Below, one piece after another: positions 1-64,000 of a stretch of DNA of 64,000 bases. Position numbers and translations under genes: made by a program. Positions within the stretch are counted from its first letter, which is position 1, and each line of letters opens with the position of its first letter. The stretch is from Adhaeribacter terrigena (GTDB taxonomy: Bacteria > Bacteroidota > Bacteroidia > Cytophagales > Hymenobacteraceae), in contig NZ_JAEHFX010000002.1 in NCBI RefSeq assembly GCF_016623615.1, positions 62,001-126,000 on the forward strand, read 5' to 3'. The notes under the pieces are model-generated. The model was not told the origin of the DNA. It saw nothing but the letters and a program-made list of their open reading frames with translations, and did no database searches.

Positions 1-113
1 CTACAAATATACGATTTTTCCGGCAGAATATTTTATGGCCGCTTTGTTAATTGGTTTACGTTACAAAGGTAGTTTCGGGTGAAAGAGATACGTTACAGAT
101 TTCGCAGTTTGTT

Positions 114-773
114 TTACAGAATTTCCTTTATCCGGATTCTTCCTAGGTTCAGGCTTATTGTAAAACCGCCATTCGATATCTTTGGTACAAAATGGTAGTA
201 ACCGCCTAAAGTTAGTCCGGCAAAACGCAAAGGTAAAAACATAGCTTCTGCCTGAAGGATAATGCCGGGTTTGTGATGAGTTTTAACCTCATAACCGAGA
301 ACCTGATAAGTTCCGAAGAAACCAAAGTCTGCGGTTCGCTGGTGAACGGAAATTGGTTCTTCATATTTAGTATAACTTAAACCGGCAAAGGCCTGAAACT
401 GCAAAAATTTATCAAATTGTTTACGTTTCCCTGCGGTTAAAAAATATGATCCAATAAAATGCTCCGGCACCATATTGATCCGGTGGTTATCTTCTTTCCA
501 TTTTTGCGAAGCGGGCTGTGTATCGGCGAAAGAGCTACTAAATAATCCGCCCCGGACCAATTTGTTTTTAGGTAATGCGGCTGTAAGATGTAACGAAGCA
601 TTTGCTCCTGTTGAAGCCATGTTGGTGCTATTTATAAAAGAGCCTCCAACACCTAAACTCAAATACAACTGCTGCAGTTTTCGCTCCTGCTTCATTACCG
701 TTTCAGTTTGGGATTTCGCCGAAAAGCTTAGCAGCGAAAGTAAAAGCAGGGCAAGCGGACGCAGTATTCTCAT
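114..773 (-). CDS. Putative outer-membrane beta-barrel protein
   Basis: A 219-residue protein with an N-terminal signal peptide (hydrophobic residues 5-18, cleavage likely near SAKSQ). The mature part alternates glycine and aromatic residues (YLSLGVGGSF, LTLGGYYHF, FTISLNLG), as in small Bacteroidota outer-membrane barrels. It is transcribed away from the dcw cluster. An opposed array of MraZ-type boxes (866-913) lies 93-140 bases ahead of its ATG, so shared control is possible but unproven. No specific family was recognised. Confidence 0.6.
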   Translation of the reverse strand: MRILRPLALLLLSLLSFSAKSQTETVMKQERKLQQLYLSLGVGGSFINSTNMASTGANASLHLTAALPKNKLVRGGLFSSSFADTQPASQKWKEDNHRINMVPEHFIGSYFLTAGKRKQFDKFLQFQAFAGLSYTKYEEPISVHQRTADFGFFGTYQVLGYEVKTHHKPGIILQAEAMFLPLRFAGLTLGGYYHFVPKISNGGFTISLNLGRIRIKEIL

Positions 774-865
774 AGCCTGACATTTTTATTACAGAAGCAG
801 CTAATTTAATATTTGTTATTGAAAGCGCTACTATTTTTTTTGCTTTTGTTACAAATCGCTGCTTT

Positions 866-913
866 CCCCACTTTTCCCCACCGCCGGATTTTTCCTCCAC
901 TTTACCCCACTTT
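866..913 (-). promoter_or_regulatory. MraZ-type box array on the minus strand
   Basis: Read on the minus strand, AAAGTGGGG (905-913), AAAGTGGAG (895-903), GCGGTGGGG (about 876-884) and AAAGTGGGG (866-874) line up with spacings of about 10, 19 and 10 bases. MraZ is known to bind direct GTGG/AAAGTG-type boxes every 10 bases at the head of dcw operons. This array faces away from mraZ, toward the gene at 114-773. Confidence 0.5.
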
Positions 914-981
914 TTAAGTCGTTTTTGATAGTGTTTTGTCATTTTATTTGCTAATATATTGAAAAACAAATAGTTGTAAAT

Positions 982-1010
982 AAAACGCTATGCTTTTTAG
1001 CGATAAAACT
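982..1010 (+). repeat. Dispersed 29-nt motif, copy
   Basis: Core AAAACGCTATGCTTTT at 982-997, with a tail ending in AAAACT. It lies between the two MraZ-type arrays. Confidence 0.6.
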
Positions 1011-1053
1011 AAAAGAGTTTGCTTCCGGATTTTAAAAACCTAACCTCTGTAAA

Positions 1054-1100
1054 TGTGGATAACGTGGATAAGTGGGGTGGATAACCATAATTTATCCACA
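1054..1100. promoter_or_regulatory. Cluster of four DnaA-box-like 9-mers
   Basis: TGTGGATAA (1054-1062), CGTGGATAA (1063-1071) and GGTGGATAA (1076-1084) are reverse-strand DnaA boxes. TTATCCACA (1092-1100) is an exact forward box. The first two abut. The same GTGG elements could instead be degenerate MraZ sites, so factor identity is inference. DnaA control of division genes is known in other bacteria. Confidence 0.45.
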
Positions 1101-1126
1101 AAGTGGTAAAAAGTGGGGAAAAGTGA
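1100..1126 (+). promoter_or_regulatory. MraZ operator: three 10-base direct repeats
   Basis: AAAGTGGTAA, AAAGTGGGGA and AAAGTGATGC follow one another with an exact 10-base period. This matches the known MraZ site (AAAGTGK plus three bases, repeated). It lies just upstream of the mraZ -7 box, as expected for autoregulation of the dcw operon. Confidence 0.75.
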
Positions 1127-1148
1127 TGCTTCGTTTTTAGCGATTGTG

Positions 1149-1156
1149 TACTTTTG
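1149..1156 (+). promoter_or_regulatory. mraZ promoter -7 box
   Basis: TACTTTTG is a full match to the Bacteroidota -7 consensus TAnnTTTG. It lies 40 bases ahead of the mraZ ATG and just downstream of the MraZ boxes. No convincing -33 element was seen. Confidence 0.55.
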
Positions 1157-1196
1157 TTTACCTCTTAAACTAAGGGGTGAAGTGTGTAGTTACTGT

Positions 1197-1667
1197 ATGA
1201 ATTTTTTATCCGGCGAATACGAGTGCAAGCTTGACCCTAAGGGCCGGTTGGTTTTACCTGCGAAGATAAAAGCTAACCTGCCGGAGGCGTCGGGTAACCA
1301 GGTGGTGCTGACCCGCGGGTTTGAGCCATGCCTGGTACTGTACCCGAAGCAGGAATGGAAAACCATTTACGACCGGGTAGCCGCTTTAAACGAATTCAAC
1401 GAAGAGTACCGCCAATTTCAGCGGAATTTCTTTCGGGGCAATACCGAACTCGAGCTCGATAATACCGGTCGATTTGTTTTGCCACGTACCATGCAGCGCT
1501 ACGCCGACATAGAAAAAGAAGTAATTATTGTGGGTTTAGGCAACCGCGTGGAGATCTGGAACCCGGAGAAATACGAGGACTTTTTAATTAAAGACCAGCA
1601 GCAGTTCTCCAACCTGGCCCAGAAATTCCTCGGCGACCAGCCGGCCCCGCAACAACCTGTTATATAA
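1197..1667 (+). CDS. mraZ: Transcriptional regulator MraZ
   Basis: A 156-residue dcw regulator with two SpoVT/AbrB-like swapped-hairpin domains, marked by DPKGRLVLPAKIK near the N terminus and DNTGRFVLPRTM in the second half. I start it at the ATG that gives MNFLSGEYECKLD. A longer frame from 1113 would run back through the operator and promoter. It is two bases from rsmH and first in the operon. In other bacteria MraZ represses its own operon through boxes like those at 1100-1126. Confidence 0.93.
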   Translation: MNFLSGEYECKLDPKGRLVLPAKIKANLPEASGNQVVLTRGFEPCLVLYPKQEWKTIYDRVAALNEFNEEYRQFQRNFFRGNTELELDNTGRFVLPRTMQRYADIEKEVIIVGLGNRVEIWNPEKYEDFLIKDQQQFSNLAQKFLGDQPAPQQPVI

Positions 1668-1669
1668 GT

Positions 1670-2608
1670 ATGGCTTACCACAATCCTGTTATGCTCAGCG
1701 AGTCGGTGGAAGCCCTCGCTATTCACCCCGCCGGCATTTATGTAGACGTAACGTTTGGCGGCGGCGGGCATTCGGCCGAAATTCTGAAACACCTGGAAAC
1801 CGGTAAACTCTACAGTTTCGACCAGGATTCGGATGCCGAAGCGCAAAGCGAAAAACTGGAAGGTCCGAATTTTCAGTTCGTGAAAGCCAACTTCCGCCAC
1901 TTAAAGAAATTTTTGCGGCTTTACGGCGTGAAACAAGTGGACGGGATTCTGGCGGATCTCGGCGTTTCTTCGCACCAGTTCAACACCGCCGAAAGGGGTT
2001 TTTCTACCCGTTTCGAAGGCCCGCTGGATATGCGCATGGATACCGACGCGCCGCTTTCTGCTAAGGAAATTATTGCTACCTATTCCGAAGAGCAGCTGCA
2101 CAAAATTTTTGGCATGTACGGCGAAGTGAAAAACGCCAAAACCTTAGCCCAGAATATTGTAGCCGCCCGCAACGGTCAGGAAATAAATACCATTGCCGAA
2201 TTTAAAAAAGCCATTGCCGGCTGCACGCCCAAAGGCAAAGAAAATAAATACCTGGCCCAGGTTTTTCAGGCGCTCAGAATAGAAGCCAACGACGAAATGA
2301 AAGCCCTGGAAGAAATGCTGCTGCAGGCTGCCGAAGTATTAAAACCGGGCGGACGTTTGGTAGTGATCTCCTATCATTCGCTGGAAGACCGCCTGGTGAA
2401 GAACTTTATTCAGAAAGGCAAATTTCACGGCGACGTGGAGAAAGACTTTTTTGGCAACGAAATAAAACCGCTGGAAGCCGTGGTGCGCAAAGCCTTAACG
2501 CCCAGTGCCGAAGAGCTGCTGGAAAACAACCGTTCGCGCAGCGCCAAACTCCGGATTGCCACTAAAACCGGCGAGCTGAAATTTGACGAGAAAAGCAAAA
2601 AACGCTAG
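1670..2608 (+). CDS. rsmH: 16S rRNA (cytosine1402-N4)-methyltransferase RsmH
   Basis: A 312-residue SAM-dependent enzyme that N4-methylates C1402 of 16S rRNA in the ribosomal P site. It has the glycine-rich SAM loop VDVTFGGGGHS near residues 26-36, the motif ILADLGVSSHQF, and the C-terminal VISYHSLEDRLVK block. Length is typical. Its stop codon (TAG, 2606-2608) lies inside the core of a dispersed-motif copy, so the last residues (KSKKR) are partly encoded by the repeat. Confidence 0.95.
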   Translation: MAYHNPVMLSESVEALAIHPAGIYVDVTFGGGGHSAEILKHLETGKLYSFDQDSDAEAQSEKLEGPNFQFVKANFRHLKKFLRLYGVKQVDGILADLGVSSHQFNTAERGFSTRFEGPLDMRMDTDAPLSAKEIIATYSEEQLHKIFGMYGEVKNAKTLAQNIVAARNGQEINTIAEFKKAIAGCTPKGKENKYLAQVFQALRIEANDEMKALEEMLLQAAEVLKPGGRLVVISYHSLEDRLVKNFIQKGKFHGDVEKDFFGNEIKPLEAVVRKALTPSAEELLENNRSRSAKLRIATKTGELKFDEKSKKR

Positions 2609-2627
2609 GGTTTCCGGGTGAAAAACT
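2599..2627 (+). repeat. Dispersed 29-nt motif overlapping the rsmH stop
   Basis: Core AAAACGCTAGGGTTTC (2599-2614) and tail GGGTGAAAAACT. The core supplies the final AAA CGC TAG of rsmH, and the intrinsic terminator follows directly. Confidence 0.65.
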
Positions 2628-2638
2628 AAAAAAAAAGC

Positions 2639-2661
2639 AAGCGGGAAACCCCCGCTTTTTT
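2639..2661 (+). terminator. Intrinsic terminator after rsmH
   Basis: Stem AAGCGGG / CCCGCTT with loop AAACC, followed by a T run. It would cut mraZ-rsmH transcription from the downstream division genes, at least partly. Confidence 0.65.
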
Positions 2662-2695
2662 AGGCGATAAGAATTTTAGAAGAAGAAGAGAGATG

Positions 2696-2724
2696 ACTTT
2701 TTAAGCTGAAAACACTACCATTTT
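2696..2724 (-). repeat. Dispersed 29-nt motif, inverted copy
   Basis: Reads tail then core on the plus strand: ACTTTTTAAGCT then AAAACACTACCATTTT (2709-2724). Confidence 0.55.
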
Positions 2725-2888
2725 TCCTGTAAATAAAGGCGGAGAATTGTCCGTTTCCGGTGGGGGTAGGAGCTCCCGGAAAAAGAAACGCTCCGGCTTT
2801 GGTTCCTGAAATATCTGTTCAGGATGCTGCGCGGAAATAAAAAGCCCTTCCCGGTTTACCGGGAGGGGTTCAGGTAGAAAAGCTGGCA

Positions 2889-2917
2889 AAAACGCTATGG
2901 TTTTAGCCCTAAAAAGT
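2889..2917 (+). repeat. Dispersed 29-nt motif upstream of the ftsL-like gene
   Basis: Core AAAACGCTATGGTTTT (2889-2904), the commonest form, and tail GCCCTAAAAAGT. It is one of few copies close to a gene start (30 bases before the ATG at 2947). Confidence 0.65.
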
Positions 2918-2946
2918 AAACAAGTTTGAATAGATTTTAACCTGAA

Positions 2947-3381
2947 ATGGCTGTAAACACCTTAAAACCGAAACAAAAAGCTGCCCCGCGCGCCAATACC
3001 ATGCGCCCGCAGCCCAAGCCGAAGGTAGAGGAAACTCCACGGTCTAAGGGTACCAGTATTTTCCACCTGCTCGAGCGCTACACTAACATGGATGCCATCT
3101 TCCGCGATGGCCTTCCGGTAAAATATTTGCCGCAGGTTTTGTTTAGCATGGGCGTAGCGCTTTTTTACATCGGCAATACCCATTATGCCGAAAAAAGCAT
3201 CCGGAAAATAGATAAATTAAAAATTGAGACCGAAGACCTTCGCGCCGATTACACCACCCTGAAATCGGATTATATGGAAGCCAGCAAGCAAAGCGAAGTG
3301 GCTCGTAACGTGTTGCCTTTGGGTCTGGAAGAAAGTAAAACGCCCCCTTACCAGGTAATTGTAAAAAAAGATGAATATTAA
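2947..3381 (+). CDS. FtsL-like division protein
   Basis: A 144-residue protein in the ftsL position between rsmH and the division transpeptidase. It has a basic, proline-rich cytoplasmic tail (residues 1-45), one membrane segment near 62-78 (LPQVLFSMGVALFYIG) and a periplasmic coiled-coil stretch (KSIRKIDKLKIETEDLRADY). This layout fits FtsL, which forms a complex with FtsB and FtsQ. It overlaps the next gene by 11 bases, indicating translational coupling. The role rests on position and topology, since FtsL sequences diverge strongly. Confidence 0.75.
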   Translation: MAVNTLKPKQKAAPRANTMRPQPKPKVEETPRSKGTSIFHLLERYTNMDAIFRDGLPVKYLPQVLFSMGVALFYIGNTHYAEKSIRKIDKLKIETEDLRADYTTLKSDYMEASKQSEVARNVLPLGLEESKTPPYQVIVKKDEY

Positions 3382-5476
3382 GAAATCCATTCTCACGCGG
3401 GTGCGGGTGGCCTTTTTGCTCATCGCCCTTTTTGCCTTTGCCATTGTTGTAAAGGTTGGCCGCATTCAGTTTGCCGACGGCAACAAATGGAAAGCCATAG
3501 AACGCGAACGCCGGTTCGTGTACCAGCCGGTTTACGCCACGCGCGGCAATATCTTTTCCGATAACGAAAGCATCCTGGCTACATCCTTACCTTTTTACCG
3601 CGTAGCCTTCGATCCAAGCATTGCCGATAAAAAGATATTCGACGAAAAAATAGATTCGCTGGCGTTGTTGCTCTCGCGGTTCTACCAGGATAAATCGGCG
3701 GAAGAATACAAGCGCAAGATCAAGAATGCCCGCCTGAAAGACCGCCGATACGTGCGTTTGAATAACCGCCAGATCAATTACCAGGAGAAAAAAATGATGG
3801 CCAAATGGCCCATTTTCCGCAACGGTAAAAATAAAGGCGGCGTGATCTTCGAGAAAGTAGACAAGCGTTTCCGGCCTTTTGGCATGCTCGCGCAGCGTAC
3901 TATTGGCTTTATAAATGAAGATAAGAACGGGGCCGGCCTGGAATATACTTACAACAACAAGCTGGCCGGGAAAGATGGCGAAGCGCTGTTTGAACGCATG
4001 GCCGGCGGCAGCAAACAGGTTTACGACGGCACCGAAGTAAAACCGCTTCCGGGCTACGACATTAAAACCACCATCGATATCAACCTCCAGGACGTAGCTG
4101 AAAATGCCCTGGAAAAAGCCTTGGTTGCCCACGATGCCGAATACGGTTGCGTGATTTTGATGGAAGTAAAAACCGGGGAAATTAAAGCCATTGCCAACTT
4201 AGGCCGTATTGCCGAAGATGTGTACATGGAAAACTACAACTACGCCGTTGCGAATCAGGGGCTTACCGAGCCGGGTTCTACCTTTAAGCTGGCCTCCATG
4301 ATGGCTTTACTCGAAGATTCCAACATGCAGTTAACTGATTCGGTAGAAACCGGTAAAGGAAAGCAGAAATTCGGGGGCGTGCTCATGACCGATTCCAAAG
4401 AAGGCGGTTACGGTACCATTACCGTGGAAGATGTTTTTGCGAAATCTTCGAACGTGGGTATCGCCAAGCTGATAGAAGAGCAATTTGGCAACCAGCCGCA
4501 GAAATACATAGATTATCTGCAAAAATTCGGTTTGAACAGCACGCTGGGTTTTCAGTTGGCCGGCGAAGCCAGACCATATATTAAAAAGCCTACGGACAGA
4601 AGCTGGAGCCGCACCACCCTTTCGCGGATGAGCATTGGTTACGAACTGAAAATTTCGCCGCTGCAGACTTTAACCTTATATAATGCCATTGCCAATAACG
4701 GGGTAAAAGTGCAGCCGATCATTGTAAAAGAAACGCGCAAAGCCGATAAAACCATAGAGCGCTACCAGGCAAAGGTGCTCAACGAAAAGATTTGTTCCGA
4801 CGAAACCCTGAAAAAACTGCGTCAGATGATGGAATCGGTAGTGGAACATGGCACCGGTCGGCACGTGAAAAGTCCTGATTACAAGGTAGCCGGCAAAACC
4901 GGTACCGCCCGTAAGATTAAGAACGGAAAATATATTAAAACGTATTCTACGTCCTTTGCCGGCTATTTCCCCGCCGAAAACCCGAAATACAGCTGCATTG
5001 TGATCATTGATAGTCCGCAGCGCGCCGCCCAATACGGAGGAGATGTGGCCGCACCGGTTTTCCGCGAACTTGCTGATAAGGCTTACGCCCGCGACCTGAC
5101 CAGCCACAAACCGATGAGTGCCCGCATTACGCCGGACACCAGGTCGTTGCCGGTGGTAAAAGCCGGTAGTCAGGATGAACTAAGCCTGATCTGCAACCGC
5201 CTGGGAATCAGTAATCACCCGGTAGGCAGCAACATGGAAGACGAATGGGTGAAAGCCGATTCGCAGAACCGCTCTTATAACTGGAAACCCAATAAAGTGA
5301 TAACCAACCGCGTGCCCGACGTAACCGGCATGACCATTCGCGACGCACTTTATTTACTAGGAAACCAGGGACTGAAGATCCGCAAACTCGGAAATTCGGG
5401 CCGGGTGCAAAGCCAGTCGATACCGGCGGGTTCGCCTATTCAAAAAGGAAGTATCATTACCATAACTGTAAGCTAA
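3371..5476 (+). CDS. ftsI: Division-specific peptidoglycan transpeptidase (PBP3/FtsI) with PASTA domain
   Basis: A 701-residue class B penicillin-binding protein that crosslinks septal peptidoglycan. It has an N-terminal membrane anchor (about residues 10-30), a dimerisation domain, and a transpeptidase domain with SxxK as STFK (catalytic Ser303), SSN (KSSNVG) and KTGTA (Lys509). A C-terminal PASTA domain starts near residue 640 (VPDVTGMTIRDALYLLG), common in Bacteroidota FtsI. It overlaps the ftsL-like gene by 11 bases and murE by one base. Confidence 0.95.
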   Translation: MNIKKSILTRVRVAFLLIALFAFAIVVKVGRIQFADGNKWKAIERERRFVYQPVYATRGNIFSDNESILATSLPFYRVAFDPSIADKKIFDEKIDSLALLLSRFYQDKSAEEYKRKIKNARLKDRRYVRLNNRQINYQEKKMMAKWPIFRNGKNKGGVIFEKVDKRFRPFGMLAQRTIGFINEDKNGAGLEYTYNNKLAGKDGEALFERMAGGSKQVYDGTEVKPLPGYDIKTTIDINLQDVAENALEKALVAHDAEYGCVILMEVKTGEIKAIANLGRIAEDVYMENYNYAVANQGLTEPGSTFKLASMMALLEDSNMQLTDSVETGKGKQKFGGVLMTDSKEGGYGTITVEDVFAKSSNVGIAKLIEEQFGNQPQKYIDYLQKFGLNSTLGFQLAGEARPYIKKPTDRSWSRTTLSRMSIGYELKISPLQTLTLYNAIANNGVKVQPIIVKETRKADKTIERYQAKVLNEKICSDETLKKLRQMMESVVEHGTGRHVKSPDYKVAGKTGTARKIKNGKYIKTYSTSFAGYFPAENPKYSCIVIIDSPQRAAQYGGDVAAPVFRELADKAYARDLTSHKPMSARITPDTRSLPVVKAGSQDELSLICNRLGISNHPVGSNMEDEWVKADSQNRSYNWKPNKVITNRVPDVTGMTIRDALYLLGNQGLKIRKLGNSGRVQSQSIPAGSPIQKGSIITITVS

Positions 5477-6951
5477 TGCCCAACCTGCAGGTTCTCTTAG
5501 AGGGAAATCCGGAAGTCATTCAGGTGCTCGGCAATGCCGGAACCGAAATTCAAAGCCTCACCATGGATTCGCGCCAGGCCGCTCCGGGTGTGGCTTTCTT
5601 CGCTTTGCGCGGCGTGCAAGCCGACGGCCATAATTTTATTCCGCAAGCCGTAGCTGCCGGCGCTTCAGCCATTATCTGCGAAACGCTTCCTGATAACGCT
5701 GAAAAACTGGCCGAAAACGCTACCATAATTCAGGTGAAAAGTGCGGCTGCGGCCCTGGGTTTTATGGCCTCTGCTTTCTATGGCGAACCATCCAAAAAAC
5801 TGAAACTGGTTGGGGTAACCGGCACGAACGGTAAAACCACTTGCGTAACGCTTTTGCACAAACTTTTCCGCGAACTCGGTTATTCGGTTGGCCTGCTTTC
5901 AACGGTCCAGAACCAGATAAACGAAACCGTAATTCCGGCTACGCACACCACGCCCGATGCCATTACGCTGAATAAATTGCTGGCCGATATGGTAAAAGCC
6001 GGTTGCACGCATTGCTTCATGGAAGTAAGTTCGCACGCCTTAATTCAGCACCGCGTTACCGGCCTGGAATTCAAAGGCGCCGTTTTTACCAACATTACCC
6101 ACGATCATTTAGATTACCATGGCACGTTCGACGAATACATCAAAGCCAAGAAATTATTCTTCGATCACCTGAATAAAAAAGCCTTCGCGCTGGTTAACGC
6201 CGATGATAAACGCGGCGCGGTAATGCTGCAAAACACCAAAGCCGAAACCCACGAATATTCCTTACGGAAAGCCACCGAATTCAAAGCGCGTCTGCTCGAT
6301 AATTCCATTCAGGGTTTGCACCTGGAAATTGACGGCCACGAAATTCTGTTCCGTTTGATTGGCACGTTCAACGCCTATAATATTCTGGCGGTGTATGGCG
6401 CAGCCGTTTTACTAGGCGAAGATAAAATCGAAGTGCTGACCGTGCTTTCCAATTTAACTTCCGCCGCCGGCCGTTTCGATTACCTGATTTCCGATTCGCA
6501 GATCACCGGTATTGTAGATTACGCGCACACGCCCGATGCTTTGGAAAACGTGTTGAGTACCATTCAGCAAATAAGAAAACCGGAGCAGAAAATTATTACG
6601 GTAGTAGGTTGTGGCGGAAACCGCGACGCGGCCAAACGCCCGGTAATGGCCGAAATTGCCTGCAAATTCAGCGATAAAGTGTTGCTCACTTCCGATAATC
6701 CGCGCGACGAAGAGCCGCAGGAAATTCTGAACCAGATGCAGGCCGGCGTAAAACCAACCGAACTCAGAAAAACGCTATCGATTATTGACCGAAAAGAGGC
6801 TATAAAAACCGCCGTTGCTTTGGCCGATGCGAACGACATTATTCTGGTTGCCGGCAAAGGCCACGAAACCTACCAGGAAGTAAAAGGCCAGCGCTCGCCC
6901 TTCGATGACAAGCAGGTGCTGCGCGAGCTGTTTACCTTGCTTGGAAAATAA
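5476..6951 (+). CDS. murE: UDP-MurNAc-L-Ala-D-Glu:meso-diaminopimelate ligase MurE
   Basis: A 491-residue cytoplasmic Mur ligase adding the third residue of the peptidoglycan stem peptide. It has the ATP loop GTNGKTT near residue 117 and the DNPRDEEP motif, whose DNPR signature marks meso-diaminopimelate specificity. The C-terminal GKGHETYQ is typical. The ATG shares its first base with the ftsI stop (TAATG). Confidence 0.95.
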   Translation: MPNLQVLLEGNPEVIQVLGNAGTEIQSLTMDSRQAAPGVAFFALRGVQADGHNFIPQAVAAGASAIICETLPDNAEKLAENATIIQVKSAAAALGFMASAFYGEPSKKLKLVGVTGTNGKTTCVTLLHKLFRELGYSVGLLSTVQNQINETVIPATHTTPDAITLNKLLADMVKAGCTHCFMEVSSHALIQHRVTGLEFKGAVFTNITHDHLDYHGTFDEYIKAKKLFFDHLNKKAFALVNADDKRGAVMLQNTKAETHEYSLRKATEFKARLLDNSIQGLHLEIDGHEILFRLIGTFNAYNILAVYGAAVLLGEDKIEVLTVLSNLTSAAGRFDYLISDSQITGIVDYAHTPDALENVLSTIQQIRKPEQKIITVVGCGGNRDAAKRPVMAEIACKFSDKVLLTSDNPRDEEPQEILNQMQAGVKPTELRKTLSIIDRKEAIKTAVALADANDIILVAGKGHETYQEVKGQRSPFDDKQVLRELFTLLGK

Positions 6952-7036
6952 ATTGTTAAATGGTTTAATTGTTGAATGGTTGTTTTTGAAGTTTTTACTA
7001 ACAATTTAACCATGCAACAATGCAACAATTAAAATA
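6952..7036. repeat. Simple-sequence inverted repeat between murE and mraY
   Basis: Left arm built from ATTGTT / ATGGTTTAATTGTT units. The right arm has the complementary units AACAATTTAACCAT and CAACAATTAAA. It could form a long AT-rich hairpin. No motif copy was seen in its loop. Confidence 0.5.
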
Positions 7037-7039
7037 AAA

Positions 7040-8263
7040 ATGCTCTACTACCTATTCGACTATTTAGACAAAACTTACGACATTCCGGGTTTAGGGGTGT
7101 TTCAATATATTTCCTTCCGGGCAGGGGCAGCTGTGTTGGTGTCGTTGCTTATTGCCATGATCTTAGGTGGTAAATTAATAGAAATGCTCCGCCGCATGCA
7201 GGTAGGCGAAAGCATCCGCGACCTGGGTCTGGAAGGGCAGCTGGAAAAAAAGGGCACGCCAACCATGGGCGGTTTTATTATTCTGGCGGCCATCGTGATT
7301 CCAACGTTGTTGTTTGCCAAACTTCATAATACCTATATCATCCTGATGCTGGTTTCTACGATCTGGCTGGGTATTATTGGTTTCCTGGATGATTACATTA
7401 AAGTTTTCAGAAAAAATAAAGAAGGTCTGGCCGGTCGCTTTAAAATTATCGGGCAGGTTGGTTTGGGGTTGATTGTGGGTTGTACGCTGTTCTTTTCCGA
7501 AGACGTTACCGTACGGCAATACATTACCGCGAAAGGCGCCGCTGCGGCCGATGCCGTTTCTTCGGTTTCCTACCAGGATGTGCGCAAAATGGTAACCACT
7601 ATTCCGTTTGCCAAAAACAACGAACTCGACTACCACAAATTCTTCAGCTTTGCCTCGCCGGTTCTGGGTTCTTTTGCCCGTTTTCTCTACATTCCCCTCG
7701 TAATTCTTATCATAACGGCGGTTTCGAACGGCGCGAATATTACCGATGGCATCGATGGATTAGCCGCCGGAACTTCCGCAATCATTGGTACCACGCTGGC
7801 AATTTTCGCCTGGGTTTCGGGTAACGCCATTTTTGCCGATTACCTCAATATCATGTTCATTCCGAATACCGGCGAGCTCGTTATTTTCTGTACCGCCTTT
7901 GTGGGGGCCTGCGTGGGCTTTTTGTGGTACAATTCTTATCCGGCGCAGGTTTTTATGGGCGATACCGGCAGTTTATCGATCGGCGGTATTATTGCGGTGC
8001 TGGCTTTAATTCTGCGGAAAGAACTTTTAATTCCGGTGCTTTGCGGCATTTTTCTCATCGAAAATTTATCGGTAATGCTGCAGGTGAGCTACTTTAAATA
8101 CACGAAGAAAAAATACGGCGAAGGCAGAAGAATTTTCAAAATGAGCCCGCTGCACCATCATTACCAGAAACTGGGTTACCACGAAGCAAAGATCGTTTCC
8201 CGCTTCTGGACCGTGGGTATTATGCTGGCCGTTTTAACGCTGGTAACTTTAAAGCTTCAGTAA
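7040..8263 (+). CDS. mraY: Phospho-MurNAc-pentapeptide transferase MraY
   Basis: A 407-residue integral membrane enzyme that moves phospho-MurNAc-pentapeptide onto undecaprenyl phosphate to make lipid I. Family motifs are GTPTMGG near residue 73, the Asp-rich GFLDDYIKV near 115, [12 protein letters not shown] near 234, [12 protein letters not shown] near 305 and the C-terminal MSPLHHHYQ. About ten membrane segments are visible. There is an insertion of about 25 residues after [11 protein letters not shown]. Confidence 0.95.
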
Positions 8264-8267
8264 GAGA

Positions 8268-8393
8268 AATTGTTGATTGCTAATTGCTGATTGTTAATTG
8301 AAAAAATGATCGGCAAATTCAGGAATCAGATTTAAACCACGATTTTGGTTAAATGAAATCAATCAACAATTAACAATCAACAATTAGCAATTA
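8268..8393. repeat. Simple-sequence inverted repeat between mraY and murD
   Basis: Left arm of TTGTTGATTGCTAATTG-type units and right arm of CAATCAACAATTAACAAT-type units are reverse complements, about 30 bases each. The loop of about 60 bases contains no 29-nt motif. Confidence 0.55.
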
Positions 8394-8395
8394 AA

Positions 8396-9739
8396 ATGAA
8401 AATAGCAGTTTTAGGTTCGGGGGAGAGTGGGGTAGGCGCGGCGCTGTTAGCGAAGGCGAAAGGCTACGACGTTTTTGTTTCGGATATGGGCCCGATCAAG
8501 CCGGAATACCGGGTGCAACTGAAGCAGGCCGGCATCTCCTTTGAAGAAGGCATGCATACGGAAAGCCTGATCCTGGACGCAACCGAAATTGTGAAAAGCC
8601 CGGGCATTCCGGAAAAAGCGCCTTTAATTAAAAAAGCGTACGAAAAGCAGATCCCGGTACTTTCCGAAATTGAATTTGCGGCGCGGTACTCCAAAGCGAA
8701 ATTCGTTTGCATTACCGGTACCAACGGCAAAACTACCACCACGCTTTTAACTTACCATTTGCTGAAAAGCGCCGGTTTAAACGTAGGCCTGGCCGGAAAC
8801 ATCGGAACAAGTTTAGCCAAGCAGGTGATTGAAGATGCCTTCGATTATTACGTGCTGGAACTGAGCAGTTTTCAGCTCGATAATATGTACCGTTTCCGCG
8901 CGCACATTGCAGTATTGCTCAACATCACGCCCGACCACCTGGACCGTTACGAGTACAAAATGGAAAGCTACGCGGCCTCCAAACTGCGCATCACCCAGAA
9001 CCAGCTCGAAGGCGATTATTTCATTTACAACCAGGAAGATCCGCTTATATTTCAGTTCTTCAAGCCCGCAGTTTTTGCCGGCCAAACCATACCGTTTTCG
9101 CTCGAGAAAAACGCGCACAGCAAAGCCTGGTTCGAAGGAAAAAATATCGTTTTGGGTTTTGCGGCCCAAAGCCCTACCGTTTCCACTGAAAACTCACCTT
9201 TAATCGGTAAGCATAACCAATACAATTCCCTGGCAGCTATTTCAGTGGCGAAGCTTTTAGGAATTTCGGTAAACCAGATCGAAACGGCGCTGGCTACTTT
9301 TAAAAATGCCGAACACCGCTTGCAAAAGATCGGCGAAAAAAACGGCGTGCTTTGGATCAACGATTCGAAAGCCACGAACGTGGAAGCCGTTTGGTTTGCG
9401 CTCGAAGGCATGAAACAACCCATTGTCTGGATCGCGGGCGGCGTAGATAAAGGTAACGATTACGAAACACTGAAGCCTTTTGCTCAGGAAAAAATCAAAG
9501 CGCTGATCTGTTTAGGTAAAGAAAACGAAAAACTGAAAACGTCTTTCGGCGGCATTGTTCCGGAAATTAAAGAAACCCAAAGCGTGGAAGAAGCCGTGGA
9601 AATGGCGCAGAATTTAGCCCAAACCGGCGATGTGGTTTTGCTTTCCCCGGCCTGCGCGAGCTTCGATCTTTTTAATAATTATGAACACCGCGGCCACCGC
9701 TTTATGGAAGCGGTACGGGAAATAGCCTTGAAAAATTAG
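8396..9739 (+). CDS. murD: UDP-MurNAc-L-alanine:D-glutamate ligase MurD
   Basis: A 447-residue Mur ligase adding D-glutamate to the stem peptide. It has an N-terminal Rossmann-like domain (VLGSGESGVGAALLAK), ATP loop TGTNGKTTT near residue 110, and the C-terminal ligase domain ending LSPACASFDLFNNYEHRG, typical of MurD. The start follows the inverted repeat and lacks a Shine-Dalgarno sequence, as is usual here. Confidence 0.95.
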   Translation: MKIAVLGSGESGVGAALLAKAKGYDVFVSDMGPIKPEYRVQLKQAGISFEEGMHTESLILDATEIVKSPGIPEKAPLIKKAYEKQIPVLSEIEFAARYSKAKFVCITGTNGKTTTTLLTYHLLKSAGLNVGLAGNIGTSLAKQVIEDAFDYYVLELSSFQLDNMYRFRAHIAVLLNITPDHLDRYEYKMESYAASKLRITQNQLEGDYFIYNQEDPLIFQFFKPAVFAGQTIPFSLEKNAHSKAWFEGKNIVLGFAAQSPTVSTENSPLIGKHNQYNSLAAISVAKLLGISVNQIETALATFKNAEHRLQKIGEKNGVLWINDSKATNVEAVWFALEGMKQPIVWIAGGVDKGNDYETLKPFAQEKIKALICLGKENEKLKTSFGGIVPEIKETQSVEEAVEMAQNLAQTGDVVLLSPACASFDLFNNYEHRGHRFMEAVREIALKN

Positions 9740-9810
9740 TTTAGAATTAAGCGTTGGCGTGAAGAACTGAATTTTAAACGCATAACGAAATAAAAAACGG
9801 TAGCAAAACA

Positions 9811-9816
9811 GGAGGG
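9811..9816 (+). promoter_or_regulatory. Strong Shine-Dalgarno sequence before ftsW
   Basis: GGAGGG lies six bases before the ftsW ATG, inside AGGAGG. Most starts in this window have no such site, as expected for Bacteroidota. Confidence 0.5.
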
Positions 9817-9822
9817 AAAAGT

Positions 9823-11004
9823 ATGAACGAATTGAAATTGTGGCTCCGCGACAACCTGAAAGGCGACCCGATCCTTTGGGGGATTGTGATCGCTTTTGGA
9901 TTGATCAGTATACTGGTGGTTTATTCGGCTACCGGTACGCTGGCGTATAAAAAAATGGGCGGCAATACGGAATATTTTCTGTTCAAGCACACCGGTCTTA
10001 TCTTCGTAGGGCTGGCATTTATGTGGTTTGCCCATAAGCTCAACTACAAGTATTATTCCCGCATTTCGTTGCTGGCGCTTATTTTATCGGTGCCCTTGCT
10101 GCTTTTTACCTGGAAATTCGGTTCTAACCTGAACGAAGCTTCCCGCTGGATCATGATCCCGGTAATTAACCAGACCTTTCAGCCTTCCGATTTAGCCAAG
10201 CTGGCGCTTATCTCGCACCTGGCTAGTATGTTAAGCAAACGGCAGATGAATATTACGGCCATTAAAGAAACCCTGATCCCGCTTTTACTATGGTGCGGCG
10301 GCATCTGCGGGCTTATTATGCTTTCCAACATTTCTACGGGCTTACTTTTATTTGCTACCTGTATGCTACTCATGTTCATCGGTCGCGTGCCTATGAAATA
10401 CATTCTGATGCTGGTGGTGGTAGGCGCAATTTTTGGCAGCGTGGCTTTGGCCGTTGGTCAGCGGATGGATACGGCCATTAGCCGGATCGAGAAATTCATG
10501 GATAAGGACAAGCCGGTATTTCAGCTGGAGCAATCTTATATTGCCATTGCAACCGGCGGCGTGGTGGGCAAAGGTCCGGGCAATTCCGATCAGCGTAACT
10601 TTCTGCCGCACCCTTATTCCGACTTTATTTACGCCATTATTATTGAAGAATACGGTATTGTGGGCGGCGCGGTAATTCTGTTTTTATACCTGGCGCTGCT
10701 GTATCGTGGCATGATTGTGGTAGCCCGGAGTTCCGGCGCTTTCGGAGGCCTGCTTTCGGCGGGGCTCAGTTTCAGTCTCGTTATTCAGGCCATGGTAAAC
10801 ATGGGGGTTGCGGTTGGTTTAGGTCCGGTTACGGGTTTACCATTGCCGCTGCTGAGTATGGGGGGAACTTCCCTGATCTTTACCGGTATTTCCATGGGAA
10901 TTATTCTCTCGGTAAGCCGCAACGAAATGGAAGGGAATCTGCCGAAAGAAAATTCGCTGCCAAAATCTAAACCTCAAGCAGAAAACGTATTGGTACATGC
11001 CTGA
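9823..11004 (+). CDS. ftsW: Septal peptidoglycan polymerase FtsW
   Basis: A 393-residue SEDS-family glycosyltransferase that polymerises septal glycan from lipid II together with FtsI. About ten membrane segments are visible. Conserved blocks include QPSDLAKLALI near residue 121 and the C-terminal LPLPLLSMGGTSLIF. It overlaps murG by eight bases. Confidence 0.93.
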   Translation: MNELKLWLRDNLKGDPILWGIVIAFGLISILVVYSATGTLAYKKMGGNTEYFLFKHTGLIFVGLAFMWFAHKLNYKYYSRISLLALILSVPLLLFTWKFGSNLNEASRWIMIPVINQTFQPSDLAKLALISHLASMLSKRQMNITAIKETLIPLLLWCGGICGLIMLSNISTGLLLFATCMLLMFIGRVPMKYILMLVVVGAIFGSVALAVGQRMDTAISRIEKFMDKDKPVFQLEQSYIAIATGGVVGKGPGNSDQRNFLPHPYSDFIYAIIIEEYGIVGGAVILFLYLALLYRGMIVVARSSGAFGGLLSAGLSFSLVIQAMVNMGVAVGLGPVTGLPLPLLSMGGTSLIFTGISMGIILSVSRNEMEGNLPKENSLPKSKPQAENVLVHA

Positions 11005-12106
11005 TCCGATAAAAACTTACCGATTGATCATTAGTGGCGGTGGCACCGGCGGGCATATTTTTCCGGCCATAGCCATTGCCAACCGGTTCAAACACGTTTT
11101 TCCGAACGCCGAAATTCTTTTTGTAGGCGCTAACGGCCGCATGGAAATGACGCGCGTGCCCGAAGCGGGTTATAAAATTGCCGGCCTCAATATTGCCGGT
11201 CTGCAGCGCAGCCTTACGCTTAAAAACCTGAGTTTTCCTTTCAAGGTGATCAACAGTGTTTTAGCGGCCAAAAAAATAATTAAAGATTTTAAGCCCGATG
11301 CCGTGGTGGGCGTAGGTGGGTATGCGAGCGCGCCGGTTCTGTTTGCAGCCACTTCGCAGAAAATTCCGGCCCTGATCCAGGAGCAGAATTCGCACGCGGG
11401 TATTACGAATAAATTGCTGGCCAAACGGGTTCATAAGATCTGTGTGGCATACGAAGGCATGGAAAAGTATTTCCCTTCCGAAAAAATTGTTTTAGCCGGC
11501 AACCCGGTGCGGCAGGATATTATCGGTTGTGCCGCAAAGCGCGCCGAAGCAATCCAGTTTTTCAGCCTTGACCCGCATAAAAAAACGGTGCTGGTTATTG
11601 GCGGAAGTTTAGGCGCACGCACTTTGAACGAAAGTACGATCCAGAGCCTTAACAAACTGATCAACGCCGGCTACCAGCTCATCTGGCAAACCGGCAAAAC
11701 GTATTACCACACTGCCGTTGGCCAAACCACGCATTTAACCGATAAAGGTATCCGCGTTTTCGAGTTCATTAAAAACATGGACCTGGCTTATGCTGCCTCC
11801 GATCTGGTGATTTCCCGAGCCGGTGCTTTGTCAATTTCGGAACTTTGCCTGGCCGGAAAACCAAGCATTTTAGTGCCGTCGCCGAACGTAGCCGAAGACC
11901 ACCAGACAAAAAACGCTATGGCTTTGGTGCAAAAAAGTGCTGCCGTAATAGTGAAAGATGCCGAAGCCAGCCACATACTTTACGAAGTTGCTTTGGAACT
12001 GATGCAGGACAGTAAAAAACTCCAGGAACTCAGCGCAAATATTGAAAAACTGGGGAAGCCCAACGCCGCCGAAGAAATAGTAAACGAACTGGTCAGGCTG
12101 CTTTAA
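10997..12106 (+). CDS. murG: UDP-GlcNAc:lipid I N-acetylglucosamine transferase MurG
   Basis: A 369-residue peripheral membrane GT-B glycosyltransferase that makes lipid II. It has the N-terminal GGGTGGHIFPAIAIA loop, GVGGYASAP, IQEQNSHAG, the second glycine loop VIGGSLGAR and the donor-site SRAGALSISEL. At 11910-11938 the coding sequence for TKNAMALVQKSA closely matches the dispersed 29-nt motif; those residues look normal for MurG, so this may be chance. Confidence 0.95.
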   Translation: MPDPIKTYRLIISGGGTGGHIFPAIAIANRFKHVFPNAEILFVGANGRMEMTRVPEAGYKIAGLNIAGLQRSLTLKNLSFPFKVINSVLAAKKIIKDFKPDAVVGVGGYASAPVLFAATSQKIPALIQEQNSHAGITNKLLAKRVHKICVAYEGMEKYFPSEKIVLAGNPVRQDIIGCAAKRAEAIQFFSLDPHKKTVLVIGGSLGARTLNESTIQSLNKLINAGYQLIWQTGKTYYHTAVGQTTHLTDKGIRVFEFIKNMDLAYAASDLVISRAGALSISELCLAGKPSILVPSPNVAEDHQTKNAMALVQKSAAVIVKDAEASHILYEVALELMQDSKKLQELSANIEKLGKPNAAEEIVNELVRLL

Positions 12107-12178
12107 GTTCGTGTTTTCGAATGTTCGAGGTTCGAATTTTCGATTTTAATATTAAAGCTCAGCGGAAAAACTTCGGGA

Positions 12179-12207
12179 AAAACGCTATGGTTTGAGCTCG
12201 AAAAACT
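12179..12207 (+). repeat. Dispersed 29-nt motif, copy
   Basis: Core AAAACGCTATGGTTTG (12179-12194), tail GCTCGAAAAACT. Lies in the loop of the TTCGAA-type inverted repeat. Confidence 0.65.
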
Positions 12208-12263
12208 GCTTACGGAATGCACGTTTCGAAAATTCGAACCTCCAAAATTCGAACACTCGAAAC

Positions 12264-12292
12264 AAAACGCTATAATTTTTAACCTGAAAAGT
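12264..12292 (+). repeat. Dispersed 29-nt motif, copy
   Basis: Core AAAACGCTATAATTTT (12264-12279), tail AACCTGAAAAGT, 85 bases after the previous copy and in the same orientation. Confidence 0.65.
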
Positions 12293-12378
12293 ACCTGGTA
12301 AAGCTGCACATCGAACAATCGAAAATTCGAGCTATCGAAATACGAAAAGTAGAACAACCGGCCAACTGAAAAAAAACT

Positions 12379-13800
12379 ATGGAACCAACAACCAACAACC
12401 AACAACCAGCAACCAATTATAAATACATCTATTTCCTGGGAATTGGCGGAATTGGTATGAGCGCTATTGCGCGCTGGTTCAAAGCGAACGGCAAGCCGGT
12501 TTGGGGTTACGATAAAACCGAAACCGTGCTCACGCAAAACCTGAAGAACGAAGGCATCGAGATCCATTTTGAAGATAACGTTGCACTGATCCCGAGGGAA
12601 GTACTGGAAAATAAAACGGAAACGCTGGTAGTGCTTACACCCGCCGTGCCGCAAGACCATACCGAACTCAATTTCTTCCGCCGCGAAGGCTACACCATAA
12701 AAAAACGCTCCGAAGTGTTGGGCATTATTACCGCCAGCGCTTACACCATTGCCGTTGCCGGCACCCACGGAAAAACCAGCACCAGCAGCATGGTGGCGCA
12801 TTTGTTGCACGCAGCGGGCGTAGATTGTTCGGCGTTTTTAGGCGGCATTTCCGTGAACCTGAATTCGAACCTGGCCATTGGCAAAGCCGAAAAAGACGGA
12901 AAACCAATAGTGGTAGTGGAAGCCGACGAATATGATCGCTCTTTTTTAACCCTGCACCCGGATATTGCCATTGTAACTTCTTCCGACGCCGACCACCTCG
13001 ATATTTACGGCGACAAAGACCAGCTTATTCATTCGTTCCAAGATTTTATCAGCCAGGTTAAACCCGGCGGAACGCTTATTCTAAATAAAAACACCGATCC
13101 GCGCCTGACCGAAAAAATGCAGCCGGGCGTAAACCTGATCACGTATGCTTTAACGCAAGGCGACCTGAAAGCTTCAGAAATTAAAGTAAGCGGCCGCACT
13201 TTTGGGTTCGATCTGGAAAGTGTGGATAAAAATATTCCGGATCTGGCCTTAAATGTGCCCGGTTTTCACAACGTAGAGAATATGTTAGCCGCTATACAGG
13301 CTTGTCTCATCCTGAATGTGCCGGAAAACGCTATCCAAAACGGGGTAAAAACCTACAAGGGCGTAAAACGGCGCTTCGAATACGTTTTTGAAAATGAAAG
13401 TAAAGTTTACATCGACGATTACGCCCATCATCCCACTGAAATTGAAGCCTTTGTCCGTTCGGTTAAAGCGCTTTATCCCGGCAAAAAACTGAAGCTTATT
13501 TTCCAGCCGCATTTGTTTACCCGCACCCGCGATTTTGCCAATGGTTTTGCTCAAACTCTGAGCCAGGCCGACGAAGTGGTGCTGCTGGAAATATATCCGG
13601 CCCGCGAAAAACCCATTCCAGGAATTACTTCAAAAATTCTGCTCGAAAAAATCAATTCTTCGCAAAAAACATTGCTGACCAAAGAAGAAGTCTTGCTAAA
13701 TTTGCAGTCCGATAAAAGCTGGGATGTACTGGCCACCGTGGGTGCCGGCGATATCGACACCTTGGTGCAGCCGATTAAAAATATTTTAGAAAAACTTTAA
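12379..13800 (+). CDS. murC: UDP-N-acetylmuramate:L-alanine ligase MurC
   Basis: A 473-residue Mur ligase adding L-alanine to UDP-MurNAc. It has the N-terminal FLGIGGIGMSAIARW loop, ATP loop GTHGKTSTSS near residue 131 and the C-terminal FQPHLFTRTRDF. The first 14 residues (Thr/Asn/Gln-rich) come from an AACCAAC-type simple repeat of the kind that forms arms of nearby inverted repeats. The start may therefore be extended by repeat sequence, although no later in-frame ATG precedes the conserved domain. Confidence 0.94.
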   Translation: MEPTTNNQQPATNYKYIYFLGIGGIGMSAIARWFKANGKPVWGYDKTETVLTQNLKNEGIEIHFEDNVALIPREVLENKTETLVVLTPAVPQDHTELNFFRREGYTIKKRSEVLGIITASAYTIAVAGTHGKTSTSSMVAHLLHAAGVDCSAFLGGISVNLNSNLAIGKAEKDGKPIVVVEADEYDRSFLTLHPDIAIVTSSDADHLDIYGDKDQLIHSFQDFISQVKPGGTLILNKNTDPRLTEKMQPGVNLITYALTQGDLKASEIKVSGRTFGFDLESVDKNIPDLALNVPGFHNVENMLAAIQACLILNVPENAIQNGVKTYKGVKRRFEYVFENESKVYIDDYAHHPTEIEAFVRSVKALYPGKKLKLIFQPHLFTRTRDFANGFAQTLSQADEVVLLEIYPAREKPIPGITSKILLEKINSSQKTLLTKEEVLLNLQSDKSWDVLATVGAGDIDTLVQPIKNILEKL

Positions 13801-13814
13801 AAAAAACCTTGGCA

Positions 13815-14582
13815 ATGCCATTGAACCGTAAAATAAAATCGCTAATTTTTGCCTTCTGTTGCGTGGCGGTTTTTGGAGCCTTGGTAGTTTTTGCCGGCGA
13901 ACGCCAACAACAGAAAAACTGCGAAAAAGTGAATATTGCTATTGAAAATGAGTACAATAATTACTTTATTAGCGAAAAGGAAGTTTCCGAACTTTTAACC
14001 AAAGACGGAGCTGAAAAAATTGCCGGCCTGAACCGCAGCGAGATAAATCTGAAAAATCTTGAAATGCGGATCAAAGCCCATAAATTTGTAAAAGATGCCC
14101 AGGTATCGCGCGATCTGAAAGGAAATTTAAAAGTTAGCATTAAGCAGAACAGGCCTATAGCAAGACTCATACACGAAAACTCCGACAACGATGTTTACAT
14201 CGACGATGAAGGAAACATTCTGCCGTTATCGGAACGCTTTACCGCCCGCGTAATTCCTATTACCAAATCGGTGCAATCTCCCGCGCTTAACAACGCATTT
14301 TTTCAGGACTCCGTAGGCCAGGCTTACCTGTCCCTTTTGCAGTTTATAGACCACGATGCGTTCTGGAAAGCGCAGCTTGCCCAGATGCACATTGAGGCCG
14401 ACGGGAAAGTAACTTTTCAGCCTCAGGTCGGCGACCAGAAAATTGAATTCGGCATGCCGGAAGACATTGAACGGAAGTTTAAAAAACTGATGATCGTTTA
14501 TAAACAGGTGCTGCCGCAAATGGGCTGGGCCAGATATAAACGGGTTAATATAGAATTCAATGATCAGATCATTTGTGAATAA
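13815..14582 (+). CDS. ftsQ: Cell division protein FtsQ
   Basis: A 255-residue bitopic protein linking FtsL/FtsB-type partners in the divisome. It has a short cytoplasmic tail, a membrane segment near residues 9-28, a POTRA-like region (KVNIAIENEYNNYFISEKEVSELL) and a beta domain ending IEFNDQIICE. I chose the ATG at 13815 over an upstream TTG in frame. It lies between murC and ftsA as expected. Confidence 0.88.
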   Translation: MPLNRKIKSLIFAFCCVAVFGALVVFAGERQQQKNCEKVNIAIENEYNNYFISEKEVSELLTKDGAEKIAGLNRSEINLKNLEMRIKAHKFVKDAQVSRDLKGNLKVSIKQNRPIARLIHENSDNDVYIDDEGNILPLSERFTARVIPITKSVQSPALNNAFFQDSVGQAYLSLLQFIDHDAFWKAQLAQMHIEADGKVTFQPQVGDQKIEFGMPEDIERKFKKLMIVYKQVLPQMGWARYKRVNIEFNDQIICE

Positions 14583-14591
14583 AATACAGCT

Positions 14592-15929
14592 ATGCAAAAC
14601 GATAAAATAGTAGTAGGCTTAGATATAGGAACAACCAAAATTTGTGCACTGGTTGGCCGCAAGAACGAATACGGGAAACTGGAGATTCTTGGGATGGGAA
14701 AAGCCGTTTCGGAAGGTGTAGTAAGAGGAATTGTTAGCAACATCGATAAAACCGTAGATGCCATTAAAAAAGCGATCCGCCAGGCGGAAGAGCAAAGCGG
14801 CATTAACATTGGCGTAGTGAACGTAGGCATTGCCGGGCAACACATAAAAAGTTTGCAGCACAACGGCAGCATTACCCGCGCCACGGTAGATAATGAAATT
14901 ACCCTGGAAGACGTGAACCGTCTGACCAACGACATGTACCGGCTGGTAACTCCGCCGGGCTCGGAGATCATTCACGTAATGCCGCAGGATTATAAAGTGG
15001 ATTACGAAGAAGGCATTATGGATCCTGTTGGCATGAGCGGCGTGCGCCTGGAAGGGAACTTCCACATCATTACTGCGCAGTCTAATGCCATCAACAACAT
15101 CAATAAATGCGTAACCCGCGCCGGCCTCGAGATCGATAACCTGATCCTGGAGCCGCTGGCTTCTTCTATGTCGGTTTTGAGCGATGAAGAAAAAGAAGCT
15201 GGCGTGGCACTGGTAGATATTGGTGGTGGTACCACAGATTTAGCTATCTTTAAAGATAATATTATCCGTCACGCAGCGGTGCTTCCGTTTGGCGGCAACA
15301 TCATTACTTCCGATATTAAGCAAGGCTGCATGGTGATGCAAAACCAGGCCGAAGCTTTAAAAGTGAAGTTTGGTAAAGCCATAGCCGAGGAAGCCTCTGA
15401 GAATGAGATAGTTTCCATTCCGGGCCTGCGCGACCGGACTCCGAAAGAAATTTCTTTGAAAAATCTTGCTTTTATTATAGAAGCTAGAATGGAAGAAATT
15501 ATTGAACTAGTTTATTCAGAAATTGTTCGGTCTGGGTACGCCAATAACTTAGCGGCAGGAATCGTGATCACGGGTGGTGGCGCGCAATTGCAGAATCTGG
15601 TGCAGCTTACCGAGTACCTTACCGGTATGGATGCCCGCATCGGGTACCCGAACGAGCACCTGGGCAAAAGCAAGATCGATGCGGTGAAAAGCCCAACGTA
15701 TGCAACATCTGTCGGGCTGGTTCTGGCAGGTTACCAATCGCTGGACGACCGCATGAACCGGTACCTGGAAAACCGCAACGATGAGGGCGTACGACGTGAA
15801 GAACCGCGCAGCAATGCGAAAGCCAGCAGCACTAACAGCGGCGGCGGCGGTGATTTCTTCAAAAAGATCATCGACCGAACCAAAGGTTTGCTGATCGACG
15901 ATTTCGACGATAAACAACAGAATTACTAA
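14592..15929 (+). CDS. ftsA: Cell division protein FtsA
   Basis: A 445-residue actin-fold ATPase that tethers FtsZ to the membrane. Motifs: GLDIGTTKICALVG at the N terminus (phosphate 1), VDIGGGTTDLAIF near 208 (phosphate 2) and VITGGGAQLQ near 320 (adenosine). The C-terminal segment FFKKIIDRTKGLLIDDF fits the amphipathic membrane-targeting helix. It is nine bases after ftsQ. Confidence 0.95.
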   Translation: MQNDKIVVGLDIGTTKICALVGRKNEYGKLEILGMGKAVSEGVVRGIVSNIDKTVDAIKKAIRQAEEQSGINIGVVNVGIAGQHIKSLQHNGSITRATVDNEITLEDVNRLTNDMYRLVTPPGSEIIHVMPQDYKVDYEEGIMDPVGMSGVRLEGNFHIITAQSNAINNINKCVTRAGLEIDNLILEPLASSMSVLSDEEKEAGVALVDIGGGTTDLAIFKDNIIRHAAVLPFGGNIITSDIKQGCMVMQNQAEALKVKFGKAIAEEASENEIVSIPGLRDRTPKEISLKNLAFIIEARMEEIIELVYSEIVRSGYANNLAAGIVITGGGAQLQNLVQLTEYLTGMDARIGYPNEHLGKSKIDAVKSPTYATSVGLVLAGYQSLDDRMNRYLENRNDEGVRREEPRSNAKASSTNSGGGGDFFKKIIDRTKGLLIDDFDDKQQNY

Positions 15930-15954
15930 TTTACTTTTTTAAGCGGCAATCATT

Positions 15955-17619
15955 ATGAGTTTTTCTCCTTCTTACAAATTTGACGTTCCTTCCCAGTCAA
16001 AGTCAATCATTAAAGTGATCGGCGTGGGCGGCGGTGGCAGCAATGCTGTGAATCACATGTTCGGGCAAGGCATTAAAGATGTGGAATTTGTAGTCTGCAA
16101 TACCGATGCTCAGGCTTTAAAAAGCAGCTCGGTTCCAAACAAACTGCAGATCGGCATAGACCTTACCGAAGGTTTGGGAGCAGGCGCAAATCCGGAGAGA
16201 GGCAAACAAGCTGCTATTGAAAGCAAAGAACAGATCCGCGAATTACTGGGCACCGATACCAAAATGGTGTTCATTACGGCGGGTATGGGCGGTGGTACCG
16301 GAACCGGCGCTGCTCCGGTAATTGCCAAAGTTGCCAAAGATCTTGATATCCTGACCGTGGGCATCGTAACTGCGCCGTTCATGTTCGAAGGCCGCAAAAA
16401 ACGCCAGGCTGCCGATAACGGGATCAAAGAACTTTCTGACAGCTGCGATACCGTACTTGTAATTCTGAACGATAAGCTGCGTGAAATTTTTGGCAACCTG
16501 CCTATCCGTTCGGCTTTTGCCAAAGCGGATAACGTATTAACCACGGCTGCAAAAAGTATTGCCGAAATTATTACGGTAACTTCCGAAGTAAACGTAGACT
16601 TTGAAGACGTGAAAACGGTAATGAAAGACTCAGGCGCCGCCGTGATGGGTTCTGCCATTACCGAAGGTGAAAATCGTGCTCTTCGTGCCGCCGAAGAAGC
16701 ACTTTCATCGCCGTTACTCAACAATACCGATATTCACGGGGCGCAGAAAATTCTCCTTTCTATTATGTCTGGCGACCAGGCGGAACTGGAAATGGACGAA
16801 CTGACCGAAATTACTGAATATATCCAGGAGCAGGCTGGGGAAGAAGCCGAAGTTATTTTCGGCCACGGCATCGATCCGGAACTGGGCCAGAGCATCCGCG
16901 TAACGGTAATTGCTACCGGTTTTGCCCGCGAAGGCAACAGCATTGTACAAATGCCGGCTATTAAAAAGATCATGGAAAAGGAAGCAGCAGCTCCGGCCCC
17001 GCAGAACGATATTTTTAATACCGATTACAACATGGCCGCCGAAGCGCCGGTAAAACCAGTTACGCCGCCACAACCAACTTATACGCCTCCGGCACCGCAA
17101 TATCAGGCACCAGAACCGGTACGTGCGCCGCAACCACAGTATGTGCCACCTGTACAGCAGCACCAGCCTCAGCAAGTGCAGCCGCAACAGCCAATGCCAC
17201 AGCAGCCACAAGGCCCGGTTTCGCAGCCAGATAACATTTTTGCAGAACCTGTTCCAAACCGCGTGATCTATGATTTAGGCGTAAGCCAGGATGTAGTGAA
17301 TCACGATATGCCGAACCTGGGACATCCGCAGCCGCAGTATCAGCCACAAAATGCGCCGATAGCGCAAACCGTAGATATTTACGAAACGCAGGAGCGTATT
17401 CCAAGCCTCGATGAGCGCCGCCGCCGCCTGCGCCAGTTAAGCAGCGAGATCTCCAGCGATGCGATCAAGGAAAAACTGGAAGTGCCTGCTTATCAGCGCC
17501 GGAACGTAGTTTTAGAAAACGTGGTGCCTTCTGCCGAACGCAATATTTCCCGCTTCAGCCTGAACGATGACAACGAAATTTTAGGCGATAACCGCTTTCT
17601 GCACGATAATGTAGACTAA
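15955..17619 (+). CDS. ftsZ: Cell division GTPase FtsZ
   Basis: A 554-residue tubulin-like GTPase forming the Z ring. The GTP-binding loop GGGTGTGAAP is near residue 112, with GVGGGGSNAVNHM at the N terminus. After the core (about residue 335) comes a long Pro/Gln-rich linker of some 120 residues, then an Arg-rich segment and a C-terminal tail. The long form is usual in Bacteroidota. The stop (TAA, 17617-17619) overlaps the first bases of a motif core, followed by a strong terminator that closes the dcw cluster. Confidence 0.97.
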   Translation: MSFSPSYKFDVPSQSKSIIKVIGVGGGGSNAVNHMFGQGIKDVEFVVCNTDAQALKSSSVPNKLQIGIDLTEGLGAGANPERGKQAAIESKEQIRELLGTDTKMVFITAGMGGGTGTGAAPVIAKVAKDLDILTVGIVTAPFMFEGRKKRQAADNGIKELSDSCDTVLVILNDKLREIFGNLPIRSAFAKADNVLTTAAKSIAEIITVTSEVNVDFEDVKTVMKDSGAAVMGSAITEGENRALRAAEEALSSPLLNNTDIHGAQKILLSIMSGDQAELEMDELTEITEYIQEQAGEEAEVIFGHGIDPELGQSIRVTVIATGFAREGNSIVQMPAIKKIMEKEAAAPAPQNDIFNTDYNMAAEAPVKPVTPPQPTYTPPAPQYQAPEPVRAPQPQYVPPVQQHQPQQVQPQQPMPQQPQGPVSQPDNIFAEPVPNRVIYDLGVSQDVVNHDMPNLGHPQPQYQPQNAPIAQTVDIYETQERIPSLDERRRRLRQLSSEISSDAIKEKLEVPAYQRRNVVLENVVPSAERNISRFSLNDDNEILGDNRFLHDNVD

Positions 17620-17646
17620 AACGGTATCGTTTTAAACATAAAAAGT
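17618..17646 (+). repeat. Dispersed 29-nt motif overlapping the ftsZ stop
   Basis: Core AAAACGGTATCGTTTT (17618-17633), tail ending AAAAAGT. It shares two bases with the TAA stop and runs straight into the terminator stem. Confidence 0.65.
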
Positions 17647-17681
17647 AAAGCCTTCCGCATTTGTGCGGAAGGCTTTTTTTT
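17647..17681. terminator. Intrinsic terminator after ftsZ
   Basis: Stem AAAGCCTTCCGCA / TGCGGAAGGCTTT with a TTTG loop and a T run. It serves the convergent ftsZ and TauE genes. Confidence 0.85.
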
Positions 17682-17690
17682 GTTCATATT

Positions 17691-18590
17691 TCACCTGAAA
17701 ATCAGGTAAAGGGTACGAATGCTTAACCCGATAATTACAAGACCAACCACGATCATGAGTTTTTGCGCCGGAATCCTTTTGCAGAGGTAGGCCGAAAAGG
17801 GAGCCGCAATTACGCCGCCGCCTATTAATCCTAAGATCACGTTCCAATCTGGTATGCCCATAAAAATGGTGAAAACACTGGAGCTGGATAAGGCTACGAA
17901 AAACTCGGCTAAATTCACAGAGCCTATAGCGAAGCGCGGGTGTTGTCCTTTTCCTAATAACGTGGAAGTAACCACCGGGCCCCAGCCACCACCGCCAATA
18001 GCGTCGATAAAACCACCGGCCAGACCCAGTATGGATACATTCCTGATCCCGCTTTCTGGTTTAATAATGCCAAACGCCTTTTTAATAATGAGCAATCCAA
18101 CTACGATCAGGTACATGGCAACAAATGGTTTGATAATTTTCATATCGACCGTACTTAAAAGTAAAGATCCGGCAACAGCCCCAACTACGCCCGGTAAAAC
18201 CAGCTTTTTGAAAAGGTCGCGGCGAATATTGCCGAATTTAATGTGCGAAAGACCTGAAACACCCGTAGTGAAAACTTCGGCTAAATGCACGCTGGCACTG
18301 GTTATAGCCGGCGATACTCCAAAACTCATTAAAAAGCTGGCTGCACTCACGCCATAAGCCATACCCAGAGCGCCATCAATTGTCTGGGCCAGAAATCCGA
18401 TCAGCAGAAATTTGAGAAACTCTTTTTCCAGCAAATTCGCAAAGGCAATGTGAAAAGACCATTCGCCGTAGATCTTTCGAAAGTCGTGGAAAAGCAGGAT
18501 CAGGAGCGTGAAAAAGAGCAGACATACCAGGGTTAAAACCAGCCATTTTATAAAAGGCGGCAAGCGGTAAAGGTCTGGTTTCGTTATCAT
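17691..18590 (-). CDS. TauE/SafE family sulfite/organosulfonate exporter
   Basis: A 299-residue inner-membrane protein with about eight hydrophobic segments. The two family repeats are visible: LIGFLAQTIDGALGMAYGVSAASFL near residue 60 and LAGGFIDAIGGGGWGPVVTS near 195. TauE/SafE proteins move sulfite, sulfonates or similar small anions. The substrate here cannot be read from sequence or context. It converges on ftsZ. Confidence 0.88.
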   Translation of the reverse strand: MITKPDLYRLPPFIKWLVLTLVCLLFFTLLILLFHDFRKIYGEWSFHIAFANLLEKEFLKFLLIGFLAQTIDGALGMAYGVSAASFLMSFGVSPAITSASVHLAEVFTTGVSGLSHIKFGNIRRDLFKKLVLPGVVGAVAGSLLLSTVDMKIIKPFVAMYLIVVGLLIIKKAFGIIKPESGIRNVSILGLAGGFIDAIGGGGWGPVVTSTLLGKGQHPRFAIGSVNLAEFFVALSSSSVFTIFMGIPDWNVILGLIGGGVIAAPFSAYLCKRIPAQKLMIVVGLVIIGLSIRTLYLIFR

Positions 18591-18892
18591 CGGATTTTCA
18601 GGCGCCGCAAGTGGCTTCGTAAGTTCATTTAACGATTAATTCCGGAATATGGTAAGGCGTTTATATTCAAATGGTTGAACCTGGTTGGTTTTTATTTTTG
18701 ACTTTATGTTGTGGAAGCGCGGCAAAACGCTATAGTTTCGGACTTAAAAAGTAAGGCTTGCAGCTGGTATGTAATTTTTGAAACTCGTTTGATAATTCAG
18801 TCCAAATTTTTCCCTTAAACCTCCGTAAATCCGTATGGGTGCTTTAAGTTTAACCTATTTTGACTTTTCCTGCTTCTAAGCCTGGATTTAAT
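18591..18892. other. Divergent gap before mqo
   Basis: This 302-base gap separates the TauE gene from mqo. It holds one motif copy (18724-18752) and otherwise AT-rich sequence with no gene I can support. TATTTTG near 18857 resembles a -7 box but lacks one spacer base. Confidence 0.5.
18724..18752 (+). repeat. Dispersed 29-nt motif, copy
   Basis: Core AAAACGCTATAGTTTC (18724-18739), tail GACTTAAAAAGT, in a divergent gap. Confidence 0.65.
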
Positions 18893-20407
18893 ATGAGCAA
18901 CAACAAGAATTTTGTTTCCGAGCCCCGCGTGATTTTAATTGGTGCGGGCATTATGAGTGCTACCCTGGGGGTGATGATGAAAGAACTGGTGCCAGACCTG
19001 ACCATCGAGATCTTTGAGCGCCTGGACCGGGCTGCTGCCGAAAGCTCCGATGCCTGGAATAATGCCGGCACCGGCCATTCCGCTTTTTGCGAACTGAATT
19101 ACACCCCTGAACTTCCTGACGGCACCATTGAAATAAGCAAAGCCGTTAAAATTGCCGAAGCATTTGAGATCTCCAAGCAATTCTGGGCTTACCTGATCAA
19201 CAATAATAAACTCTCCCTGCCCGATGCCTTTATCCGGAGTGTGCCGCACATGAGTTTTGTGAAAGGCGAAAAAGACGTTCATTTTCTGCGCAAACGTTAC
19301 GATGCCCTTACCCGCTGCCATTTGTTTAACGGCATGCAGTATTCCGAAGACCCGGTTATGCTGGCCAAATGGGTGCCGCTTATTATGGAGGGCCGCAGCA
19401 ATGCCGAGCCGGTAGCCGCCACTTGCATGGAACTCGGCACCGACGTAAATTTTGGGGCCCTTACGCGTTGCATGTTCGATTACCTGATAAAGGCCGGGGG
19501 CGTGAATGTCCATTTCGGGCAGGAAGTGAGAAGATTGGATCAGGAAAGCGATGGCCGGTGGCGGGTGCGGTTAAAAGACATGGAAACCGGCGAGCGTAGA
19601 GAAGTGAAGAGTAATTTTGTGTTTATCGGCGCCGGCGGCGGAGCTTTAGGTTTGCTCAAAAAATCGGGTATTCCGGAAGGAAAAGGTTTTGGGGGTTTCC
19701 CGGTAAGCGGGCAGTGGCTGGTCTGCAATAACCCGGAAATAATCGAAAGGCATCATGCCAAAGTGTACGGCAAAGCTTCGGTAGGTGCCCCGCCCATGAG
19801 CGTACCCCACCTGGATACGCGCATTATTAACAATCAAAAAGCCTTGCTTTTCGGGCCCTATGCAGGGTTTTCTACTAAATTCCTGAAACAAGGCTCTTAC
19901 TTCGATCTGCCAAAATCCATTCACTTAAGCAACTTGAAGCCCATGCTTTATGCCGGGGCCCGCAACCTGGAACTTACCAAATACCTGATCGACCAGGTGC
20001 GCCAGTCGCCGGAAGATCGGCTGGAGGCTTTGCAGGAATATTACCCGAATGCGCACCTGGAAGACTGGGATCTGGAAATTGCCGGTCAGCGGGTGCAGAT
20101 CATTAAAAAAGATGTAGCTTTGGGCGGAATTCTGGAATTCGGAACGGAAGTGGTAAGTGCTGCAGATGGTACCATTGCGGCTTTGCTTGGAGCCTCGCCG
20201 GGCGCATCTACCGCCGTTTCCATCATGATCACCTTGCTTTCGCGCTGCTTTCCGGATCGTTTTCATTCTGAAGCAACCCAGACCCGGATCAGGCAAATGA
20301 TCCCGTCATACGGCCGGTCGCTGGCAGAAAATGAACAGTTGCTGGAAGAAATAAGAACGTTTACCAGCAGCGTTTTAGGTTTGCAAAGCGTGGAATCGAA
20401 ACTTTAA
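18893..20407 (+). CDS. mqo: Malate:quinone oxidoreductase
   Basis: A 504-residue FAD-dependent membrane-associated enzyme oxidising malate to oxaloacetate and passing electrons to the quinone pool. The N terminus carries the FAD loop VILIGAGIMSATLGVMMKEL. Other family blocks are NNAGTGHSAFCELNYTP and LLGASPGASTAVSIMI near the C terminus. I start at the ATG giving MSNNKNF; the longer frame uses TTG. With sdhCAB in this window it links the citric acid cycle to respiration. Confidence 0.93.
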   Translation: MSNNKNFVSEPRVILIGAGIMSATLGVMMKELVPDLTIEIFERLDRAAAESSDAWNNAGTGHSAFCELNYTPELPDGTIEISKAVKIAEAFEISKQFWAYLINNNKLSLPDAFIRSVPHMSFVKGEKDVHFLRKRYDALTRCHLFNGMQYSEDPVMLAKWVPLIMEGRSNAEPVAATCMELGTDVNFGALTRCMFDYLIKAGGVNVHFGQEVRRLDQESDGRWRVRLKDMETGERREVKSNFVFIGAGGGALGLLKKSGIPEGKGFGGFPVSGQWLVCNNPEIIERHHAKVYGKASVGAPPMSVPHLDTRIINNQKALLFGPYAGFSTKFLKQGSYFDLPKSIHLSNLKPMLYAGARNLELTKYLIDQVRQSPEDRLEALQEYYPNAHLEDWDLEIAGQRVQIIKKDVALGGILEFGTEVVSAADGTIAALLGASPGASTAVSIMITLLSRCFPDRFHSEATQTRIRQMIPSYGRSLAENEQLLEEIRTFTSSVLGLQSVESKL

Positions 20408-20417
20408 GGTTCGTTTG

Positions 20418-20446
20418 AAAACGCTATGCTTTCAGGCTGAAAAAGT
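20418..20446 (+). repeat. Dispersed 29-nt motif between the mqo stop and terminator
   Basis: Core AAAACGCTATGCTTTC (20418-20433), tail GGCTGAAAAAGT. It begins 10 bases after the stop and abuts the terminator. Confidence 0.7.
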
Positions 20447-20447
20447 G

Positions 20448-20480
20448 AAAAGCTTCCGGCAGAAACCGGAAGCTTTTTTT
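20448..20480. terminator. Intrinsic terminator after mqo
   Basis: Stem AAAAGCTTCCGG / CCGGAAGCTTTT with loop CAGAAA and a T run. Confidence 0.85.
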
Positions 20481-20517
20481 ATTTGGTTAAAAGAAACTGT
20501 AAGCAGTTTGCTGCGCT

Positions 20518-20546
20518 AAAACGCTACCGTTTTCTGCCTTAAAACC
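20518..20546 (+). repeat. Dispersed 29-nt motif, copy
   Basis: Core AAAACGCTACCGTTTT (20518-20533), tail TGCCTTAAAACC, 100 bases after the previous copy. Confidence 0.65.
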
Positions 20547-20690
20547 CGAAGCCCGAATAAGGAATGATCTTTCGGAAGCCAAAGGAGGCGGTTAAAAATC
20601 AGTTTCGCAAAGACCTGAATCCCGGGAATTAGCTTCAGGAAAATTCCTGAAAAGCCTGTTTGGGAAGGTTAATGAATAGTTGGCACGCCT

Positions 20691-21119
20691 TTACCCAACC
20701 TGCGGAACCCGATCTTCGGATAGGGCCAACCGCCAGCATAAAATCGCCAGGATAAAAGTTAAAGGCGTGGCAATGAGCGTTTCCAGGGTAGTTTCGGCCG
20801 CTAAATTGCCCAACGTGTTCAGCGCGAAAACGGCTACAAACGCCCAAAGCAAAACGTTTATCAGTTTTATTGGCACGGGCGCTGCCAGCAACCTGCCTTT
20901 CAGCAGCACCAGACCGATCAGCAGCAAATTGATGGCAATGGAAACGCTTTCGAAAACGTACATTTCTTCAGCAGTTTGCAGCTTGCCGCCCCAGACGTAT
21001 TCGAAAGGCACGAACCCCAGCAGTACGGCGGCATGGAATAAAATGATCAGGCTGTTGATTACCAGTACAATAATAAGTGCAAAATGAAACGGTATGTATC
21101 TTTTCAGGTAACGGTTCAT
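20691..21119 (-). CDS. Small four-helix membrane protein
   Basis: A 142-residue protein with four clear membrane segments (about residues 12-35, 52-75, 83-105 and 112-130) and a basic N terminus (MNRYLKRY). The topology suggests an inner-membrane protein. I do not recognise a family. It lies between mqo and the WG-repeat gene in opposite orientation to both. Confidence 0.6.
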   Translation of the reverse strand: MNRYLKRYIPFHFALIIVLVINSLIILFHAAVLLGFVPFEYVWGGKLQTAEEMYVFESVSIAINLLLIGLVLLKGRLLAAPVPIKLINVLLWAFVAVFALNTLGNLAAETTLETLIATPLTFILAILCWRLALSEDRVPQVG

Positions 21120-21355
21120 GCTTGAGAATTAAGAAGGCCTGAATTTAGCTGGAATATAGGAAGAAGCAAGCAGAAGCGGTTTTCTTTTTAATATCAGATT
21201 GCAATCCTGGTAATTATTTGGGGCTGTTTAATGGCCGGCGGCGTTTCATTCAGGAATTTGAATGCTCTAAAAGCAAGAGGATGAAGCTCTGAGGATGTTT
21301 TTACTGCGTTTTGCCGGGGAATTGTGTAAATTCAAGGTTGTAAGGCTGATCTTGT

Positions 21356-23038
21356 ATGAAATTTTTTATCTTCTTATTAATTCTTTTTCCGGCGTTTTTT
21401 CCAGCCATTGCCCAGCAACTGATTCCTTACAACAAAGCCGGGAACTGGGGCGTGGTAAATGCGCAGCGGGAAACTATAATTCCGCTACAATACCAGGAAA
21501 TAGAGCTGCGTGGCGATTTTATTATGGCCCGGAAAAATACCGGCACCGATGTTTTTAATACCCAGGGCAAACAAATAGCGGTTATTCCGGGAAAGTACGT
21601 TTACCTCGCCACTGTAAAAGGTAAGCAAGCAGCTATTATGCCCATGCCCCAGGGCGTAGAAGTCCGGTATCTGGATGGGGAAGTGGTGGTGCCTATTGGA
21701 ACCTACGAATACATCCGGGCGGTACCGGGCGGCTTCGAGATCATGAAAAACGGCAAATACGGTATGGTAGACCACAATCTGAACGAAGTGCTGCCGCCGG
21801 TTTACAAGGAAATCCAGAACTACGAAGGTTGGATCGTGCCGTTTAACGGTAATACCACCCAAACCATACTGAGTGCCAGAACCCTGAAAAAAGTGCCTTG
21901 TAAGTTTACGGTAAACCGGATGGATTTCTGGGAACGCGGCTACTTTGTGACCGATAAGCTGGGGCTGAAAGGTCTCACCGATACGCTTTGCAACGAAATT
22001 GTACCGAATAAATACAAGTACCTTTACGTAGGCGACCATATTATTCATGCCCAGAAGCTAAACGACCGGCACGACCTGTATAAGAAAAACGGCAAAAAGC
22101 TGCTGAAAGATGAAGTGCTGAAGTTTGAGAATACACCAGCGTATTACCTGGTCAGCACCAAAAAGAAAACCTACTTCTTCAGTAAAAGCCTGAAACTGCT
22201 GCGGGAAACCACTTTCGACCACGTAAAGCCTGGCGATGTTCAAGGCTTGTTCTACGCCAAAAAGGGCAATCAGACCGCCGTGATCGATTCTACGGCCAAA
22301 ATCATTTACCCTTTCCGGAAAGAAGGTTACCAACAAGGTTATGAAAACTATGCCCTGGCCGGGCCGCTGCGCGGGTTTTATTCGAACCGGTTTATGCAGC
22401 AGGAACTGCCTTCCGATACCATGCGGCTCATTTTCCGGAACGGGCAGGAAGTAACAGTAAAAGTGCAGGGCCGTTTTTTAGGCATGCCGGAAAAGAACCG
22501 GATTGCCGTTATAAGGGGCGAGAAAATTGGCTTCGTGGATTTTAAGGGCCGCGAGGTAATTCCCTTCGTTTTCGATTACGATAAAAAATACGAGCTGATG
22601 CATTATGGCATGGTGCGCACCTATACTTTCGAAAATAACGCCCGGGCGCTGATGTTTCAAAATGGCAGTAATGTGTTCATCGATACCACCGGTGCCGTTC
22701 TTAAAGACCTGCAACCTGAATTAAGAAGCTACCACAAACCTTTCGCAAACGGGTATAAACTGGTTTACGCCGGCGAGCCATTTAACCAGGTGGGCATTGT
22801 AAATGCGCAAGAGGAGTTTGTGGTACCGCTCACCTCAGAGCCGATCCAGTTCATGGCCGACCAATTTCTGGTAATGAGCAAAAACCAAAAGAAAGCCCTT
22901 TTCGACCTGAACCTGAAGCAATTGACCGGATACAAATACGACATGATCCATAATCCGCGGCTGCCAGGCTTATTGCTCGTTTCGCGCGACGGGAAAACGG
23001 GTTACATTAATTTTCAGGGTGAGGAGTTTTTCGAATAA
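21356..23038 (+). CDS. WG-repeat protein, exported
   Basis: A 560-residue protein with a signal peptide (residues 1-19, cleavage near AIAQQ) and WG beta-repeats across its length: NWGVVNAQRETIIPLQY, KYGMVDHNLNEVLPPVY, KIGFVDFKGREVIPFVF, TGYINFQGEEFFE. WG repeats form extracytoplasmic beta structures of unknown binding role, common in Bacteroidota. The stop is two bases before a perfect hairpin made from two inverted motif cores. Confidence 0.8.
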   Translation: MKFFIFLLILFPAFFPAIAQQLIPYNKAGNWGVVNAQRETIIPLQYQEIELRGDFIMARKNTGTDVFNTQGKQIAVIPGKYVYLATVKGKQAAIMPMPQGVEVRYLDGEVVVPIGTYEYIRAVPGGFEIMKNGKYGMVDHNLNEVLPPVYKEIQNYEGWIVPFNGNTTQTILSARTLKKVPCKFTVNRMDFWERGYFVTDKLGLKGLTDTLCNEIVPNKYKYLYVGDHIIHAQKLNDRHDLYKKNGKKLLKDEVLKFENTPAYYLVSTKKKTYFFSKSLKLLRETTFDHVKPGDVQGLFYAKKGNQTAVIDSTAKIIYPFRKEGYQQGYENYALAGPLRGFYSNRFMQQELPSDTMRLIFRNGQEVTVKVQGRFLGMPEKNRIAVIRGEKIGFVDFKGREVIPFVFDYDKKYELMHYGMVRTYTFENNARALMFQNGSNVFIDTTGAVLKDLQPELRSYHKPFANGYKLVYAGEPFNQVGIVNAQEEFVVPLTSEPIQFMADQFLVMSKNQKKALFDLNLKQLTGYKYDMIHNPRLPGLLLVSRDGKTGYINFQGEEFFE

Positions 23039-23379
23039 AAAGGATAGCGTTTTGGCATTCGAAACGCTATCCTTTCTGCCTTAAAAAGTCGGTGAGTTTT
23101 AAAGGTTAAGCCAGCTATCTTAAACGTTTCCCGCAACTTCGGCAGCGAAGCTTTTCCCATGCCGTGAAATTTCAGAACATCTTTTTCACTTAATGCTGAA
23201 AGCTGCTCTAAAGTGAAAATGTTGTTGTTTTCCAGCGCCCGCCGCGCCGGTGCCGATAAGGTAGCCAGAAAGCCGGCTTCCGGTTTGCTTTCCTTATCGC
23301 AAACAGGGCAGGTGGGACAATCGGAAGATTTGTAGAATTGATGTCCGTTAGGGTAGGTTTTTAATTGCGGCGCTTTCAT
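23014..23379 (-). CDS. Zinc-ribbon/helix-hairpin-helix protein with repeat-derived C-terminal extension
   Basis: A 121-residue protein. Residues 12-30 carry CPTCPVC after NGHQFYKSSD, a possible zinc ribbon. Residues 38-93 resemble the RNA polymerase alpha C-terminal helix-hairpin-helix fold (APARRALENNNIFTLEQLSALSEKDVLKFHGMGKASLPKLRE). From family memory, relatives end near residue 94 (GLTFK). Here 27 more residues follow, coded almost wholly by the repeat hairpin at 23041-23089, and the frame runs 25 bases into the convergent WG gene. Confidence 0.7.
   Translation of the reverse strand: MKAPQLKTYPNGHQFYKSSDCPTCPVCDKESKPEAGFLATLSAPARRALENNNIFTLEQLSALSEKDVLKFHGMGKASLPKLRETFKIAGLTFKTHRLFKAERIAFRMPKRYPFYSKNSSP
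23041..23089. repeat. Hairpin of inverted motif cores plus tail
   Basis: AGGATAGCGTTT (23041-23052) and AAACGCTATCCT (23062-23073) form a 12-base-pair stem with a 9-base loop. The right half continues into the tail CTGCCTTAAAAAGT. It sits between convergent genes and could act as a bidirectional terminator. Confidence 0.7.
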
Positions 23380-23384
23380 CTTAT

Positions 23385-24059
23385 TTATGCTAAATTCCGG
23401 GCGATCCGGAAACCAAGGTCGTCAATTTTAAAGGCAGTAGGATGACTGCGGCGGCGGTTGGTGGCCAGAATGCCGCGTGCCTCATCGGCCCAGCCGCCAC
23501 CCCGAATGATGCGGTAGGAACCGTAAACCTGCTCGTCGTAAATATCGGAGCACCATTCCCAAACGTTGCCCAGCATGTCGTACAAGCCCCAGGCGTTGGG
23601 CGCCTTCAAACCAACATCGTGCGTGCTGCCGGCGGAATTTTCTTTGTACCAGGCAATTTCATTTAGTTCACCGTATCGGTGTGCAGTAGTTCCGGCTTTG
23701 CAGGCGTATTCCCATTCGGCTTCGGTGGGCAGGCGGTAACCGTTGGCTTGCGAATTAAACGTAATGTTTTCTAGGTTGGCGGGAATTTCGTAGCAGGATT
23801 CTAGTTTTTCCTGCGCGGAAAGGGCGTTGCAAAACTGCGCGGCTTCTACCCAGGAAACGTTTTCTACGGGTTTTTGCGGGCTTGGAAAGGTGCTGGGGTT
23901 TTGCTGTATCACGGCGGCATAAAGCGCCTGCGTTACCGGAAATTTCGCCAGCAGAAAGGGTTGGATGGCTACCGTCCAGGTTTGTTTTGTCCGGTCGTCA
24001 CGCAGTTCGATCTGGCCGGCGGGGATGGGGGTTAGGTGGGTTTGGAATGTGAGGAGCAA
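23385..24059 (-). CDS. Formylglycine-generating-enzyme-like fold protein (SUMF1/FGE family)
   Basis: A 224-residue protein with the FGE-sulfatase fold: FPVTQALYAAV, PVENVSWVEAAQFCNALS, YRLPTEAEWEYACKAGT, NAWGLYDMLGNVWEWCSDIY, RIIRGGGWADEA and LGFRIARN. The cysteine pair that makes formylglycine in true FGE is not visible after RGGGW, so catalysis on sulfatases is doubtful. It has no signal peptide. The start is uncertain: TTG at 24059 fits best as no ATG is nearby. Its stop is five bases before the helix-hairpin-helix gene. Confidence 0.75.
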   Translation of the reverse strand: MLLTFQTHLTPIPAGQIELRDDRTKQTWTVAIQPFLLAKFPVTQALYAAVIQQNPSTFPSPQKPVENVSWVEAAQFCNALSAQEKLESCYEIPANLENITFNSQANGYRLPTEAEWEYACKAGTTAHRYGELNEIAWYKENSAGSTHDVGLKAPNAWGLYDMLGNVWEWCSDIYDEQVYGSYRIIRGGGWADEARGILATNRRRSHPTAFKIDDLGFRIARNLA

Positions 24060-24112
24060 GGTTTGGAAGCCTTTTATATGATTAGGTTTTTTGTAATTGG
24101 TTGATTGCGAAG

Positions 24113-24120
24113 CAAATGTA
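24113..24120 (-). promoter_or_regulatory. Promoter -7 box for the FGE-like gene
   Basis: Minus-strand TACATTTG matches TAnnTTTG, 54 bases ahead of the proposed TTG start. No -33 box was seen. Confidence 0.4.
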
Positions 24121-24133
24121 AAGTTGCGGTTAT

Positions 24134-25156
24134 CTAAAGTTTATTTCCCTTGTCATCATATACGTTTCCATGATCATCAATCCATTTTGAGCTAAAATTT
24201 TCATATCTTCTAAAGCTTTTAGGATCAGCTCCTTCTAATACTTTAGTTTTATAATAGACATTCCTTTCATCTTTCCAGAACCAAAGGTAAATTTTCTTAA
24301 ATTCTTTAGGATTTGCACCAACGATTATTTCCTGCTCACAATAAACATAATTTTTATCCTTTGAATAATTATCCATGAAGCTTGTTGAAAATAACTCGAA
24401 GCTTTCAGGGTCTACATTCTTACTTTTGAAGAAATTTCCATAGAAAATTATCTTATCATTAACAGCAAGAACATCTTTATTGATAATTCTAATTTTATCA
24501 AAAGTATTAAATTTCGTAGTTCTTAATTCTGACTTTCCCCAATCCGATCTATAGTATAGTGTATTTTTATCTCTTAGATATTCCTTATTTATTACAGTTA
24601 AATCTTGAGTTACAGGCTTGACCCCAATAAATTTGAAGCCTAAGTTAACATATAAGGAATCTTTATCTGTAGCAAACCACCTGTTTATAAAATTAAATGT
24701 AGTTCTATCAACATTTAATTTCTTTCCTTTATGATAATAAAAGAATTTATCTCTTGACCAAGTTCTCCCTAAAGTATCAATATCTAAATACTCAAAAGTA
24801 GCCGCATCTACATCAGGAATAGGTTTAAGAAATTCCAAATCGTAAGTATAGGCGTAGTTTTTATCTTTAGGAATATCTTTTTCGATATAGAAGGATTTAT
24901 AATCAACTCGAGTCTGCCTTATGCCTTTGTAGTAAATATAAGATTTATCTTTTGCGATAGCCCCATCCAAAATTTTAAATGAAAATAGTTTTGCATTAGA
25001 CCTTTTCATACCTAATTCAAACCAATTTCCCTGATTGGAGTAAATTATTCCTATCGGAGAAATGAAGTAAGAATCTGACTTCTCTCTATTAATTATAAAT
25101 CCTGGAGCACAAGAAGTTAATACTAAGCCTAATAGCAAATAAATGATTTTTATCAA
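24134..25156 (-). CDS. DKNYY-family lipoprotein
   Basis: A 340-residue protein with a lipobox (LVLTSC, Cys near residue 16) and at least seven DKNYY-type repeats: AKDKSYIYYKG, PKDKNYAYTYD, SRDKFFYYHKG, LRDKNTLYYRS, SKDKNYVYCEQ, WKDERNVYYKT and others. It is likely anchored in an envelope membrane. The start reads TTG. The gene is visibly richer in A and T, with many ATA/AGA/TTA-type codons, than its neighbours, suggesting recent acquisition. DKNYY function is unknown. Confidence 0.8.
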   Translation of the reverse strand: MIKIIYLLLGLVLTSCAPGFIINREKSDSYFISPIGIIYSNQGNWFELGMKRSNAKLFSFKILDGAIAKDKSYIYYKGIRQTRVDYKSFYIEKDIPKDKNYAYTYDLEFLKPIPDVDAATFEYLDIDTLGRTWSRDKFFYYHKGKKLNVDRTTFNFINRWFATDKDSLYVNLGFKFIGVKPVTQDLTVINKEYLRDKNTLYYRSDWGKSELRTTKFNTFDKIRIINKDVLAVNDKIIFYGNFFKSKNVDPESFELFSTSFMDNYSKDKNYVYCEQEIIVGANPKEFKKIYLWFWKDERNVYYKTKVLEGADPKSFRRYENFSSKWIDDHGNVYDDKGNKL

Positions 25157-25234
25157 CTTGTTTACAAGTTTAAAATAGTTACTTTAAATCGAATATCCGG
25201 TTTATTTTCAAAATAATCTACACTTTTCCACCCC

Positions 25235-25263
25235 AAAACGCTATCGTTTTCCTCCTAAAGATT
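25235..25263 (+). repeat. Dispersed 29-nt motif at the methyltransferase stop
   Basis: Core AAAACGCTATCGTTTT (25235-25250), tail CTCCTAAAGATT. It runs up to the TAA stop of the minus-strand gene at 25263. Confidence 0.6.
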
Positions 25264-26057
25264 TAGCTTTCCACCGGAATGCCTAGCAAATAACTGCTTT
25301 TGGCTTTGCCTGCTATAATGCCTTTTTCCCACTTGTAGTTTTCTGTTTCTAAGCCTTCCAATAAGATATCCAGGTCATTCATGGTATAAGTCCGGGCATT
25401 GGAAACCGCCCCGTCCCAGGCAAAGAAAAACGGGATAATGGGAATGAGGTAGGTAAAAATCAATTGCTGCCAGGTAAGCGGCCGGACAAACGGGGTGATA
25501 AAAAAAGTCATGATGAAATTCAGCGGAAGGGCGATCCACCACAACAGAATCGGGAAACTATTATCGCTTATTTCATAGATGCAGATGGGTTGTTTGCTGA
25601 CTACGGCATTTTGCAAAATGCTCCGGCCCATGGCTGGCGTCATGTGGTGAAAACTGCAGATCATGGTCCGCACCCCAATTAGGTCGGTGGGTACGTTGGT
25701 CGCATCGATGGGGGTGGTTATGTATGAGATCTGATCACCGCTTTCCTGATTGACTTTTGCCGCCAATTCCTTGTTGGGATACAGGTCGGTTAAGGTTAAC
25801 GTAAGATTTCTTAGTTCCTGGTCTGTTTTTAAGATCCTGGTTACTTCTATCATGGCGCCGCCGCTTCCGGAACAAAGATCGATGATGGCAGGCCGGGAAG
25901 AGGCTTGCAGCGCTTTCCGGATCAGCCCGGCCAGGTTTTGGTTGGTGCCTAAAATATGGTGCATCACTACCATCAGCCGGGTTAAGCAGATCCTTATCCA
26001 GTTTGGGAACCACGCGAAGTCTTCAAATTCAAACAGGTGAATCCTTTTCATTTTCAT
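25263..26057 (-). CDS. Class I SAM-dependent methyltransferase
   Basis: A 264-residue protein with SAM motif I IIDLCSGSGGAMIEV near residue 58 and an acidic motif II (LTDLYPNK). The substrate is not apparent. An unusual feature is a hydrophobic stretch near residues 168-210 (FPILLWWIALPLNFIMTFF, then FTYLIPIIPFFFAW), which suggests membrane contact and perhaps a lipid substrate. A second ATG six bases downstream is an alternative start. Confidence 0.75.
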   Translation of the reverse strand: MKMKRIHLFEFEDFAWFPNWIRICLTRLMVVMHHILGTNQNLAGLIRKALQASSRPAIIDLCSGSGGAMIEVTRILKTDQELRNLTLTLTDLYPNKELAAKVNQESGDQISYITTPIDATNVPTDLIGVRTMICSFHHMTPAMGRSILQNAVVSKQPICIYEISDNSFPILLWWIALPLNFIMTFFITPFVRPLTWQQLIFTYLIPIIPFFFAWDGAVSNARTYTMNDLDILLEGLETENYKWEKGIIAGKAKSSYLLGIPVES

Positions 26058-26105
26058 TGTTGGTTTTATCTTTTATGAACGCCGGATTTAGGCAAAACCT
26101 ATTTC

Positions 26106-26132
26106 CCGGAAAAGAAGAACTGCCTTTTCCGG
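26106..26132. terminator. Hairpin after the acyl-CoA synthetase gene
   Basis: Perfect 9-base-pair stem CCGGAAAAG / CTTTTCCGG with a 9-base loop, downstream of the minus-strand gene. It lacks a long T run, so termination is only possible. Confidence 0.4.
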
Positions 26133-26136
26133 TTAT

Positions 26137-26165
26137 AAAACGGTAGGGTTTTGGCCGCTAAAACT
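26137..26165 (+). repeat. Dispersed 29-nt motif overlapping the acyl-CoA synthetase stop
   Basis: Core AAAACGGTAGGGTTTT (26137-26152), tail GCCGCTAAAACT. The final CT plus the next A is the reverse complement of the TAG stop (26164-26166). Confidence 0.65.
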
Positions 26166-27858
26166 ACTCAAAGCTAAACTCAAATTCCGACTTTTCCTGC
26201 CTGGCTTTTCTCATGGCTTCGTTTGCCCGCAATTCCACTCTCCGGATCTTTCCGCTGATCGTTTTCGGCAGTTCTTCCACAAATTCGATAAGCCGCGGCA
26301 CTTTGTAAGGAGCTAAATTCTGCCGGCTGAAAGCGTAAATTTCCTGCGCCAGTTCTTTGCTCGGTTTGTTTCCCGGAGCCAGAATGATGAACGCCTTTAC
26401 CTGAAAACCTTTGATGGCGTGCGGACTGCCGACCACTGCACTTTCCACCACGGCTTCGTGCTCAATTAAAACGCTCTCCACTTCAAACGGGCCCACGCGG
26501 TAATCCGAAGCTTTGATCACGTCGTCGTCGCGGCCGATGAACCAGATGTAGCCGTCGCCGTCTTTGTAAGCTTTGTCGCCGGTATAGTAGAGGTTGTGCT
26601 TGAAAACGTCTTTCTTCTTTTCCGGGTCGCCGAAATATTCCTTGAAAATACCGTTGGGCCGGCCGGTATCAGTACGCACACAAATGTGGCCTTCTTCGTG
26701 CAGCGGCAGTTCGCGGCCTTCGTCGTCGGCAATAATAATGTCGTAGAGGAACGTGGGTTTACCCATGCTCCCGAATTTCAGTTCGTCGCCCACCAGGTTG
26801 GCCACCATGCAGGTGCTTTCTGTCTGGCCGTAGCCGTCGCGGATCATGATGCCGGTGCCTTCGTGCCAGGTTTCAATAATTTCGGGGTTCAGCGGTTCGC
26901 CGGCGGCCACGCATTCCCGGAAACTGAAATTAAAAGCCTTCAGGTCTTCCTGAATAAGCATCCGCAAAGCGGTTGGTGGCGCGCAGAAGGTGGTAATTTT
27001 ATGCTTTTCGAGTTGCTCTAATTGTGCCTGGGCGTTAAACCGTCCGGCCGGATGATAGGCAAAAACCGTTGCGCCTACGTTCCAGGGGGCAAACACGCAG
27101 CTCCACGAAAACTTGGCCCAGCCCGGCTGCGAAATGTTGTAATGTACATCGCCCTGTTTCAGCCCGATCCAGGAAGCGGTGGAAAGGTGCCCAAACGGAT
27201 AACTCAAGTGCGTGTGCGTAACTACTTTGGGCATTCCGGTAGTACCGGATGTGAAAAACAAAAACAGCGGGTCGTCCGCTTTAGTTTGTACGGCTTCGGC
27301 AGTTTTTGACTGGTTTTCGATAGCGTTTAATGGTTGCCAGCCGGCTTTTTCACCGTCTACAATTATTTTAAGCTTCACTTTCTGATCGAGCAGTTTTTCA
27401 GCTTCGTCAATTTTATCCGCATTTTCCAGGTCGGAAATTACTACGTTGGGTAACAGTTTTTCGAAACGGTATTTAATGTCCTGTACGCCCATGATCGTAG
27501 CCACCGGCACCATAACTAAACCGCCTTTCATAGCCGCGAAATACGCAAACCAGTTGGCCGGTAAAAGTGCTAACTGCAGAAACATACAATCACCTTGATG
27601 CAAGCCATGCGCCCGGAAAAGATTCAGCAGCTGGTTTCCTTTTTCGGCTATTTCGGCAAACGTGTAGCGTTCCTCTTTTTCGCCGTCGGTCCAAAGCAAC
27701 GCTTCTTGCTGTGGGTGCTGTTTTAAGTTAATGGCTTCGAAAACTTCGGTAACCCAGTTGAAATATTCGGGTTTTTCTAAAGGCAAATCGCGCAGTTTAT
27801 TGAATTCGTGGTTGGAGATCAAACTTCTTACTTGCTGAAAATAGGGCGTTAAACTCAT
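26164..27858 (-). CDS. AMP-forming acyl-CoA synthetase (medium-chain-like)
   Basis: A 564-residue adenylate-forming ligase activating a carboxylate with ATP and CoA. Phosphate-binding loop LFFTSGTTGMPKVVTHTH is near residue 200, the adenine motif DGYGQTES near 345, YYTGDKAYKDGDGYIWFIGRDDDVI near 440, and the C-terminal catalytic lysine region KTISGKIRR. The pattern resembles medium-chain (ACSM-type) synthetases more than acetyl-CoA synthetase. The substrate is not fixed by context. Confidence 0.88.
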   Translation of the reverse strand: MSLTPYFQQVRSLISNHEFNKLRDLPLEKPEYFNWVTEVFEAINLKQHPQQEALLWTDGEKEERYTFAEIAEKGNQLLNLFRAHGLHQGDCMFLQLALLPANWFAYFAAMKGGLVMVPVATIMGVQDIKYRFEKLLPNVVISDLENADKIDEAEKLLDQKVKLKIIVDGEKAGWQPLNAIENQSKTAEAVQTKADDPLFLFFTSGTTGMPKVVTHTHLSYPFGHLSTASWIGLKQGDVHYNISQPGWAKFSWSCVFAPWNVGATVFAYHPAGRFNAQAQLEQLEKHKITTFCAPPTALRMLIQEDLKAFNFSFRECVAAGEPLNPEIIETWHEGTGIMIRDGYGQTESTCMVANLVGDELKFGSMGKPTFLYDIIIADDEGRELPLHEEGHICVRTDTGRPNGIFKEYFGDPEKKKDVFKHNLYYTGDKAYKDGDGYIWFIGRDDDVIKASDYRVGPFEVESVLIEHEAVVESAVVGSPHAIKGFQVKAFIILAPGNKPSKELAQEIYAFSRQNLAPYKVPRLIEFVEELPKTISGKIRRVELRANEAMRKARQEKSEFEFSFE

Positions 27859-27889
27859 ATCGATAGCGGGTTTAAGATCAGAAGAAATG

Positions 27890-27918
27890 ACTTTTTAGCC
27901 CGAAAAGCATAGCGTTTT
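27890..27918 (-). repeat. Dispersed 29-nt motif, inverted copy
   Basis: Tail ACTTTTTAGCCC, then core AAAAGCATAGCGTTTT (27903-27918), 32 bases upstream of the acyl-CoA synthetase start. Confidence 0.65.
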
Positions 27919-27975
27919 CAGGGGCTGGAAAGTCTGAATAAGGTACGAAAGGATTTGTTAAAAGGCGAGGGGAAT

Positions 27976-28180
27976 GCGTGAAAATAACCATCCTCGGCCC
28001 CTCCTTGAAAAGGAGGGGAGTTTTTGAACATGATTTTCTTAATTTAAAAGTTTAACAGGATTTATGAATCTCAAATTGAAAACAAAAACGCTATCTTTTT
28101 AAGCAGAAAAAGTAAAAGGAAGTAGAAGGCAAAGCTCCCCTCCTTACAAAGGAGGGGTTGGGGGTGGTTGTATTCACGTC
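27976..28180. repeat. Inverted CCCCTCC-hairpin arms enclosing a motif copy
   Basis: Left arm contains CCCCTCCTTGAAAAGGAGGG (27998 onward). The right arm contains CCCCTCCTTACAAAGGAGGG (28137 onward). Flanks also mirror each other: GCGTGAAAATAACCATCC on the left against GGGTGGTTGTATTCACG on the right. CCCCTCC hairpins like this are common between genes in Bacteroidota. Confidence 0.65.
28085..28113 (+). repeat. Dispersed 29-nt motif, copy
   Basis: Core AAAACGCTATCTTTTT (28085-28100), tail AGCAGAAAAAGT, in the loop of the inverted arms. Confidence 0.65.
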
Positions 28181-28233
28181 AACCTAATCAAATTTCCTCC
28201 CCTTATTTAGCTTTTTAGGTCTGGTGAAACCCA

Positions 28234-28842
28234 TTAAGCAACTACCAACCTTTCTTGCTTTTCTTTTAATCTATCCTGTTTATCTTTTTGATACAAATAC
28301 TTACGCGCCGCCTGCGCCATGGTGGCAATGCTGGCGCCAAGCATAATTATATCTTTAATAACCAATCTTCCGGCGCCACTTAAATACGGAAAACCGTGAT
28401 GCACGTCGCCCAGGGGTTGTACCCAGGTTTCAGGGGTGGTAATGAGAAACGAAAGCGTAACCAGGCTCATGCCGAAGCACAGAAAACTGCCGAAGGCGGA
28501 AACGCCGGGCCAGAGCGGATAGGCGGCAATGAGCAACCCGATCAGCACGATCACCGCGCCGAGGCCGTAGGAAAATTCGTAGGTGTGGTTTTGTTCGTGC
28601 CAGGCTACGTTTTCGGGTTTCAGTTCGCCTTCTTTGTTCATGTGTTTTTTGTATTCGGGCGCGTCGTATTTTAAAAAGAAACTCATGAATGGACTGTTGG
28701 CTACGAACGGGATAATGCCGTGCGCTTCGTAAGGAAATGCTTTTAAACCACCGATCCAGACGAGCACGACGATGAGGCCGAGACGGGATAAATGCAGGCC
28801 GGTTTCCTGCAGGTTGGCCGCGAACTGAAATAACTTTTGCAT
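28234..28842 (-). CDS. DUF417 (YkgB-type) membrane protein
   Basis: A 202-residue inner-membrane protein with about four membrane segments. The family start block LHLSRLGLIVVLVWIGGLKAFPYEAHGI lies at residues 17-44, with PFVANSPFMSFFL next and TFLITTPETW near 150. The C terminus is charged. DUF417 members appear under stress regulons in other bacteria but have no proven function. An AraC-type regulator gene lies 64 bases upstream in the same direction and may control it. Confidence 0.82.
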   Translation of the reverse strand: MQKLFQFAANLQETGLHLSRLGLIVVLVWIGGLKAFPYEAHGIIPFVANSPFMSFFLKYDAPEYKKHMNKEGELKPENVAWHEQNHTYEFSYGLGAVIVLIGLLIAAYPLWPGVSAFGSFLCFGMSLVTLSFLITTPETWVQPLGDVHHGFPYLSGAGRLVIKDIIMLGASIATMAQAARKYLYQKDKQDRLKEKQERLVVA

Positions 28843-28906
28843 GATTCAGAAATTTGTTTCCGCAAATTTCCGGGTTTATCGGGTTCCGAACCATGCACCC
28901 AAGCCC

Positions 28907-29791
28907 TTAAGGGATGGACAAAAAGCCGCGCCGCATGTCCCACTCGGCTTGGCGGAAATGGGCAGGAGAGAGGCCGATGTGTTTTTTGAAGAAGCGACTG
29001 AAGTAATATTCGTCTTTAAACCCCAGGCTCGCCGCCACGGCTTTTACCTGCGTATCGGTGTGCAGCAGTTCCCATTTCGCCTTCAGAATGATCTTTTCCG
29101 CAATGAGCAACGACAGGGTTTTATGGAAATGCTTCCGACTCAGGTTACCTAGAGTTTTTAAAGGAGTATGCAGCGCTTCGGCGTAGAAAGAAGGCTGGTG
29201 GTGCTGGGTGAAATGTTCGTTTATTAGCGTTTCGAGCTGTGTTAAAACGGCCGGGATCGGAATGGTTGGGTTGCAGGTTGGCGTTTGGGCGGTTTTGAGG
29301 CGGGTGAGTTTGACCAGGAAAATTTTAAGATAAGAGAAAACCAGTTCGCCGGTTGCCAGTTCTCCAGTTGCAATTTCTTCCTGCATGTTTTTCAGCAGTT
29401 GCGCTAATTCAGATGCCGTTTCCGAATTAACTGCTATGGGTTGGGCATTGTAAACCTGGTTGAAAAGTACGCCGTTGCAGCCTACTTCGTGCTGATAGGT
29501 TTCGATGCAAAAGAAGTTTGGATGAAAAAGCAGAAGCTGGGCGTTGGTTACGGTTTCCGGGTGTAGGGCAAAAGCCTGATAAATGTTGAAACAGTAAACC
29601 TGACTGGCTTCGTAAGTAGTTTTTGAAAAATCGGTTTCCAGCACGCCGCTCCCTTCTTTGATCCACAGCACGCTGAAATAATTGGTGTGGTTCTGCCAGA
29701 CTTTTTCCCGCGCTTCCACTTCCGAAATAAGCAACGGCGCTACTTCCTGGTTGGCTTTGTAAACGTGTAAGGGCAGTTTTCCGGTGAGCAT
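28907..29791 (-). CDS. AraC-family transcriptional regulator
   Basis: A 294-residue protein with an N-terminal cupin-like sensor region and a C-terminal double helix-turn-helix near residues 190-290. The second motif is clear: VKAVAASLGFKDEYYFSRFFKKHIGLSPAHFRQ. It is transcribed toward the DUF417 gene, its most likely target besides its own promoter. The ligand is unknown. Confidence 0.9.
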   Translation of the reverse strand: MLTGKLPLHVYKANQEVAPLLISEVEAREKVWQNHTNYFSVLWIKEGSGVLETDFSKTTYEASQVYCFNIYQAFALHPETVTNAQLLLFHPNFFCIETYQHEVGCNGVLFNQVYNAQPIAVNSETASELAQLLKNMQEEIATGELATGELVFSYLKIFLVKLTRLKTAQTPTCNPTIPIPAVLTQLETLINEHFTQHHQPSFYAEALHTPLKTLGNLSRKHFHKTLSLLIAEKIILKAKWELLHTDTQVKAVAASLGFKDEYYFSRFFKKHIGLSPAHFRQAEWDMRRGFLSIP

Positions 29792-30149
29792 GATTGCGGG
29801 TTTTAAGCTGTTGGTAAAACGCCAACAAAGGCAAAAACATTAATAGTAATTCAGATTTATTGGTCATCCTGAGCTTGTCGATGGCACTAACGCGTACCAA
29901 ACTCGAACGAAAGGCATTTTTTGCTTCGCTCAAATGCCATAGAAGTAACAGTTTGTTTCCTCGGCGTTGCTCGGAATGACCTAGTTTTTTACTTCACCCC
30001 GGTCGAAACCGAAACACTGCCGTAAAAAAAGAGAAACAACCTGGAAACGACAGCAAGCTGGTCTGTGTGTCATAGACAAGGGAAACGTTAGCTGTTAGTT
30101 TGACTTTTTTAACGAAAAACCATAGCGTTTCGCGCGCAAAACGGTAGGC
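29792..30149. other. 358-base gap with a dispersed GTCATCC/GGAATGAC repeat
   Basis: Holds the long dispersed repeat at 29861-29981, two opposed motif cores near 30117-30150, and otherwise no recognised feature. Confidence 0.5.
29861..29981. repeat. Dispersed inverted repeat (GTCATCCTGAGC ... GCTCGGAATGAC)
   Basis: The ends are near complementary (GGTCATCCTGAGC and GCTCGGAATGACC), and an inner pair AAAGGCATTTTTTGC / CAAATGCC also folds. Elements with these ends are common between genes in Bacteroidota, from general familiarity. Confidence 0.5.
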
Positions 30150-30166
30150 TTAGAAGCTTAAAAACT
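30104..30166. repeat. Two opposed motif copies at the FMN-reductase 3' end
   Basis: An inverted copy has core AAAACCATAGCGTTTC (30117-30132). A direct copy starts with AAAACGGTAGGC (30138-30149) and tail AGCTTAAAAACT, overlapping the stop and last codons of the minus-strand gene at 30150. Confidence 0.55.
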
Positions 30167-30677
30167 GCCCGGCCTGCGCTTCCAAAAGTTCTAAGTAAAA
30201 CGGGGTGGTTACGCGGCCTTCGTTGAAATGCTGATGGATCTGCGGAATGCGCACTTTATTGGCCAGCACGTGCATGCCGAGGTAATTGAAAATATCGGTC
30301 AGGTGGCTCATGGCCAGCAAACCGCCCTGCGTGCCGTTGCTGATGGCCACCATCGCGGCTTTTTTATTGCGGAAGGTATTCGGGTAAGCCAGGCCATCGA
30401 TGAAGGCTTTTAGTACGCCGGGGAAAGAACCGTTGTATTCGGGAAGCACAAAAATGAATTTATCAGAATGCGAAATGAGCGACGAAACCGCATTGAAAGC
30501 TTCGTTTTTGCCGGTATGTTCGTAAAGCGCGGTGCTGATAAAATCAATAGGCAATTCCTGCAGGTCGAGCAATTGCGTGGGCTGCTGGAACTTTTGTAGC
30601 AGCATTTCGGCGTATTGCTCCGCCAGCTTTCGGGAAATTGCGTCCGGCCGGTTCGTGCCTACAATTATTGTGATCAT
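30150..30677 (-). CDS. NADPH-dependent FMN reductase family protein
   Basis: A 175-residue flavodoxin-like oxidoreductase. It has the N-terminal phosphate/FMN loop IIVGTNRPDAISRKLAEQY and the hallmark PEYNGSFPGVLKAFIDGL near residues 80-97, followed by KKAAMVAISNGTQGG. Such proteins reduce FMN, quinones or related compounds with NAD(P)H. The substrate is unknown. Its last codons overlap a motif tail. Confidence 0.88.
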   Translation of the reverse strand: MITIIVGTNRPDAISRKLAEQYAEMLLQKFQQPTQLLDLQELPIDFISTALYEHTGKNEAFNAVSSLISHSDKFIFVLPEYNGSFPGVLKAFIDGLAYPNTFRNKKAAMVAISNGTQGGLLAMSHLTDIFNYLGMHVLANKVRIPQIHQHFNEGRVTTPFYLELLEAQAGQFLSF

Positions 30678-30780
30678 AGCGGGTAGGGGCAGAAAATTTT
30701 AAGAGGCTGCCTGCGTTCAAAATTAATGCTTTCCTTCGAATTAATTGTCTGCAACTTTTTTCCATGCAACATCACGAATA

Positions 30781-30809
30781 TAAACGGTATGCTTTCGGGC
30801 CCGAAAACT
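30781..30809 (+). repeat. Dispersed 29-nt motif, divergent-gap copy
   Basis: Core TAAACGGTATGCTTTC (30781-30796), tail GGCCCGAAAACT, in the gap between divergently transcribed genes. Confidence 0.6.
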
Positions 30810-30838
30810 AAATGCTGTTAAATCAGTGCAACCATTGC

Positions 30839-30866
30839 TTGCCGAATATGAATTCTGTTAACTTTG
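30839..30866 (+). promoter_or_regulatory. Promoter of the gene at 30909
   Basis: A -33 TTG (30839-30841) and a -7 box TAACTTTG (30859-30866), 17 bases apart, match the Bacteroidota primary sigma consensus. The leader would be about 36 bases. Confidence 0.6.
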
Positions 30867-30908
30867 TTTGCATAAACTCAAAAAATACATTCAGAATTCT
30901 CCCGGCTA

Positions 30909-32405
30909 ATGAAGTTTACATGGTTCTTCGGTGTTTGTTTAATGATCATTTTCCGGGCTGAAGCGCAGCAGGATTCAACCGCAATCCGCGATGTTTTTAA
31001 AAGCAAGCGGCATTTGGAAATTAGCCTGAATCATGGTTTTATGCGACCTTCCATCCATCCGGTTTCCGGGCCGCATGAGGCTTATCCTTTAACCGGGCGG
31101 GTTTTCGATCTGGGTTTAGGATACACGTTCAATGCTTCGGAGAATTTGGGGTTTACGGCAACCGGAAAGCTTGGCGCATATCCCATGCTTGTGGGTATAC
31201 CGCCAACAGATTATTCTTACGGACAGGATACCAAACAGTATTTTCACTGGGTGAGCTATACGGGTTTTGCAGAACTATCCGGAACGGCCACTTACCGCCA
31301 TTTTCTGAGTTCGCGACTTGCCTGGGCTTCCGGCGGAGGAGTGGGGGTAAAGTTTTTAGTTTCCACTTCATCGGGCGCAGGGATGAGCTCTTCTTTGTCT
31401 GACAGCCATTCCTATTATAGATTAGAAAACAGCGGCAAAGCAAAACCATTTCTGTTGTTGCAAACCGGGTTCCAGTACAAACTTAAAAATTCCGATCTGC
31501 TGGGCCTGCGCCTGTCATACCATCACTCGTTAAGGCCTGTTCAGGAAGGTTCTTATTATATTGCTTCCAATTCTCCGGCGTTTTCCCAGGGTACCATTCG
31601 TGTGCAAGGGCATCAGCTTACGGTTGGCCTGGGTTATACTTTTACGGGTTACGAAAAGCTGCAGCGCCGCATGCAGGCTGAAACCCCGCAAAATAAAAGG
31701 GCCTTTAAAAGAACGTTGAAGCGGGAATATTATGAGCAACGCATGCCTAAAAGCTCGGCTTTGCGGGTTTACGGCGCTATTTTCGCCGATCAGAATACTT
31801 CCACAGACAAAGCAGGAGTAATTGGTAGTGCCAGGCCGGGAAGTTTAGGCGCCGGGCTGGAGTTTCACAGGGCATTTCATCCGCATTTTTTCTGGGAAGC
31901 CGGCTTTAACATGCACGAATACTGGGAAGGCAATTCCTACCGATATCCGGGGCTGATTTTTTCAGGTTCATCGTCTAATGCATTTGAAGCCAGGCAAGTG
32001 AGCGGCGGGGCAGGGTATATCTTACGCAATAAAAACCTGGTGCCGTTATTTTATTTTTCAGGAGGAGCTGCTTTGGCCTATTCGCCCGATTATAAAGGAT
32101 TGTCCGGCCATTCCTACGGCAGATTTGAAACAAAAACTCCGCCCGGTTATCTTGAAATGTATACTGAAAATTATATGTTACGGAAAGTTTTCCCATTGCT
32201 TTATACCGGCGTACGGAAAGATTTCCGCATCAGAGGTAAGCTCTTCTTTTCGCCCGCTTTTAAATATTACCAGGGCCTGACCAAAGTGTATGATCAGCGT
32301 GTGCAATATACCACCAGCCAGTTCTTTCCTGAATACAGGCAATCGTCGGTTTTCATGCGGGGAAGTTATTTCGAATATTCGCTGGGACTGAAACTGGACT
32401 TATAA
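30909..32405 (+). CDS. Outer-membrane protein with two barrel-like halves
   Basis: A 498-residue protein with a signal peptide (residues 1-19, cleavage near AEAQQ). It seems to have two beta-rich halves. Residues 35-250 end in VGLGYTFTGYEKL. A basic linker of about 30 residues follows (NKRAFKRTLKREYYEQRMPK). Residues 280-498 then end in the aromatic-rich strand SYFEYSLGLKLDL. Each half resembles a small outer-membrane barrel. No named family was recognised. Confidence 0.65.
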   Translation: MKFTWFFGVCLMIIFRAEAQQDSTAIRDVFKSKRHLEISLNHGFMRPSIHPVSGPHEAYPLTGRVFDLGLGYTFNASENLGFTATGKLGAYPMLVGIPPTDYSYGQDTKQYFHWVSYTGFAELSGTATYRHFLSSRLAWASGGGVGVKFLVSTSSGAGMSSSLSDSHSYYRLENSGKAKPFLLLQTGFQYKLKNSDLLGLRLSYHHSLRPVQEGSYYIASNSPAFSQGTIRVQGHQLTVGLGYTFTGYEKLQRRMQAETPQNKRAFKRTLKREYYEQRMPKSSALRVYGAIFADQNTSTDKAGVIGSARPGSLGAGLEFHRAFHPHFFWEAGFNMHEYWEGNSYRYPGLIFSGSSSNAFEARQVSGGAGYILRNKNLVPLFYFSGGAALAYSPDYKGLSGHSYGRFETKTPPGYLEMYTENYMLRKVFPLLYTGVRKDFRIRGKLFFSPAFKYYQGLTKVYDQRVQYTTSQFFPEYRQSSVFMRGSYFEYSLGLKLDL

Positions 32406-32431
32406 AGGAAGACCACCGCACAGGAGTTTTC

Positions 32432-32460
32432 ACTTTTTCAGGCCGAAACTATAGCGTTTT
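32432..32460 (-). repeat. Dispersed 29-nt motif, inverted copy
   Basis: Tail ACTTTTTCAGGC, then core GAAACTATAGCGTTTT (32445-32460), 27 bases after the stop at 32405. AATGATTGAATTATTGAATG-type simple sequence follows. Confidence 0.65.
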
Positions 32461-32542
32461 GGGAATGATTGAATTATTGAATGAGAGAATGCCCGAATGA
32501 TGGAATGGGAGGGTAGTGAAGATTTTTCTGATTCAGTTGAAT

Positions 32543-32587
32543 AAAAAAACGCTATGGTTTTGAGCTCCAAAACCATAGCGTTTTTTT
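32543..32587. terminator. Perfect hairpin of two inverted motif cores
   Basis: Arms of 20 bases (32543-32562 and 32568-32587), each a core AAAACGCTATGGTTTT with flanking A or T run, with loop AGCTC. With A and T runs outside the stem it is a bidirectional intrinsic terminator between convergent genes. Confidence 0.8.
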
Positions 32588-32606
32588 ATTTCAGAGATTC
32601 AGTCTC

Positions 32607-33035
32607 TTATAACCAGTTGCTCCACGGAATACGGCTTAGAATAAGAATAAGACCCAGCGTGAAGAAAATCAATATTTTTTTGTAGCGGGCGTTGCTATCA
32701 GTCAGGCGTTTGGCTTTGGAGTACCCGATGGTAATGAGTACAGCGGCAATGATCATGGTAAGCGGGTGTTCCAGCATCAGCAGACGAGCTGCGCCATCTT
32801 TCATGTTTCCGCCGGAAAAATTGCTCAGCCCGTATGGCGAAACAAAGTAAAGCACCAAACCAATTACTACCTGAATATGCGTGGCGATCAGACCGATCAA
32901 AGCAATTTTGCGGTTTCCTTCGGTAAAAGGCTTGTTGCCCATAAACCCGATGAGGTTGTAAACAATGGCAAAGATCAGGGCGGCCAGCAGTAAATAAGCT
33001 AAACCCGAGTGTGCGTGCATTAATCCGGTGTACAT
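32607..33035 (-). CDS. Four-helix membrane protein, cytochrome-b-like
   Basis: A protein of 142 residues from the preferred ATG (MYTGLMHAHSGLAYLLL). An in-frame ATG at 33080 would add a basic leader of 15 residues. Four membrane segments are visible, with histidines at the ends of helices (MHAHSG, THIQ, LEHPLT), so heme binding is possible. Similar Bacteroidota proteins are often labelled cytochrome B without proof. Confidence 0.6.
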   Translation of the reverse strand: MYTGLMHAHSGLAYLLLAALIFAIVYNLIGFMGNKPFTEGNRKIALIGLIATHIQVVIGLVLYFVSPYGLSNFSGGNMKDGAARLLMLEHPLTMIIAAVLITIGYSKAKRLTDSNARYKKILIFFTLGLILILSRIPWSNWL

Positions 33036-33220
33036 AGTTTTTAGTTTGTTTTTTTTAGTGGCAGCCGTTTTCTGGCTCATTCATTTACAGGCTAAATTAA
33101 GCATTTATTGTATAGCCCGCAGCATATCATCATTGCAAAATTCAGTTTGCTGAATGTTCTTCGGGAATGGGCTGCTATCGCTTTGAGATTTCAGGCCACA
33201 ATCTCTGGCGTTTTGGCACA

Positions 33221-33256
33221 AAAAAACCTGTGAGATCCTATTGGCCTCACAGGTTT
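33221..33256 (-). terminator. Intrinsic terminator of the sdh operon
   Basis: On the minus strand, stem AAACCTGTGAG / CTCACAGGTTT with an 11-base loop is followed by a T run. It lies 41 bases after the sdhB stop. Confidence 0.8.
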
Positions 33257-33263
33257 AAAAAAG

Positions 33264-33296
33264 CCCTCCCCTGAATCAGGGGAGGTTTGGGAAGGG
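33264..33296. repeat. CCTCCCC-type hairpin at the sdhB stop
   Basis: CCTCCCCTGA / TCAGGGGAGG forms a hairpin, followed by TTTGGGAAGGG. It belongs to the CCCCTCC repeat class seen at 27998, 28137, 52612 and 63838. Confidence 0.55.
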
Positions 33297-34079
33297 TTAA
33301 ACGTTTTGCGACGTTAGTTTAGCGCCTAAATATTCACGGTTCAGGATCGCAATGTTTTCCAGGGAAATGCCTACCGGGCATTCGGCGGCGCAGGCACCAA
33401 TGTTGGAGCAAGCCCCGAAACCTTCGATATCCATCTGTGCAACCATGTTTTCGGCACGGGTTTTCGCTTCTACTTTACCTTGCGGCAGCATGGCAAACTG
33501 GCTTACTTTCGCGCTTACAAACAACATAGCCGAAGCGTTTTTACAAGCTGCCACGCAGGCGCCGCAACCAATACAAGTTGCCGCATCAAACGCTTTATCA
33601 GCAATCGATTTTGGAATCGGAATAGCATTCGCATCGGGCACACCACCGGTATTTACCGAAACGTAACCACCAGCCTGCTGAATCCGGTCGAAAGCCGAAC
33701 GGTCTACGCTCAGATCTTTGTGGATCGGGAATGCGTTCGCTCTCCACGGCTCAATCACAATGGTATCGCCATCGTTGAATTTGCGCATGTGCAGCTGGCA
33801 AGTGGTAGTGCCTTGCTCCGGACCGTGTGCCCGGCCGTTGATATAAAGCGAACACATACCGCAGATCCCTTCGCGGCAATCGTGGTCGAAAGCGATCGGA
33901 TCTACGCCTTTGTGGGCCAGGTTTTCGTTCACTACGTCCAGCATTTCCAGGAAAGACATTTCCGGGGAAATATTTTCGGCTTTGTAAGTTTCCAGGGCGC
34001 CGGCTGCCTTGTTATTTTTTTGCCGCCAAACCTTTAAAGTAAGGTTCATGGGCTTGAGGTTCGGATTATTACCTGCCAT
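33297..34079 (-). CDS. sdhB: Succinate dehydrogenase/fumarate reductase iron-sulfur subunit
   Basis: A 260-residue electron-transfer subunit passing electrons from FAD to menaquinone. [2Fe-2S] ligands: CREGICGMC and the later Cys of TTTCQL. [4Fe-4S]: CIGCGAC. [3Fe-4S] and shared ligands: [12 protein letters not shown]. The set is complete. It follows sdhA by 161 bases, a gap filled by an inverted repeat with a motif copy inside. Confidence 0.95.
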
Positions 34080-34085
34080 ATCTTT

Positions 34086-34230
34086 ATTTTAATTAGAAAT
34101 TAGAAATTAAAAATTAGAAATTATCTGAATGGTAGGTTTTGACTTTTCTGGCCTGGAACCCTACCGTTTTTAATTCCTGATTCTTAACTTCTAATTCATA
34201 CTAAATTTCTAATTTTTAATTTCTGATTTT
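34086..34230. repeat. AATTAGAAATT-type inverted repeat enclosing a motif copy
   Basis: Left arm AATTAGAAATTAGAAATT and right arm AATTTCTAATTTTTAATTTC are reverse complements within the sdhA-sdhB gap. The loop holds a motif copy at 34142-34170 and an extra GGTAGGTTTT that can pair with AACCCTACC. Confidence 0.6.
34142..34170 (-). repeat. Dispersed 29-nt motif inside the sdh operon
   Basis: Tail ACTTTTCTGGCC, then core GGAACCCTACCGTTTT (34155-34170). Confidence 0.6.
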
Positions 34231-34240
34231 TAATTAGCGC

Positions 34241-36175
34241 TTATTTGTAGCTACGCTGGGTCAGTTTCACGTTCTCGAATTTCAGGTCTTCCTTGTGCAG
34301 GTTAGACGGGGCATTCGGACCGGTGTATTCCCAGGCGGCTACGTAGGCGTAATTCGCATCGTCGCGGAGCGCTTCGTTTTCCGGGGTCTGGTATTCTTCC
34401 CGGAAGTGACCGCCGCAGCTTTCGTTACGGTTCAGGGCATCGTCAACCATTAATTCGCCTAACTCCAGGAAGTCAGCCACGCGGCCGGCTTTCTCTAAAG
34501 TCTGGTTGAATTCTTCGTTCACGCCCATCACTTTCACGTTTTTCCAGAAATCTTCGCGCAGCTCCCGGATCTTGCCTTTGGCATATTTCAGACCTTCGGC
34601 GTTACGGGCCATGCCGCAGTAATCCCACATCAGCAAACCGAGTTCCTTGTGGTATTCGTCTACCGTTTTGGTACCGTTAATAGAAAGCAGACGGTTGATC
34701 ATGCCCCGCACGTTATTTTCTGCTTCTTCAAAAGCCGGATGCGACGTTTCTACGCGGGCAGCCGGCATTTGCGCCAGGTAATCGCCAATGGTATAAGGAA
34801 TTACGAAATAACCGTCAGCTAAACCTTGCATCAATGCCGAAGCACCTAAGCGGTTCGCGCCGTGGTCAGAGAAGTTACATTCGCCGGTGGCGTAAAGGCC
34901 TGGAATTGTAGTTTGCAGGTTATAATCTACCCAAAGGCCACCCATGGTGTAGTGTACGGCCGGGTAAATACGCATTGGCGTTTCGTATGGATTTTCGCCG
35001 GTAATTTTGGCGTACATATCGAAGAGGTTACCGTATTTGGCCGCTACTTTCGCTTGCGTGTCGCGTTTAATAGCATCAGCAAAATCAAGGAATACCGCTA
35101 AACCAGTTGTTCCTACCCCACGACCTTCGTCGCAGGCTAATTTGGCGTTACGTGAAGCCACGTCGCGGGGTACTAAGTTACCGAAAGCCGGATATTTTCT
35201 TTCCAGGAAGTAATCACGGTCTTCTTCTTTAATATCAGAAACCCGGATCTCGTTGCGACGCAGGCGCTCGGCCATTTCCTTCGTTTTAGGAACCCAAACA
35301 CGGCCATCGTTCCGAAGCGATTCCGACATCAAAGTCAGTTTAGACTGATAGTCGCCGGAAACCGGAATACAGGTAGGGTGGATCTGGGTGAAGCAAGGGT
35401 TTGCGAAGAAAGCACCTTTTTTGTGCGCTCTCCAGGCCGCCGTAGCGTTACAGCCCATCGCGTTGGTGCTCAGGAAGAATACGTTGCCGTAACCACCCGT
35501 TGCCAGAATTACCGCGTGCGCCGAATGTTTCTCAATGGCGCCGGTTACCATGTTTCTGGTAATAATACCACGAGCTTTGCCGTCTACCATTACCAGGTCC
35601 AGCATTTCGGTGCGCGGGTACATTTTAACTTTACCGTAAGCGATCTGGCGGTTAAGCGCGGAATAAGCACCTAAAAGCAGCTGCTGTCCGGTTTGGCCCC
35701 GGGCGTAGAACGTACGGGAAACCTGAGCGCCACCAAAAGAACGGTTGGCTAAAAGTCCGCCGTATTCGCGGGCAAAAGGAACGCCTTGCGCCACGCATTG
35801 GTCAATAATATCTACCGAAACCTGGGCTAAGCGGTAAACGTTGGCTTCACGGGCGCGGTAGTCACCGCCTTTAATGGTATCGTAGAATAAACGGAAAACA
35901 GAGTCACCGTCGTTCTGGTAGTTTTTGGCGGCGTTAATACCACCCTGGGCCGCAATTGAGTGCGCCCGGCGCGGGCTGTCCTGGTAGCAGAAAGCCTGCA
36001 CATTGTAGCCAAGCTCGGCCAGAGAAGCAGCAGCAGAAGCACCGGCCAGACCGGTTCCTACTACAATTACATCGTATTTCCGTTTGTTAGCCGGGTTCAC
36101 CAGCTTTACATTAAATTTATGCTTTTCCCATTTTTCGGCTAAAGCGCCTTCAGGAATTTTGGAATCTAATATCAT
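34241..36175 (-). CDS. sdhA: Succinate dehydrogenase/fumarate reductase flavoprotein subunit
   Basis: A 644-residue catalytic subunit oxidising succinate to fumarate with covalently bound FAD. N-terminal FAD loop [19 protein letters not shown] is near residue 37. [14 protein letters not shown] near 72 carries the flavinylation histidine (HSIAAQGG). Active-site blocks are HPTCIP and [16 protein letters not shown]. It is the middle gene of sdhCAB. Confidence 0.96.
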
Positions 36176-36193
36176 ATCAAAAAGGCGAATGAA

Positions 36194-36874
36194 TTACTTG
36201 AAAAGGAAGAAATAAAGCGGCATGGAAGCAAAACCAAGGCAAACCAATACGGAAAATACATAGCCGAGCGTTTTAATAGCCGGGGTGTATTTCTTGTGGT
36301 TCAAGCCCAGGGTCTGGAACGCGCTCTGGAAACCGTGTACCAGGTGATAAGCCAGCGCGATCATGGAAATAACATACAGTGCTACATACCACCAGATCTT
36401 AAACGATTCGGCCACGCGGATGTAGAGGTTATCGATCATCATGCCGTCTACCATTACCTTGTCCAGGCCGCCGGTTTTGGTTGGCAGAAAGAAATTGTAT
36501 AAGTGAATGATTAGGAAAACCAAAATCACGGTTCCGAGTAAACCCATATTACGGGAAGACCAATTGCTGTTATCCTGCGGGCGGTTCATGGCGTAACCTA
36601 CGCTGCGGGCAGCTTTGTTGCGGCGGGTAAGCGCCACGGCATCCCAGATATGGAACACGAAACCGGCTAAAAGCACAAATTCTAATACTCTGATAACCGG
36701 GTTATGACCCATGAAATGAGAGTAAACATTGAAGGCAGCGCCGCCGTCGTCTTTGAATAACTGGAAGTTACCGATCAGGTGAATTACCAGAAAGGAGCAA
36801 AGAAAAAGGCCGGTAATCGACATGACGATCTTGCGGCCAATGGTACTGGAAAACGTTTTAGCAAACCAACTCAT
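36194..36874 (-). CDS. sdhC: Succinate dehydrogenase cytochrome b subunit
   Basis: A 226-residue membrane anchor with five membrane segments, the type B (single-subunit, diheme) form used with menaquinone. Histidines within helices (LVIHLIGNF, YSHFMGHNPV, LVFHIWDA, IIHLYNFF, AYHLVHGF) are candidate heme ligands. It is the first gene of the operon, 18 bases before sdhA. Confidence 0.93.
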   Translation of the reverse strand: MSWFAKTFSSTIGRKIVMSITGLFLCSFLVIHLIGNFQLFKDDGGAAFNVYSHFMGHNPVIRVLEFVLLAGFVFHIWDAVALTRRNKAARSVGYAMNRPQDNSNWSSRNMGLLGTVILVFLIIHLYNFFLPTKTGGLDKVMVDGMMIDNLYIRVAESFKIWWYVALYVISMIALAYHLVHGFQSAFQTLGLNHKKYTPAIKTLGYVFSVLVCLGFASMPLYFFLFK

Positions 36875-36924
36875 TTGTAGATTTTAAATTTTTGGAACAG
36901 GTAGCGTAAAGATTGAATAATTGC

Positions 36925-36955
36925 CAAAGGTAAGGGCAGTTGTGGTATAAAGCAA
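36925..36955 (-). promoter_or_regulatory. sdhCAB promoter
   Basis: Minus-strand -7 box TACCTTTG (36925-36932) and -33 TTG (36953-36955) are 20 bases apart, a full match to the Bacteroidota consensus. The leader would be about 45 bases. Confidence 0.65.
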
Positions 36956-36997
36956 TTTCAGATACATATTTTGAATAAATCTAAATAGCAAAGCAAC

Positions 36998-37063
36998 ACT
37001 GCCTTTTGGAGGCTGGTATAACTACCAGCCGGAAAGTGATCGGCAGGAGAAGGCAGTTTTTTT
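36998..37063 (+). ncRNA. Structured leader or small-RNA-like element
   Basis: Outer stem ACTGCCTT (36998-37005) / AAGGCAGT (37050-37057) encloses a perfect inner hairpin GGCTGGTA-TAAC-TACCAGCC (37011-37030) and is followed by seven Ts. It looks like an RNA ending in its own intrinsic terminator. It sits in a divergent gap, so it ends no upstream gene. It ends before the -7 box of the downstream gene, so an independent small RNA is more likely than a leader. Identity is unknown. Confidence 0.4.
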
Positions 37064-37087
37064 ACAGGAAGCTTTAATTTCTCCTAA

Positions 37088-37095
37088 TACATTTG
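37088..37095 (+). promoter_or_regulatory. Promoter -7 box of the gene at 37122
   Basis: TACATTTG matches TAnnTTTG, 26 bases ahead of the ATG. Confidence 0.5.
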
Positions 37096-37121
37096 TTATT
37101 TGCTATATATTATTGACTTTT

Positions 37122-39911
37122 ATGAAAAAAAATAATACCGTTTGGTATAGCGTTCTAACCTGCTTACTGGCTTTTATTTTATTTCCGGGCTGGCAACCCG
37201 AAGCATTGGCTACCCACATCCGCGCCGGTGAAATAACGGCTAAAAGCGACACGGCCGCCAATCCTAATCCGCTGCGGTATCATTTTAAGTTGGTTACTTA
37301 CGTGGTTACATCCTCCAATATTCCCGATCTGGAGGCAACCTTTTTCTTTGGCGATGGTACGAAGTTCGATGCTCAGAAAGCTTCTGAAATTCAGTTACCT
37401 AATAATATTACACGCCGGGTTTTCTACGCTTCACATACTTATCCGGCGCCCGGCGTTTACAGTGTTGGTTACAGCGAGCAGAACCGCAATTCCAGCATTA
37501 TTAACATGAACAGCCCGGGCACTACCAGTTTTCACGTCCGCACCATTATCAGTATCAATCCGCAGATCGGCATAAACCGTTCCCCGCAGTTCAGCGTGCC
37601 GCCCATAGATGTGGCGGCGCAAAACCAGATCTTTATCCATTTCCCGGGAGCATACGACCTTGATCAGGATAGCTTGTCTTATAAAATGCGGATCCCACAG
37701 CAGAACGTAGGCATACCCAGTGCGCCAGTTTCGGCCAACGTTTCGGGTTACCGGTCGCCGGAATCTTTTGGCGGCACCACCGTGGCCGATCCTTTAAAAG
37801 GTACGTCTGCCGGTTTGCCCACTACTTTTACCCTGAATGAAGTTACCGGCGAAATAAGGTGGAATACACCTAATGTAACCGGCGAGTACAACATTGCCTT
37901 TGTGGTGGAAGAATGGAAGGTTATTCCGGGACGCTCGCCGGTAAAACTGGGCGAAGTGTGGCGCGATATGCAGATAAAAGTGGAGGCGACTCTGAATAAA
38001 AGGCCTTTGCTAACCATTCCGAAAGATACCTGCGTAGTAGCAAAAACCTTATTGCAGGCCGTGGTAACCGGTTCCGATGGCAATACGCCGCAGGACCCTA
38101 TAACCTTTAACGCCTATGGCGGCATTTTTCCGCCGGCCACGTTTACGCAAAACAGCCCGAATACGGCCCTTTTCCGCTGGACACCGCAATGTACCGACAT
38201 CAGCAATCAGCCCTACCAGGTTGTTTTTAAAGTAACCGATACCCCGCCCTCCAATACCAACGAGCCGCGCCTGATCGATATGCAAGCCTGGAATGTTACG
38301 GTGGTAGGGCCAAAACCAACGGGATTAACGGCTACACCGTTGCCGGGTAAACAAATGCGCCTCAACTGGAACCCGTATTTGCAGAATGGCTGCGGCAACG
38401 CGCAAAAAATAAGGATCTACCGCCGCGAAAACCGCGCTAATTTCGTTCCTTCGGCCTGCGAAACCGGCGTGCCGGCCTCCACGGGTTATGTGTTTATAAA
38501 CGAAGTGGATGCCAGCGTTACTACCTATACCGACACCAATCAGGGGCAGGGTTTAAATGCGGGCGCTACATATTGCTACCTGATCTATGCCACTTTCCCG
38601 GGGCCTAAAAACGGCGAAAGCCTAGCCTCTGACGAGGTTTGCGCCGAAATTCCGCTGGTTTCTTCGGTACTGACCAATGTTTCTGTAACGCAAACCAGCA
38701 AAACCGCCGGGCAGATCCTGGTGCGCTGGACCCGGCCGGTGGGCGGCATCAACAACTATCCGGGGCCGCATGAATACCGTTTATACCGGGCTACCGGCTT
38801 GAAAGGCTCAGGTGGTTTTCAGCAGGTGCACAGCACAACCAATCCGAACGATACCCTTTTCACTGACCAGAACCTGAATACCCAGGATAGTGTGTACCGC
38901 TACAAAGTAGAATTTTATTTTACCAGTAATGGTACATTGCAATTGCTCGATTCCAGCCCCATTGCTTCGAGCGTGCGCTTAGATGCCATTTCCAGCGGGC
39001 AAACCATGCAGCTTACCTGGCGCTATAATGTGCCCTGGAACAATGAAGGCAAGCTGCATATTATTTACCGCGAAATAAACGGCTCTTTTGTGGCCATAGA
39101 CAGCGTACAGGCCGGCCGGGAAATGGGTGTTTACATCGATAACGGCACGTTCAATAATGAACCGCTGAAATTCGGGCAGCAATATTGCTATTTTATAGAA
39201 ACGGTAGGCACTTATATGAGAAGCAAACTGCCGCCGGTGGTACGCAATAATTCCGAAGTTTTCTGCCAGATCGTGCGCGATACCACGGCTCCATGCGCGC
39301 CGGTGCTTAGTTTAACGCTGCTGAACTGCGATTCGCTGGAACGTACCCCGTTCAAGGCGCCTTTCCGGAATAAACTGAAATGGCAACCTGCTACCGGAAA
39401 CGGCTGCGGCAACGATGTAAAAGAATTTAACGTGTATTACCGCCCGACCGATGATGCTGCTTTTGCGCTAGTGGGCACTACCCCGGCAACTTCTTTCATG
39501 CACGAAAACCTGCCCACGCCGGCGGGCTGCTACGTGGTTACCGCGGTAGATTCTTCGGGCAATGAAAGCCGTTTTAGTAATATCGCGTGCCAGGATGTTT
39601 GCTATTTCCTGGAGCTGCCTAACATTATTACACCAAACGGCGACTTGCTGAACGATACTTTCAGGCCCCGGAATTCGGCCTTTATAAGAAGCGTGAAATT
39701 TACGGTGTATAACCGCTGGGGCGTAAAAGTATATGACCAAACCACCGGGCCGAATATTGACTGGGGCGGCACTTCAGATAACGGGACCCGGCTTTCGGAT
39801 GGGGTGTATTATTATCTGGCCGATATAGAATTTGCCGGCCGTAACCCGCAGGATTCGCGCCGCACGTTTAAAGGCTGGGTGGAGATCTTAAGCAACAAAT
39901 CGAGAGAATAA
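37122..39911 (+). CDS. Large secreted protein with gliding-motility-associated (CHU_C) C terminus
   Basis: A 929-residue protein with a signal peptide (residues 1-31, cleavage near EALAT). The body contains PKD-like and fibronectin-III-like beta domains (YSVGYSEQNRNSS, LTATPLPGKQMRLNWNPYL, KTAGQILVRWTRPVGG, SGQTMQLTWRYNV). The last 90 residues hold the CHU_C domain (LPNIITPNGDLLNDTFRP, VKFTVYNRWGVKVYDQT, LSDGVYYYLADIEF), the type B sorting signal for type IX secretion. I chose ATG over an upstream TTG. Confidence 0.85.
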   Translation: MKKNNTVWYSVLTCLLAFILFPGWQPEALATHIRAGEITAKSDTAANPNPLRYHFKLVTYVVTSSNIPDLEATFFFGDGTKFDAQKASEIQLPNNITRRVFYASHTYPAPGVYSVGYSEQNRNSSIINMNSPGTTSFHVRTIISINPQIGINRSPQFSVPPIDVAAQNQIFIHFPGAYDLDQDSLSYKMRIPQQNVGIPSAPVSANVSGYRSPESFGGTTVADPLKGTSAGLPTTFTLNEVTGEIRWNTPNVTGEYNIAFVVEEWKVIPGRSPVKLGEVWRDMQIKVEATLNKRPLLTIPKDTCVVAKTLLQAVVTGSDGNTPQDPITFNAYGGIFPPATFTQNSPNTALFRWTPQCTDISNQPYQVVFKVTDTPPSNTNEPRLIDMQAWNVTVVGPKPTGLTATPLPGKQMRLNWNPYLQNGCGNAQKIRIYRRENRANFVPSACETGVPASTGYVFINEVDASVTTYTDTNQGQGLNAGATYCYLIYATFPGPKNGESLASDEVCAEIPLVSSVLTNVSVTQTSKTAGQILVRWTRPVGGINNYPGPHEYRLYRATGLKGSGGFQQVHSTTNPNDTLFTDQNLNTQDSVYRYKVEFYFTSNGTLQLLDSSPIASSVRLDAISSGQTMQLTWRYNVPWNNEGKLHIIYREINGSFVAIDSVQAGREMGVYIDNGTFNNEPLKFGQQYCYFIETVGTYMRSKLPPVVRNNSEVFCQIVRDTTAPCAPVLSLTLLNCDSLERTPFKAPFRNKLKWQPATGNGCGNDVKEFNVYYRPTDDAAFALVGTTPATSFMHENLPTPAGCYVVTAVDSSGNESRFSNIACQDVCYFLELPNIITPNGDLLNDTFRPRNSAFIRSVKFTVYNRWGVKVYDQTTGPNIDWGGTSDNGTRLSDGVYYYLADIEFAGRNPQDSRRTFKGWVEILSNKSRE

Positions 39912-39934
39912 TTAAGCCTGGTTGATTTCTGCCT

Positions 39935-39963
39935 AAAACGCTAGGGTTTTTTGCCCGAAAACT
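39935..39963 (+). repeat. Dispersed 29-nt motif before a terminator
   Basis: Core AAAACGCTAGGGTTTT (39935-39950), tail TGCCCGAAAACT, running into the terminator at 39964. Confidence 0.7.
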
Positions 39964-40001
39964 AAAAAGTCCGGTTTTGCGAAAGCAGGCCGGACTTTTT
40001 T
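39964..40001. terminator. Intrinsic terminator, first of two identical copies
   Basis: Stem AAAAAGTCCGG / CCGGACTTTTT around loop TTTTGCGAAAGCAGG. It is part of a 54-base block (39957-40010) repeated exactly at 41931-41984. Confidence 0.85.
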
Positions 40002-40006
40002 ATGCT

Positions 40007-40022
40007 TAAAGCCTAGCGTTTT
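40007..40022 (-). repeat. Inverted motif core after the terminator
   Basis: Core TAAAGCCTAGCGTTTT. With the direct copy at 39935 it makes an inverted pair flanking the terminator (ACGCTAGG against CCTAGCGT). Confidence 0.6.
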
Positions 40023-40194
40023 TGGGAATAGATTGGTTAGGAATTGCCTGAAAAAAATTACGAACTTGCGGAAAACCGGCTTTTGTAAAAATGAGCCTTT
40101 GTAAAAATTTAAGCAATTTAATGGAAGCAAAGCAACCTTTGTTGTTTTTCCTGCGACCTGTGGTAAAGGCTTTTCAAACTTTTGCTGAAACGCG

Positions 40195-41871
40195 ATGAAA
40201 AAAATCTACCTCTTTCTGCTTCTGAGTTTTTTATGCTTTTCCCATAGCGTTTTCGCGCAGACACCCACCTGGCAATGGGCACAGGCCGGTGCAGGCAATA
40301 ATAGTGGTATGGAATCAAGGGGCACAGGTATAGATGCCGGCGGCAATATTTATGCGGCTATTTTGGGACTTACCACGGGTGGGGTTTCTTTCGGACCCAT
40401 TAACCTGCCATCAGAATCCATGTATTTAGTGAAATACAACAAACATGGCCAGGTGAAATGGGCGAAAGCGATTGCTAATTGCAGGCCGAATGCGCTAAGC
40501 ACAGACGCCGCCGGCAACAGTTATATTACCGGAGATTTTCTGGATTCGACTACAATTGGATCTACCACGCTGATCTGCAATGGGGTAAAAGATATTTTTG
40601 TAGCGAAGTTCGACAGTTCCGGCAATGCGTTATGGGCTAGAAGAGCCGGTGGCCCGGGCTTTCCGAGTTTGCCGTTTTACTATTCAGATGAAGATGTAGG
40701 AAAGGCAATTGCCGTAGATACTACCGGAAACTGTTACATAGGTGGCCATTTCTTTATCTCCAATTTTCAAACCAGCGCTCACAACTATGTTACCTTCGAT
40801 ACCATTACCTATTCTCTGCCCGCATCCTATAATAATTCCAGAAGATTTGGTTTCCTGGCTAAATACAATGCTGCCGGGCAAATTCAGTGGATGCGCCTGA
40901 CAGAATGGTATAGGGGTTTTTTGGATGTGGCCGTTAGCAGGCAAGGTAATTTATTTGTATTAGGGGGAATTTACGATACCTTAACATTTAATAATTTGCC
41001 ACCGCTAATCATTCGCGGTTCTGTTGATGGATATTATGCCCGGTTCGACCCGAACGGCAACCCCGTTTGGGCCAAAAGCTTCGGAAGCATCGATAGTGAA
41101 AATATGTGTGGTATTGCTGTAAATGACCAGGAGCAATGCTATATAACCGGTTATTTTGATGGTTCAACTATGCAAATTGGCAATTTCACGCTTACCGGCT
41201 CGCTGCAACGAGCAACAGCCTATCTAGCTAAAATAGATAATAGCGGCAACGTAGTCTGGGCTTCGCAAAACACCGGTTCAGGCTCTATGGGCGATACTGA
41301 TATAGCCCTGGATTCTGCCGGAAATGCCTACGTAAGCGCCTGGTATAACGGAACAGTAAATATTGGACAGCAAGCGTTTAGAGCTAACACCCCTAGCGGT
41401 TCGACCTTAGTAAGTAAATGGAACAATTCAGGTATGCCTCTTTGGGCCGTTTCAACGCAAGGGCTTAGTTACGTTAGCAAAATTGCAATAGATAAAAATA
41501 CAGGCGATGGCTACCTAAGCGGTGATTTCAATAAGGGTATCGGTTTTGGCTCGCATTATGTAAATGCTCCAGCCGGCGGGTTTTTCCTGGCAAAATTCAG
41601 CAGTAACCCAACCGGTATTTCTGAAGCTTTCAGCCACGAATTTTCCCTTTACCCGAACCCGGCGCAAAATATGCTGTTCCTAAACCTTCCGGAAGCAAAG
41701 GGAATTGTTCAAATCGAGTTAACAGATATGCAGGGCAAAACCGTGCTTTCCCGAAATCTTCAAGCCGGCAATGAAATGAAACTGGAGCTTTCTGAACTGG
41801 CCAAAGGCATGTATATGTTGCAGGCACAAACCGCTAAAAAGGTTTACCGAAAGAAAGTGCTGGTTGAGTAG
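40195..41871 (+). CDS. Secreted SBBP-type beta-propeller protein with type IX sorting tail
   Basis: A 558-residue protein with a signal peptide (residues 1-22, cleavage near VFAQT). The body has repeated blade motifs (YLVKYNKHGQVKWAKAI, DIFVAKFDSSGNALWARRAG, GFLAKYNAAGQIQWMRL, YYARFDPNGNPVWAKSFG, AYLAKIDNSGNVVWA), typical of SBBP beta-propellers. The last 80 residues form a type A sorting domain (SLYPNPAQNMLFLNLP ... KKVYRKKVLVE). The signal-peptide DNA at 40224-40254 closely matches an inverted motif copy. Confidence 0.88.
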   Translation: MKKIYLFLLLSFLCFSHSVFAQTPTWQWAQAGAGNNSGMESRGTGIDAGGNIYAAILGLTTGGVSFGPINLPSESMYLVKYNKHGQVKWAKAIANCRPNALSTDAAGNSYITGDFLDSTTIGSTTLICNGVKDIFVAKFDSSGNALWARRAGGPGFPSLPFYYSDEDVGKAIAVDTTGNCYIGGHFFISNFQTSAHNYVTFDTITYSLPASYNNSRRFGFLAKYNAAGQIQWMRLTEWYRGFLDVAVSRQGNLFVLGGIYDTLTFNNLPPLIIRGSVDGYYARFDPNGNPVWAKSFGSIDSENMCGIAVNDQEQCYITGYFDGSTMQIGNFTLTGSLQRATAYLAKIDNSGNVVWASQNTGSGSMGDTDIALDSAGNAYVSAWYNGTVNIGQQAFRANTPSGSTLVSKWNNSGMPLWAVSTQGLSYVSKIAIDKNTGDGYLSGDFNKGIGFGSHYVNAPAGGFFLAKFSSNPTGISEAFSHEFSLYPNPAQNMLFLNLPEAKGIVQIELTDMQGKTVLSRNLQAGNEMKLELSELAKGMYMLQAQTAKKVYRKKVLVE

Positions 41872-41908
41872 GGGTTTTACCCAACCTAAACAGCAGGTCG
41901 CTGATAAA

Positions 41909-41937
41909 AAAATGGTAGGGTTTAAAGCCTGAAAACT
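41909..41937 (+). repeat. Dispersed 29-nt motif before a terminator
   Basis: Core AAAATGGTAGGGTTTA (41909-41924), tail AGCCTGAAAACT, then the duplicated terminator. Confidence 0.65.
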
Positions 41938-41975
41938 AAAAAGTCCGGTTTTGCGAAAGCAGGCCGGACTTTTTT
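41938..41975. terminator. Intrinsic terminator, second identical copy
   Basis: Same stem and loop as at 39964-40001, within an exact 54-base repeat, again just after a type IX cargo gene. Confidence 0.85.
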
Positions 41976-41981
41976 ATGCTT

Positions 41982-41996
41982 AAAACATAGCGTTTG
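41982..41996 (-). repeat. Inverted motif core after the terminator
   Basis: Core AAAACATAGCGTTTG, mirroring the arrangement at 40007. Confidence 0.6.
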
Positions 41997-42069
41997 TTTT
42001 TTTGTTAAAGGAAGAATGCTAAACGGCATTGTTTCACCGGTAATATTTTAACCTTAAACGTTTTATACT

Positions 42070-42540
42070 ATGAAAAAAGGAATGCTACTTACCCTTATTT
42101 TTTGTTTCATGGCGCTACAGTTTGCACGGGCCCAAAGCGAAAAGGATATTCCGGCCGCTGTAAAAAATGCCTTCACGGCCAAATACCCCAACATGAAAGT
42201 TACCGACTGGGACTGGGAAGAAGATAAAGATGCCTACGAAGCCGAGTTTATGATGAATAACCGGGAAAATGAAGCTTATTTTTCAGCTGACGGTACCTGG
42301 ATGAAAACCAAAACCGATATGAAACGCGAGCAATTACCAACCGCCGTGAGCAAAGCCCTGACTTCCGGCGAATACAGCACCTGGAATATGAGCGATTTTG
42401 CCGAAATGGATACGCCGGAAGGCAAACGTTACAAAGTAAGAGCCCGCAAAGGTGTAGATTTTGTGTATCTGAAATACGATGCCAACGGAATGCTACTGGA
42501 AAAAAAAGATAAAAAAGACAAAGGTGGCATGAAGAAGTAA
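42070..42540 (+). CDS. PepSY-like periplasmic protein
   Basis: A 156-residue protein with a signal peptide (residues 1-21, cleavage near ARAQS) and tandem PepSY-like units: IPAAVKNAFTAKYPNMKVTDWDWEEDKDAYEAEF and LPTAVSKALTSGEYSTW ... YKVRARKGVDFVYLKYDANGMLL. The C terminus is Lys-rich. The family is common in Bacteroidota, with no settled role; inhibition of proteases or envelope stress functions have been suggested. Confidence 0.8.
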   Translation: MKKGMLLTLIFCFMALQFARAQSEKDIPAAVKNAFTAKYPNMKVTDWDWEEDKDAYEAEFMMNNRENEAYFSADGTWMKTKTDMKREQLPTAVSKALTSGEYSTWNMSDFAEMDTPEGKRYKVRARKGVDFVYLKYDANGMLLEKKDKKDKGGMKK

Positions 42541-42567
42541 TGCTGCTTCCGGAAAGTTTGTAAAAAT

Positions 42568-42602
42568 AAAAAGCCGCCCGGCAGAAACAGGGCGGCTTTT
42601 TT
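42568..42602. terminator. Bidirectional intrinsic terminator
   Basis: Stem AAAAAGCCGCCC / GGGCGGCTTTTT with a 10-base loop, between convergent genes. Confidence 0.88.
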
Positions 42603-42621
42603 ATTCCGGTGCATAATATTT

Positions 42622-43422
42622 TTAGTGCAGCACTACAAAACGTTTCAGCAGCACGCTTTTTTCCTGTTCTATCTGCAGGAAGTACGTACCGTTCGGGTAC
42701 TGGCTTACGTCAATGGCGTTAGCGGCTTCGGAAGCGGTCTGGTTGAAAACTTCGCGGCCGGCAAGATCGAGCACTTTTACGGTCTGCGGTTTTTCCGGGA
42801 AATCCAGATTCAAGCTGGCTGAAGCCGGACTAGGGAATACTTTAACCGCTGCCGCTTTATCTTCCTTGATGCCGGTGTTGGTTGCTGCCGGGGTTAAAAC
42901 TTTGCTGGCCGTGTAAATATTATCGCCGCTGGTGGTATTGTTGCCGTTTGCCGCGTTGCCGGCCATGTAGAATGTAACCGGACCAACATTGGTAGCCGGC
43001 GCCAGCCAGGTAAAGGTCCAGGTATTGGTGGCGGAAGCGTTGCGGTGCGAAAGGTAGGTTTTAGCACCTTGCGTTTGCAAAGCGGTGTTAGTAGAACTTA
43101 CCAGCATTATGGTGCCGGCCTGTTGATTGTTTGAGCGTAAAGCAACCAGTTCGAAGCCAAAGCGGGTTTTATTGGCATCGGTAACGCTGATCTGCATGGT
43201 GTAGGTAGCCCCGGGCGTATAATTGGCCGGCGGGTTTACCAGCGCAACCGAGCCGCCACCGGCGTTTACGGTGCCGGTATGGCAACCACTCATGGCGCAG
43301 GTCATTTCGCCGGGGGCACCGGCGTGGCCGGCCGGCGGACTGGAAGACGAAGATTTGCCGGTTAAATTAAAACCCAGCACCAATGCGGCCGCAGCCGAAG
43401 CAAGTATAAATTTTCTATTCAT
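42622..43422 (-). CDS. Secreted choice-of-anchor-V-like protein with type IX sorting tail
   Basis: A 266-residue protein with a signal peptide (about residues 1-20). Near residue 40 is GEMTCAMSGCHTGTVNAGG, the Cys-rich C...CH segment typical of choice-of-anchor-V proteins, and it could bind heme. A Reeler-like beta domain follows (YTPGATYTMQISVTDANKTRFGFEL). A type A sorting domain closes it (KVFPSPASASLNLDFPEKPQTVKVLDLAG ... VLLKRFVVLH). It converges on the PepSY-like gene. Confidence 0.83.
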   Translation of the reverse strand: MNRKFILASAAAALVLGFNLTGKSSSSSPPAGHAGAPGEMTCAMSGCHTGTVNAGGGSVALVNPPANYTPGATYTMQISVTDANKTRFGFELVALRSNNQQAGTIMLVSSTNTALQTQGAKTYLSHRNASATNTWTFTWLAPATNVGPVTFYMAGNAANGNNTTSGDNIYTASKVLTPAATNTGIKEDKAAAVKVFPSPASASLNLDFPEKPQTVKVLDLAGREVFNQTASEAANAIDVSQYPNGTYFLQIEQEKSVLLKRFVVLH

Positions 43423-43543
43423 TGTATGGTAATTGCGGAATATAGAATACCAATAATATTTATTCTTCCTGGTTGAGGAAAGATATTTTTGGTAAACGTT
43501 CGTTTATTTCCGTGAAAGAAAATATATGCCCTAAGTTATTGAT

Positions 43544-44080
43544 TTACATCGAATAGCTGTCCAATACTTTCCAGGAAATTTTGCCGCCTTCAACCGCATA
43601 TTTTAAGATCAGGTTTCCGCCGTTGTGGCCGTCTTCAAAATAAGCCAGCGCGTAACGGTCGTTCAGAATCCGGATGTCGCGGATGGTCATGGTGCCGCCT
43701 ACGGTGCCTTTAACCGGAATGAATTGCTGCTGCTTTTTCATCAGGTCGTTTTTCAGGTCGGCTTCCGGGTTACGTAAACCTTTTTTCTGCAAACGGTTCA
43801 GGTCAGCTTCGCTTAAACTTCCCAATTCATCCATAAACTGGGCGGAAGGCGGGGGCATGAGTTCAATGGTATCGGCCGATTGGGATGCATTCGGTGCGCC
43901 GGAAAGCTGCTTTTGCAGGGAATCTACCAGTTTATCCTGTTTATAGATCTTGGTATCGCGGTCCAGGATGCGCTGGTTTTGCAGGGCCAGTTCGCTTTTG
44001 GTGGTATCGAGCTGCCAGTAAAAGAAAATAGCCAGGAACGCAAAAGCAGCAATGAGGAGAATAAAAAGCAGGTTTTTCAT
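43544..44080 (-). CDS. Membrane-anchored coiled-coil protein of unknown function
   Basis: A 178-residue protein with one N-terminal membrane segment (residues 4-23), a coiled-coil stretch of about 40 residues (LDTTKSELALQNQRILDRDTKIYKQDKLVDSLQKQL) and a small soluble domain ending RYALAYFEDGHNGGNLILKYAVEGGKISWKVLDSYSM. The soluble part probably faces the periplasm. No family was recognised. Confidence 0.6.
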   Translation of the reverse strand: MKNLLFILLIAAFAFLAIFFYWQLDTTKSELALQNQRILDRDTKIYKQDKLVDSLQKQLSGAPNASQSADTIELMPPPSAQFMDELGSLSEADLNRLQKKGLRNPEADLKNDLMKKQQQFIPVKGTVGGTMTIRDIRILNDRYALAYFEDGHNGGNLILKYAVEGGKISWKVLDSYSM

Positions 44081-44093
44081 ACGTTGGGTAAGA

Positions 44094-44122
44094 GTTTTTT
44101 CGGGTAAAAATGATACCGTTTT
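44094..44122 (-). repeat. Dispersed 29-nt motif, inverted copy
   Basis: Tail GTTTTTTCGGGT, then core AAAATGATACCGTTTT (44107-44122), 14-42 bases upstream of the minus-strand start at 44080. Confidence 0.55.
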
Positions 44123-44232
44123 TGGAAGGCCGAATTTAGGAAGAGTTTAATTAAACTGTTAGGCATGGCCAAAAAAAACTGCAATCCCTTAGGGTTTGAT
44201 CAAAAGCCTTAACCTGCTGATCTCATAAGCTC

Positions 44233-44266
44233 TTGTTATTTATTCCAATTTATAAGAATATATTTG
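44233..44266 (+). promoter_or_regulatory. Promoter of the gene at 44321
   Basis: A -33 TTG (44233-44235) and a -7 TATATTTG (44259-44266), 23 bases apart. The -7 box is a full match; the spacing is at the long end. Confidence 0.5.
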
Positions 44267-44320
44267 TGAAGTTCGATTTTACAAATTATACTACTATTGG
44301 AAGGCATTGCTATAATAAAT

Positions 44321-45928
44321 ATGGAAACAAGAACAGTGATACTGGCAATTGTCTTAACTACAATTTTTACCAACCTTTTCCGATCTGTAAGTGCACAATC
44401 TGCTCCCGCGGTAAAATGGCAGAAAGTTTATGGTGGGCTTTATCAGGATGAATTACAATGTGTAGAACCAACCTTGGATGGAGGTTTTCTTTTAGGTGGA
44501 CATTCTGAATCTGATATTAGTGGCAATAAATCTGAAAATTCCCGGGGAGGTTTAGATTTCTGGATCGTTAAAGTAGATTCGCTTGGAAATGTTCTTTGGG
44601 ACAAAACCTATGGAGGAAACAGGGACGATTTGCTGTATGTATTGAAACCTACTTTAGATGGCGGTTATATTGGAGGCGGCTGGTCTGGTTCAGACCTTTC
44701 GGGTGATAGAACTGGTTCGGAAAGAGGCGGCTACGACATGTGGGTAATAAAACTGGATGGAAATGGCAATAAAGTTTGGGATAAAGTTTTTGGCGGAGCA
44801 AGTACCGATGTACTGGAAAAGCTTTTACCAACAGCTGATGGGGGTTTTTTATTAGGTGGCAGTTCAAGGTCTTCCGTTAATGGAGATAAAAGTCAGCCTT
44901 CAAAAGGCTTAAACGATTTCTGGCTGATTAAAATAGATGCAACCGGCAACAAGCTTTGGGATAAGGTTATTGGCGGCGATAACCAGGATCATCTCTTTTC
45001 CATGAGCCAAACCTCCGATGGTGGATATATATTGGGAGGCAATTCGAATTCTGGAATAAGTGGCGATAAAAATCAAAAGAATCAGGGAGAAAATGATGTT
45101 TGGATAGTGAAGACAGATGCCAGCGGAAACGTAATCTGGGATAAAACATTTGGCGGTAAATTAGACGAGCATCTTTTTGCGGTGCAGGAAACGCCGGAAG
45201 GTGATTTTATTTTAGGTTGTAATTCAAGGTCTCCGGCATCCGGCGATAAAACCGAAGAAAGTCGGGGTAACCAAGATTTTTGGGTGATTAAAACCGATGC
45301 TTTTGGCAATAAAATATGGGATAGGACTTTTGGCGGACCAGAAGGTGAAAGCCTTTTAAGTCTAATTGTCACTTCTGATGGGAATTACCTGCTTGGCGGC
45401 GGATCTGCATCAGGAATTAGTAGTGATAAATCGGCTCCAGCCATGGGTTTTTATGATTATTGGGTAATAAAGGTTGATAAAGCTGGAAATAAGATATGGG
45501 ATAAAACCTTGGGTGGCTCCGGAGGGGAAACAATTAACGGGTTATTACAAACTGCCAATGGTAGCTATATTTTGGCAGGAAGCTCTTATACCGATTTAAG
45601 CCCAGATAAAACCGTTGCTTCAAAAGGAGGTTTTGATTTCTGGTTGATAAAATTAGCTCCCGATGGATTAACTGAAAAAGATTTTATTATTCAGCTTTTT
45701 CCAAATCCTAGTGGTGGCAATTTTAATTTAAAAGTAACAGGAATTGAAAGTGTAGAAGCCAGGTTAACCATATTTGATTTTCTGGGACGTGAGCAATATA
45801 GAAAATCGCTGCAAGTAAAAAATAAACGAATATCCGAAAAAATTCAAATATCAACAGGCAAAGGAATTTATTTGTTGCAATTAAAAGATGGGAATCGGGT
45901 TCAGACTCGGAAGCTTGTAGTTGAATAA
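44321..45928 (+). CDS. Secreted seven-repeat protein with type IX sorting tail
   Basis: A 535-residue protein with a signal peptide (residues 1-26, cleavage near SVSAQ). Residues 33-452 are seven tandem repeats of exactly 60 residues, each starting WDK(T/V)xGG and containing DGGFLLGGxS, SGDKS and DFWxIKxDxxGN. This is a beta-propeller-like solenoid. The final part is a type A sorting domain (LFPNPSGGNFNLKV ... VQTRKLVVE). I chose ATG over an upstream TTG. Confidence 0.88.
   Translation: METRTVILAIVLTTIFTNLFRSVSAQSAPAVKWQKVYGGLYQDELQCVEPTLDGGFLLGGHSESDISGNKSENSRGGLDFWIVKVDSLGNVLWDKTYGGNRDDLLYVLKPTLDGGYIGGGWSGSDLSGDRTGSERGGYDMWVIKLDGNGNKVWDKVFGGASTDVLEKLLPTADGGFLLGGSSRSSVNGDKSQPSKGLNDFWLIKIDATGNKLWDKVIGGDNQDHLFSMSQTSDGGYILGGNSNSGISGDKNQKNQGENDVWIVKTDASGNVIWDKTFGGKLDEHLFAVQETPEGDFILGCNSRSPASGDKTEESRGNQDFWVIKTDAFGNKIWDRTFGGPEGESLLSLIVTSDGNYLLGGGSASGISSDKSAPAMGFYDYWVIKVDKAGNKIWDKTLGGSGGETINGLLQTANGSYILAGSSYTDLSPDKTVASKGGFDFWLIKLAPDGLTEKDFIIQLFPNPSGGNFNLKVTGIESVEARLTIFDFLGREQYRKSLQVKNKRISEKIQISTGKGIYLLQLKDGNRVQTRKLVVE
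44417..45676 (+). repeat. Seven tandem 180-bp coding repeats
   Basis: Seven units of 60 codons with no insertions or deletions between units, diverged in sequence but fixed in length. Confidence 0.8.
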
Positions 45929-45970
45929 AATTACTCAGTTCCTGAATTAAGTGTAAACTGTACCATACAA

Positions 45971-45998
45971 AAAAGTCCCGAATTGCTCCGGGACTTTT
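45971..45998. terminator. Bidirectional intrinsic terminator
   Basis: Stem AAAAGTCCCG / CGGGACTTTT with loop AATTGCTC, between convergent genes. A motif copy separates it from the E2 stop. Confidence 0.8.
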
Positions 45999-46005
45999 CT
46001 GTATC

Positions 46006-46034
46006 AAAACGCTATGGTTTTAGCGCTAAAAACT
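46006..46034 (+). repeat. Dispersed 29-nt motif overlapping the E2 stop
   Basis: Core AAAACGCTATGGTTTT (46006-46021), tail GCGCTAAAAACT. Its last bases plus the next A encode the minus-strand TAG stop (46033-46035). Confidence 0.7.
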
Positions 46035-47409
46035 AGATCGTGGTGTTCATATCGAACGCTTCTAAATAATCAGCAACCTTGCGAACGAACATACCACCCA
46101 AAGAACCATCTACCACGCGGTGGTCGTAAGAGTGGCTCAGGAACATGAACTGACGAATTCCGATCAGGTCACCTTGCTCAGTTTCGATTACGGCTGGTTT
46201 CTTCTTGATCGCGCCTACGGCCATAATGGCAACCTGCGGCTGCATGATGATCGGCGTGCCCATTACGTTACCGAAAGAACCTACATTCGAAACGGTATAG
46301 GTTGGGTCAGCAAGATCGGCTGGGGTAAGTTTGTTTAAACGCGCGCGGTTGGCCAGGTCGTTCACCCGTTTGGTAATACCGTTCAGGTTCATCTGGTCGG
46401 CGTTATGAATTACCGGCACAATTAAGTTTCCGCTCGGCAAGGCTACAGCCACACCAATGTTTATGTTCTTTTTCTTGATAATGCGGTCGCCGTCTACGCT
46501 TACGTTGATCATCGGAAAATCTTTGATCGCTTTCACAATCGCTTCGATGATGATCGGGGTGAAGGTCAGGTTTTCGCCTTCGCGTTTTTTATAGCTGTCC
46601 TTCACTTTGTTGCGCCAGTTCACGATGTTGGTCATGTCGGCTTCCACGAAAGAAGTAACGTGCGGAGAAATGCGTTTGCTGTCTACCATGCGCTGCGCGA
46701 TCATTTTGCGCATGCGGTCCATTTCGATAATCTCTACGTCGCCGGAGTAAGAAGCAGCAGGGGCTGCAGCAGCTTGCGTGGCTGGTGCAGCAGCAACCGG
46801 AGCAGCAGCCTGTACCGGAGCGGCCTGCGGTGCAGGAGCGTGGGTAGCCGTGCCGTTAACCTGCGGCGCATTGCCACGGTTAGAAACGTAATCCAGGATG
46901 TCTTTTTTGCTTACGCGGCCTTCTTTGCCGGTGCCCGGAATGTATTCCAGTTCCTGCATCGAAATGCCTTCTTCGCGGGCAATGTTCAATACCAAAGGCG
47001 AATAGAAACGGCCTTCGGCTGGTTTGTCTAATTTAACGGTAGCCGTTCCGCCGGAAACTGAAGCCATGGCCGGAGCAGCGGCAGGAGCAGCGGCAGGAGC
47101 AGATGCCGTTTGGGTTGGTGCCGGAGTTGCAGCCGCAGCCGGAGCAGCCGAAGCTTGTCCGTTGTCGCCGCCGGTGCTGATGATGGCAATTGGTTTACCA
47201 ACGGCAACCACTTCGCCTTCCTGCGCCAGAATTTCTTTTAATACACCTGCCTGAATGGCCGGCACTTCGGTATCTACTTTATCGGTTGCAACCTCCAGTA
47301 CCGATTCGTCCTGCTCGATGGTGTCGCCAACCTGCTTTAACCATTTCAGAACCGTACCTTCCATGATACTCTCGCCCATTTTGGGCATCAGCATTTCTAC
47401 AAGTGCCAT
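46033..47409 (-). CDS. 2-oxoacid dehydrogenase dihydrolipoamide acyltransferase (E2)
   Basis: A 458-residue core subunit of a pyruvate or branched-chain 2-oxoacid dehydrogenase complex. It has an N-terminal lipoyl domain with the lipoylated lysine in EVATDKVDTEV (near residue 43), an Ala/Pro-rich linker, an E3-binding domain (YSPLVLNIAREEGISMQELEYI), a second Ala-rich linker and a catalytic domain ending HSYDHRVVDGSLGG (active-site His). Its E1 and E3 partners are not in this window, so the substrate is unresolved. Confidence 0.92.
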   Translation of the reverse strand: MALVEMLMPKMGESIMEGTVLKWLKQVGDTIEQDESVLEVATDKVDTEVPAIQAGVLKEILAQEGEVVAVGKPIAIISTGGDNGQASAAPAAAATPAPTQTASAPAAAPAAAPAMASVSGGTATVKLDKPAEGRFYSPLVLNIAREEGISMQELEYIPGTGKEGRVSKKDILDYVSNRGNAPQVNGTATHAPAPQAAPVQAAAPVAAAPATQAAAAPAASYSGDVEIIEMDRMRKMIAQRMVDSKRISPHVTSFVEADMTNIVNWRNKVKDSYKKREGENLTFTPIIIEAIVKAIKDFPMINVSVDGDRIIKKKNINIGVAVALPSGNLIVPVIHNADQMNLNGITKRVNDLANRARLNKLTPADLADPTYTVSNVGSFGNVMGTPIIMQPQVAIMAVGAIKKKPAVIETEQGDLIGIRQFMFLSHSYDHRVVDGSLGGMFVRKVADYLEAFDMNTTI

Positions 47410-47466
47410 ATGTTTTTGTTATTCGTTTGTCGTTATTCGTTGTTCGAATGTGTTCAAAAGCTGCCG

Positions 47467-47474
47467 CAAAGGTA
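47467..47474 (-). promoter_or_regulatory. Promoter -7 box of the E2 gene
   Basis: Minus-strand TACCTTTG matches TAnnTTTG, 58 bases ahead of the E2 ATG. Confidence 0.45.
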
Positions 47475-47556
47475 ATGATTTTAGCTAATTAACCGCAGGT
47501 TCGCAGGTTCGAATTTTCGATTTTTAGCTTGTACAGTATTCGATTATTCTGGCTTT

Positions 47557-47585
47557 GGTTTTTAGGTTGAAGAGGATAGCGTTTT
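47557..47585 (-). repeat. Dispersed 29-nt motif, inverted copy
   Basis: Tail around GTTTTTAGGTTG, then core AAGAGGATAGCGTTTT (47570-47585). Confidence 0.6.
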
Positions 47586-47615
47586 GGTTTGGTTGAAACC
47601 GGGAATTGAACTTAA

Positions 47616-47644
47616 AGTTTTTCAGGCTAAAAGCATAGCGTTTT
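47616..47644 (-). repeat. Dispersed 29-nt motif, inverted copy
   Basis: Tail AGTTTTTCAGGCT, then core AAAAGCATAGCGTTTT (47629-47644), the same orientation as the copy 59 bases upstream. Confidence 0.65.
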
Positions 47645-47794
47645 GGATGGGGAAATTCTAATTGCTGCATTAAAGTGCGGTCCTGAATTGATGCTTTGAA
47701 ATTTCTTCTCTAAGTTCCATTTTGAGCGTTAGCATATGGCTCTACACATTATTTGTTGGTGAACTTGCAGCATTTAAACTTCTACAACCGGAAT

Positions 47795-47831
47795 CGCTAT
47801 GGTTTTACTTCTTATGGATATAACCATAGCG
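47795..47831. repeat. Hairpin of inverted motif cores in a promoter region
   Basis: CGCTATGGTT (47795-47804) and AACCATAGCG (47822-47831) with a 17-base loop, followed by a T run and then TACCTTTA (47841-47848), a near -7 box, 19 bases before the ATG. Unlike most copies this one is at a 5' end. Confidence 0.6.
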
Positions 47832-47866
47832 TTTTTTCTTTACCTTTAACAAATGATACTGCTGCT

Positions 47867-49375
47867 ATGAAAAAGATCCTTCTACTGCTTTGTTGTTTAA
47901 ACTTCCTGACTCTTGTAAAAGCTCAGCAACTGGTGCAGGAGCGGCTGTATAAAATAGGAAATAGTAATAAAGGTCTTGTTGCTAGCAGTCTCACCCGTGA
48001 AGGGAATGTAGTTATCACGGGCAGTTATACTTTTAATCCCGGCTACCAAAGCATATTCACTTTAGTTAAACCGAATACCGATACTCTGTGGATGCGTCTA
48101 GGGCCACTAATTGCATTAGGTGGGATAGGCATAAAACAAACCATAAATAGTGGCTATGTCGTTTATACTACTAAAGTTAATACTTCGCCAACTACATCCG
48201 GAACAGCATTATTAAAGTATGATGGCAACGGTATGCTTAAACAGGTAATACCTTATGCCATTAATACCTTTGATAGTGGCCATTTAATCCTATTAGCTCC
48301 TGATAGTGGCTATTACCTTGGCGGAAATAATATTATTGCCGGTAAGAACAACCGTTTTACCTTAGGGCGCACTGATAGCCTGGGAAATTTGAAATGGCGC
48401 AAAGGCTATGCCTGGAGCAATGGAGATTTTTTAGCTGATATGCAGCATACGCTGAATGGCAACATTATTATGTACGGCATTACGGGCGCGTCGCAGCGGC
48501 TGAAGCTGCTGCTGGTCAATCAGCAGGGGGATTCCGTGCTGGGGAGGATACTTTCCATAATAGGTTCAAATCGAGTCGAACGAGTTAGCTCTGCAATTAG
48601 TAGCGTTACGCCTTTATTGGATGGTGGTTTTTTACTGGCTGCTGAGATCGATACAACTGTAACAGGAGGGCCATCGAAATTAGGGATGGTGGTAAAAGTA
48701 AATGCGAGCCTGCAGCCGGTGTGGCATTACATTAACCGCTCCGTGACTGACAACGTTTTTTTCACCCGCTCCCGCGAGCTTACCGACGGCAGCATGGTAG
48801 TGTTGGGATTCGAGCGGAAAGGGACTGGCAGCATGCCCGGCGATAAGTTTTTCCTTTACCGCTTCAACCCTACTGGTTCTTTGCTGAACATATATACCTT
48901 TACCAGTACTATAGCTACCCAGGTTCAAACCACTACCTTAGAAGCCTTGCCTGACAGCAGTTTTATTATTGGGGGAAATGGAGTGGTTACACCTGCTCCT
49001 AACCTGAGTGCCGGCTTCTATGTAGCGAAAGTGAAGATTGCGGGTTTAGCGCCAGCCTTGCCTTTGCCTGGTCCTATAAAAGTAACAGGAACCAAAGAAG
49101 ATGCATTTTTAGCCGGAACTACTTTAGGCCAAAGCTATCCAAACCCTACAGCTGCCGAAGCCATTATTTCTTATTCATTGCCAAAGAATTACACCAAAGC
49201 GCGAATTATGATCCGGGAAATTGCTACAGGTCGAGAGATCAAGGATTTTGAATTGAAAAGAAATACCAGCAGCTTAACAGTTGATTTAAGCGGCCTGAGC
49301 AATGGTTTGTATCTATACAGCCTGGTGGTGGATGATAAACCAGTGGCTACGAAGAAACTGGCCGTGATAAAGTAA
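47867..49375 (+). CDS. Secreted protein with type IX sorting tail
   Basis: A 502-residue protein with a signal peptide (MKKILLLLCCLNFLTLVKAQQ). The body has repeated beta segments such as NVVITGSYTFNPGYQSIFTLVKP and SGYYLGGNNIIAGKNNRFTLGRTDSLGNLKWRKG, suggesting a propeller-like fold. The C terminus is a type A sorting domain (GQSYPNPTAAEAIISYSLP ... PVATKKLAVIK). The longer frame from 47753 would translate the upstream repeat hairpin, so the ATG at 47867 is preferred. Confidence 0.85.
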   Translation: MKKILLLLCCLNFLTLVKAQQLVQERLYKIGNSNKGLVASSLTREGNVVITGSYTFNPGYQSIFTLVKPNTDTLWMRLGPLIALGGIGIKQTINSGYVVYTTKVNTSPTTSGTALLKYDGNGMLKQVIPYAINTFDSGHLILLAPDSGYYLGGNNIIAGKNNRFTLGRTDSLGNLKWRKGYAWSNGDFLADMQHTLNGNIIMYGITGASQRLKLLLVNQQGDSVLGRILSIIGSNRVERVSSAISSVTPLLDGGFLLAAEIDTTVTGGPSKLGMVVKVNASLQPVWHYINRSVTDNVFFTRSRELTDGSMVVLGFERKGTGSMPGDKFFLYRFNPTGSLLNIYTFTSTIATQVQTTTLEALPDSSFIIGGNGVVTPAPNLSAGFYVAKVKIAGLAPALPLPGPIKVTGTKEDAFLAGTTLGQSYPNPTAAEAIISYSLPKNYTKARIMIREIATGREIKDFELKRNTSSLTVDLSGLSNGLYLYSLVVDDKPVATKKLAVIK

Positions 49376-49381
49376 CTTCAG

Positions 49382-49410
49382 ACTTTTTTGAGCTAAAAGG
49401 ATAGCGTTTT
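49382..49410 (-). repeat. Dispersed 29-nt motif, inverted copy
   Basis: Tail ACTTTTTTGAGC, then core AAAAGGATAGCGTTTT (49395-49410), beginning six bases after the stop at 49375. Confidence 0.65.
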
Positions 49411-49415
49411 CTAAG

Positions 49416-49451
49416 CTTTGTAGCGTAGGGTTTAAACCCTACGCTACAAAG
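49416..49451. repeat. Perfect 36-base palindrome
   Basis: Each arm is CTTTGTAGCGTAGGGTTT, with no loop. It lies between convergent genes and may act as a bidirectional terminator. Similar GTAGCGTAGGGTTT palindromes are familiar from other Bacteroidota intergenic regions. Confidence 0.7.
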
Positions 49452-49499
49452 TTTTCAAAAATCGAAAATTCGAACATTCTAAAATTTGAACCTACCAAC

Positions 49500-50744
49500 C
49501 TATGGTAAACTCTGGCGCACCAGATTCAGCAAGGTCATGGCAGTGAATTCGATGTTCAGTTCGCGGTCTTTGTTGAAGAAAAGTTTTTTGCTGATGGTTT
49601 TAGTGGCGTCGGCGTAGGCAATGCAGAGCGTGCCTACAGGTTTTTCTTCGGTGCCGCCGCCCGGGCCGGCAATGCCGCTGGTGGCAATGCCCACGTCGGT
49701 GCCCATAATTTTACGCACGTTTTCGGCCATTTCGCGCACCACGGCTTCGCTTACGGCGCCGTATTGTTCAATGGTTTCGGGTTTAACCTGCAGCTGTTTG
49801 ATCTTTACGTCGTTGTCGTAGGCAATAATGCTGCCCATGTAATACATCGAGCTGCCCGGAATGCTGGTTAATTTATGCGCCACGTGGCCCCCGGTGCAGC
49901 TTTCGGCCGTAGAAATGGTCAGGCTGCGGGCATTGAGCAACATGCCTATGGTTTCCTCTAAGGTTACTTCGCCGTAGGCATAAATGAATTTGGAGATGAG
50001 GGTAGAAACCGCGCTTAATTCTTTTAAAAGCTGATCTTCCAGTTCGTCGGGATCAGTGCCGTGGCCAGTTAACCGTAAACGTACGCCCGCCAGGTGCGGT
50101 AAATAAGCCAGTTTAATGTGCGGCGGCAAAGCGTCTTCCCAGTCGGAAAGTTGTTCGGCCAGGAAAGATTCGCCGATGCCGATGGTCTGGATCACCTTGT
50201 GAATGATAACCGGAAATTCGAACGCGGCTTGAATTCTGGGAATAACCATTTCGGTCATCATGTGCATCATTTCGTAAGGCACGCCAGGCATGGAAACAAT
50301 GATCTTCCCGTTATGCTCGAACCACATGCCCGGCGCCGTTCCGATCGGGTTGCGGATGGGGGTGCAGTTTTCCGGTAGAAAAGCCTGCTGACGGTTGGCT
50401 TCGGTTAGTTCGCGGCCGCGCTTCTGAAACAGATCGGTTACATCTTCTAAAGATTGCGGATCTAATTTTAAGCCGCAGCCAAAGTATTCGGCCAGCGTTT
50501 TTTTGGTTATATCGTCGCGGGTAGGGCCCAGGCCGCCGGTAATCAAAATCAGGTCGGCGCGGGTTTGGGCATCGATTACAGCCTGGGTAATGGCTGCGGC
50601 CTCGTCGGCGATGGACGAAATTTGCTTCACGCGCACCCCGATCTTGCCCAGTTCCGTACCCAACCAGGCCGAATTGGTATCTACGATCTGTCCGTACAGG
50701 ATCTCGTCGCCAATGGTAATAATTTCAGCTAATACCGGTTTCAT
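49500..50744 (-). CDS. cinA: CinA-family nicotinamide-nucleotide amidohydrolase
   Basis: A 414-residue protein. The N-terminal molybdopterin-binding-like domain (AEIITIGDEILYGQIVDTNSA, ILITGGLGPTRDDITKK) is followed by a C-terminal CinA amidase domain (STAESCTGGHVAHKLTSIPG near residue 265, SGIAGPGGGTEEKPVG near 365). It recycles NMN by deamidation and may hydrolyse ADP-ribose derivatives. I start at the ATG giving MKPVLAEI; the frame continues seven codons upstream to another ATG. Confidence 0.92.
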   Translation of the reverse strand: MKPVLAEIITIGDEILYGQIVDTNSAWLGTELGKIGVRVKQISSIADEAAAITQAVIDAQTRADLILITGGLGPTRDDITKKTLAEYFGCGLKLDPQSLEDVTDLFQKRGRELTEANRQQAFLPENCTPIRNPIGTAPGMWFEHNGKIIVSMPGVPYEMMHMMTEMVIPRIQAAFEFPVIIHKVIQTIGIGESFLAEQLSDWEDALPPHIKLAYLPHLAGVRLRLTGHGTDPDELEDQLLKELSAVSTLISKFIYAYGEVTLEETIGMLLNARSLTISTAESCTGGHVAHKLTSIPGSSMYYMGSIIAYDNDVKIKQLQVKPETIEQYGAVSEAVVREMAENVRKIMGTDVGIATSGIAGPGGGTEEKPVGTLCIAYADATKTISKKLFFNKDRELNIEFTAMTLLNLVRQSLP

Positions 50745-50810
50745 AATCTGGCAGGGTTTATGCAAAGCTTTGCGTAATATTGTGCATCAAAGTTAATGAC
50801 CTGAATACGT

Positions 50811-51554
50811 ATGAAAAAGTTAAGTTTCTATAGTTTTGCAATTTTTTTCACTTTTCTTACTTCCTGTGCTTCCGCGCAGTTCAAATTACCAAAAGTAAAC
50901 CTGCCCAAACCCCCAGCTTCCACGGGCATAAACACCTCGGGTAAACCTTCCGATACCGAAGTAGCCAACGGCCTGAAAGAAGCCCTGATCCAGGGAACGA
51001 CCAAAGGCACCGCGCAGGCTTCGCAAACCAATGGTTATTACGGTAATTCGCTCATTCGTATTCCTTTTCCAGCGGAAATTAAAAAAGTAGAAACCACGCT
51101 CCGCAACGTGGGCATGGGCCAGGAAGTAGATAAGTTTGTGTTAAGCCTGAACCGCGCCGCCGAAGATGCTGCCATCAGTGCCAAACCGATCTTTATTTCT
51201 GCCATTAAAAGCCTCACCATTAAAGACGTATGGAATATTTTGACCGGCGAAAAAGATGCCGCTACCCAATATTTAAAGCGCACCACTTCCGCGCAGCTCA
51301 CTACTTCGTTCAAGCCAATCATACAGAAAAGCCTCGACAAGGTGAATGCCACCAAATATTACGGCACCATTATTACGAGCTACAATAAAATTCCGCTGGT
51401 ACAGAAAGTAAACCCCGACCTAAACGCCTACGCTACCGACAAAGCCATTACCGGTTTGTTTACCCTCGTTGCCCAGGAAGAAGCCAACATCCGCGAAAAC
51501 CCTATAGCCCGTACTACCGATCTTTTGAAACGCGTTTTTGGCTACAAAGGCTGA
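50811..51554 (+). CDS. DUF4197 lipoprotein
   Basis: A 247-residue protein with a lipobox (FLTSC, Cys near residue 19). The body has the DUF4197 pattern: VANGLKEALIQGTTKGTAQASQTNGYYGN, IRIPFPAEIKKVETTLRNVGMG, LNRAAEDAA and the C-terminal ALFTLVAQEEANIRENP-type block (here GLFTLVAQEEANIRENPIARTTDLLKRVFG). Probably attached to an envelope membrane. Function unknown. Divergent from cinA. Confidence 0.87.
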   Translation: MKKLSFYSFAIFFTFLTSCASAQFKLPKVNLPKPPASTGINTSGKPSDTEVANGLKEALIQGTTKGTAQASQTNGYYGNSLIRIPFPAEIKKVETTLRNVGMGQEVDKFVLSLNRAAEDAAISAKPIFISAIKSLTIKDVWNILTGEKDAATQYLKRTTSAQLTTSFKPIIQKSLDKVNATKYYGTIITSYNKIPLVQKVNPDLNAYATDKAITGLFTLVAQEEANIRENPIARTTDLLKRVFGYKG

Positions 51555-51587
51555 TTTTAATTAGAAATTAGAAATTTCCGGAAGTAA

Positions 51588-51625
51588 ACCGGTGAGACTT
51601 TAAAGTCCTCACCGGTTTTTTTTTT
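51588..51625 (+). terminator. Intrinsic terminator after DUF4197
   Basis: Stem ACCGGTGAG / CTCACCGGT with an inner ACTT / AAGT pairing and a T run. Confidence 0.85.
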
Positions 51626-51632
51626 GTGCCCG

Positions 51633-51661
51633 AAAACGGTAGGGTTTTGGCCTGAAAAACT
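51633..51661 (+). repeat. Dispersed 29-nt motif after a terminator
   Basis: Core AAAACGGTAGGGTTTT (51633-51648), tail GCCTGAAAAACT. Confidence 0.7.
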
Positions 51662-51673
51662 GCTGCCCATAAT

Positions 51674-51823
51674 TCAGGAACGAGCAATTTCGTTATTCAT
51701 TTCTTCAATAAGTTCTTCTTCAAAAATCCCCACATGCACTCCTTCAATAATACTATCATTTACTGATTCCCAACCCCAAAATGCTATGGTTTCAGGCTGA
51801 AAAAGTGCCTGTGCCGAATTGTA
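51674..51823 (-). pseudogene. Possible 3' remnant of a small gene
   Basis: A minus-strand frame of about 50 codons without an ATG reads ...FWGWESVNDSIIEG, then VHVGIFEEELIEEMNNEIARS and stop TGA (51674-51676). The sequence looks like genuine protein (amphipathic, acidic) and its upstream part runs in frame through a motif copy. It may be the tail of a gene cut off by the repeat. Chance is not excluded. Confidence 0.25.
51778..51806 (+). repeat. Dispersed 29-nt motif, copy
   Basis: Core AAAATGCTATGGTTTC (51778-51793), tail GGCTGAAAAAGT. Confidence 0.65.
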
Positions 51824-51899
51824 TTAAATCTTAGCAGGGTTATTTGCAGTAAAAGCTCCGGAAATTGATTTTTAAGTTATATCTGTTTTACACCCGGGC

Positions 51900-52592
51900 A
51901 TGGAAGAAATATTTGAGTGGCGGCGCATTTTATTCAACGATCTGCCGGCGGTATTTTTACTGGAAGTAGCTTTCCGGACGGTGATCATGTTCATTTTTCT
52001 GGTGGTTACCTTGCGGGCTTCGGGAAAAAGAGGCGTAAAGCAGCTTTCTATTTACGAAGTCGTGATCATTGTAGCATTGGGTTCGGCGGCCGGCGACCCC
52101 ATGTTTTACGAAGACGTGGGAATTGTGCCCGCGTTGCTGGTTTTCCTGATCGTGATCGGGCTGTACCGGCTGCTCACCTGGCTTGCCGGTCGCAATGAGT
52201 GGTTCGAAAGCAAAGTAGAAGGCGACCCGGTTTATTTGATCGAAGACGGAGAATTTGCCATCGATAAATTCAACCGCGAATCTTTAAGCCAAGATGAATT
52301 TTTCAGTGAGCTGCGGGTGGAACACGTGGAGCATCTGGGGCAGGTAAAGATAGCATTGCTGGAAACCAGCGGCGAAATGAGCATTTATTTTTACGAAGAC
52401 CAGGACGTAAAGCCTGGTTTGCCCATTCTTCCGGCGCCATTCAGCCAAAAGCTTCGCCAGATTCCGGAAGCCGGCATCTATGCCTGCGCTTTTTGCGGCA
52501 ACGTAGAAAAAATTCCGGCCGGCATAAACTCCTGCGACCGCTGCAACCGTGACCTCTGGGTAAAAGCCATCCAGACCCGCCGGATAGGCTGA
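51900..52592 (+). CDS. DUF421 (YetF-type) membrane protein with C-terminal zinc ribbon
   Basis: A 230-residue protein with about three membrane segments (residues 15-90) and the YetF-type soluble domain (VEGDPVYLIEDGEFAIDKFNRESLSQDEFFSELR). It ends in a CAFCGN ... CDRCN four-cysteine zinc-ribbon-like segment (about residues 197-218). That tail is an addition I do not associate with the basic YetF domain. Function is unknown. Confidence 0.82.
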   Translation: MEEIFEWRRILFNDLPAVFLLEVAFRTVIMFIFLVVTLRASGKRGVKQLSIYEVVIIVALGSAAGDPMFYEDVGIVPALLVFLIVIGLYRLLTWLAGRNEWFESKVEGDPVYLIEDGEFAIDKFNRESLSQDEFFSELRVEHVEHLGQVKIALLETSGEMSIYFYEDQDVKPGLPILPAPFSQKLRQIPEAGIYACAFCGNVEKIPAGINSCDRCNRDLWVKAIQTRRIG

Positions 52593-52610
52593 GTTTAACC
52601 CCACCCCAGC

Positions 52611-52740
52611 CCTCCCCTAAAAACAGGGAGGGAGCTTTTTTCTCCTGTAGTACCGTCAGCTAAAGCAGAAGGAAATGATTTGAACACGATTTTTAGGATT
52701 GAAATGATGGACAGGATTTTTAACATCTGATTTCAAGCTT
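52611..52740. repeat. Composite CCTCCC / CGTCAGCTAAAGC / GAACACGATTTT repeat
   Basis: CCCTCCC and GGGAGGG pair around CTAAAAACA. ACCGTCAGCTAAAGCAGA (52651 onward) recurs at 63869. TTGAACACGATTTTTAGGATT with GACAGGATTTTTAAC resembles the loop at 28024-28070. Confidence 0.5.
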
Positions 52741-52795
52741 TCTGATTTCACTATATCGCCAGCGCAGCGTCTCCAGAAGATCACGTTATCCAGGA

Positions 52796-52995
52796 AACTA
52801 AACTAAAAAGAAGTTAGCTACAAAGGGAAACAGATACCAGTTTCTGTGAGAGCGGCCTCCAAGACTTCCGGTGCCACAGGCAGCCCGCTAGGGCAGGAAG
52901 GGTTGCAGCCGCGAACGCAGAAACGAAGCCACCCGGCTTGAGGGAAAAAGCTTGCTTGAAAGCAAAAGGGAATTAGTTAAAAAAAGAAGCAAGCT
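52796..52995 (+). ncRNA. Structured RNA candidate with a three-way junction
   Basis: Closing stem GCGGC (52852-52856) / GCCGC (52908-52912) encloses CTTCC (52865-52869) / GGAAG (52896-52900). Inside are two small hairpins: TGCC-ACA-GGCA (52872-52882) and GCCC-GCTA-GGGC (52883-52894). Flanking hairpins are GAAAC / GTTTC (52827-52844), AAGCC-ACCC-GGCTT (52926-52939) and AGCTTGCTT / AAGCAAGCT (52949-52995). It is much richer in G and C than the flanks. I cannot match it to a known RNA family. Strand is uncertain. Confidence 0.4.
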
Positions 52996-52998
52996 ATG

Positions 52999-53027
52999 AA
53001 AACGCTATGGCTTTAACCTTAAAAACG
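52999..53027 (+). repeat. Dispersed 29-nt motif, copy
   Basis: Core AAAACGCTATGGCTTT (52999-53014), tail ACCTTAAAAACG, directly after the RNA candidate. Confidence 0.65.
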
Positions 53028-53141
53028 CTCTACATCAAAACATAACTATTAAAAATATATAAAATACTATTTAAAAGCAGATAAAACCAATTTACGTCAG
53101 ATTAGTATGTAAGATGTGCCACAGATAAATTCCTGAAAGCT

Positions 53142-54434
53142 ATGAAAAAAATTTACGAAACCCCGTTCCGGCATTATCCCCTCGAAGATGCGCAAAGCCT
53201 CGAACCTTTATTGGCTGCCATCGGCGATGCCCGGTTCGTACTTTTAGGAGAAGCTTCGCATGGCACTTCGGAATATTATACCTGGCGTACGGCAATTTCC
53301 AAGCGCCTGATCCAGGAAAAAGGATTCAATTTTATTGCTGTAGAAGGTGATTGGCCCGATTCTTACCTGGTAAACCGCTACATAAAAGGTTATCCCGAGG
53401 GCAGTAATTCGGTTCAGAAACTTTTGCAGCATTTCAACCGCTGGCCTACCTGGATGTGGGGAAACTGGGAAGTTGCTGCCCTGGTAGAGTGGCTGAAAGA
53501 GCACAACGAAACGCAGCAGCTAGGCAAAAAAGCCGGTTTTTACGGCCTCGACGTGTATAGTTTATGGGAAAGCCTGGACGAAATTCTGACGTACCTGGAA
53601 AAGCGCGATCCCGATCTGATCGAATCAGCCCGCAAAGCCTTTAAATGTTTCGAGCCTTTTAATAATGATCCGGAAGAATATGCGCGCTCGGTTGCGTTTG
53701 TACCCGAAGATTGCGAATACGAAGTATTGGAGTTACTCAACCGCATCCGGGCCAAAGCGAGCGCATTTGAGCAGGATGCCGAAGCCCATTTCAATACCGA
53801 GCAAAATGCGCTGGTAACCGTGAACGCCGAAAAATATTACCGGGCCATGGTACGCGGCGGCTCCAGTTCCTGGAACGTGCGCGACGAACACATGATGGAA
53901 ACCCTGAACCGGCTCATGGATTTTCACGGACCGGATTGTAAAGCTATCATCTGGGAACATAACACCCACATCGGCGATGCCCGCTTTACCGACATGGCCC
54001 GAAGCAGCATGGTAAATGTTGGGCAATTGGTGCGTGAGCAACACAGCCGGGAAAATTGTTTTTTAGTTGGTTTCGGTTCGTATAAAGGAAGCGTGATTGC
54101 CGGTAAAAACTGGGGAGCGCCTATGCAGAAAATGGACGTACCGGAAGCGGAAACAGGCAGCTGGGAGCATTATTTACACCAGATTAGCGAGATGGATAAA
54201 CTGATTCTCTCGAGTGACATCCGCCATATTCCGGAGTTGCAGGATCCCATTGGACACCGTGCTATTGGCGTGGTATATAATCCAAAAACCGAACGTTTCG
54301 GTAATTATGTGCCTTCCGTAATTCCGGAACGCTACGATGCTTTCATGTTCCTGGACGAAACCGAAGCCGTACACCCGATCCTGACCCAGGTTGCCGGCAA
54401 CACCCCGCCCGATATGTACCCGTGGACCTTTTAA
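53142..54434 (+). CDS. Erythromycin esterase family protein
   Basis: A 430-residue protein with family motifs: LGEASHGTSEYYTWR near residues 36-50 (catalytic-type Glu and His), VEGDWPDSYLVNRY, and IIWEHNTHIGDARFTDM near 268-284. No signal peptide is visible, so it is probably cytoplasmic. Chromosomal members of this family are widespread and most have unknown substrates, so macrolide resistance should not be assumed. Confidence 0.87.
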   Translation: MKKIYETPFRHYPLEDAQSLEPLLAAIGDARFVLLGEASHGTSEYYTWRTAISKRLIQEKGFNFIAVEGDWPDSYLVNRYIKGYPEGSNSVQKLLQHFNRWPTWMWGNWEVAALVEWLKEHNETQQLGKKAGFYGLDVYSLWESLDEILTYLEKRDPDLIESARKAFKCFEPFNNDPEEYARSVAFVPEDCEYEVLELLNRIRAKASAFEQDAEAHFNTEQNALVTVNAEKYYRAMVRGGSSSWNVRDEHMMETLNRLMDFHGPDCKAIIWEHNTHIGDARFTDMARSSMVNVGQLVREQHSRENCFLVGFGSYKGSVIAGKNWGAPMQKMDVPEAETGSWEHYLHQISEMDKLILSSDIRHIPELQDPIGHRAIGVVYNPKTERFGNYVPSVIPERYDAFMFLDETEAVHPILTQVAGNTPPDMYPWTF

Positions 54435-54435
54435 T

Positions 54436-54670
54436 GATAGAATGAGAGAATTATTGATTGAGAGAACGAGAGAATGAAAAGATTTAGTGAATCGAAGAAA
54501 TCCCGAAAAGTAAATCAGGGAATAGCTTCTAAGTTTTTAAGGTTAAAATGATAGCGTTTTGCCATTGGAATTTGAACTTGAGGGAATTTCTAATACCTGG
54601 ATTTTCTCATTCCTACATTCAATCATTCAATCATTCAATCATTCAATCATTCAATAACGCTCTCATTTAA
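54436..54670. repeat. GAATGATTGAATG-type inverted repeat enclosing a motif copy
   Basis: Left part has AGAATGAGAGAATT and GAGAGAACGAGAGAATG. Right part has four ATTCAATC tandem units (54618-54650) and CTCATTTAATCATTTC. The arms are loosely complementary and the motif lies between them. Confidence 0.5.
54532..54560 (-). repeat. Dispersed 29-nt motif, inverted copy
   Basis: Tail AGTTTTTAAGGT, then core AAAATGATAGCGTTTT (54545-54560). Confidence 0.65.
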
Positions 54671-56143
54671 TCATTTCAAATGTCTGAATTTTAGGATGAG
54701 GTCGGTTTTGAGTTGATGCAGCGTGGCTTCCAGGCCAACCGGGTAAGTGTGCGGATTGAGGAAACGACGAATGCTGGGGTCTAAAGCCTGAAGCTGCTGC
54801 TGCGTGCGCTGCTGAATTTCCGGGAGGGCAGGCAAGCAGTAAACAAGTTGGCCATTTTTGAAAATTGGTTGGAGCAGATCTTCGGAAGGCGTTCCGGCAG
54901 CGATTGGTTTTTGTTTGGTAATGTCGAGCGGGTGCACAATTTTCAGGTTTTCCGGCAGGTTTTCGGCCTCGTTGTAGATCATGTCAGCCACAAATTTTCC
55001 GTGTCCATCCAGAAATCTTCTTACCTGCTGCACCCCCGGCGTAGAGGTTTTTACGAGTTGCTCCGAAAGTTTGAGTTTGTATTGCCATTGGCCCTTTTCG
55101 TCTTGCAAAGCTCCCAGTTTATACACACCGCCCAGCGCCGGCTGGTCGAAAGCAGTCACGAGTTGCGTGCCAATTCCCCAGGAATTTATTTTAGCGCCCT
55201 GCTGCTTTAAACTGGCGATCAGGTTTTCGTCGAGGTCGTTGCTGGCTACAATATTTACCTTCGGGAAACCGGCTTCGTCGAGTAGTTTCCGGGCTTCAAT
55301 ACTCAGGTACGCCAGGTCGCCGGAATCGAGGCGGATGCCGAACAATTCTGAACCGCTTTCGCGCATCTTCCGGGCTACTTTTATCGCATTTTTCACGCCT
55401 TCCAGGGTATCGAAAGTATCTACCAGGAAAACTGAATCGTGCGGGAAGGCTTCGGCATATTTTTCAAAGGCTTCTTCTTCGTTGGCAAAAGCCATTATCC
55501 AGCTGTGTGCGTGCGTGCCTTTCACCGGAATATCAAAAAGTTCGCCGGCCATTACGTTGGAAGTAGCTTTTACGCCGCCAATAAATGCTGCCCGGGTAGC
55601 GCTCAGCGAACCATCTACGCCCTGCGCCCGGCGCATGCCAAATTCCATTACCAGGTCACCTTGCGCAGCTTCGGTAATGCGGGCAGCTTTGGTGGCAATC
55701 AGGGTCTGGAAATTAAGGAAATTCAGCAAAGGAGTTTCAATGAGCTGCGCCTGCAACAAGGGGCCGGAAACGCGGATCAAAGGCTCATTCGGGAAAACCA
55801 CGGTGCCTTCCGGAATGGCTTCCACGTTGCAGGTGAATCGTAAATTACGGAGGTAATCTATAAAATCGAGATCGAATAATTCGTCGCCTTTGGCATTGCG
55901 CAAACTGGTTAAATACTCGATGTCGTTATCCGAAAATTTCAGGTTCCGCAGAAAATGCACCGCGTATTCGAGGCCGGCGCAAACGGCATAACCGCCTTCA
56001 AACGGGTTTTTGCGGAAGTATAAATGAAAGACCGCCTGTTGTTCGGCGCGGCCGGATTTCCAGTAACCATAGGCCATGGTTAGCTGGTAAAGATCGGTAA
56101 GTAAACTAAGCGAAGTGCCGTAAAGGTTGCGGGTAAAATCCAT
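54671..56143 (-). CDS. pncB: Nicotinate phosphoribosyltransferase
   Basis: A 490-residue enzyme making nicotinate mononucleotide from nicotinate and PRPP in NAD salvage. Family blocks: LLTDLYQLTMAYGYWKSGR at the N terminus, MEFGMRRAQGVDGSLSATRAAFIGG near 170, GTHAHSWIMAF near 215 (regulatory phospho-histidine region), FGIRLDSGDLAYLS near 272 and SWGIGTQLVTAFDQPALGGVYKL near 325. With cinA nearby, the region has two separately transcribed NAD-recycling genes. Confidence 0.94.
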   Translation of the reverse strand: MDFTRNLYGTSLSLLTDLYQLTMAYGYWKSGRAEQQAVFHLYFRKNPFEGGYAVCAGLEYAVHFLRNLKFSDNDIEYLTSLRNAKGDELFDLDFIDYLRNLRFTCNVEAIPEGTVVFPNEPLIRVSGPLLQAQLIETPLLNFLNFQTLIATKAARITEAAQGDLVMEFGMRRAQGVDGSLSATRAAFIGGVKATSNVMAGELFDIPVKGTHAHSWIMAFANEEEAFEKYAEAFPHDSVFLVDTFDTLEGVKNAIKVARKMRESGSELFGIRLDSGDLAYLSIEARKLLDEAGFPKVNIVASNDLDENLIASLKQQGAKINSWGIGTQLVTAFDQPALGGVYKLGALQDEKGQWQYKLKLSEQLVKTSTPGVQQVRRFLDGHGKFVADMIYNEAENLPENLKIVHPLDITKQKPIAAGTPSEDLLQPIFKNGQLVYCLPALPEIQQRTQQQLQALDPSIRRFLNPHTYPVGLEATLHQLKTDLILKFRHLK

Positions 56144-56211
56144 GCGGAAAAGGTTGCTGCTGCTGCTTTAACGGCAAAGCTTCCGGAAGCGTTATAAACG
56201 GGCCGTTTCAG

Positions 56212-56240
56212 CCTTTTTCGGTTGAAAACCCTACCGTTTT
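56212..56240 (-). repeat. Dispersed 29-nt motif, inverted copy
   Basis: Tail CCTTTTTCGGTT, then core AAAACCCTACCGTTTT (56225-56240), in the gap between two minus-strand genes. Confidence 0.65.
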
Positions 56241-56267
56241 TAGGGTCATTGGCACGCTTGAAAACTG

Positions 56268-57134
56268 TTATTTCCGGGGGTAAAAATACAGTTTTACGGC
56301 AGCGTTGGTAAAACCTTTTTCGCTTAAAGTAAAAAAGCCGGAGTTGTTATTGGCAAAGGCAACGGCTTCGCCCTGCGGCTCAATTTTATAGGGCACGGTT
56401 ACGGGTGGCTGCTGCAGAAATTCCGCGAGCGACTCGCCGTTTTTTTGTTTGTAGTAATACAGTCCTGAATAAGTTTTCAGGATCGCTTCGGTGCCGCTTG
56501 GCGAAAGGGCTGCACTTACTACGCCGGTAAAGCTGATGGTGCCAACCAGTTCTGCAGTATCAATAGCAGTGTAATTGAATGGCGGCGTAATTTTATAAAT
56601 GCGCGAAGGATCGTCTTGCTTGGTAATGATCAGGATGGCGTTGGTAATCGGGTCAATGAGCAACGCTTCGGCATCGTGCGAGCCATCCGGATAGCGGAAA
56701 CGGATCTGCTTGAACGTAGAAACGGTATCGGTGCCGGGCGAAGGCTCGGGAAACTGGTATATGGTGTAAGAAGTTTGTTTTTTATTGTTGTCGCCAATGT
56801 CGGCCAGGAAAAGCTGGTTACCCGAAAGTGCGAGGTCTTCCCAATCGCGGTTTTTTATGCCTTTTAAATACACTTTTTTCGTAACGCTACCATCGTGCCT
56901 GATCAAATGCAATTCGGTTGGATTGCCGCTGTCTTCGTGCGCCCATAAATATCCCGGCGCCGTTTTGCTGTCGGCAATGCCAGACGTTTCTTCGATCATG
57001 GGGGTTAGCGCGGTGCTCTGCGGATCTGAGCTGAAAGGCGGAGCGTTTTCAGCTGGCACCGCATCGTCGTTTTTATTGCAGGCCGTGAAAAGTAGGATCA
57101 GGAAATAAAACGGGATTTTGAAAAGGCGTTTCAT
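56268..57134 (-). CDS. Lipoprotein with beta-propeller-like repeats
   Basis: A 288-residue protein with a lipobox (LLFTAC, Cys near residue 19). The body has repeated beta blades: EETSGIADSKTAPGYLWAHEDSG, NRDWEDLALSGNQLFLADIGDN, DAEALLIDPITNAILIITKQD and GEAVAFANNNSGFFTLSE. This resembles SdiA-regulated/esterase-like phytase propellers. Likely anchored in an envelope membrane. Substrate unknown. Confidence 0.7.
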   Translation of the reverse strand: MKRLFKIPFYFLILLFTACNKNDDAVPAENAPPFSSDPQSTALTPMIEETSGIADSKTAPGYLWAHEDSGNPTELHLIRHDGSVTKKVYLKGIKNRDWEDLALSGNQLFLADIGDNNKKQTSYTIYQFPEPSPGTDTVSTFKQIRFRYPDGSHDAEALLIDPITNAILIITKQDDPSRIYKITPPFNYTAIDTAELVGTISFTGVVSAALSPSGTEAILKTYSGLYYYKQKNGESLAEFLQQPPVTVPYKIEPQGEAVAFANNNSGFFTLSEKGFTNAAVKLYFYPRK

Positions 57135-57255
57135 TGGGCAGGCAGGGTTTAGAGCGCGTAAGAAAAGTTTAAAAAGTTCTTACGAGGTTATATTAAACCT
57201 GTTATGGAATTGCCGGATAATTGGGTGAAATCTTTTGTTATTTTGGTGGGTTTAT

Positions 57256-57342
57256 AGTTTTTGGAGTGAAAAGAATAGCATTTTGGAATTTTTGAAGAGG
57301 AAAGCTGCTCGTTAAAATGCTATGCTTTTATATTAAAAAAGT
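57256..57342. repeat. Two opposed motif copies
   Basis: Inverted copy with core AAAAGAATAGCATTTT (57269-57284). Direct copy with core AAAATGCTATGCTTTT (57314-57329) and tail TATTAAAAAAGT. Both carry T or A in place of the usual C or G of the core. Nearby hairpins are CGTAAGAA / TTCTTACG (57157-57184) and GAGAGTT / AACTCTC (57371-57391). Confidence 0.6.
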
Positions 57343-57417
57343 GCTTTAATTGTTTTGCAATTGTTATGCGGAGAGTTAGCGAAGAACTCTCAGCAAAAGG
57401 AGTTTCTTTTAATTTTT

Positions 57418-58134
57418 TTATCGTCTATTGTAGTGCCGTCTAACATCGTTATCACGCGCTATGTTGCCAAGCCCAAGTGTAAGCGTAAAATAGTAGTTGT
57501 AGGCTACTTCTGGTGAGTTAGGTAAAGTTGTTTTATTATTATTAATGTTCCAACGAACCCTTTCTAAAGGCAATAAATAACCAAATCTGAAATTTATTAA
57601 ATAAAACATCTGGTGAGAAATTCCAATTCCTAAATCAAGATGTGCTTTTGAATTTGTAACTTCTTTGTACCTGAGGTTTGACTGTAAATAGTTTCCAAAT
57701 GAAGTCGTGTCGGTAGCTTTTTCCCGGTACAAATAATTAAGCCCAACGCCTTTAAATCCAGTATAAGGATAAACTGAAAACCATGGGCTTTTTGTAAGGG
57801 AATAACCAAAATTAAACGAAGTCGAGCGATATTCTACTTCTGTCACAAAACTACTTTGGTCGTTTTTCTTTGTTGTTTGATTGTATGAAAAGGTGGTAAT
57901 GCCCCTGTTCATATATAATTGTAATCCAATACCAACATTAGCAGTTGCATGATTTGCTTTAGGAAAACCATACTTGCTTAATTGTTGATCCAGTCCTTTA
58001 GTGTTAATAACAGGAAACTCGATTGGCATAATTAAAAAACCACCAAAAACGTTGTTCTTTGTTGAATCTTCCTGAGCAAATGCCTGCACTAAAAGCCCGA
58101 ATAAGAGAATAAATAGTAAACCTGTATTTTTCAT
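57418..58134 (-). CDS. Putative outer-membrane beta-barrel protein
   Basis: A 238-residue protein with a signal peptide (residues 1-20, cleavage near AFAQE). Alternating aromatic and polar strands (VNVGIGLQLYMNRGITTFSY-like, FNFGYSLTKSPWFSVYPYTGFKG, INFRFGYLLPLERVRW, YNYYFTLTLGLGN) indicate a small barrel. It is richer in A and T than most neighbours. No named family. Confidence 0.62.
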   Translation of the reverse strand: MKNTGLLFILLFGLLVQAFAQEDSTKNNVFGGFLIMPIEFPVINTKGLDQQLSKYGFPKANHATANVGIGLQLYMNRGITTFSYNQTTKKNDQSSFVTEVEYRSTSFNFGYSLTKSPWFSVYPYTGFKGVGLNYLYREKATDTTSFGNYLQSNLRYKEVTNSKAHLDLGIGISHQMFYLINFRFGYLLPLERVRWNINNNKTTLPNSPEVAYNYYFTLTLGLGNIARDNDVRRHYNRR

Positions 58135-58229
58135 CTTCCTTGTTTTCAGGTGAAGCTAATCAGATGTTTACTCAAATATAACAAAGTTATTATTGTTGAA
58201 AACAGGAGAATCCGATCTGGCAGAACCTT

Positions 58230-58258
58230 AAAACGCTATGCTTTCCGCCTCAAAAACT
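58230..58258 (+). repeat. Dispersed 29-nt motif overlapping the ABC ATPase stop
   Basis: Core AAAACGCTATGCTTTC (58230-58245), tail GCCTCAAAAACT. The tail end plus the next A encodes the minus-strand TAG stop (58257-58259). Confidence 0.7.
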
Positions 58259-58886
58259 ACTGCTTCGCAACCGGATGGTAATCGGTAATATGCAAACGCT
58301 CGTCGGCGAAGCTGTATTCGTGGGAAATGTTGGAACCGATGATTACGATGCGGTCCTTTTTGTTGAGGTGGAGGTGTTCGAGGTACCAGTCAATGCCTTC
58401 CTGGTCCAGGTTGGTGGTTGGTTCGTCTAAAAGCAGGAGGGGAGCCTGGGTGTAAAGCGCCATTCCGAGTTTTAAACGCTGTTTCATGCCACTCGAAAAA
58501 TCCTTCACGTACTTATCGCGGGATTTCTGCAAACGCATGCGCTCAATTAATTCCGGCACGGTAATGCTTTTCAGCTGCTTAAACTTGATGTGAAATTCCA
58601 GCACTTCGGTAAGCGTAAATTCTTCTACAGTTTCCAGATAAGGCGCCGCGTAAGACAAATACCGGTAAATTTCTTCTACCGGAACGGTATGGTTTTGAAG
58701 GGAAAAGGTAAGCTGGCCTTCGCTGGGCAGCAGAAAGCCGGAAATTGTATTAAGTAACGTAGATTTTCCGGAACCATTATGACCAAGAATTGCGTAGGTG
58801 TTGCCTGCGGTAAATTCGTAAGTCAGGTTCCGGAAGATCCATTCAAAATTGTAACGCTTTCCGAGACCGGTAAGCTTAACTTGCAT
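58257..58886 (-). CDS. Solitary ABC transporter ATP-binding protein
   Basis: A 209-residue ABC ATPase with Walker A GHNGSGKSTLLN near residue 35, signature FSSGMKQRLKLG near 135, and Walker B LLLLDEPTTNLD near 153. No permease gene is adjacent. It overlaps lpxA by 11 bases, so it is translationally coupled to lipid A synthesis. A role in envelope lipid transport is a guess from position. Confidence 0.88.
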   Translation of the reverse strand: MQVKLTGLGKRYNFEWIFRNLTYEFTAGNTYAILGHNGSGKSTLLNTISGFLLPSEGQLTFSLQNHTVPVEEIYRYLSYAAPYLETVEEFTLTEVLEFHIKFKQLKSITVPELIERMRLQKSRDKYVKDFSSGMKQRLKLGMALYTQAPLLLLDEPTTNLDQEGIDWYLEHLHLNKKDRIVIIGSNISHEYSFADERLHITDYHPVAKQ

Positions 58887-59667
58887 CGCGGCCCTGTCCT
58901 TTAATTACGCCCCGTTCGGAGGTCCGGAAGAAGTTCAGGATCTCGTCGCGCTCCACGGTAGAAGGAATTTCCATTTCGATCTTTTCCAGCGCAGCCGAGT
59001 AATTCAAACCGTTCAGGAATAAGATGCGGTACACCTGCTGAATATCGTTGATCTGCTCGTTGGTGTAGCCGCGGCGGCGCAAACCAATAGAGTTGATACC
59101 GGCGTAAGAAAGCGGTTCGCGGGCAGCTTTAATGAAAGGCGGCACATCTTTACGCACCAGACTTCCACCCGAAACCATGGAATGCGCACCAATTTTTACG
59201 AACTGGTGGATGGCTGTGGCCCCGCCAATAAATACATGGTCCTGCACTTCAATGTGGCCGGCCAGCTGCACAGAGTTAGCAATAATTACATTGTTGCCAA
59301 TAATGCAGTCGTGGGCAATGTGCACGTAAGCCATAACCAGACAATTATTGCCAACGGCGGTCGTATTTTTATCCAGAGCGGTTCCGCGGTTCATCGTTAC
59401 GCACTCCCGGATAATGGTATTGTCGCCGATGGTAGCCGTAGAAGGTTCGCCCTGGTATTTTAAATCCTGCGGCGGCGCCGAAATTACCGCTCCCGGAAAT
59501 ATTTTGCAGTTCTTCCCGATCCGGGCACCTTCCATAATGGTTACGTTCGGGCCGATCCAGGTGCCTTCACCAATTTCAACGTCTTTGTAAATAGTGGTGA
59601 AAGGCTCTACCACCACGTTATGGGCAATTTTGGCCTCCGGATGAATATATGCTAACGGTTGAGTCAT
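58876..59667 (-). CDS. lpxA: UDP-GlcNAc O-acyltransferase LpxA
   Basis: A 263-residue left-handed beta-helix enzyme that performs the first acylation in lipid A synthesis. Hexapeptide repeats fill residues 5-190 (AKIAHNVVVEPFTTIYKDVEIGEGTWIGPNVTI). The catalytic His region is MAYVHIAHDCIIGN near 128. The C-terminal helical domain has INSIGLRRRGY. Confidence 0.95.
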   Translation of the reverse strand: MTQPLAYIHPEAKIAHNVVVEPFTTIYKDVEIGEGTWIGPNVTIMEGARIGKNCKIFPGAVISAPPQDLKYQGEPSTATIGDNTIIRECVTMNRGTALDKNTTAVGNNCLVMAYVHIAHDCIIGNNVIIANSVQLAGHIEVQDHVFIGGATAIHQFVKIGAHSMVSGGSLVRKDVPPFIKAAREPLSYAGINSIGLRRRGYTNEQINDIQQVYRILFLNGLNYSAALEKIEMEIPSTVERDEILNFFRTSERGVIKGQGRDAS

Positions 59668-59671
59668 TAGA

Positions 59672-59865
59672 CTTCTTTTTAATTAATAATTAAGAATTAA
59701 TAATTAAGAATTAATAATTATTGGATTATCATTTACAGTGAATTCTATTCAGACTGTAATAAGAGACCAACCGTTGCGGAGAATCAGAAAATAAAAACGG
59801 TAGGTTTTTCAGTTGAAAAACTCCCGAAATCAATTTTTAATTCTTAATTATTAATTATTAATTAA
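59672..59865. repeat. TTAATTATTAATT-type inverted repeat enclosing a motif copy
   Basis: Left arm TTAATTAATAATTAAGAATT with further units, right arm AATTCTTAATTATTAATTAT with TTAATT, in the lpxA-lpxC/fabZ gap. The motif copy lies near the right arm. Confidence 0.6.
59794..59823 (+). repeat. Dispersed 29-nt motif, copy
   Basis: Core AAAACGGTAGGTTTTT (59794-59809), tail AGTTGAAAAACT (one extra base), in the loop of the inverted repeat. Confidence 0.65.
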
Positions 59866-59867
59866 AA

Positions 59868-61265
59868 CTAAACGTTCTCTTTTCTTACAATACTGGCGCT
59901 CATTTCGGCTTCCATTACCACTTTGCCGCCCACAAAAGCCTGCCCCATCATTTTGGCAATGCCGCGTTTTACCGGGGCTAATAATTCGCATTTAAAAATA
60001 ATAGTATCGCCGGGCGTTACTTTTCTGCGGAAGCGGCACTTTTCAATTCCCAGGAAGTAGGTCCAGTAATTTTCCGGATCCGGAACGGTGCTTAAAACCA
60101 GAATGCCGCCGGTTTGCGCCATGGCTTCTATCTGCAACACGCCCGGCATAACCGGGTTACCCGGAAAGTGGCCCTGGAAGAAAGGCTCGTTCATGGTCAC
60201 GTTCTTAATGCCCGTTACCGTAGTTTGATCCAGGTGAATGATCTTATCGATGAGCAGGAAAGGGTAGCGGTGCGGCAGCGTCTGGGCAATTTTATTAATG
60301 TCCATTACCGGCTCGCGTTTTGGATCATAAACCGGCACGTTTTTAATGGCCGCTTCGTTCATGGCTTTCTTGATCTTCTTCGCAAAAGCAACGTTGGCAG
60401 CATGACCCGGGCGAGCAGCCAGAATTTGTCCTTTCAGCGGACGGCCAACCAAAGCCAGATCACCAATTAAATCTAAGAGTTTATGGCGGGCCGGTTCGTT
60501 TTTAAAGCGCAGCTCGGTGTTATTCAGAATGCCTTCTTTTTTAACGGCTACTTTGGGCTTGTTCAGCAGTTCAGCTAAATGCGTCAGTTCATCTTCCTGC
60601 ACCACGCGGTCTACTACCACAATGGCATTATCCAGGTCACCGCCTTTTATCAGGTTTTGTTTGAAAAGCATTTCTAGCTCGTGTAAAAAGCAGAAGGTGC
60701 GGCAAGGCGCGATCTGTTCTTCAAACTGGCTGATATCGGTAATAGACGCGTGCTGCGAACCCAGAACCGGCGAATTGTAGTCTACCATTACCGTAACGCG
60801 GTAATCGTCTAAGGGCAATGCGGCCAGTTCTACTTCGCGGCCGGCATCTTTAAAACTGATGCCTTGCGGAATTTCGAAAAAGTTGCGGAGCGCATTTTGT
60901 TCTTCCAGCCCAACCGAAGCCAGGGCATTTACGAATTCAATGGAGCTGCCATCCATGATCGGCGGTTCCGGCCCATCGAGCTGGATCAGCACGTTATCGA
61001 TCTGCAAACCAACCAGGGCCGCCAGGGTGTGTTCTACCGTATTAATACGGGCGCCGTTCTGTTCTATGGTCGTGCCGCGCGAAAGGTCTACTACGTTGTC
61101 TACGTCGGCATCTACAATGGGCTGCCCTTCCATATCTATGCGCTGGAATTTGTAGCCGTGGTTGATCGGTGCCGGCACAAACGTCATATTGGCCACAACG
61201 CCGGTGTGCAGGCCAATGCCCGAAACCGTAACCGGCGACTTGATGGTGTGCTGTTTTTCGTTCAT
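59868..61265 (-). CDS. lpxC/fabZ: Bifunctional LpxC deacetylase / FabZ dehydratase
   Basis: A 465-residue fusion typical of Bacteroidota. The N-terminal LpxC half (residues 1-300) is the zinc deacetylase committing to lipid A; visible motifs are GIGLHTG, VEHTLAALVG (zinc His) and the HKLLDLIGDLALVGRP block (zinc His/Asp). The C-terminal FabZ half (from about 315) is the 3-hydroxyacyl-ACP dehydratase with LPHRYPFLLIDK and catalytic HFPGNPVMPGVLQIEAMAQ. The first codon of the longer frame is TTG; ATG at 61265 is used. Confidence 0.95.
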   Translation of the reverse strand: MNEKQHTIKSPVTVSGIGLHTGVVANMTFVPAPINHGYKFQRIDMEGQPIVDADVDNVVDLSRGTTIEQNGARINTVEHTLAALVGLQIDNVLIQLDGPEPPIMDGSSIEFVNALASVGLEEQNALRNFFEIPQGISFKDAGREVELAALPLDDYRVTVMVDYNSPVLGSQHASITDISQFEEQIAPCRTFCFLHELEMLFKQNLIKGGDLDNAIVVVDRVVQEDELTHLAELLNKPKVAVKKEGILNNTELRFKNEPARHKLLDLIGDLALVGRPLKGQILAARPGHAANVAFAKKIKKAMNEAAIKNVPVYDPKREPVMDINKIAQTLPHRYPFLLIDKIIHLDQTTVTGIKNVTMNEPFFQGHFPGNPVMPGVLQIEAMAQTGGILVLSTVPDPENYWTYFLGIEKCRFRRKVTPGDTIIFKCELLAPVKRGIAKMMGQAFVGGKVVMEAEMSASIVRKENV

Positions 61266-61296
61266 CAAATAATTTCTTAATAAAGAAAGGGCAAAA

Positions 61297-62319
61297 CTAG
61301 CGCTTTTCTTTTAGTTCGTCTATTTCTTTTTGGAGTTCCGGCAGGCGGCGGAAAACGGTAAGCGCCCGCAGGTTCTGCTTGTAATCGAAAGCCGGGGAAC
61401 CCTGAATGATGGTGCCTTCTTCTTTAATGGATTTGGAAACACCGCTTTGTGCTCCGATTATGGTTTTATCGGCAATGGTAATGTGGCCTACAATGCCTAC
61501 CTGGCCGGCCACGGTGCAGAAATTACCTACTTTGGAAGAACCGGAAATGCCGGATTGGGCCGCTACAACGGTATGTTTGCCAATTTCCACGTTATGCGCG
61601 ATCTGTACCAGGTTGTCTATTTTAGTGCCTTCGCGGATAATGGTGGATCCCATGGTAGCGCAATCGATGGTAGCGTTGGCGCCGATGCTCACATTGTCTT
61701 CCAGAATTACGTTGCCGATCTGCGGAATTACTTTGTAGGTGCCGTCTTTCTGCGGGGCAAAACCAAAGCCATCGGAACCGATCACGGCACCCGCATGAAT
61801 GGTGCAGTTGCTGCCAATTATCGTATCGGCATAAATTTTAGCGCCGGCGTAAATGACCACGTTGTTGCCGATCTTCACATTATCGCCGATGAAAACGTGC
61901 GGGAAAATGCGGGCGTTATCGCCGATCTTGCAGTTCTGGCCGATGTAAGAAAAAGCGGCGCGGTAAAAGTTTTCGCCAATGATGGAATTGGCGCCCATAA
62001 AAGCTGGTTCTTCCACGCCGGTTTTAAATGCGATCAGCGCTTTCTGGTATTCTTCGAGCAGTTTGGAGAAACTGGTATAAGGGTCGTCCACGCGGATGAG
62101 CGAAGCATCGGAATGTTGCTTTAATTGCAGGTTTTTGCCCACGATTACGGCCGCCGCACTGGTAGTATATAAATAAGGTTCGTATTTCGGGTTCGATAGA
62201 AAGGCCAGGGCTTTTTCGCCGGCTTCTTCTATTTTGGCTAACGTGCTGATCTTCCGGTCGGGGTTGCCCTCCACGGTTCCGCCCAGCATGTCGGCTATCT
62301 GTTGAACAGTAAATTCCAT
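61297..62319 (-). CDS. lpxD: UDP-3-O-acylglucosamine N-acyltransferase LpxD
   Basis: A 340-residue beta-helix enzyme for the third step of lipid A synthesis. It has an N-terminal uridine-binding domain (residues 1-100), hexapeptide repeats from 105 to 300 (IIGENFYRAAFSYIGQNCKIGDNARIFPHVFIGDNVKIGNNVVIYAG) and catalytic-type LVQIAHNVEIGKHTVVA near 235. It is first of the lpxD-lpxC/fabZ-lpxA series. Confidence 0.95.
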   Translation of the reverse strand: MEFTVQQIADMLGGTVEGNPDRKISTLAKIEEAGEKALAFLSNPKYEPYLYTTSAAAVIVGKNLQLKQHSDASLIRVDDPYTSFSKLLEEYQKALIAFKTGVEEPAFMGANSIIGENFYRAAFSYIGQNCKIGDNARIFPHVFIGDNVKIGNNVVIYAGAKIYADTIIGSNCTIHAGAVIGSDGFGFAPQKDGTYKVIPQIGNVILEDNVSIGANATIDCATMGSTIIREGTKIDNLVQIAHNVEIGKHTVVAAQSGISGSSKVGNFCTVAGQVGIVGHITIADKTIIGAQSGVSKSIKEEGTIIQGSPAFDYKQNLRALTVFRRLPELQKEIDELKEKR

Positions 62320-62323
62320 GATG

Positions 62324-62331
62324 CAAAAATA
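62324..62331 (-). promoter_or_regulatory. Possible -7 box very close to the lpxD start
   Basis: Minus-strand TATTTTTG matches TAnnTTTG only four bases before the ATG. If used, the transcript would be nearly leaderless. It may be a chance match. Confidence 0.3.
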
Positions 62332-62425
62332 GGGAATAATTTAAACCGTTATTTTTTTCGGCGCGCAAAGATGGAATAAATTTCTGAGGGAGCAGAAAGG
62401 AGGGAAGATTATAAGACAGGTTTGC

Positions 62426-62454
62426 AGTTTTAGGGGTGAAAAGGGTAGCGTTTT
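62426..62454 (-). repeat. Dispersed 29-nt motif, inverted copy
   Basis: Tail AGTTTTAGGGGT, then core AAAAGGGTAGCGTTTT (62439-62454). Confidence 0.65.
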
Positions 62455-62459
62455 GACCG

Positions 62460-62489
62460 TGTAGAGACGTAATATATTACGTCTCTACA
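62460..62489. repeat. TGTAGAGACGTAAT palindrome
   Basis: Perfect palindrome with arms TGTAGAGACGTAATA, starting six bases after the motif core and ending four bases from the HD gene stop. Palindromes with TGTAGAGACGT ends are familiar from Bacteroidota and cyanobacteria. Confidence 0.65.
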
Positions 62490-62493
62490 GTTA

Positions 62494-63723
62494 TTACCCC
62501 GCAATTTCCTTCGGATAGCACACAAAATACTTTTCTACTTTATTGCTCAGCGCCCGGATATTCGGCAGGTCGGAAGCTTCGGCTAATTCTACTACTTTGC
62601 CGTATTTGGTGAGCACGTTTATGGCTTCGTTGGTAGTATTATAAGCGTTATTGCTGATCTTGCCCGAGATCATGATGTAAGGCAGTTCTTCTTCCGTGAT
62701 CCCGAATTTTTCCATCACCAGTTCGGCAATGCCCAGGCGGAAATCTTCTTCGAGCGGTTCGGTGGTAATGATGATCTTGAAGAGTTTCCGGTCGATGATG
62801 CTGGAAGAAAGGAATGTCAGGATCTTGTCTTCGTGAAAAACCCATTGCTTGATCGCAGCCCAGACATCCATATCATCCAGGGCTACGAAATTGCGCATGA
62901 TAATAGGGTCTTCCTGGAAATCGGAAAAGCGGATGTTATTGGCCAGGAAAAGTTTGAGCGACGGACTGGCGGCTACGTCAATTCCCTGCAGCATGAGTTC
63001 GCGGGCGCGTTCCACGGCTTTTAATACCATGTTTTCGGCACTTAAAACCGTTTTATGCAAGTAAACCTGCCAGTACATTAACCGACGGCTTACCAGGAAA
63101 TTCTCGATGGAATAAATGGCTTTTTCTTCTACCACCAGTTTTTCTTCCACCACATCCAGCATTTTCAGCAGACGGCTCGCGCCAATTTTGCCTTCCATCA
63201 CGCCGGTATAAAAGCTGTCGCGGTTCAGGTAATCCAAACGGTCTACGTCTAACTGGCTCGAAACTAATTGGTGGAAAAACGGCCTTTCGTAATCGCCTTT
63301 GAAGATTTTGATCGCCAGATCCAGTCTTCCGTGAAATTCCTGGTTCAGCAATTCCATGATGTAGGAAGAAATATCTTCGTGGTGCACTTCTTTGAAAATA
63401 GCCGTTTCCAGGGCGTGCGAAAGCGGTCCGTGGCCAATGTCGTGAAGCAAAATGGCAATCAGCGAAGCTTCGTATTCAGCATCCCAGATAAAAGTGCCTT
63501 TACTGCGCAAGGTATCTAAAGCGGTGCTCATTAAATGCATGGCGCCCAGCGCGTGGTGAAAACGCGTGTGCAAAGCGCCGGGATAAACAAAATCGGTTAA
63601 ACCTAATTGCCGGATGCGGCGCAAACGCTGAAAATACGGGTGTTCGATGATTTCGAAAACCAAACCCGATGGAATGGTGATGAAACCGTAAACGGGATCG
63701 TTGAAGATTTTTTTCTTGCTCAA
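62494..63723 (-). CDS. HD-domain phosphohydrolase (dNTPase-like)
   Basis: A 409-residue protein with an HD metal site: TRFHHALGAMHLM (His near residue 53), ILLHDIGHGPLSHALE (HD pair near 92) and SQLDVDRLDYLNRDSFYTG near 155. This is the SAMHD1/dGTPase-like group; the nucleotide substrate is unproven. I start at TTG (63723), giving MSKKKIFNDPVYGF, because no ATG precedes the conserved start. A longer ATG frame from 63891 translates a CCCCTCC repeat (PLLFKEGPGVV) and is rejected. Confidence 0.85.
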   Translation of the reverse strand: MSKKKIFNDPVYGFITIPSGLVFEIIEHPYFQRLRRIRQLGLTDFVYPGALHTRFHHALGAMHLMSTALDTLRSKGTFIWDAEYEASLIAILLHDIGHGPLSHALETAIFKEVHHEDISSYIMELLNQEFHGRLDLAIKIFKGDYERPFFHQLVSSQLDVDRLDYLNRDSFYTGVMEGKIGASRLLKMLDVVEEKLVVEEKAIYSIENFLVSRRLMYWQVYLHKTVLSAENMVLKAVERARELMLQGIDVAASPSLKLFLANNIRFSDFQEDPIIMRNFVALDDMDVWAAIKQWVFHEDKILTFLSSSIIDRKLFKIIITTEPLEEDFRLGIAELVMEKFGITEEELPYIMISGKISNNAYNTTNEAINVLTKYGKVVELAEASDLPNIRALSNKVEKYFVCYPKEIAG

Positions 63724-63757
63724 AATGCAGAACTGTTTTGAAAGTGCAAAGATGCGG

Positions 63758-63786
63758 AAATGGTACGGATTTGAGGCTAAAAAGTG
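63758..63786 (+). repeat. Dispersed 29-nt motif upstream of the HD gene
   Basis: Core AAATGGTACGGATTTG (63758-63773), a more diverged form, with a clear tail GGCTAAAAAGTG. It lies 35 bases before the TTG start. Confidence 0.5.
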
Positions 63787-63837
63787 TTTAGGAAGTTGTT
63801 TTTCAAACTGCCCAGCCAGAAATTTAACCACCCCCGG

Positions 63838-63889
63838 CCCCTCCTTGAAAAGGAGGGGAGCTTGGAAACCGTCAGCTAAAGCAGACGGC
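63838..63889. repeat. CCCCTCC hairpin plus CCGTCAGCTAAAGC element
   Basis: CCCCTCCTTGAAAAGGAGGG is the same hairpin as at 27998. It is followed by ACCGTCAGCTAAAGCAGACGG, a hairpin shared with 52651. Confidence 0.6.
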
Positions 63890-63909
63890 AATGAATTTTC
63901 TTGCTTTTG

Positions 63910-63938
63910 ACTTTTTCGGCTTAAAACTCTATCGTTTT
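63910..63938 (-). repeat. Dispersed 29-nt motif, inverted copy
   Basis: Tail ACTTTTTCGGCTT, then core AAAACTCTATCGTTTT (63923-63938). Confidence 0.65.
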
Positions 63939-63970
63939 TTATTGGCAGAATTCGTGAAAATCTGCAAGGT

Positions 63971-63997
63971 AAAGGGCACCCACAAGGGGTGCCCCTA
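63971..63997. repeat. GGGCACCC / GGGTGCCC palindrome at the window end
   Basis: GTAAAGGGCACCC and GGGGTGCCCCTAC pair around ACAAG. This type of palindrome is known from Bacteroidota and cyanobacteria intergenic regions. It runs close to the window edge. Confidence 0.5.
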
Positions 63998-64000
63998 CGG

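Follow-up and report, generated by a model that had tools for sequence, protein, structure and literature searches.

A putative two-part MraZ operator around a DnaA-box module at the head of the dcw cluster in Adhaeribacter terrigena and its relatives

RESULTS

Two opposed arrays of MraZ-type boxes lie upstream of mraZ

Upstream of mraZ in Adhaeribacter terrigena two arrays of MraZ-type boxes point away from each other on either side of a compact block of DnaA boxes, and comparison with relatives makes it probable, in our judgement, that the arrays form a two-part MraZ operator which surrounds the DnaA-box module and controls the dcw cluster. The window analysed here is a stretch of 64,000 nucleotides from this 4.43 Mb Hymenobacteraceae genome (contig NZ_JAEHFX010000002.1, positions 62,001 to 126,000), and all coordinates are given as positions in the window. 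The mraZ gene (1197..1667, plus strand) is the first gene of the dcw cluster and is followed by rsmH and the remainder of the cluster. Its product matches the Pfam MraZ profile (PF02381, E-value 1.7e-32) and exceeds the cut-off of the NCBIfam profile TIGR00242, both DXXXR motifs are readable in its translation, and among named species the MraZ of Adhaeribacter soli is the nearest to it (92% identity). The mraZ promoter carries a -7 element, TACTTTTG (Bacteroidota TANNTTTG), at 1149..1156 on the plus strand, which is kept in relatives, and an Rfam search of window positions 1-2000 gave no RNA element match.

The proximal array consists of three plus-strand boxes with a 10-bp spacing that sit just upstream of and at the -33 position of this promoter. 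Boxes 1 and 2 (1100..1106 and 1110..1116) both read AAAGTGG and are exactly 10 bases apart. The exact spacing reported for this array by the first-pass annotation holds, and its AAAGTGG reading does not extend to box 3 (1120..1126), which is a degenerate AAAGTGA that coincides with or adjoins the -33 position and reads ATTGTGG in most relatives. The distal array consists of three AAAGTGG boxes on the minus strand. Box 1 (907..913) is 187 bp from the plus-strand array, with a counterpart in A. soli at 188 bp; box 2 (897..903) is 10 from box 1 and 197 bp from the plus-strand array, the commonest conserved distal box position among relatives; and box 3 (868..874) is 226 bp from the plus-strand array, a position common to many relatives, and starts 29 beyond box 2, which places it off the 10-base register by one base.

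Single AAAGTGG boxes occur in the window at chance level (11 observed versus 11.5 expected). The doublet AAAGTGGN3AAAGTGG has 2 matches in 4.43 Mb, compared with a genome-wide expectation of ~0.04 and 0 matches for the reversed control, and both are at the mraZ locus, on opposite strands and 187 bp apart. Together with the box coordinates this bears out the earlier claim of two MraZ-type arrays that point apart. The rest of the genome holds no further array at 0-1 mismatch, and with up to 2 mismatches the doublet found fewer matches there than the reversed control. Tandem AAAGTG(G/T)N3 repeats with a 10-bp period upstream of mraZ are the arrangement by which an MraZ operator is recognized, and this arrangement is present here.

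The distal array is conserved in position and orientation

The first-pass annotation had made its reading of the second array depend on conservation in relatives, and in this respect it stands, as every Adhaeribacter, Pontibacter and Rufibacter relative that was examined has the opposed distal array, with 2-5 boxes about 190-230 bp upstream of the plus-strand array. Across 204 genomes of the family, a doublet pair (one plus, one minus, ~200 bp apart) is typical of Pontibacter, Adhaeribacter and several Rufibacter. The same search found no such pair in Hymenobacter, where neither the distal array nor the DnaA-box module was found, which means that MraZ control does not depend on the system. At 52 loci, all anchored on the plus-strand array, the 90 bp at 180-270 upstream of that array contain 130 minus-strand and 0 plus-strand boxes (1.3 in shuffles). 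The distal boxes form a ladder at 187, 197, 207, 216, 226, 237, 247, 256 and 268 bp from the plus-strand array, and with their distances of 187, 197 and 226 bp the boxes of this genome stand on the relatives' ladder of ~10-bp steps.

The array pair conserves its length, its orientation and its boxes while the sequence between the arrays does not persist. Between genera the ungapped identity of the inter-array DNA is 0.32 (random 0.30), and that of the DnaA-box module and the plus-strand array is 0.93 and 0.87, respectively. A spacing that is kept despite divergence between the two sites is one feature expected of a looping operator pair, and it is present here. The distance to the first conserved distal box is not universal, being 194-206 bp in most Hymenobacteraceae and 146-184 bp in another family.

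The distal array also faces a divergent envelope operon in relatives

The ancestral divergent neighbour in relatives is a gene for an HYC_CC_PP protein followed by a TonB-dependent receptor. Its promoter, TATNTTTG, is conserved, and the start codon lies mostly ~4 nt beyond the -7 element, so that the transcript is probably leaderless, which suggests leaderless transcripts for the HYC_CC_PP operon in relatives generally. In relatives the distal array extends into the -33 region of this promoter. At each of the 36 loci where the ancestral divergent operon persists, an MraZ-type box or its GTGG core ends 10-13 bp upstream of the HYC -7 element; the box is complete in 32 of them and a degenerate GTGG core, read from the printed sequences, in L073, L076, L078 and L102. 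This constant geometry is strong evidence that the distal array also controls the HYC_CC_PP/TonB-receptor operon in relatives, and the operon is a candidate MraZ target outside dcw.

In A. terrigena the HYC_CC_PP gene (L005:1579-2011; 47 bits versus a cut-off of 28 for NCBIfam NF047658) has been displaced. Its promoter has the layout TATATTTG-N5-ATG, with the -7 element TATATTTG at 4..11 on the minus strand; the start codon follows after 5 nt and lies just beyond the window edge, and no MraZ box was found beside the -7 element. Between this promoter and the distal array lies a gene at 114..773 on the minus strand, which encodes a lineage-specific, secreted or outer-membrane-like protein of 219 aa. 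The protein has no Pfam or NCBIfam match and two relatives, which were found in A. soli alone, some 5 kb upstream of mraZ in that species, and no TANNTTTG promoter facing the gene was seen. The gene is a newcomer that has come between the array and the ancestral divergent promoter, which makes the locus a natural experiment, and the distal array of the window is still at the kept distance from the plus-strand array. The gene at 114-773 was considered as a conserved MraZ target and rejected, as it is confined to this lineage. The first-pass proposal that MraZ may control an envelope protein as well as the dcw operon finds support for the HYC_CC_PP/TonB-receptor operon of relatives and not for the gene at 114-773 that it had named. 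Its alternative, a putative bridging of both arrays, also draws some support from relatives, in which the arrays keep their spacing across near-random DNA and the distal array persists where no divergent gene faces it.

The 36 of 36 geometry would also be explained if the distal array were the operator of the divergent operon alone, with no role at mraZ, and a relic wherever the operon has been displaced. However, the array is retained at 17 of 53 loci (window included) that have no adjacent divergent HYC promoter, and the adjacency of this promoter has changed at least 7-10 times on the tree (counted as label changes over the 53 loci). In pairs of loci without the HYC promoter the boxes are conserved far above the flanking DNA, with 83-100% identity versus 40-74% for the inter-array DNA. 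The inner distal boxes moreover hold register with the plus-strand array and not with the HYC promoter, and in L255, a locus of the other family, the gene upstream of an opposed array is on the plus strand. A role in the divergent operon alone thus strikes us as unlikely. As the array persists at the 17 loci without an HYC promoter, its most likely role is in the control of mraZ/dcw, to which control of the divergent operon is added in relatives; the kept inter-array spacing and the occurrence of the array without a divergent gene fit joint control of mraZ. In this genome, where the divergent target has been cut off by the insertion, it is likely that the mraZ-directed role alone remains.

An invariant DnaA-box module abuts the proximal array

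A 47-bp block of DnaA boxes at 1054-1100, absent from the first-pass annotation, is the most striking part of the locus. It contains two perfect and two one-mismatch boxes and abuts the plus-strand array. The conserved module begins with a perfect TTATCCACA at 1054..1062 on the minus strand, followed on the same strand by TTATCCACG at 1063..1071, which is a perfect TTATCCACA in most Pontibacter, and by TTATCCACC at 1076..1084, mostly GTGGATAACC in relatives. It ends with a perfect TTATCCACA at 1092..1100 on the plus strand, whose last base, 1100, is also the first base of MraZ box 1. We assume that TTATCCACA is the DnaA box of this clade, and the DnaA of this genome has the usual box-recognition signature IGYHFGGRDHSTVIHS.

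Of the 204 family genomes, 72 have the inverted pair TGTGGATAA-N29-TTATCCACA, each in a single copy and always with a length of 47 bp, though spacers of 22-36 were allowed in the search; a search for the direct-orientation pair found none. In the genomes common to both searches the module adjoins the AAAGTGG doublet. Beyond this family, 8 genomes from a second family of the order, whose MraZ identity is ~55-68%, likewise carry the composite TTATCCACAAAGTGG at mraZ, and 4 of these 8 also have an opposed array. Composite matches away from mraZ (11 of 19 loci fetched) consist of a single 15-mer with no mraZ nearby and were taken as chance.

Two further sequence features were noted around the module. 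Loci L072-L122 have a semi-conserved block, TTATACCCAAAA / TTATCC(C)AAAGTGG, ~55-75 bp upstream of the plus-strand array, which resembles a degenerate second composite of a DnaA box and an MraZ box and is preceded by a conserved TCGTATATTA block. In four genomes of another family (L248-L251) the place of an opposed MraZ array is taken by additional TGTGGATAA boxes, one or two per genome, which lie ~177 and 206 bp from the plus-strand array on its upstream side.

The module packs four DnaA boxes into 47 bp, more tightly than any other TTATCCACA cluster in the 1.4 Mb that was sampled, and with exactly one inverted pair per genome it could be taken for an origin of replication or for a DnaA reservoir of the datA/DARS type, of which the AAAGTGG arrays are part. 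GC skew was sampled in two complete relatives and in the contig of the window. In G021 the skew switches at ~3.07 Mb and mraZ is at 1.28 Mb; in G002 the switch is at ~2.78 Mb and mraZ at 4.43 Mb. The switch is far from mraZ in both genomes, and along the contig of the window the skew does not change at the mraZ locus, so the locus is not oriC; an oriC at mraZ was rejected, as the locus is not at the GC-skew minimum. The boxes furthermore have a promoter and a known MraZ motif as direct neighbours, and we give this explanation little credence. A datA-like titration role may nonetheless belong to the module. No dense TTATCCACA cluster was found near the skew-inferred origins in the stretches read from G002 and G021, which weighs against the assumption that TTATCCACA is the DnaA box of this clade, and dnaA in both genomes is distant from mraZ and from the GC-skew minimum.

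That the repeats are bound by a regulator other than MraZ, for which it may be said that our literature search found no MraZ binding experiment in Bacteroidota, is improbable, given a motif and 10-bp period identical to those of the Mollicutes MraZ site. Several families of the order have the array at mraZ, and of 6 relatives without detectable mraZ only one has a stray doublet.

DISCUSSION

A model for the composite operator

In the two-part operator that we favour, MraZ oligomers would bind both arrays. The proximal array would repress mraZ and dcw by placing MraZ over the promoter; box 3, on or beside the -33 position, is where a repressor site would typically be expected. The distal array would raise local MraZ occupancy, probably through one oligomer, or two interacting ones, that bridge the arrays, and it would also repress the HYC promoter wherever that promoter has stayed adjacent. 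An MraZ octamer is mentioned in PMC5282649 and solved MraZ structures exist. The MraZ proteins known so far form ring oligomers, which makes it plausible, by analogy, that MraZ bridges the two arrays.

Since the DnaA site at 1092-1100 and the MraZ box at 1100-1106 have a base in common, competition between the two proteins would be expected. DnaA positioned between the arrays would compete with MraZ at this base and within the putative loop, so that its availability would match dcw expression to the initiation of replication. The combination of DnaA boxes with opposed MraZ arrays, kept in many related species, suggests that this locus may link cell division to DNA replication. The full scheme, in which DnaA and MraZ compete on a composite operator within an MraZ-bridged loop and replication initiation directly sets the transcription of all dcw genes in a large Bacteroidota group, is put forward tentatively and as a clearly less secure proposal than the two-part operator itself.

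What evolution has kept here is a compact, once-per-genome region that physically interlocks DnaA boxes with two MraZ arrays, and it bears on why MraZ is so widely conserved and on how division-gene expression is tied to replication. If the scheme is true, the composite operator would be a dedicated switch that couples replication and division. The link is testable by a few base changes, and Adhaeribacter, Pontibacter and Rufibacter species are culturable. Our search of open-licence papers returned no report of DnaA boxes at mraZ or of a fused DnaA/MraZ operator, and nothing relevant on MraZ in Bacteroidota or on MraZ looping.

Comparison with known systems

The MraZ site of Mollicutes is described as (AAAGTGKN3)n (Fisunov et al. 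2016, cited in PMC5282649; PMC8475190), and in M. genitalium this motif is found solely at the mraZ promoter, where MraZ is a repressor (PMC8475190). The locus described here is like the Mollicutes operator in having the same box with the same 10-bp period, upstream of mraZ and at a sole genomic location. In Mollicutes, however, a single array serves MraZ repression of its own cluster, whereas here a second, opposed array lies ~190 bp upstream with a DnaA module in between, and relatives of this genome have a second promoter at the distal array. The MraZ boxes of E. coli are TGGGN repeats with a 10-bp period. They resemble the present arrays in their direct repeats, in mraZ autorepression and in dcw control, and differ from them in box sequence; no opposed array is known to have been described there.

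Looping repressors with an auxiliary operator are exemplified by lac, gal and lambda CI. As in these systems, there is a main operator at the promoter and a distal operator at a conserved spacing, with an oligomeric repressor; the loop proposed here is putative, and the papers searched contain no report of looping by MraZ. DnaA sites at division genes occur at B. subtilis ftsL, C. crescentus ftsZ and E. coli ftsQA, as reviewed in PMC10532879, which regards it as an open question what DnaA boxes do in the dcw region of E. coli. The module is like these sites in placing DnaA boxes by cell-division genes with a suspected link between replication and division, and unlike them in being an invariant 47-bp block that is fused to an MraZ operator and stands at the head of the whole cluster.
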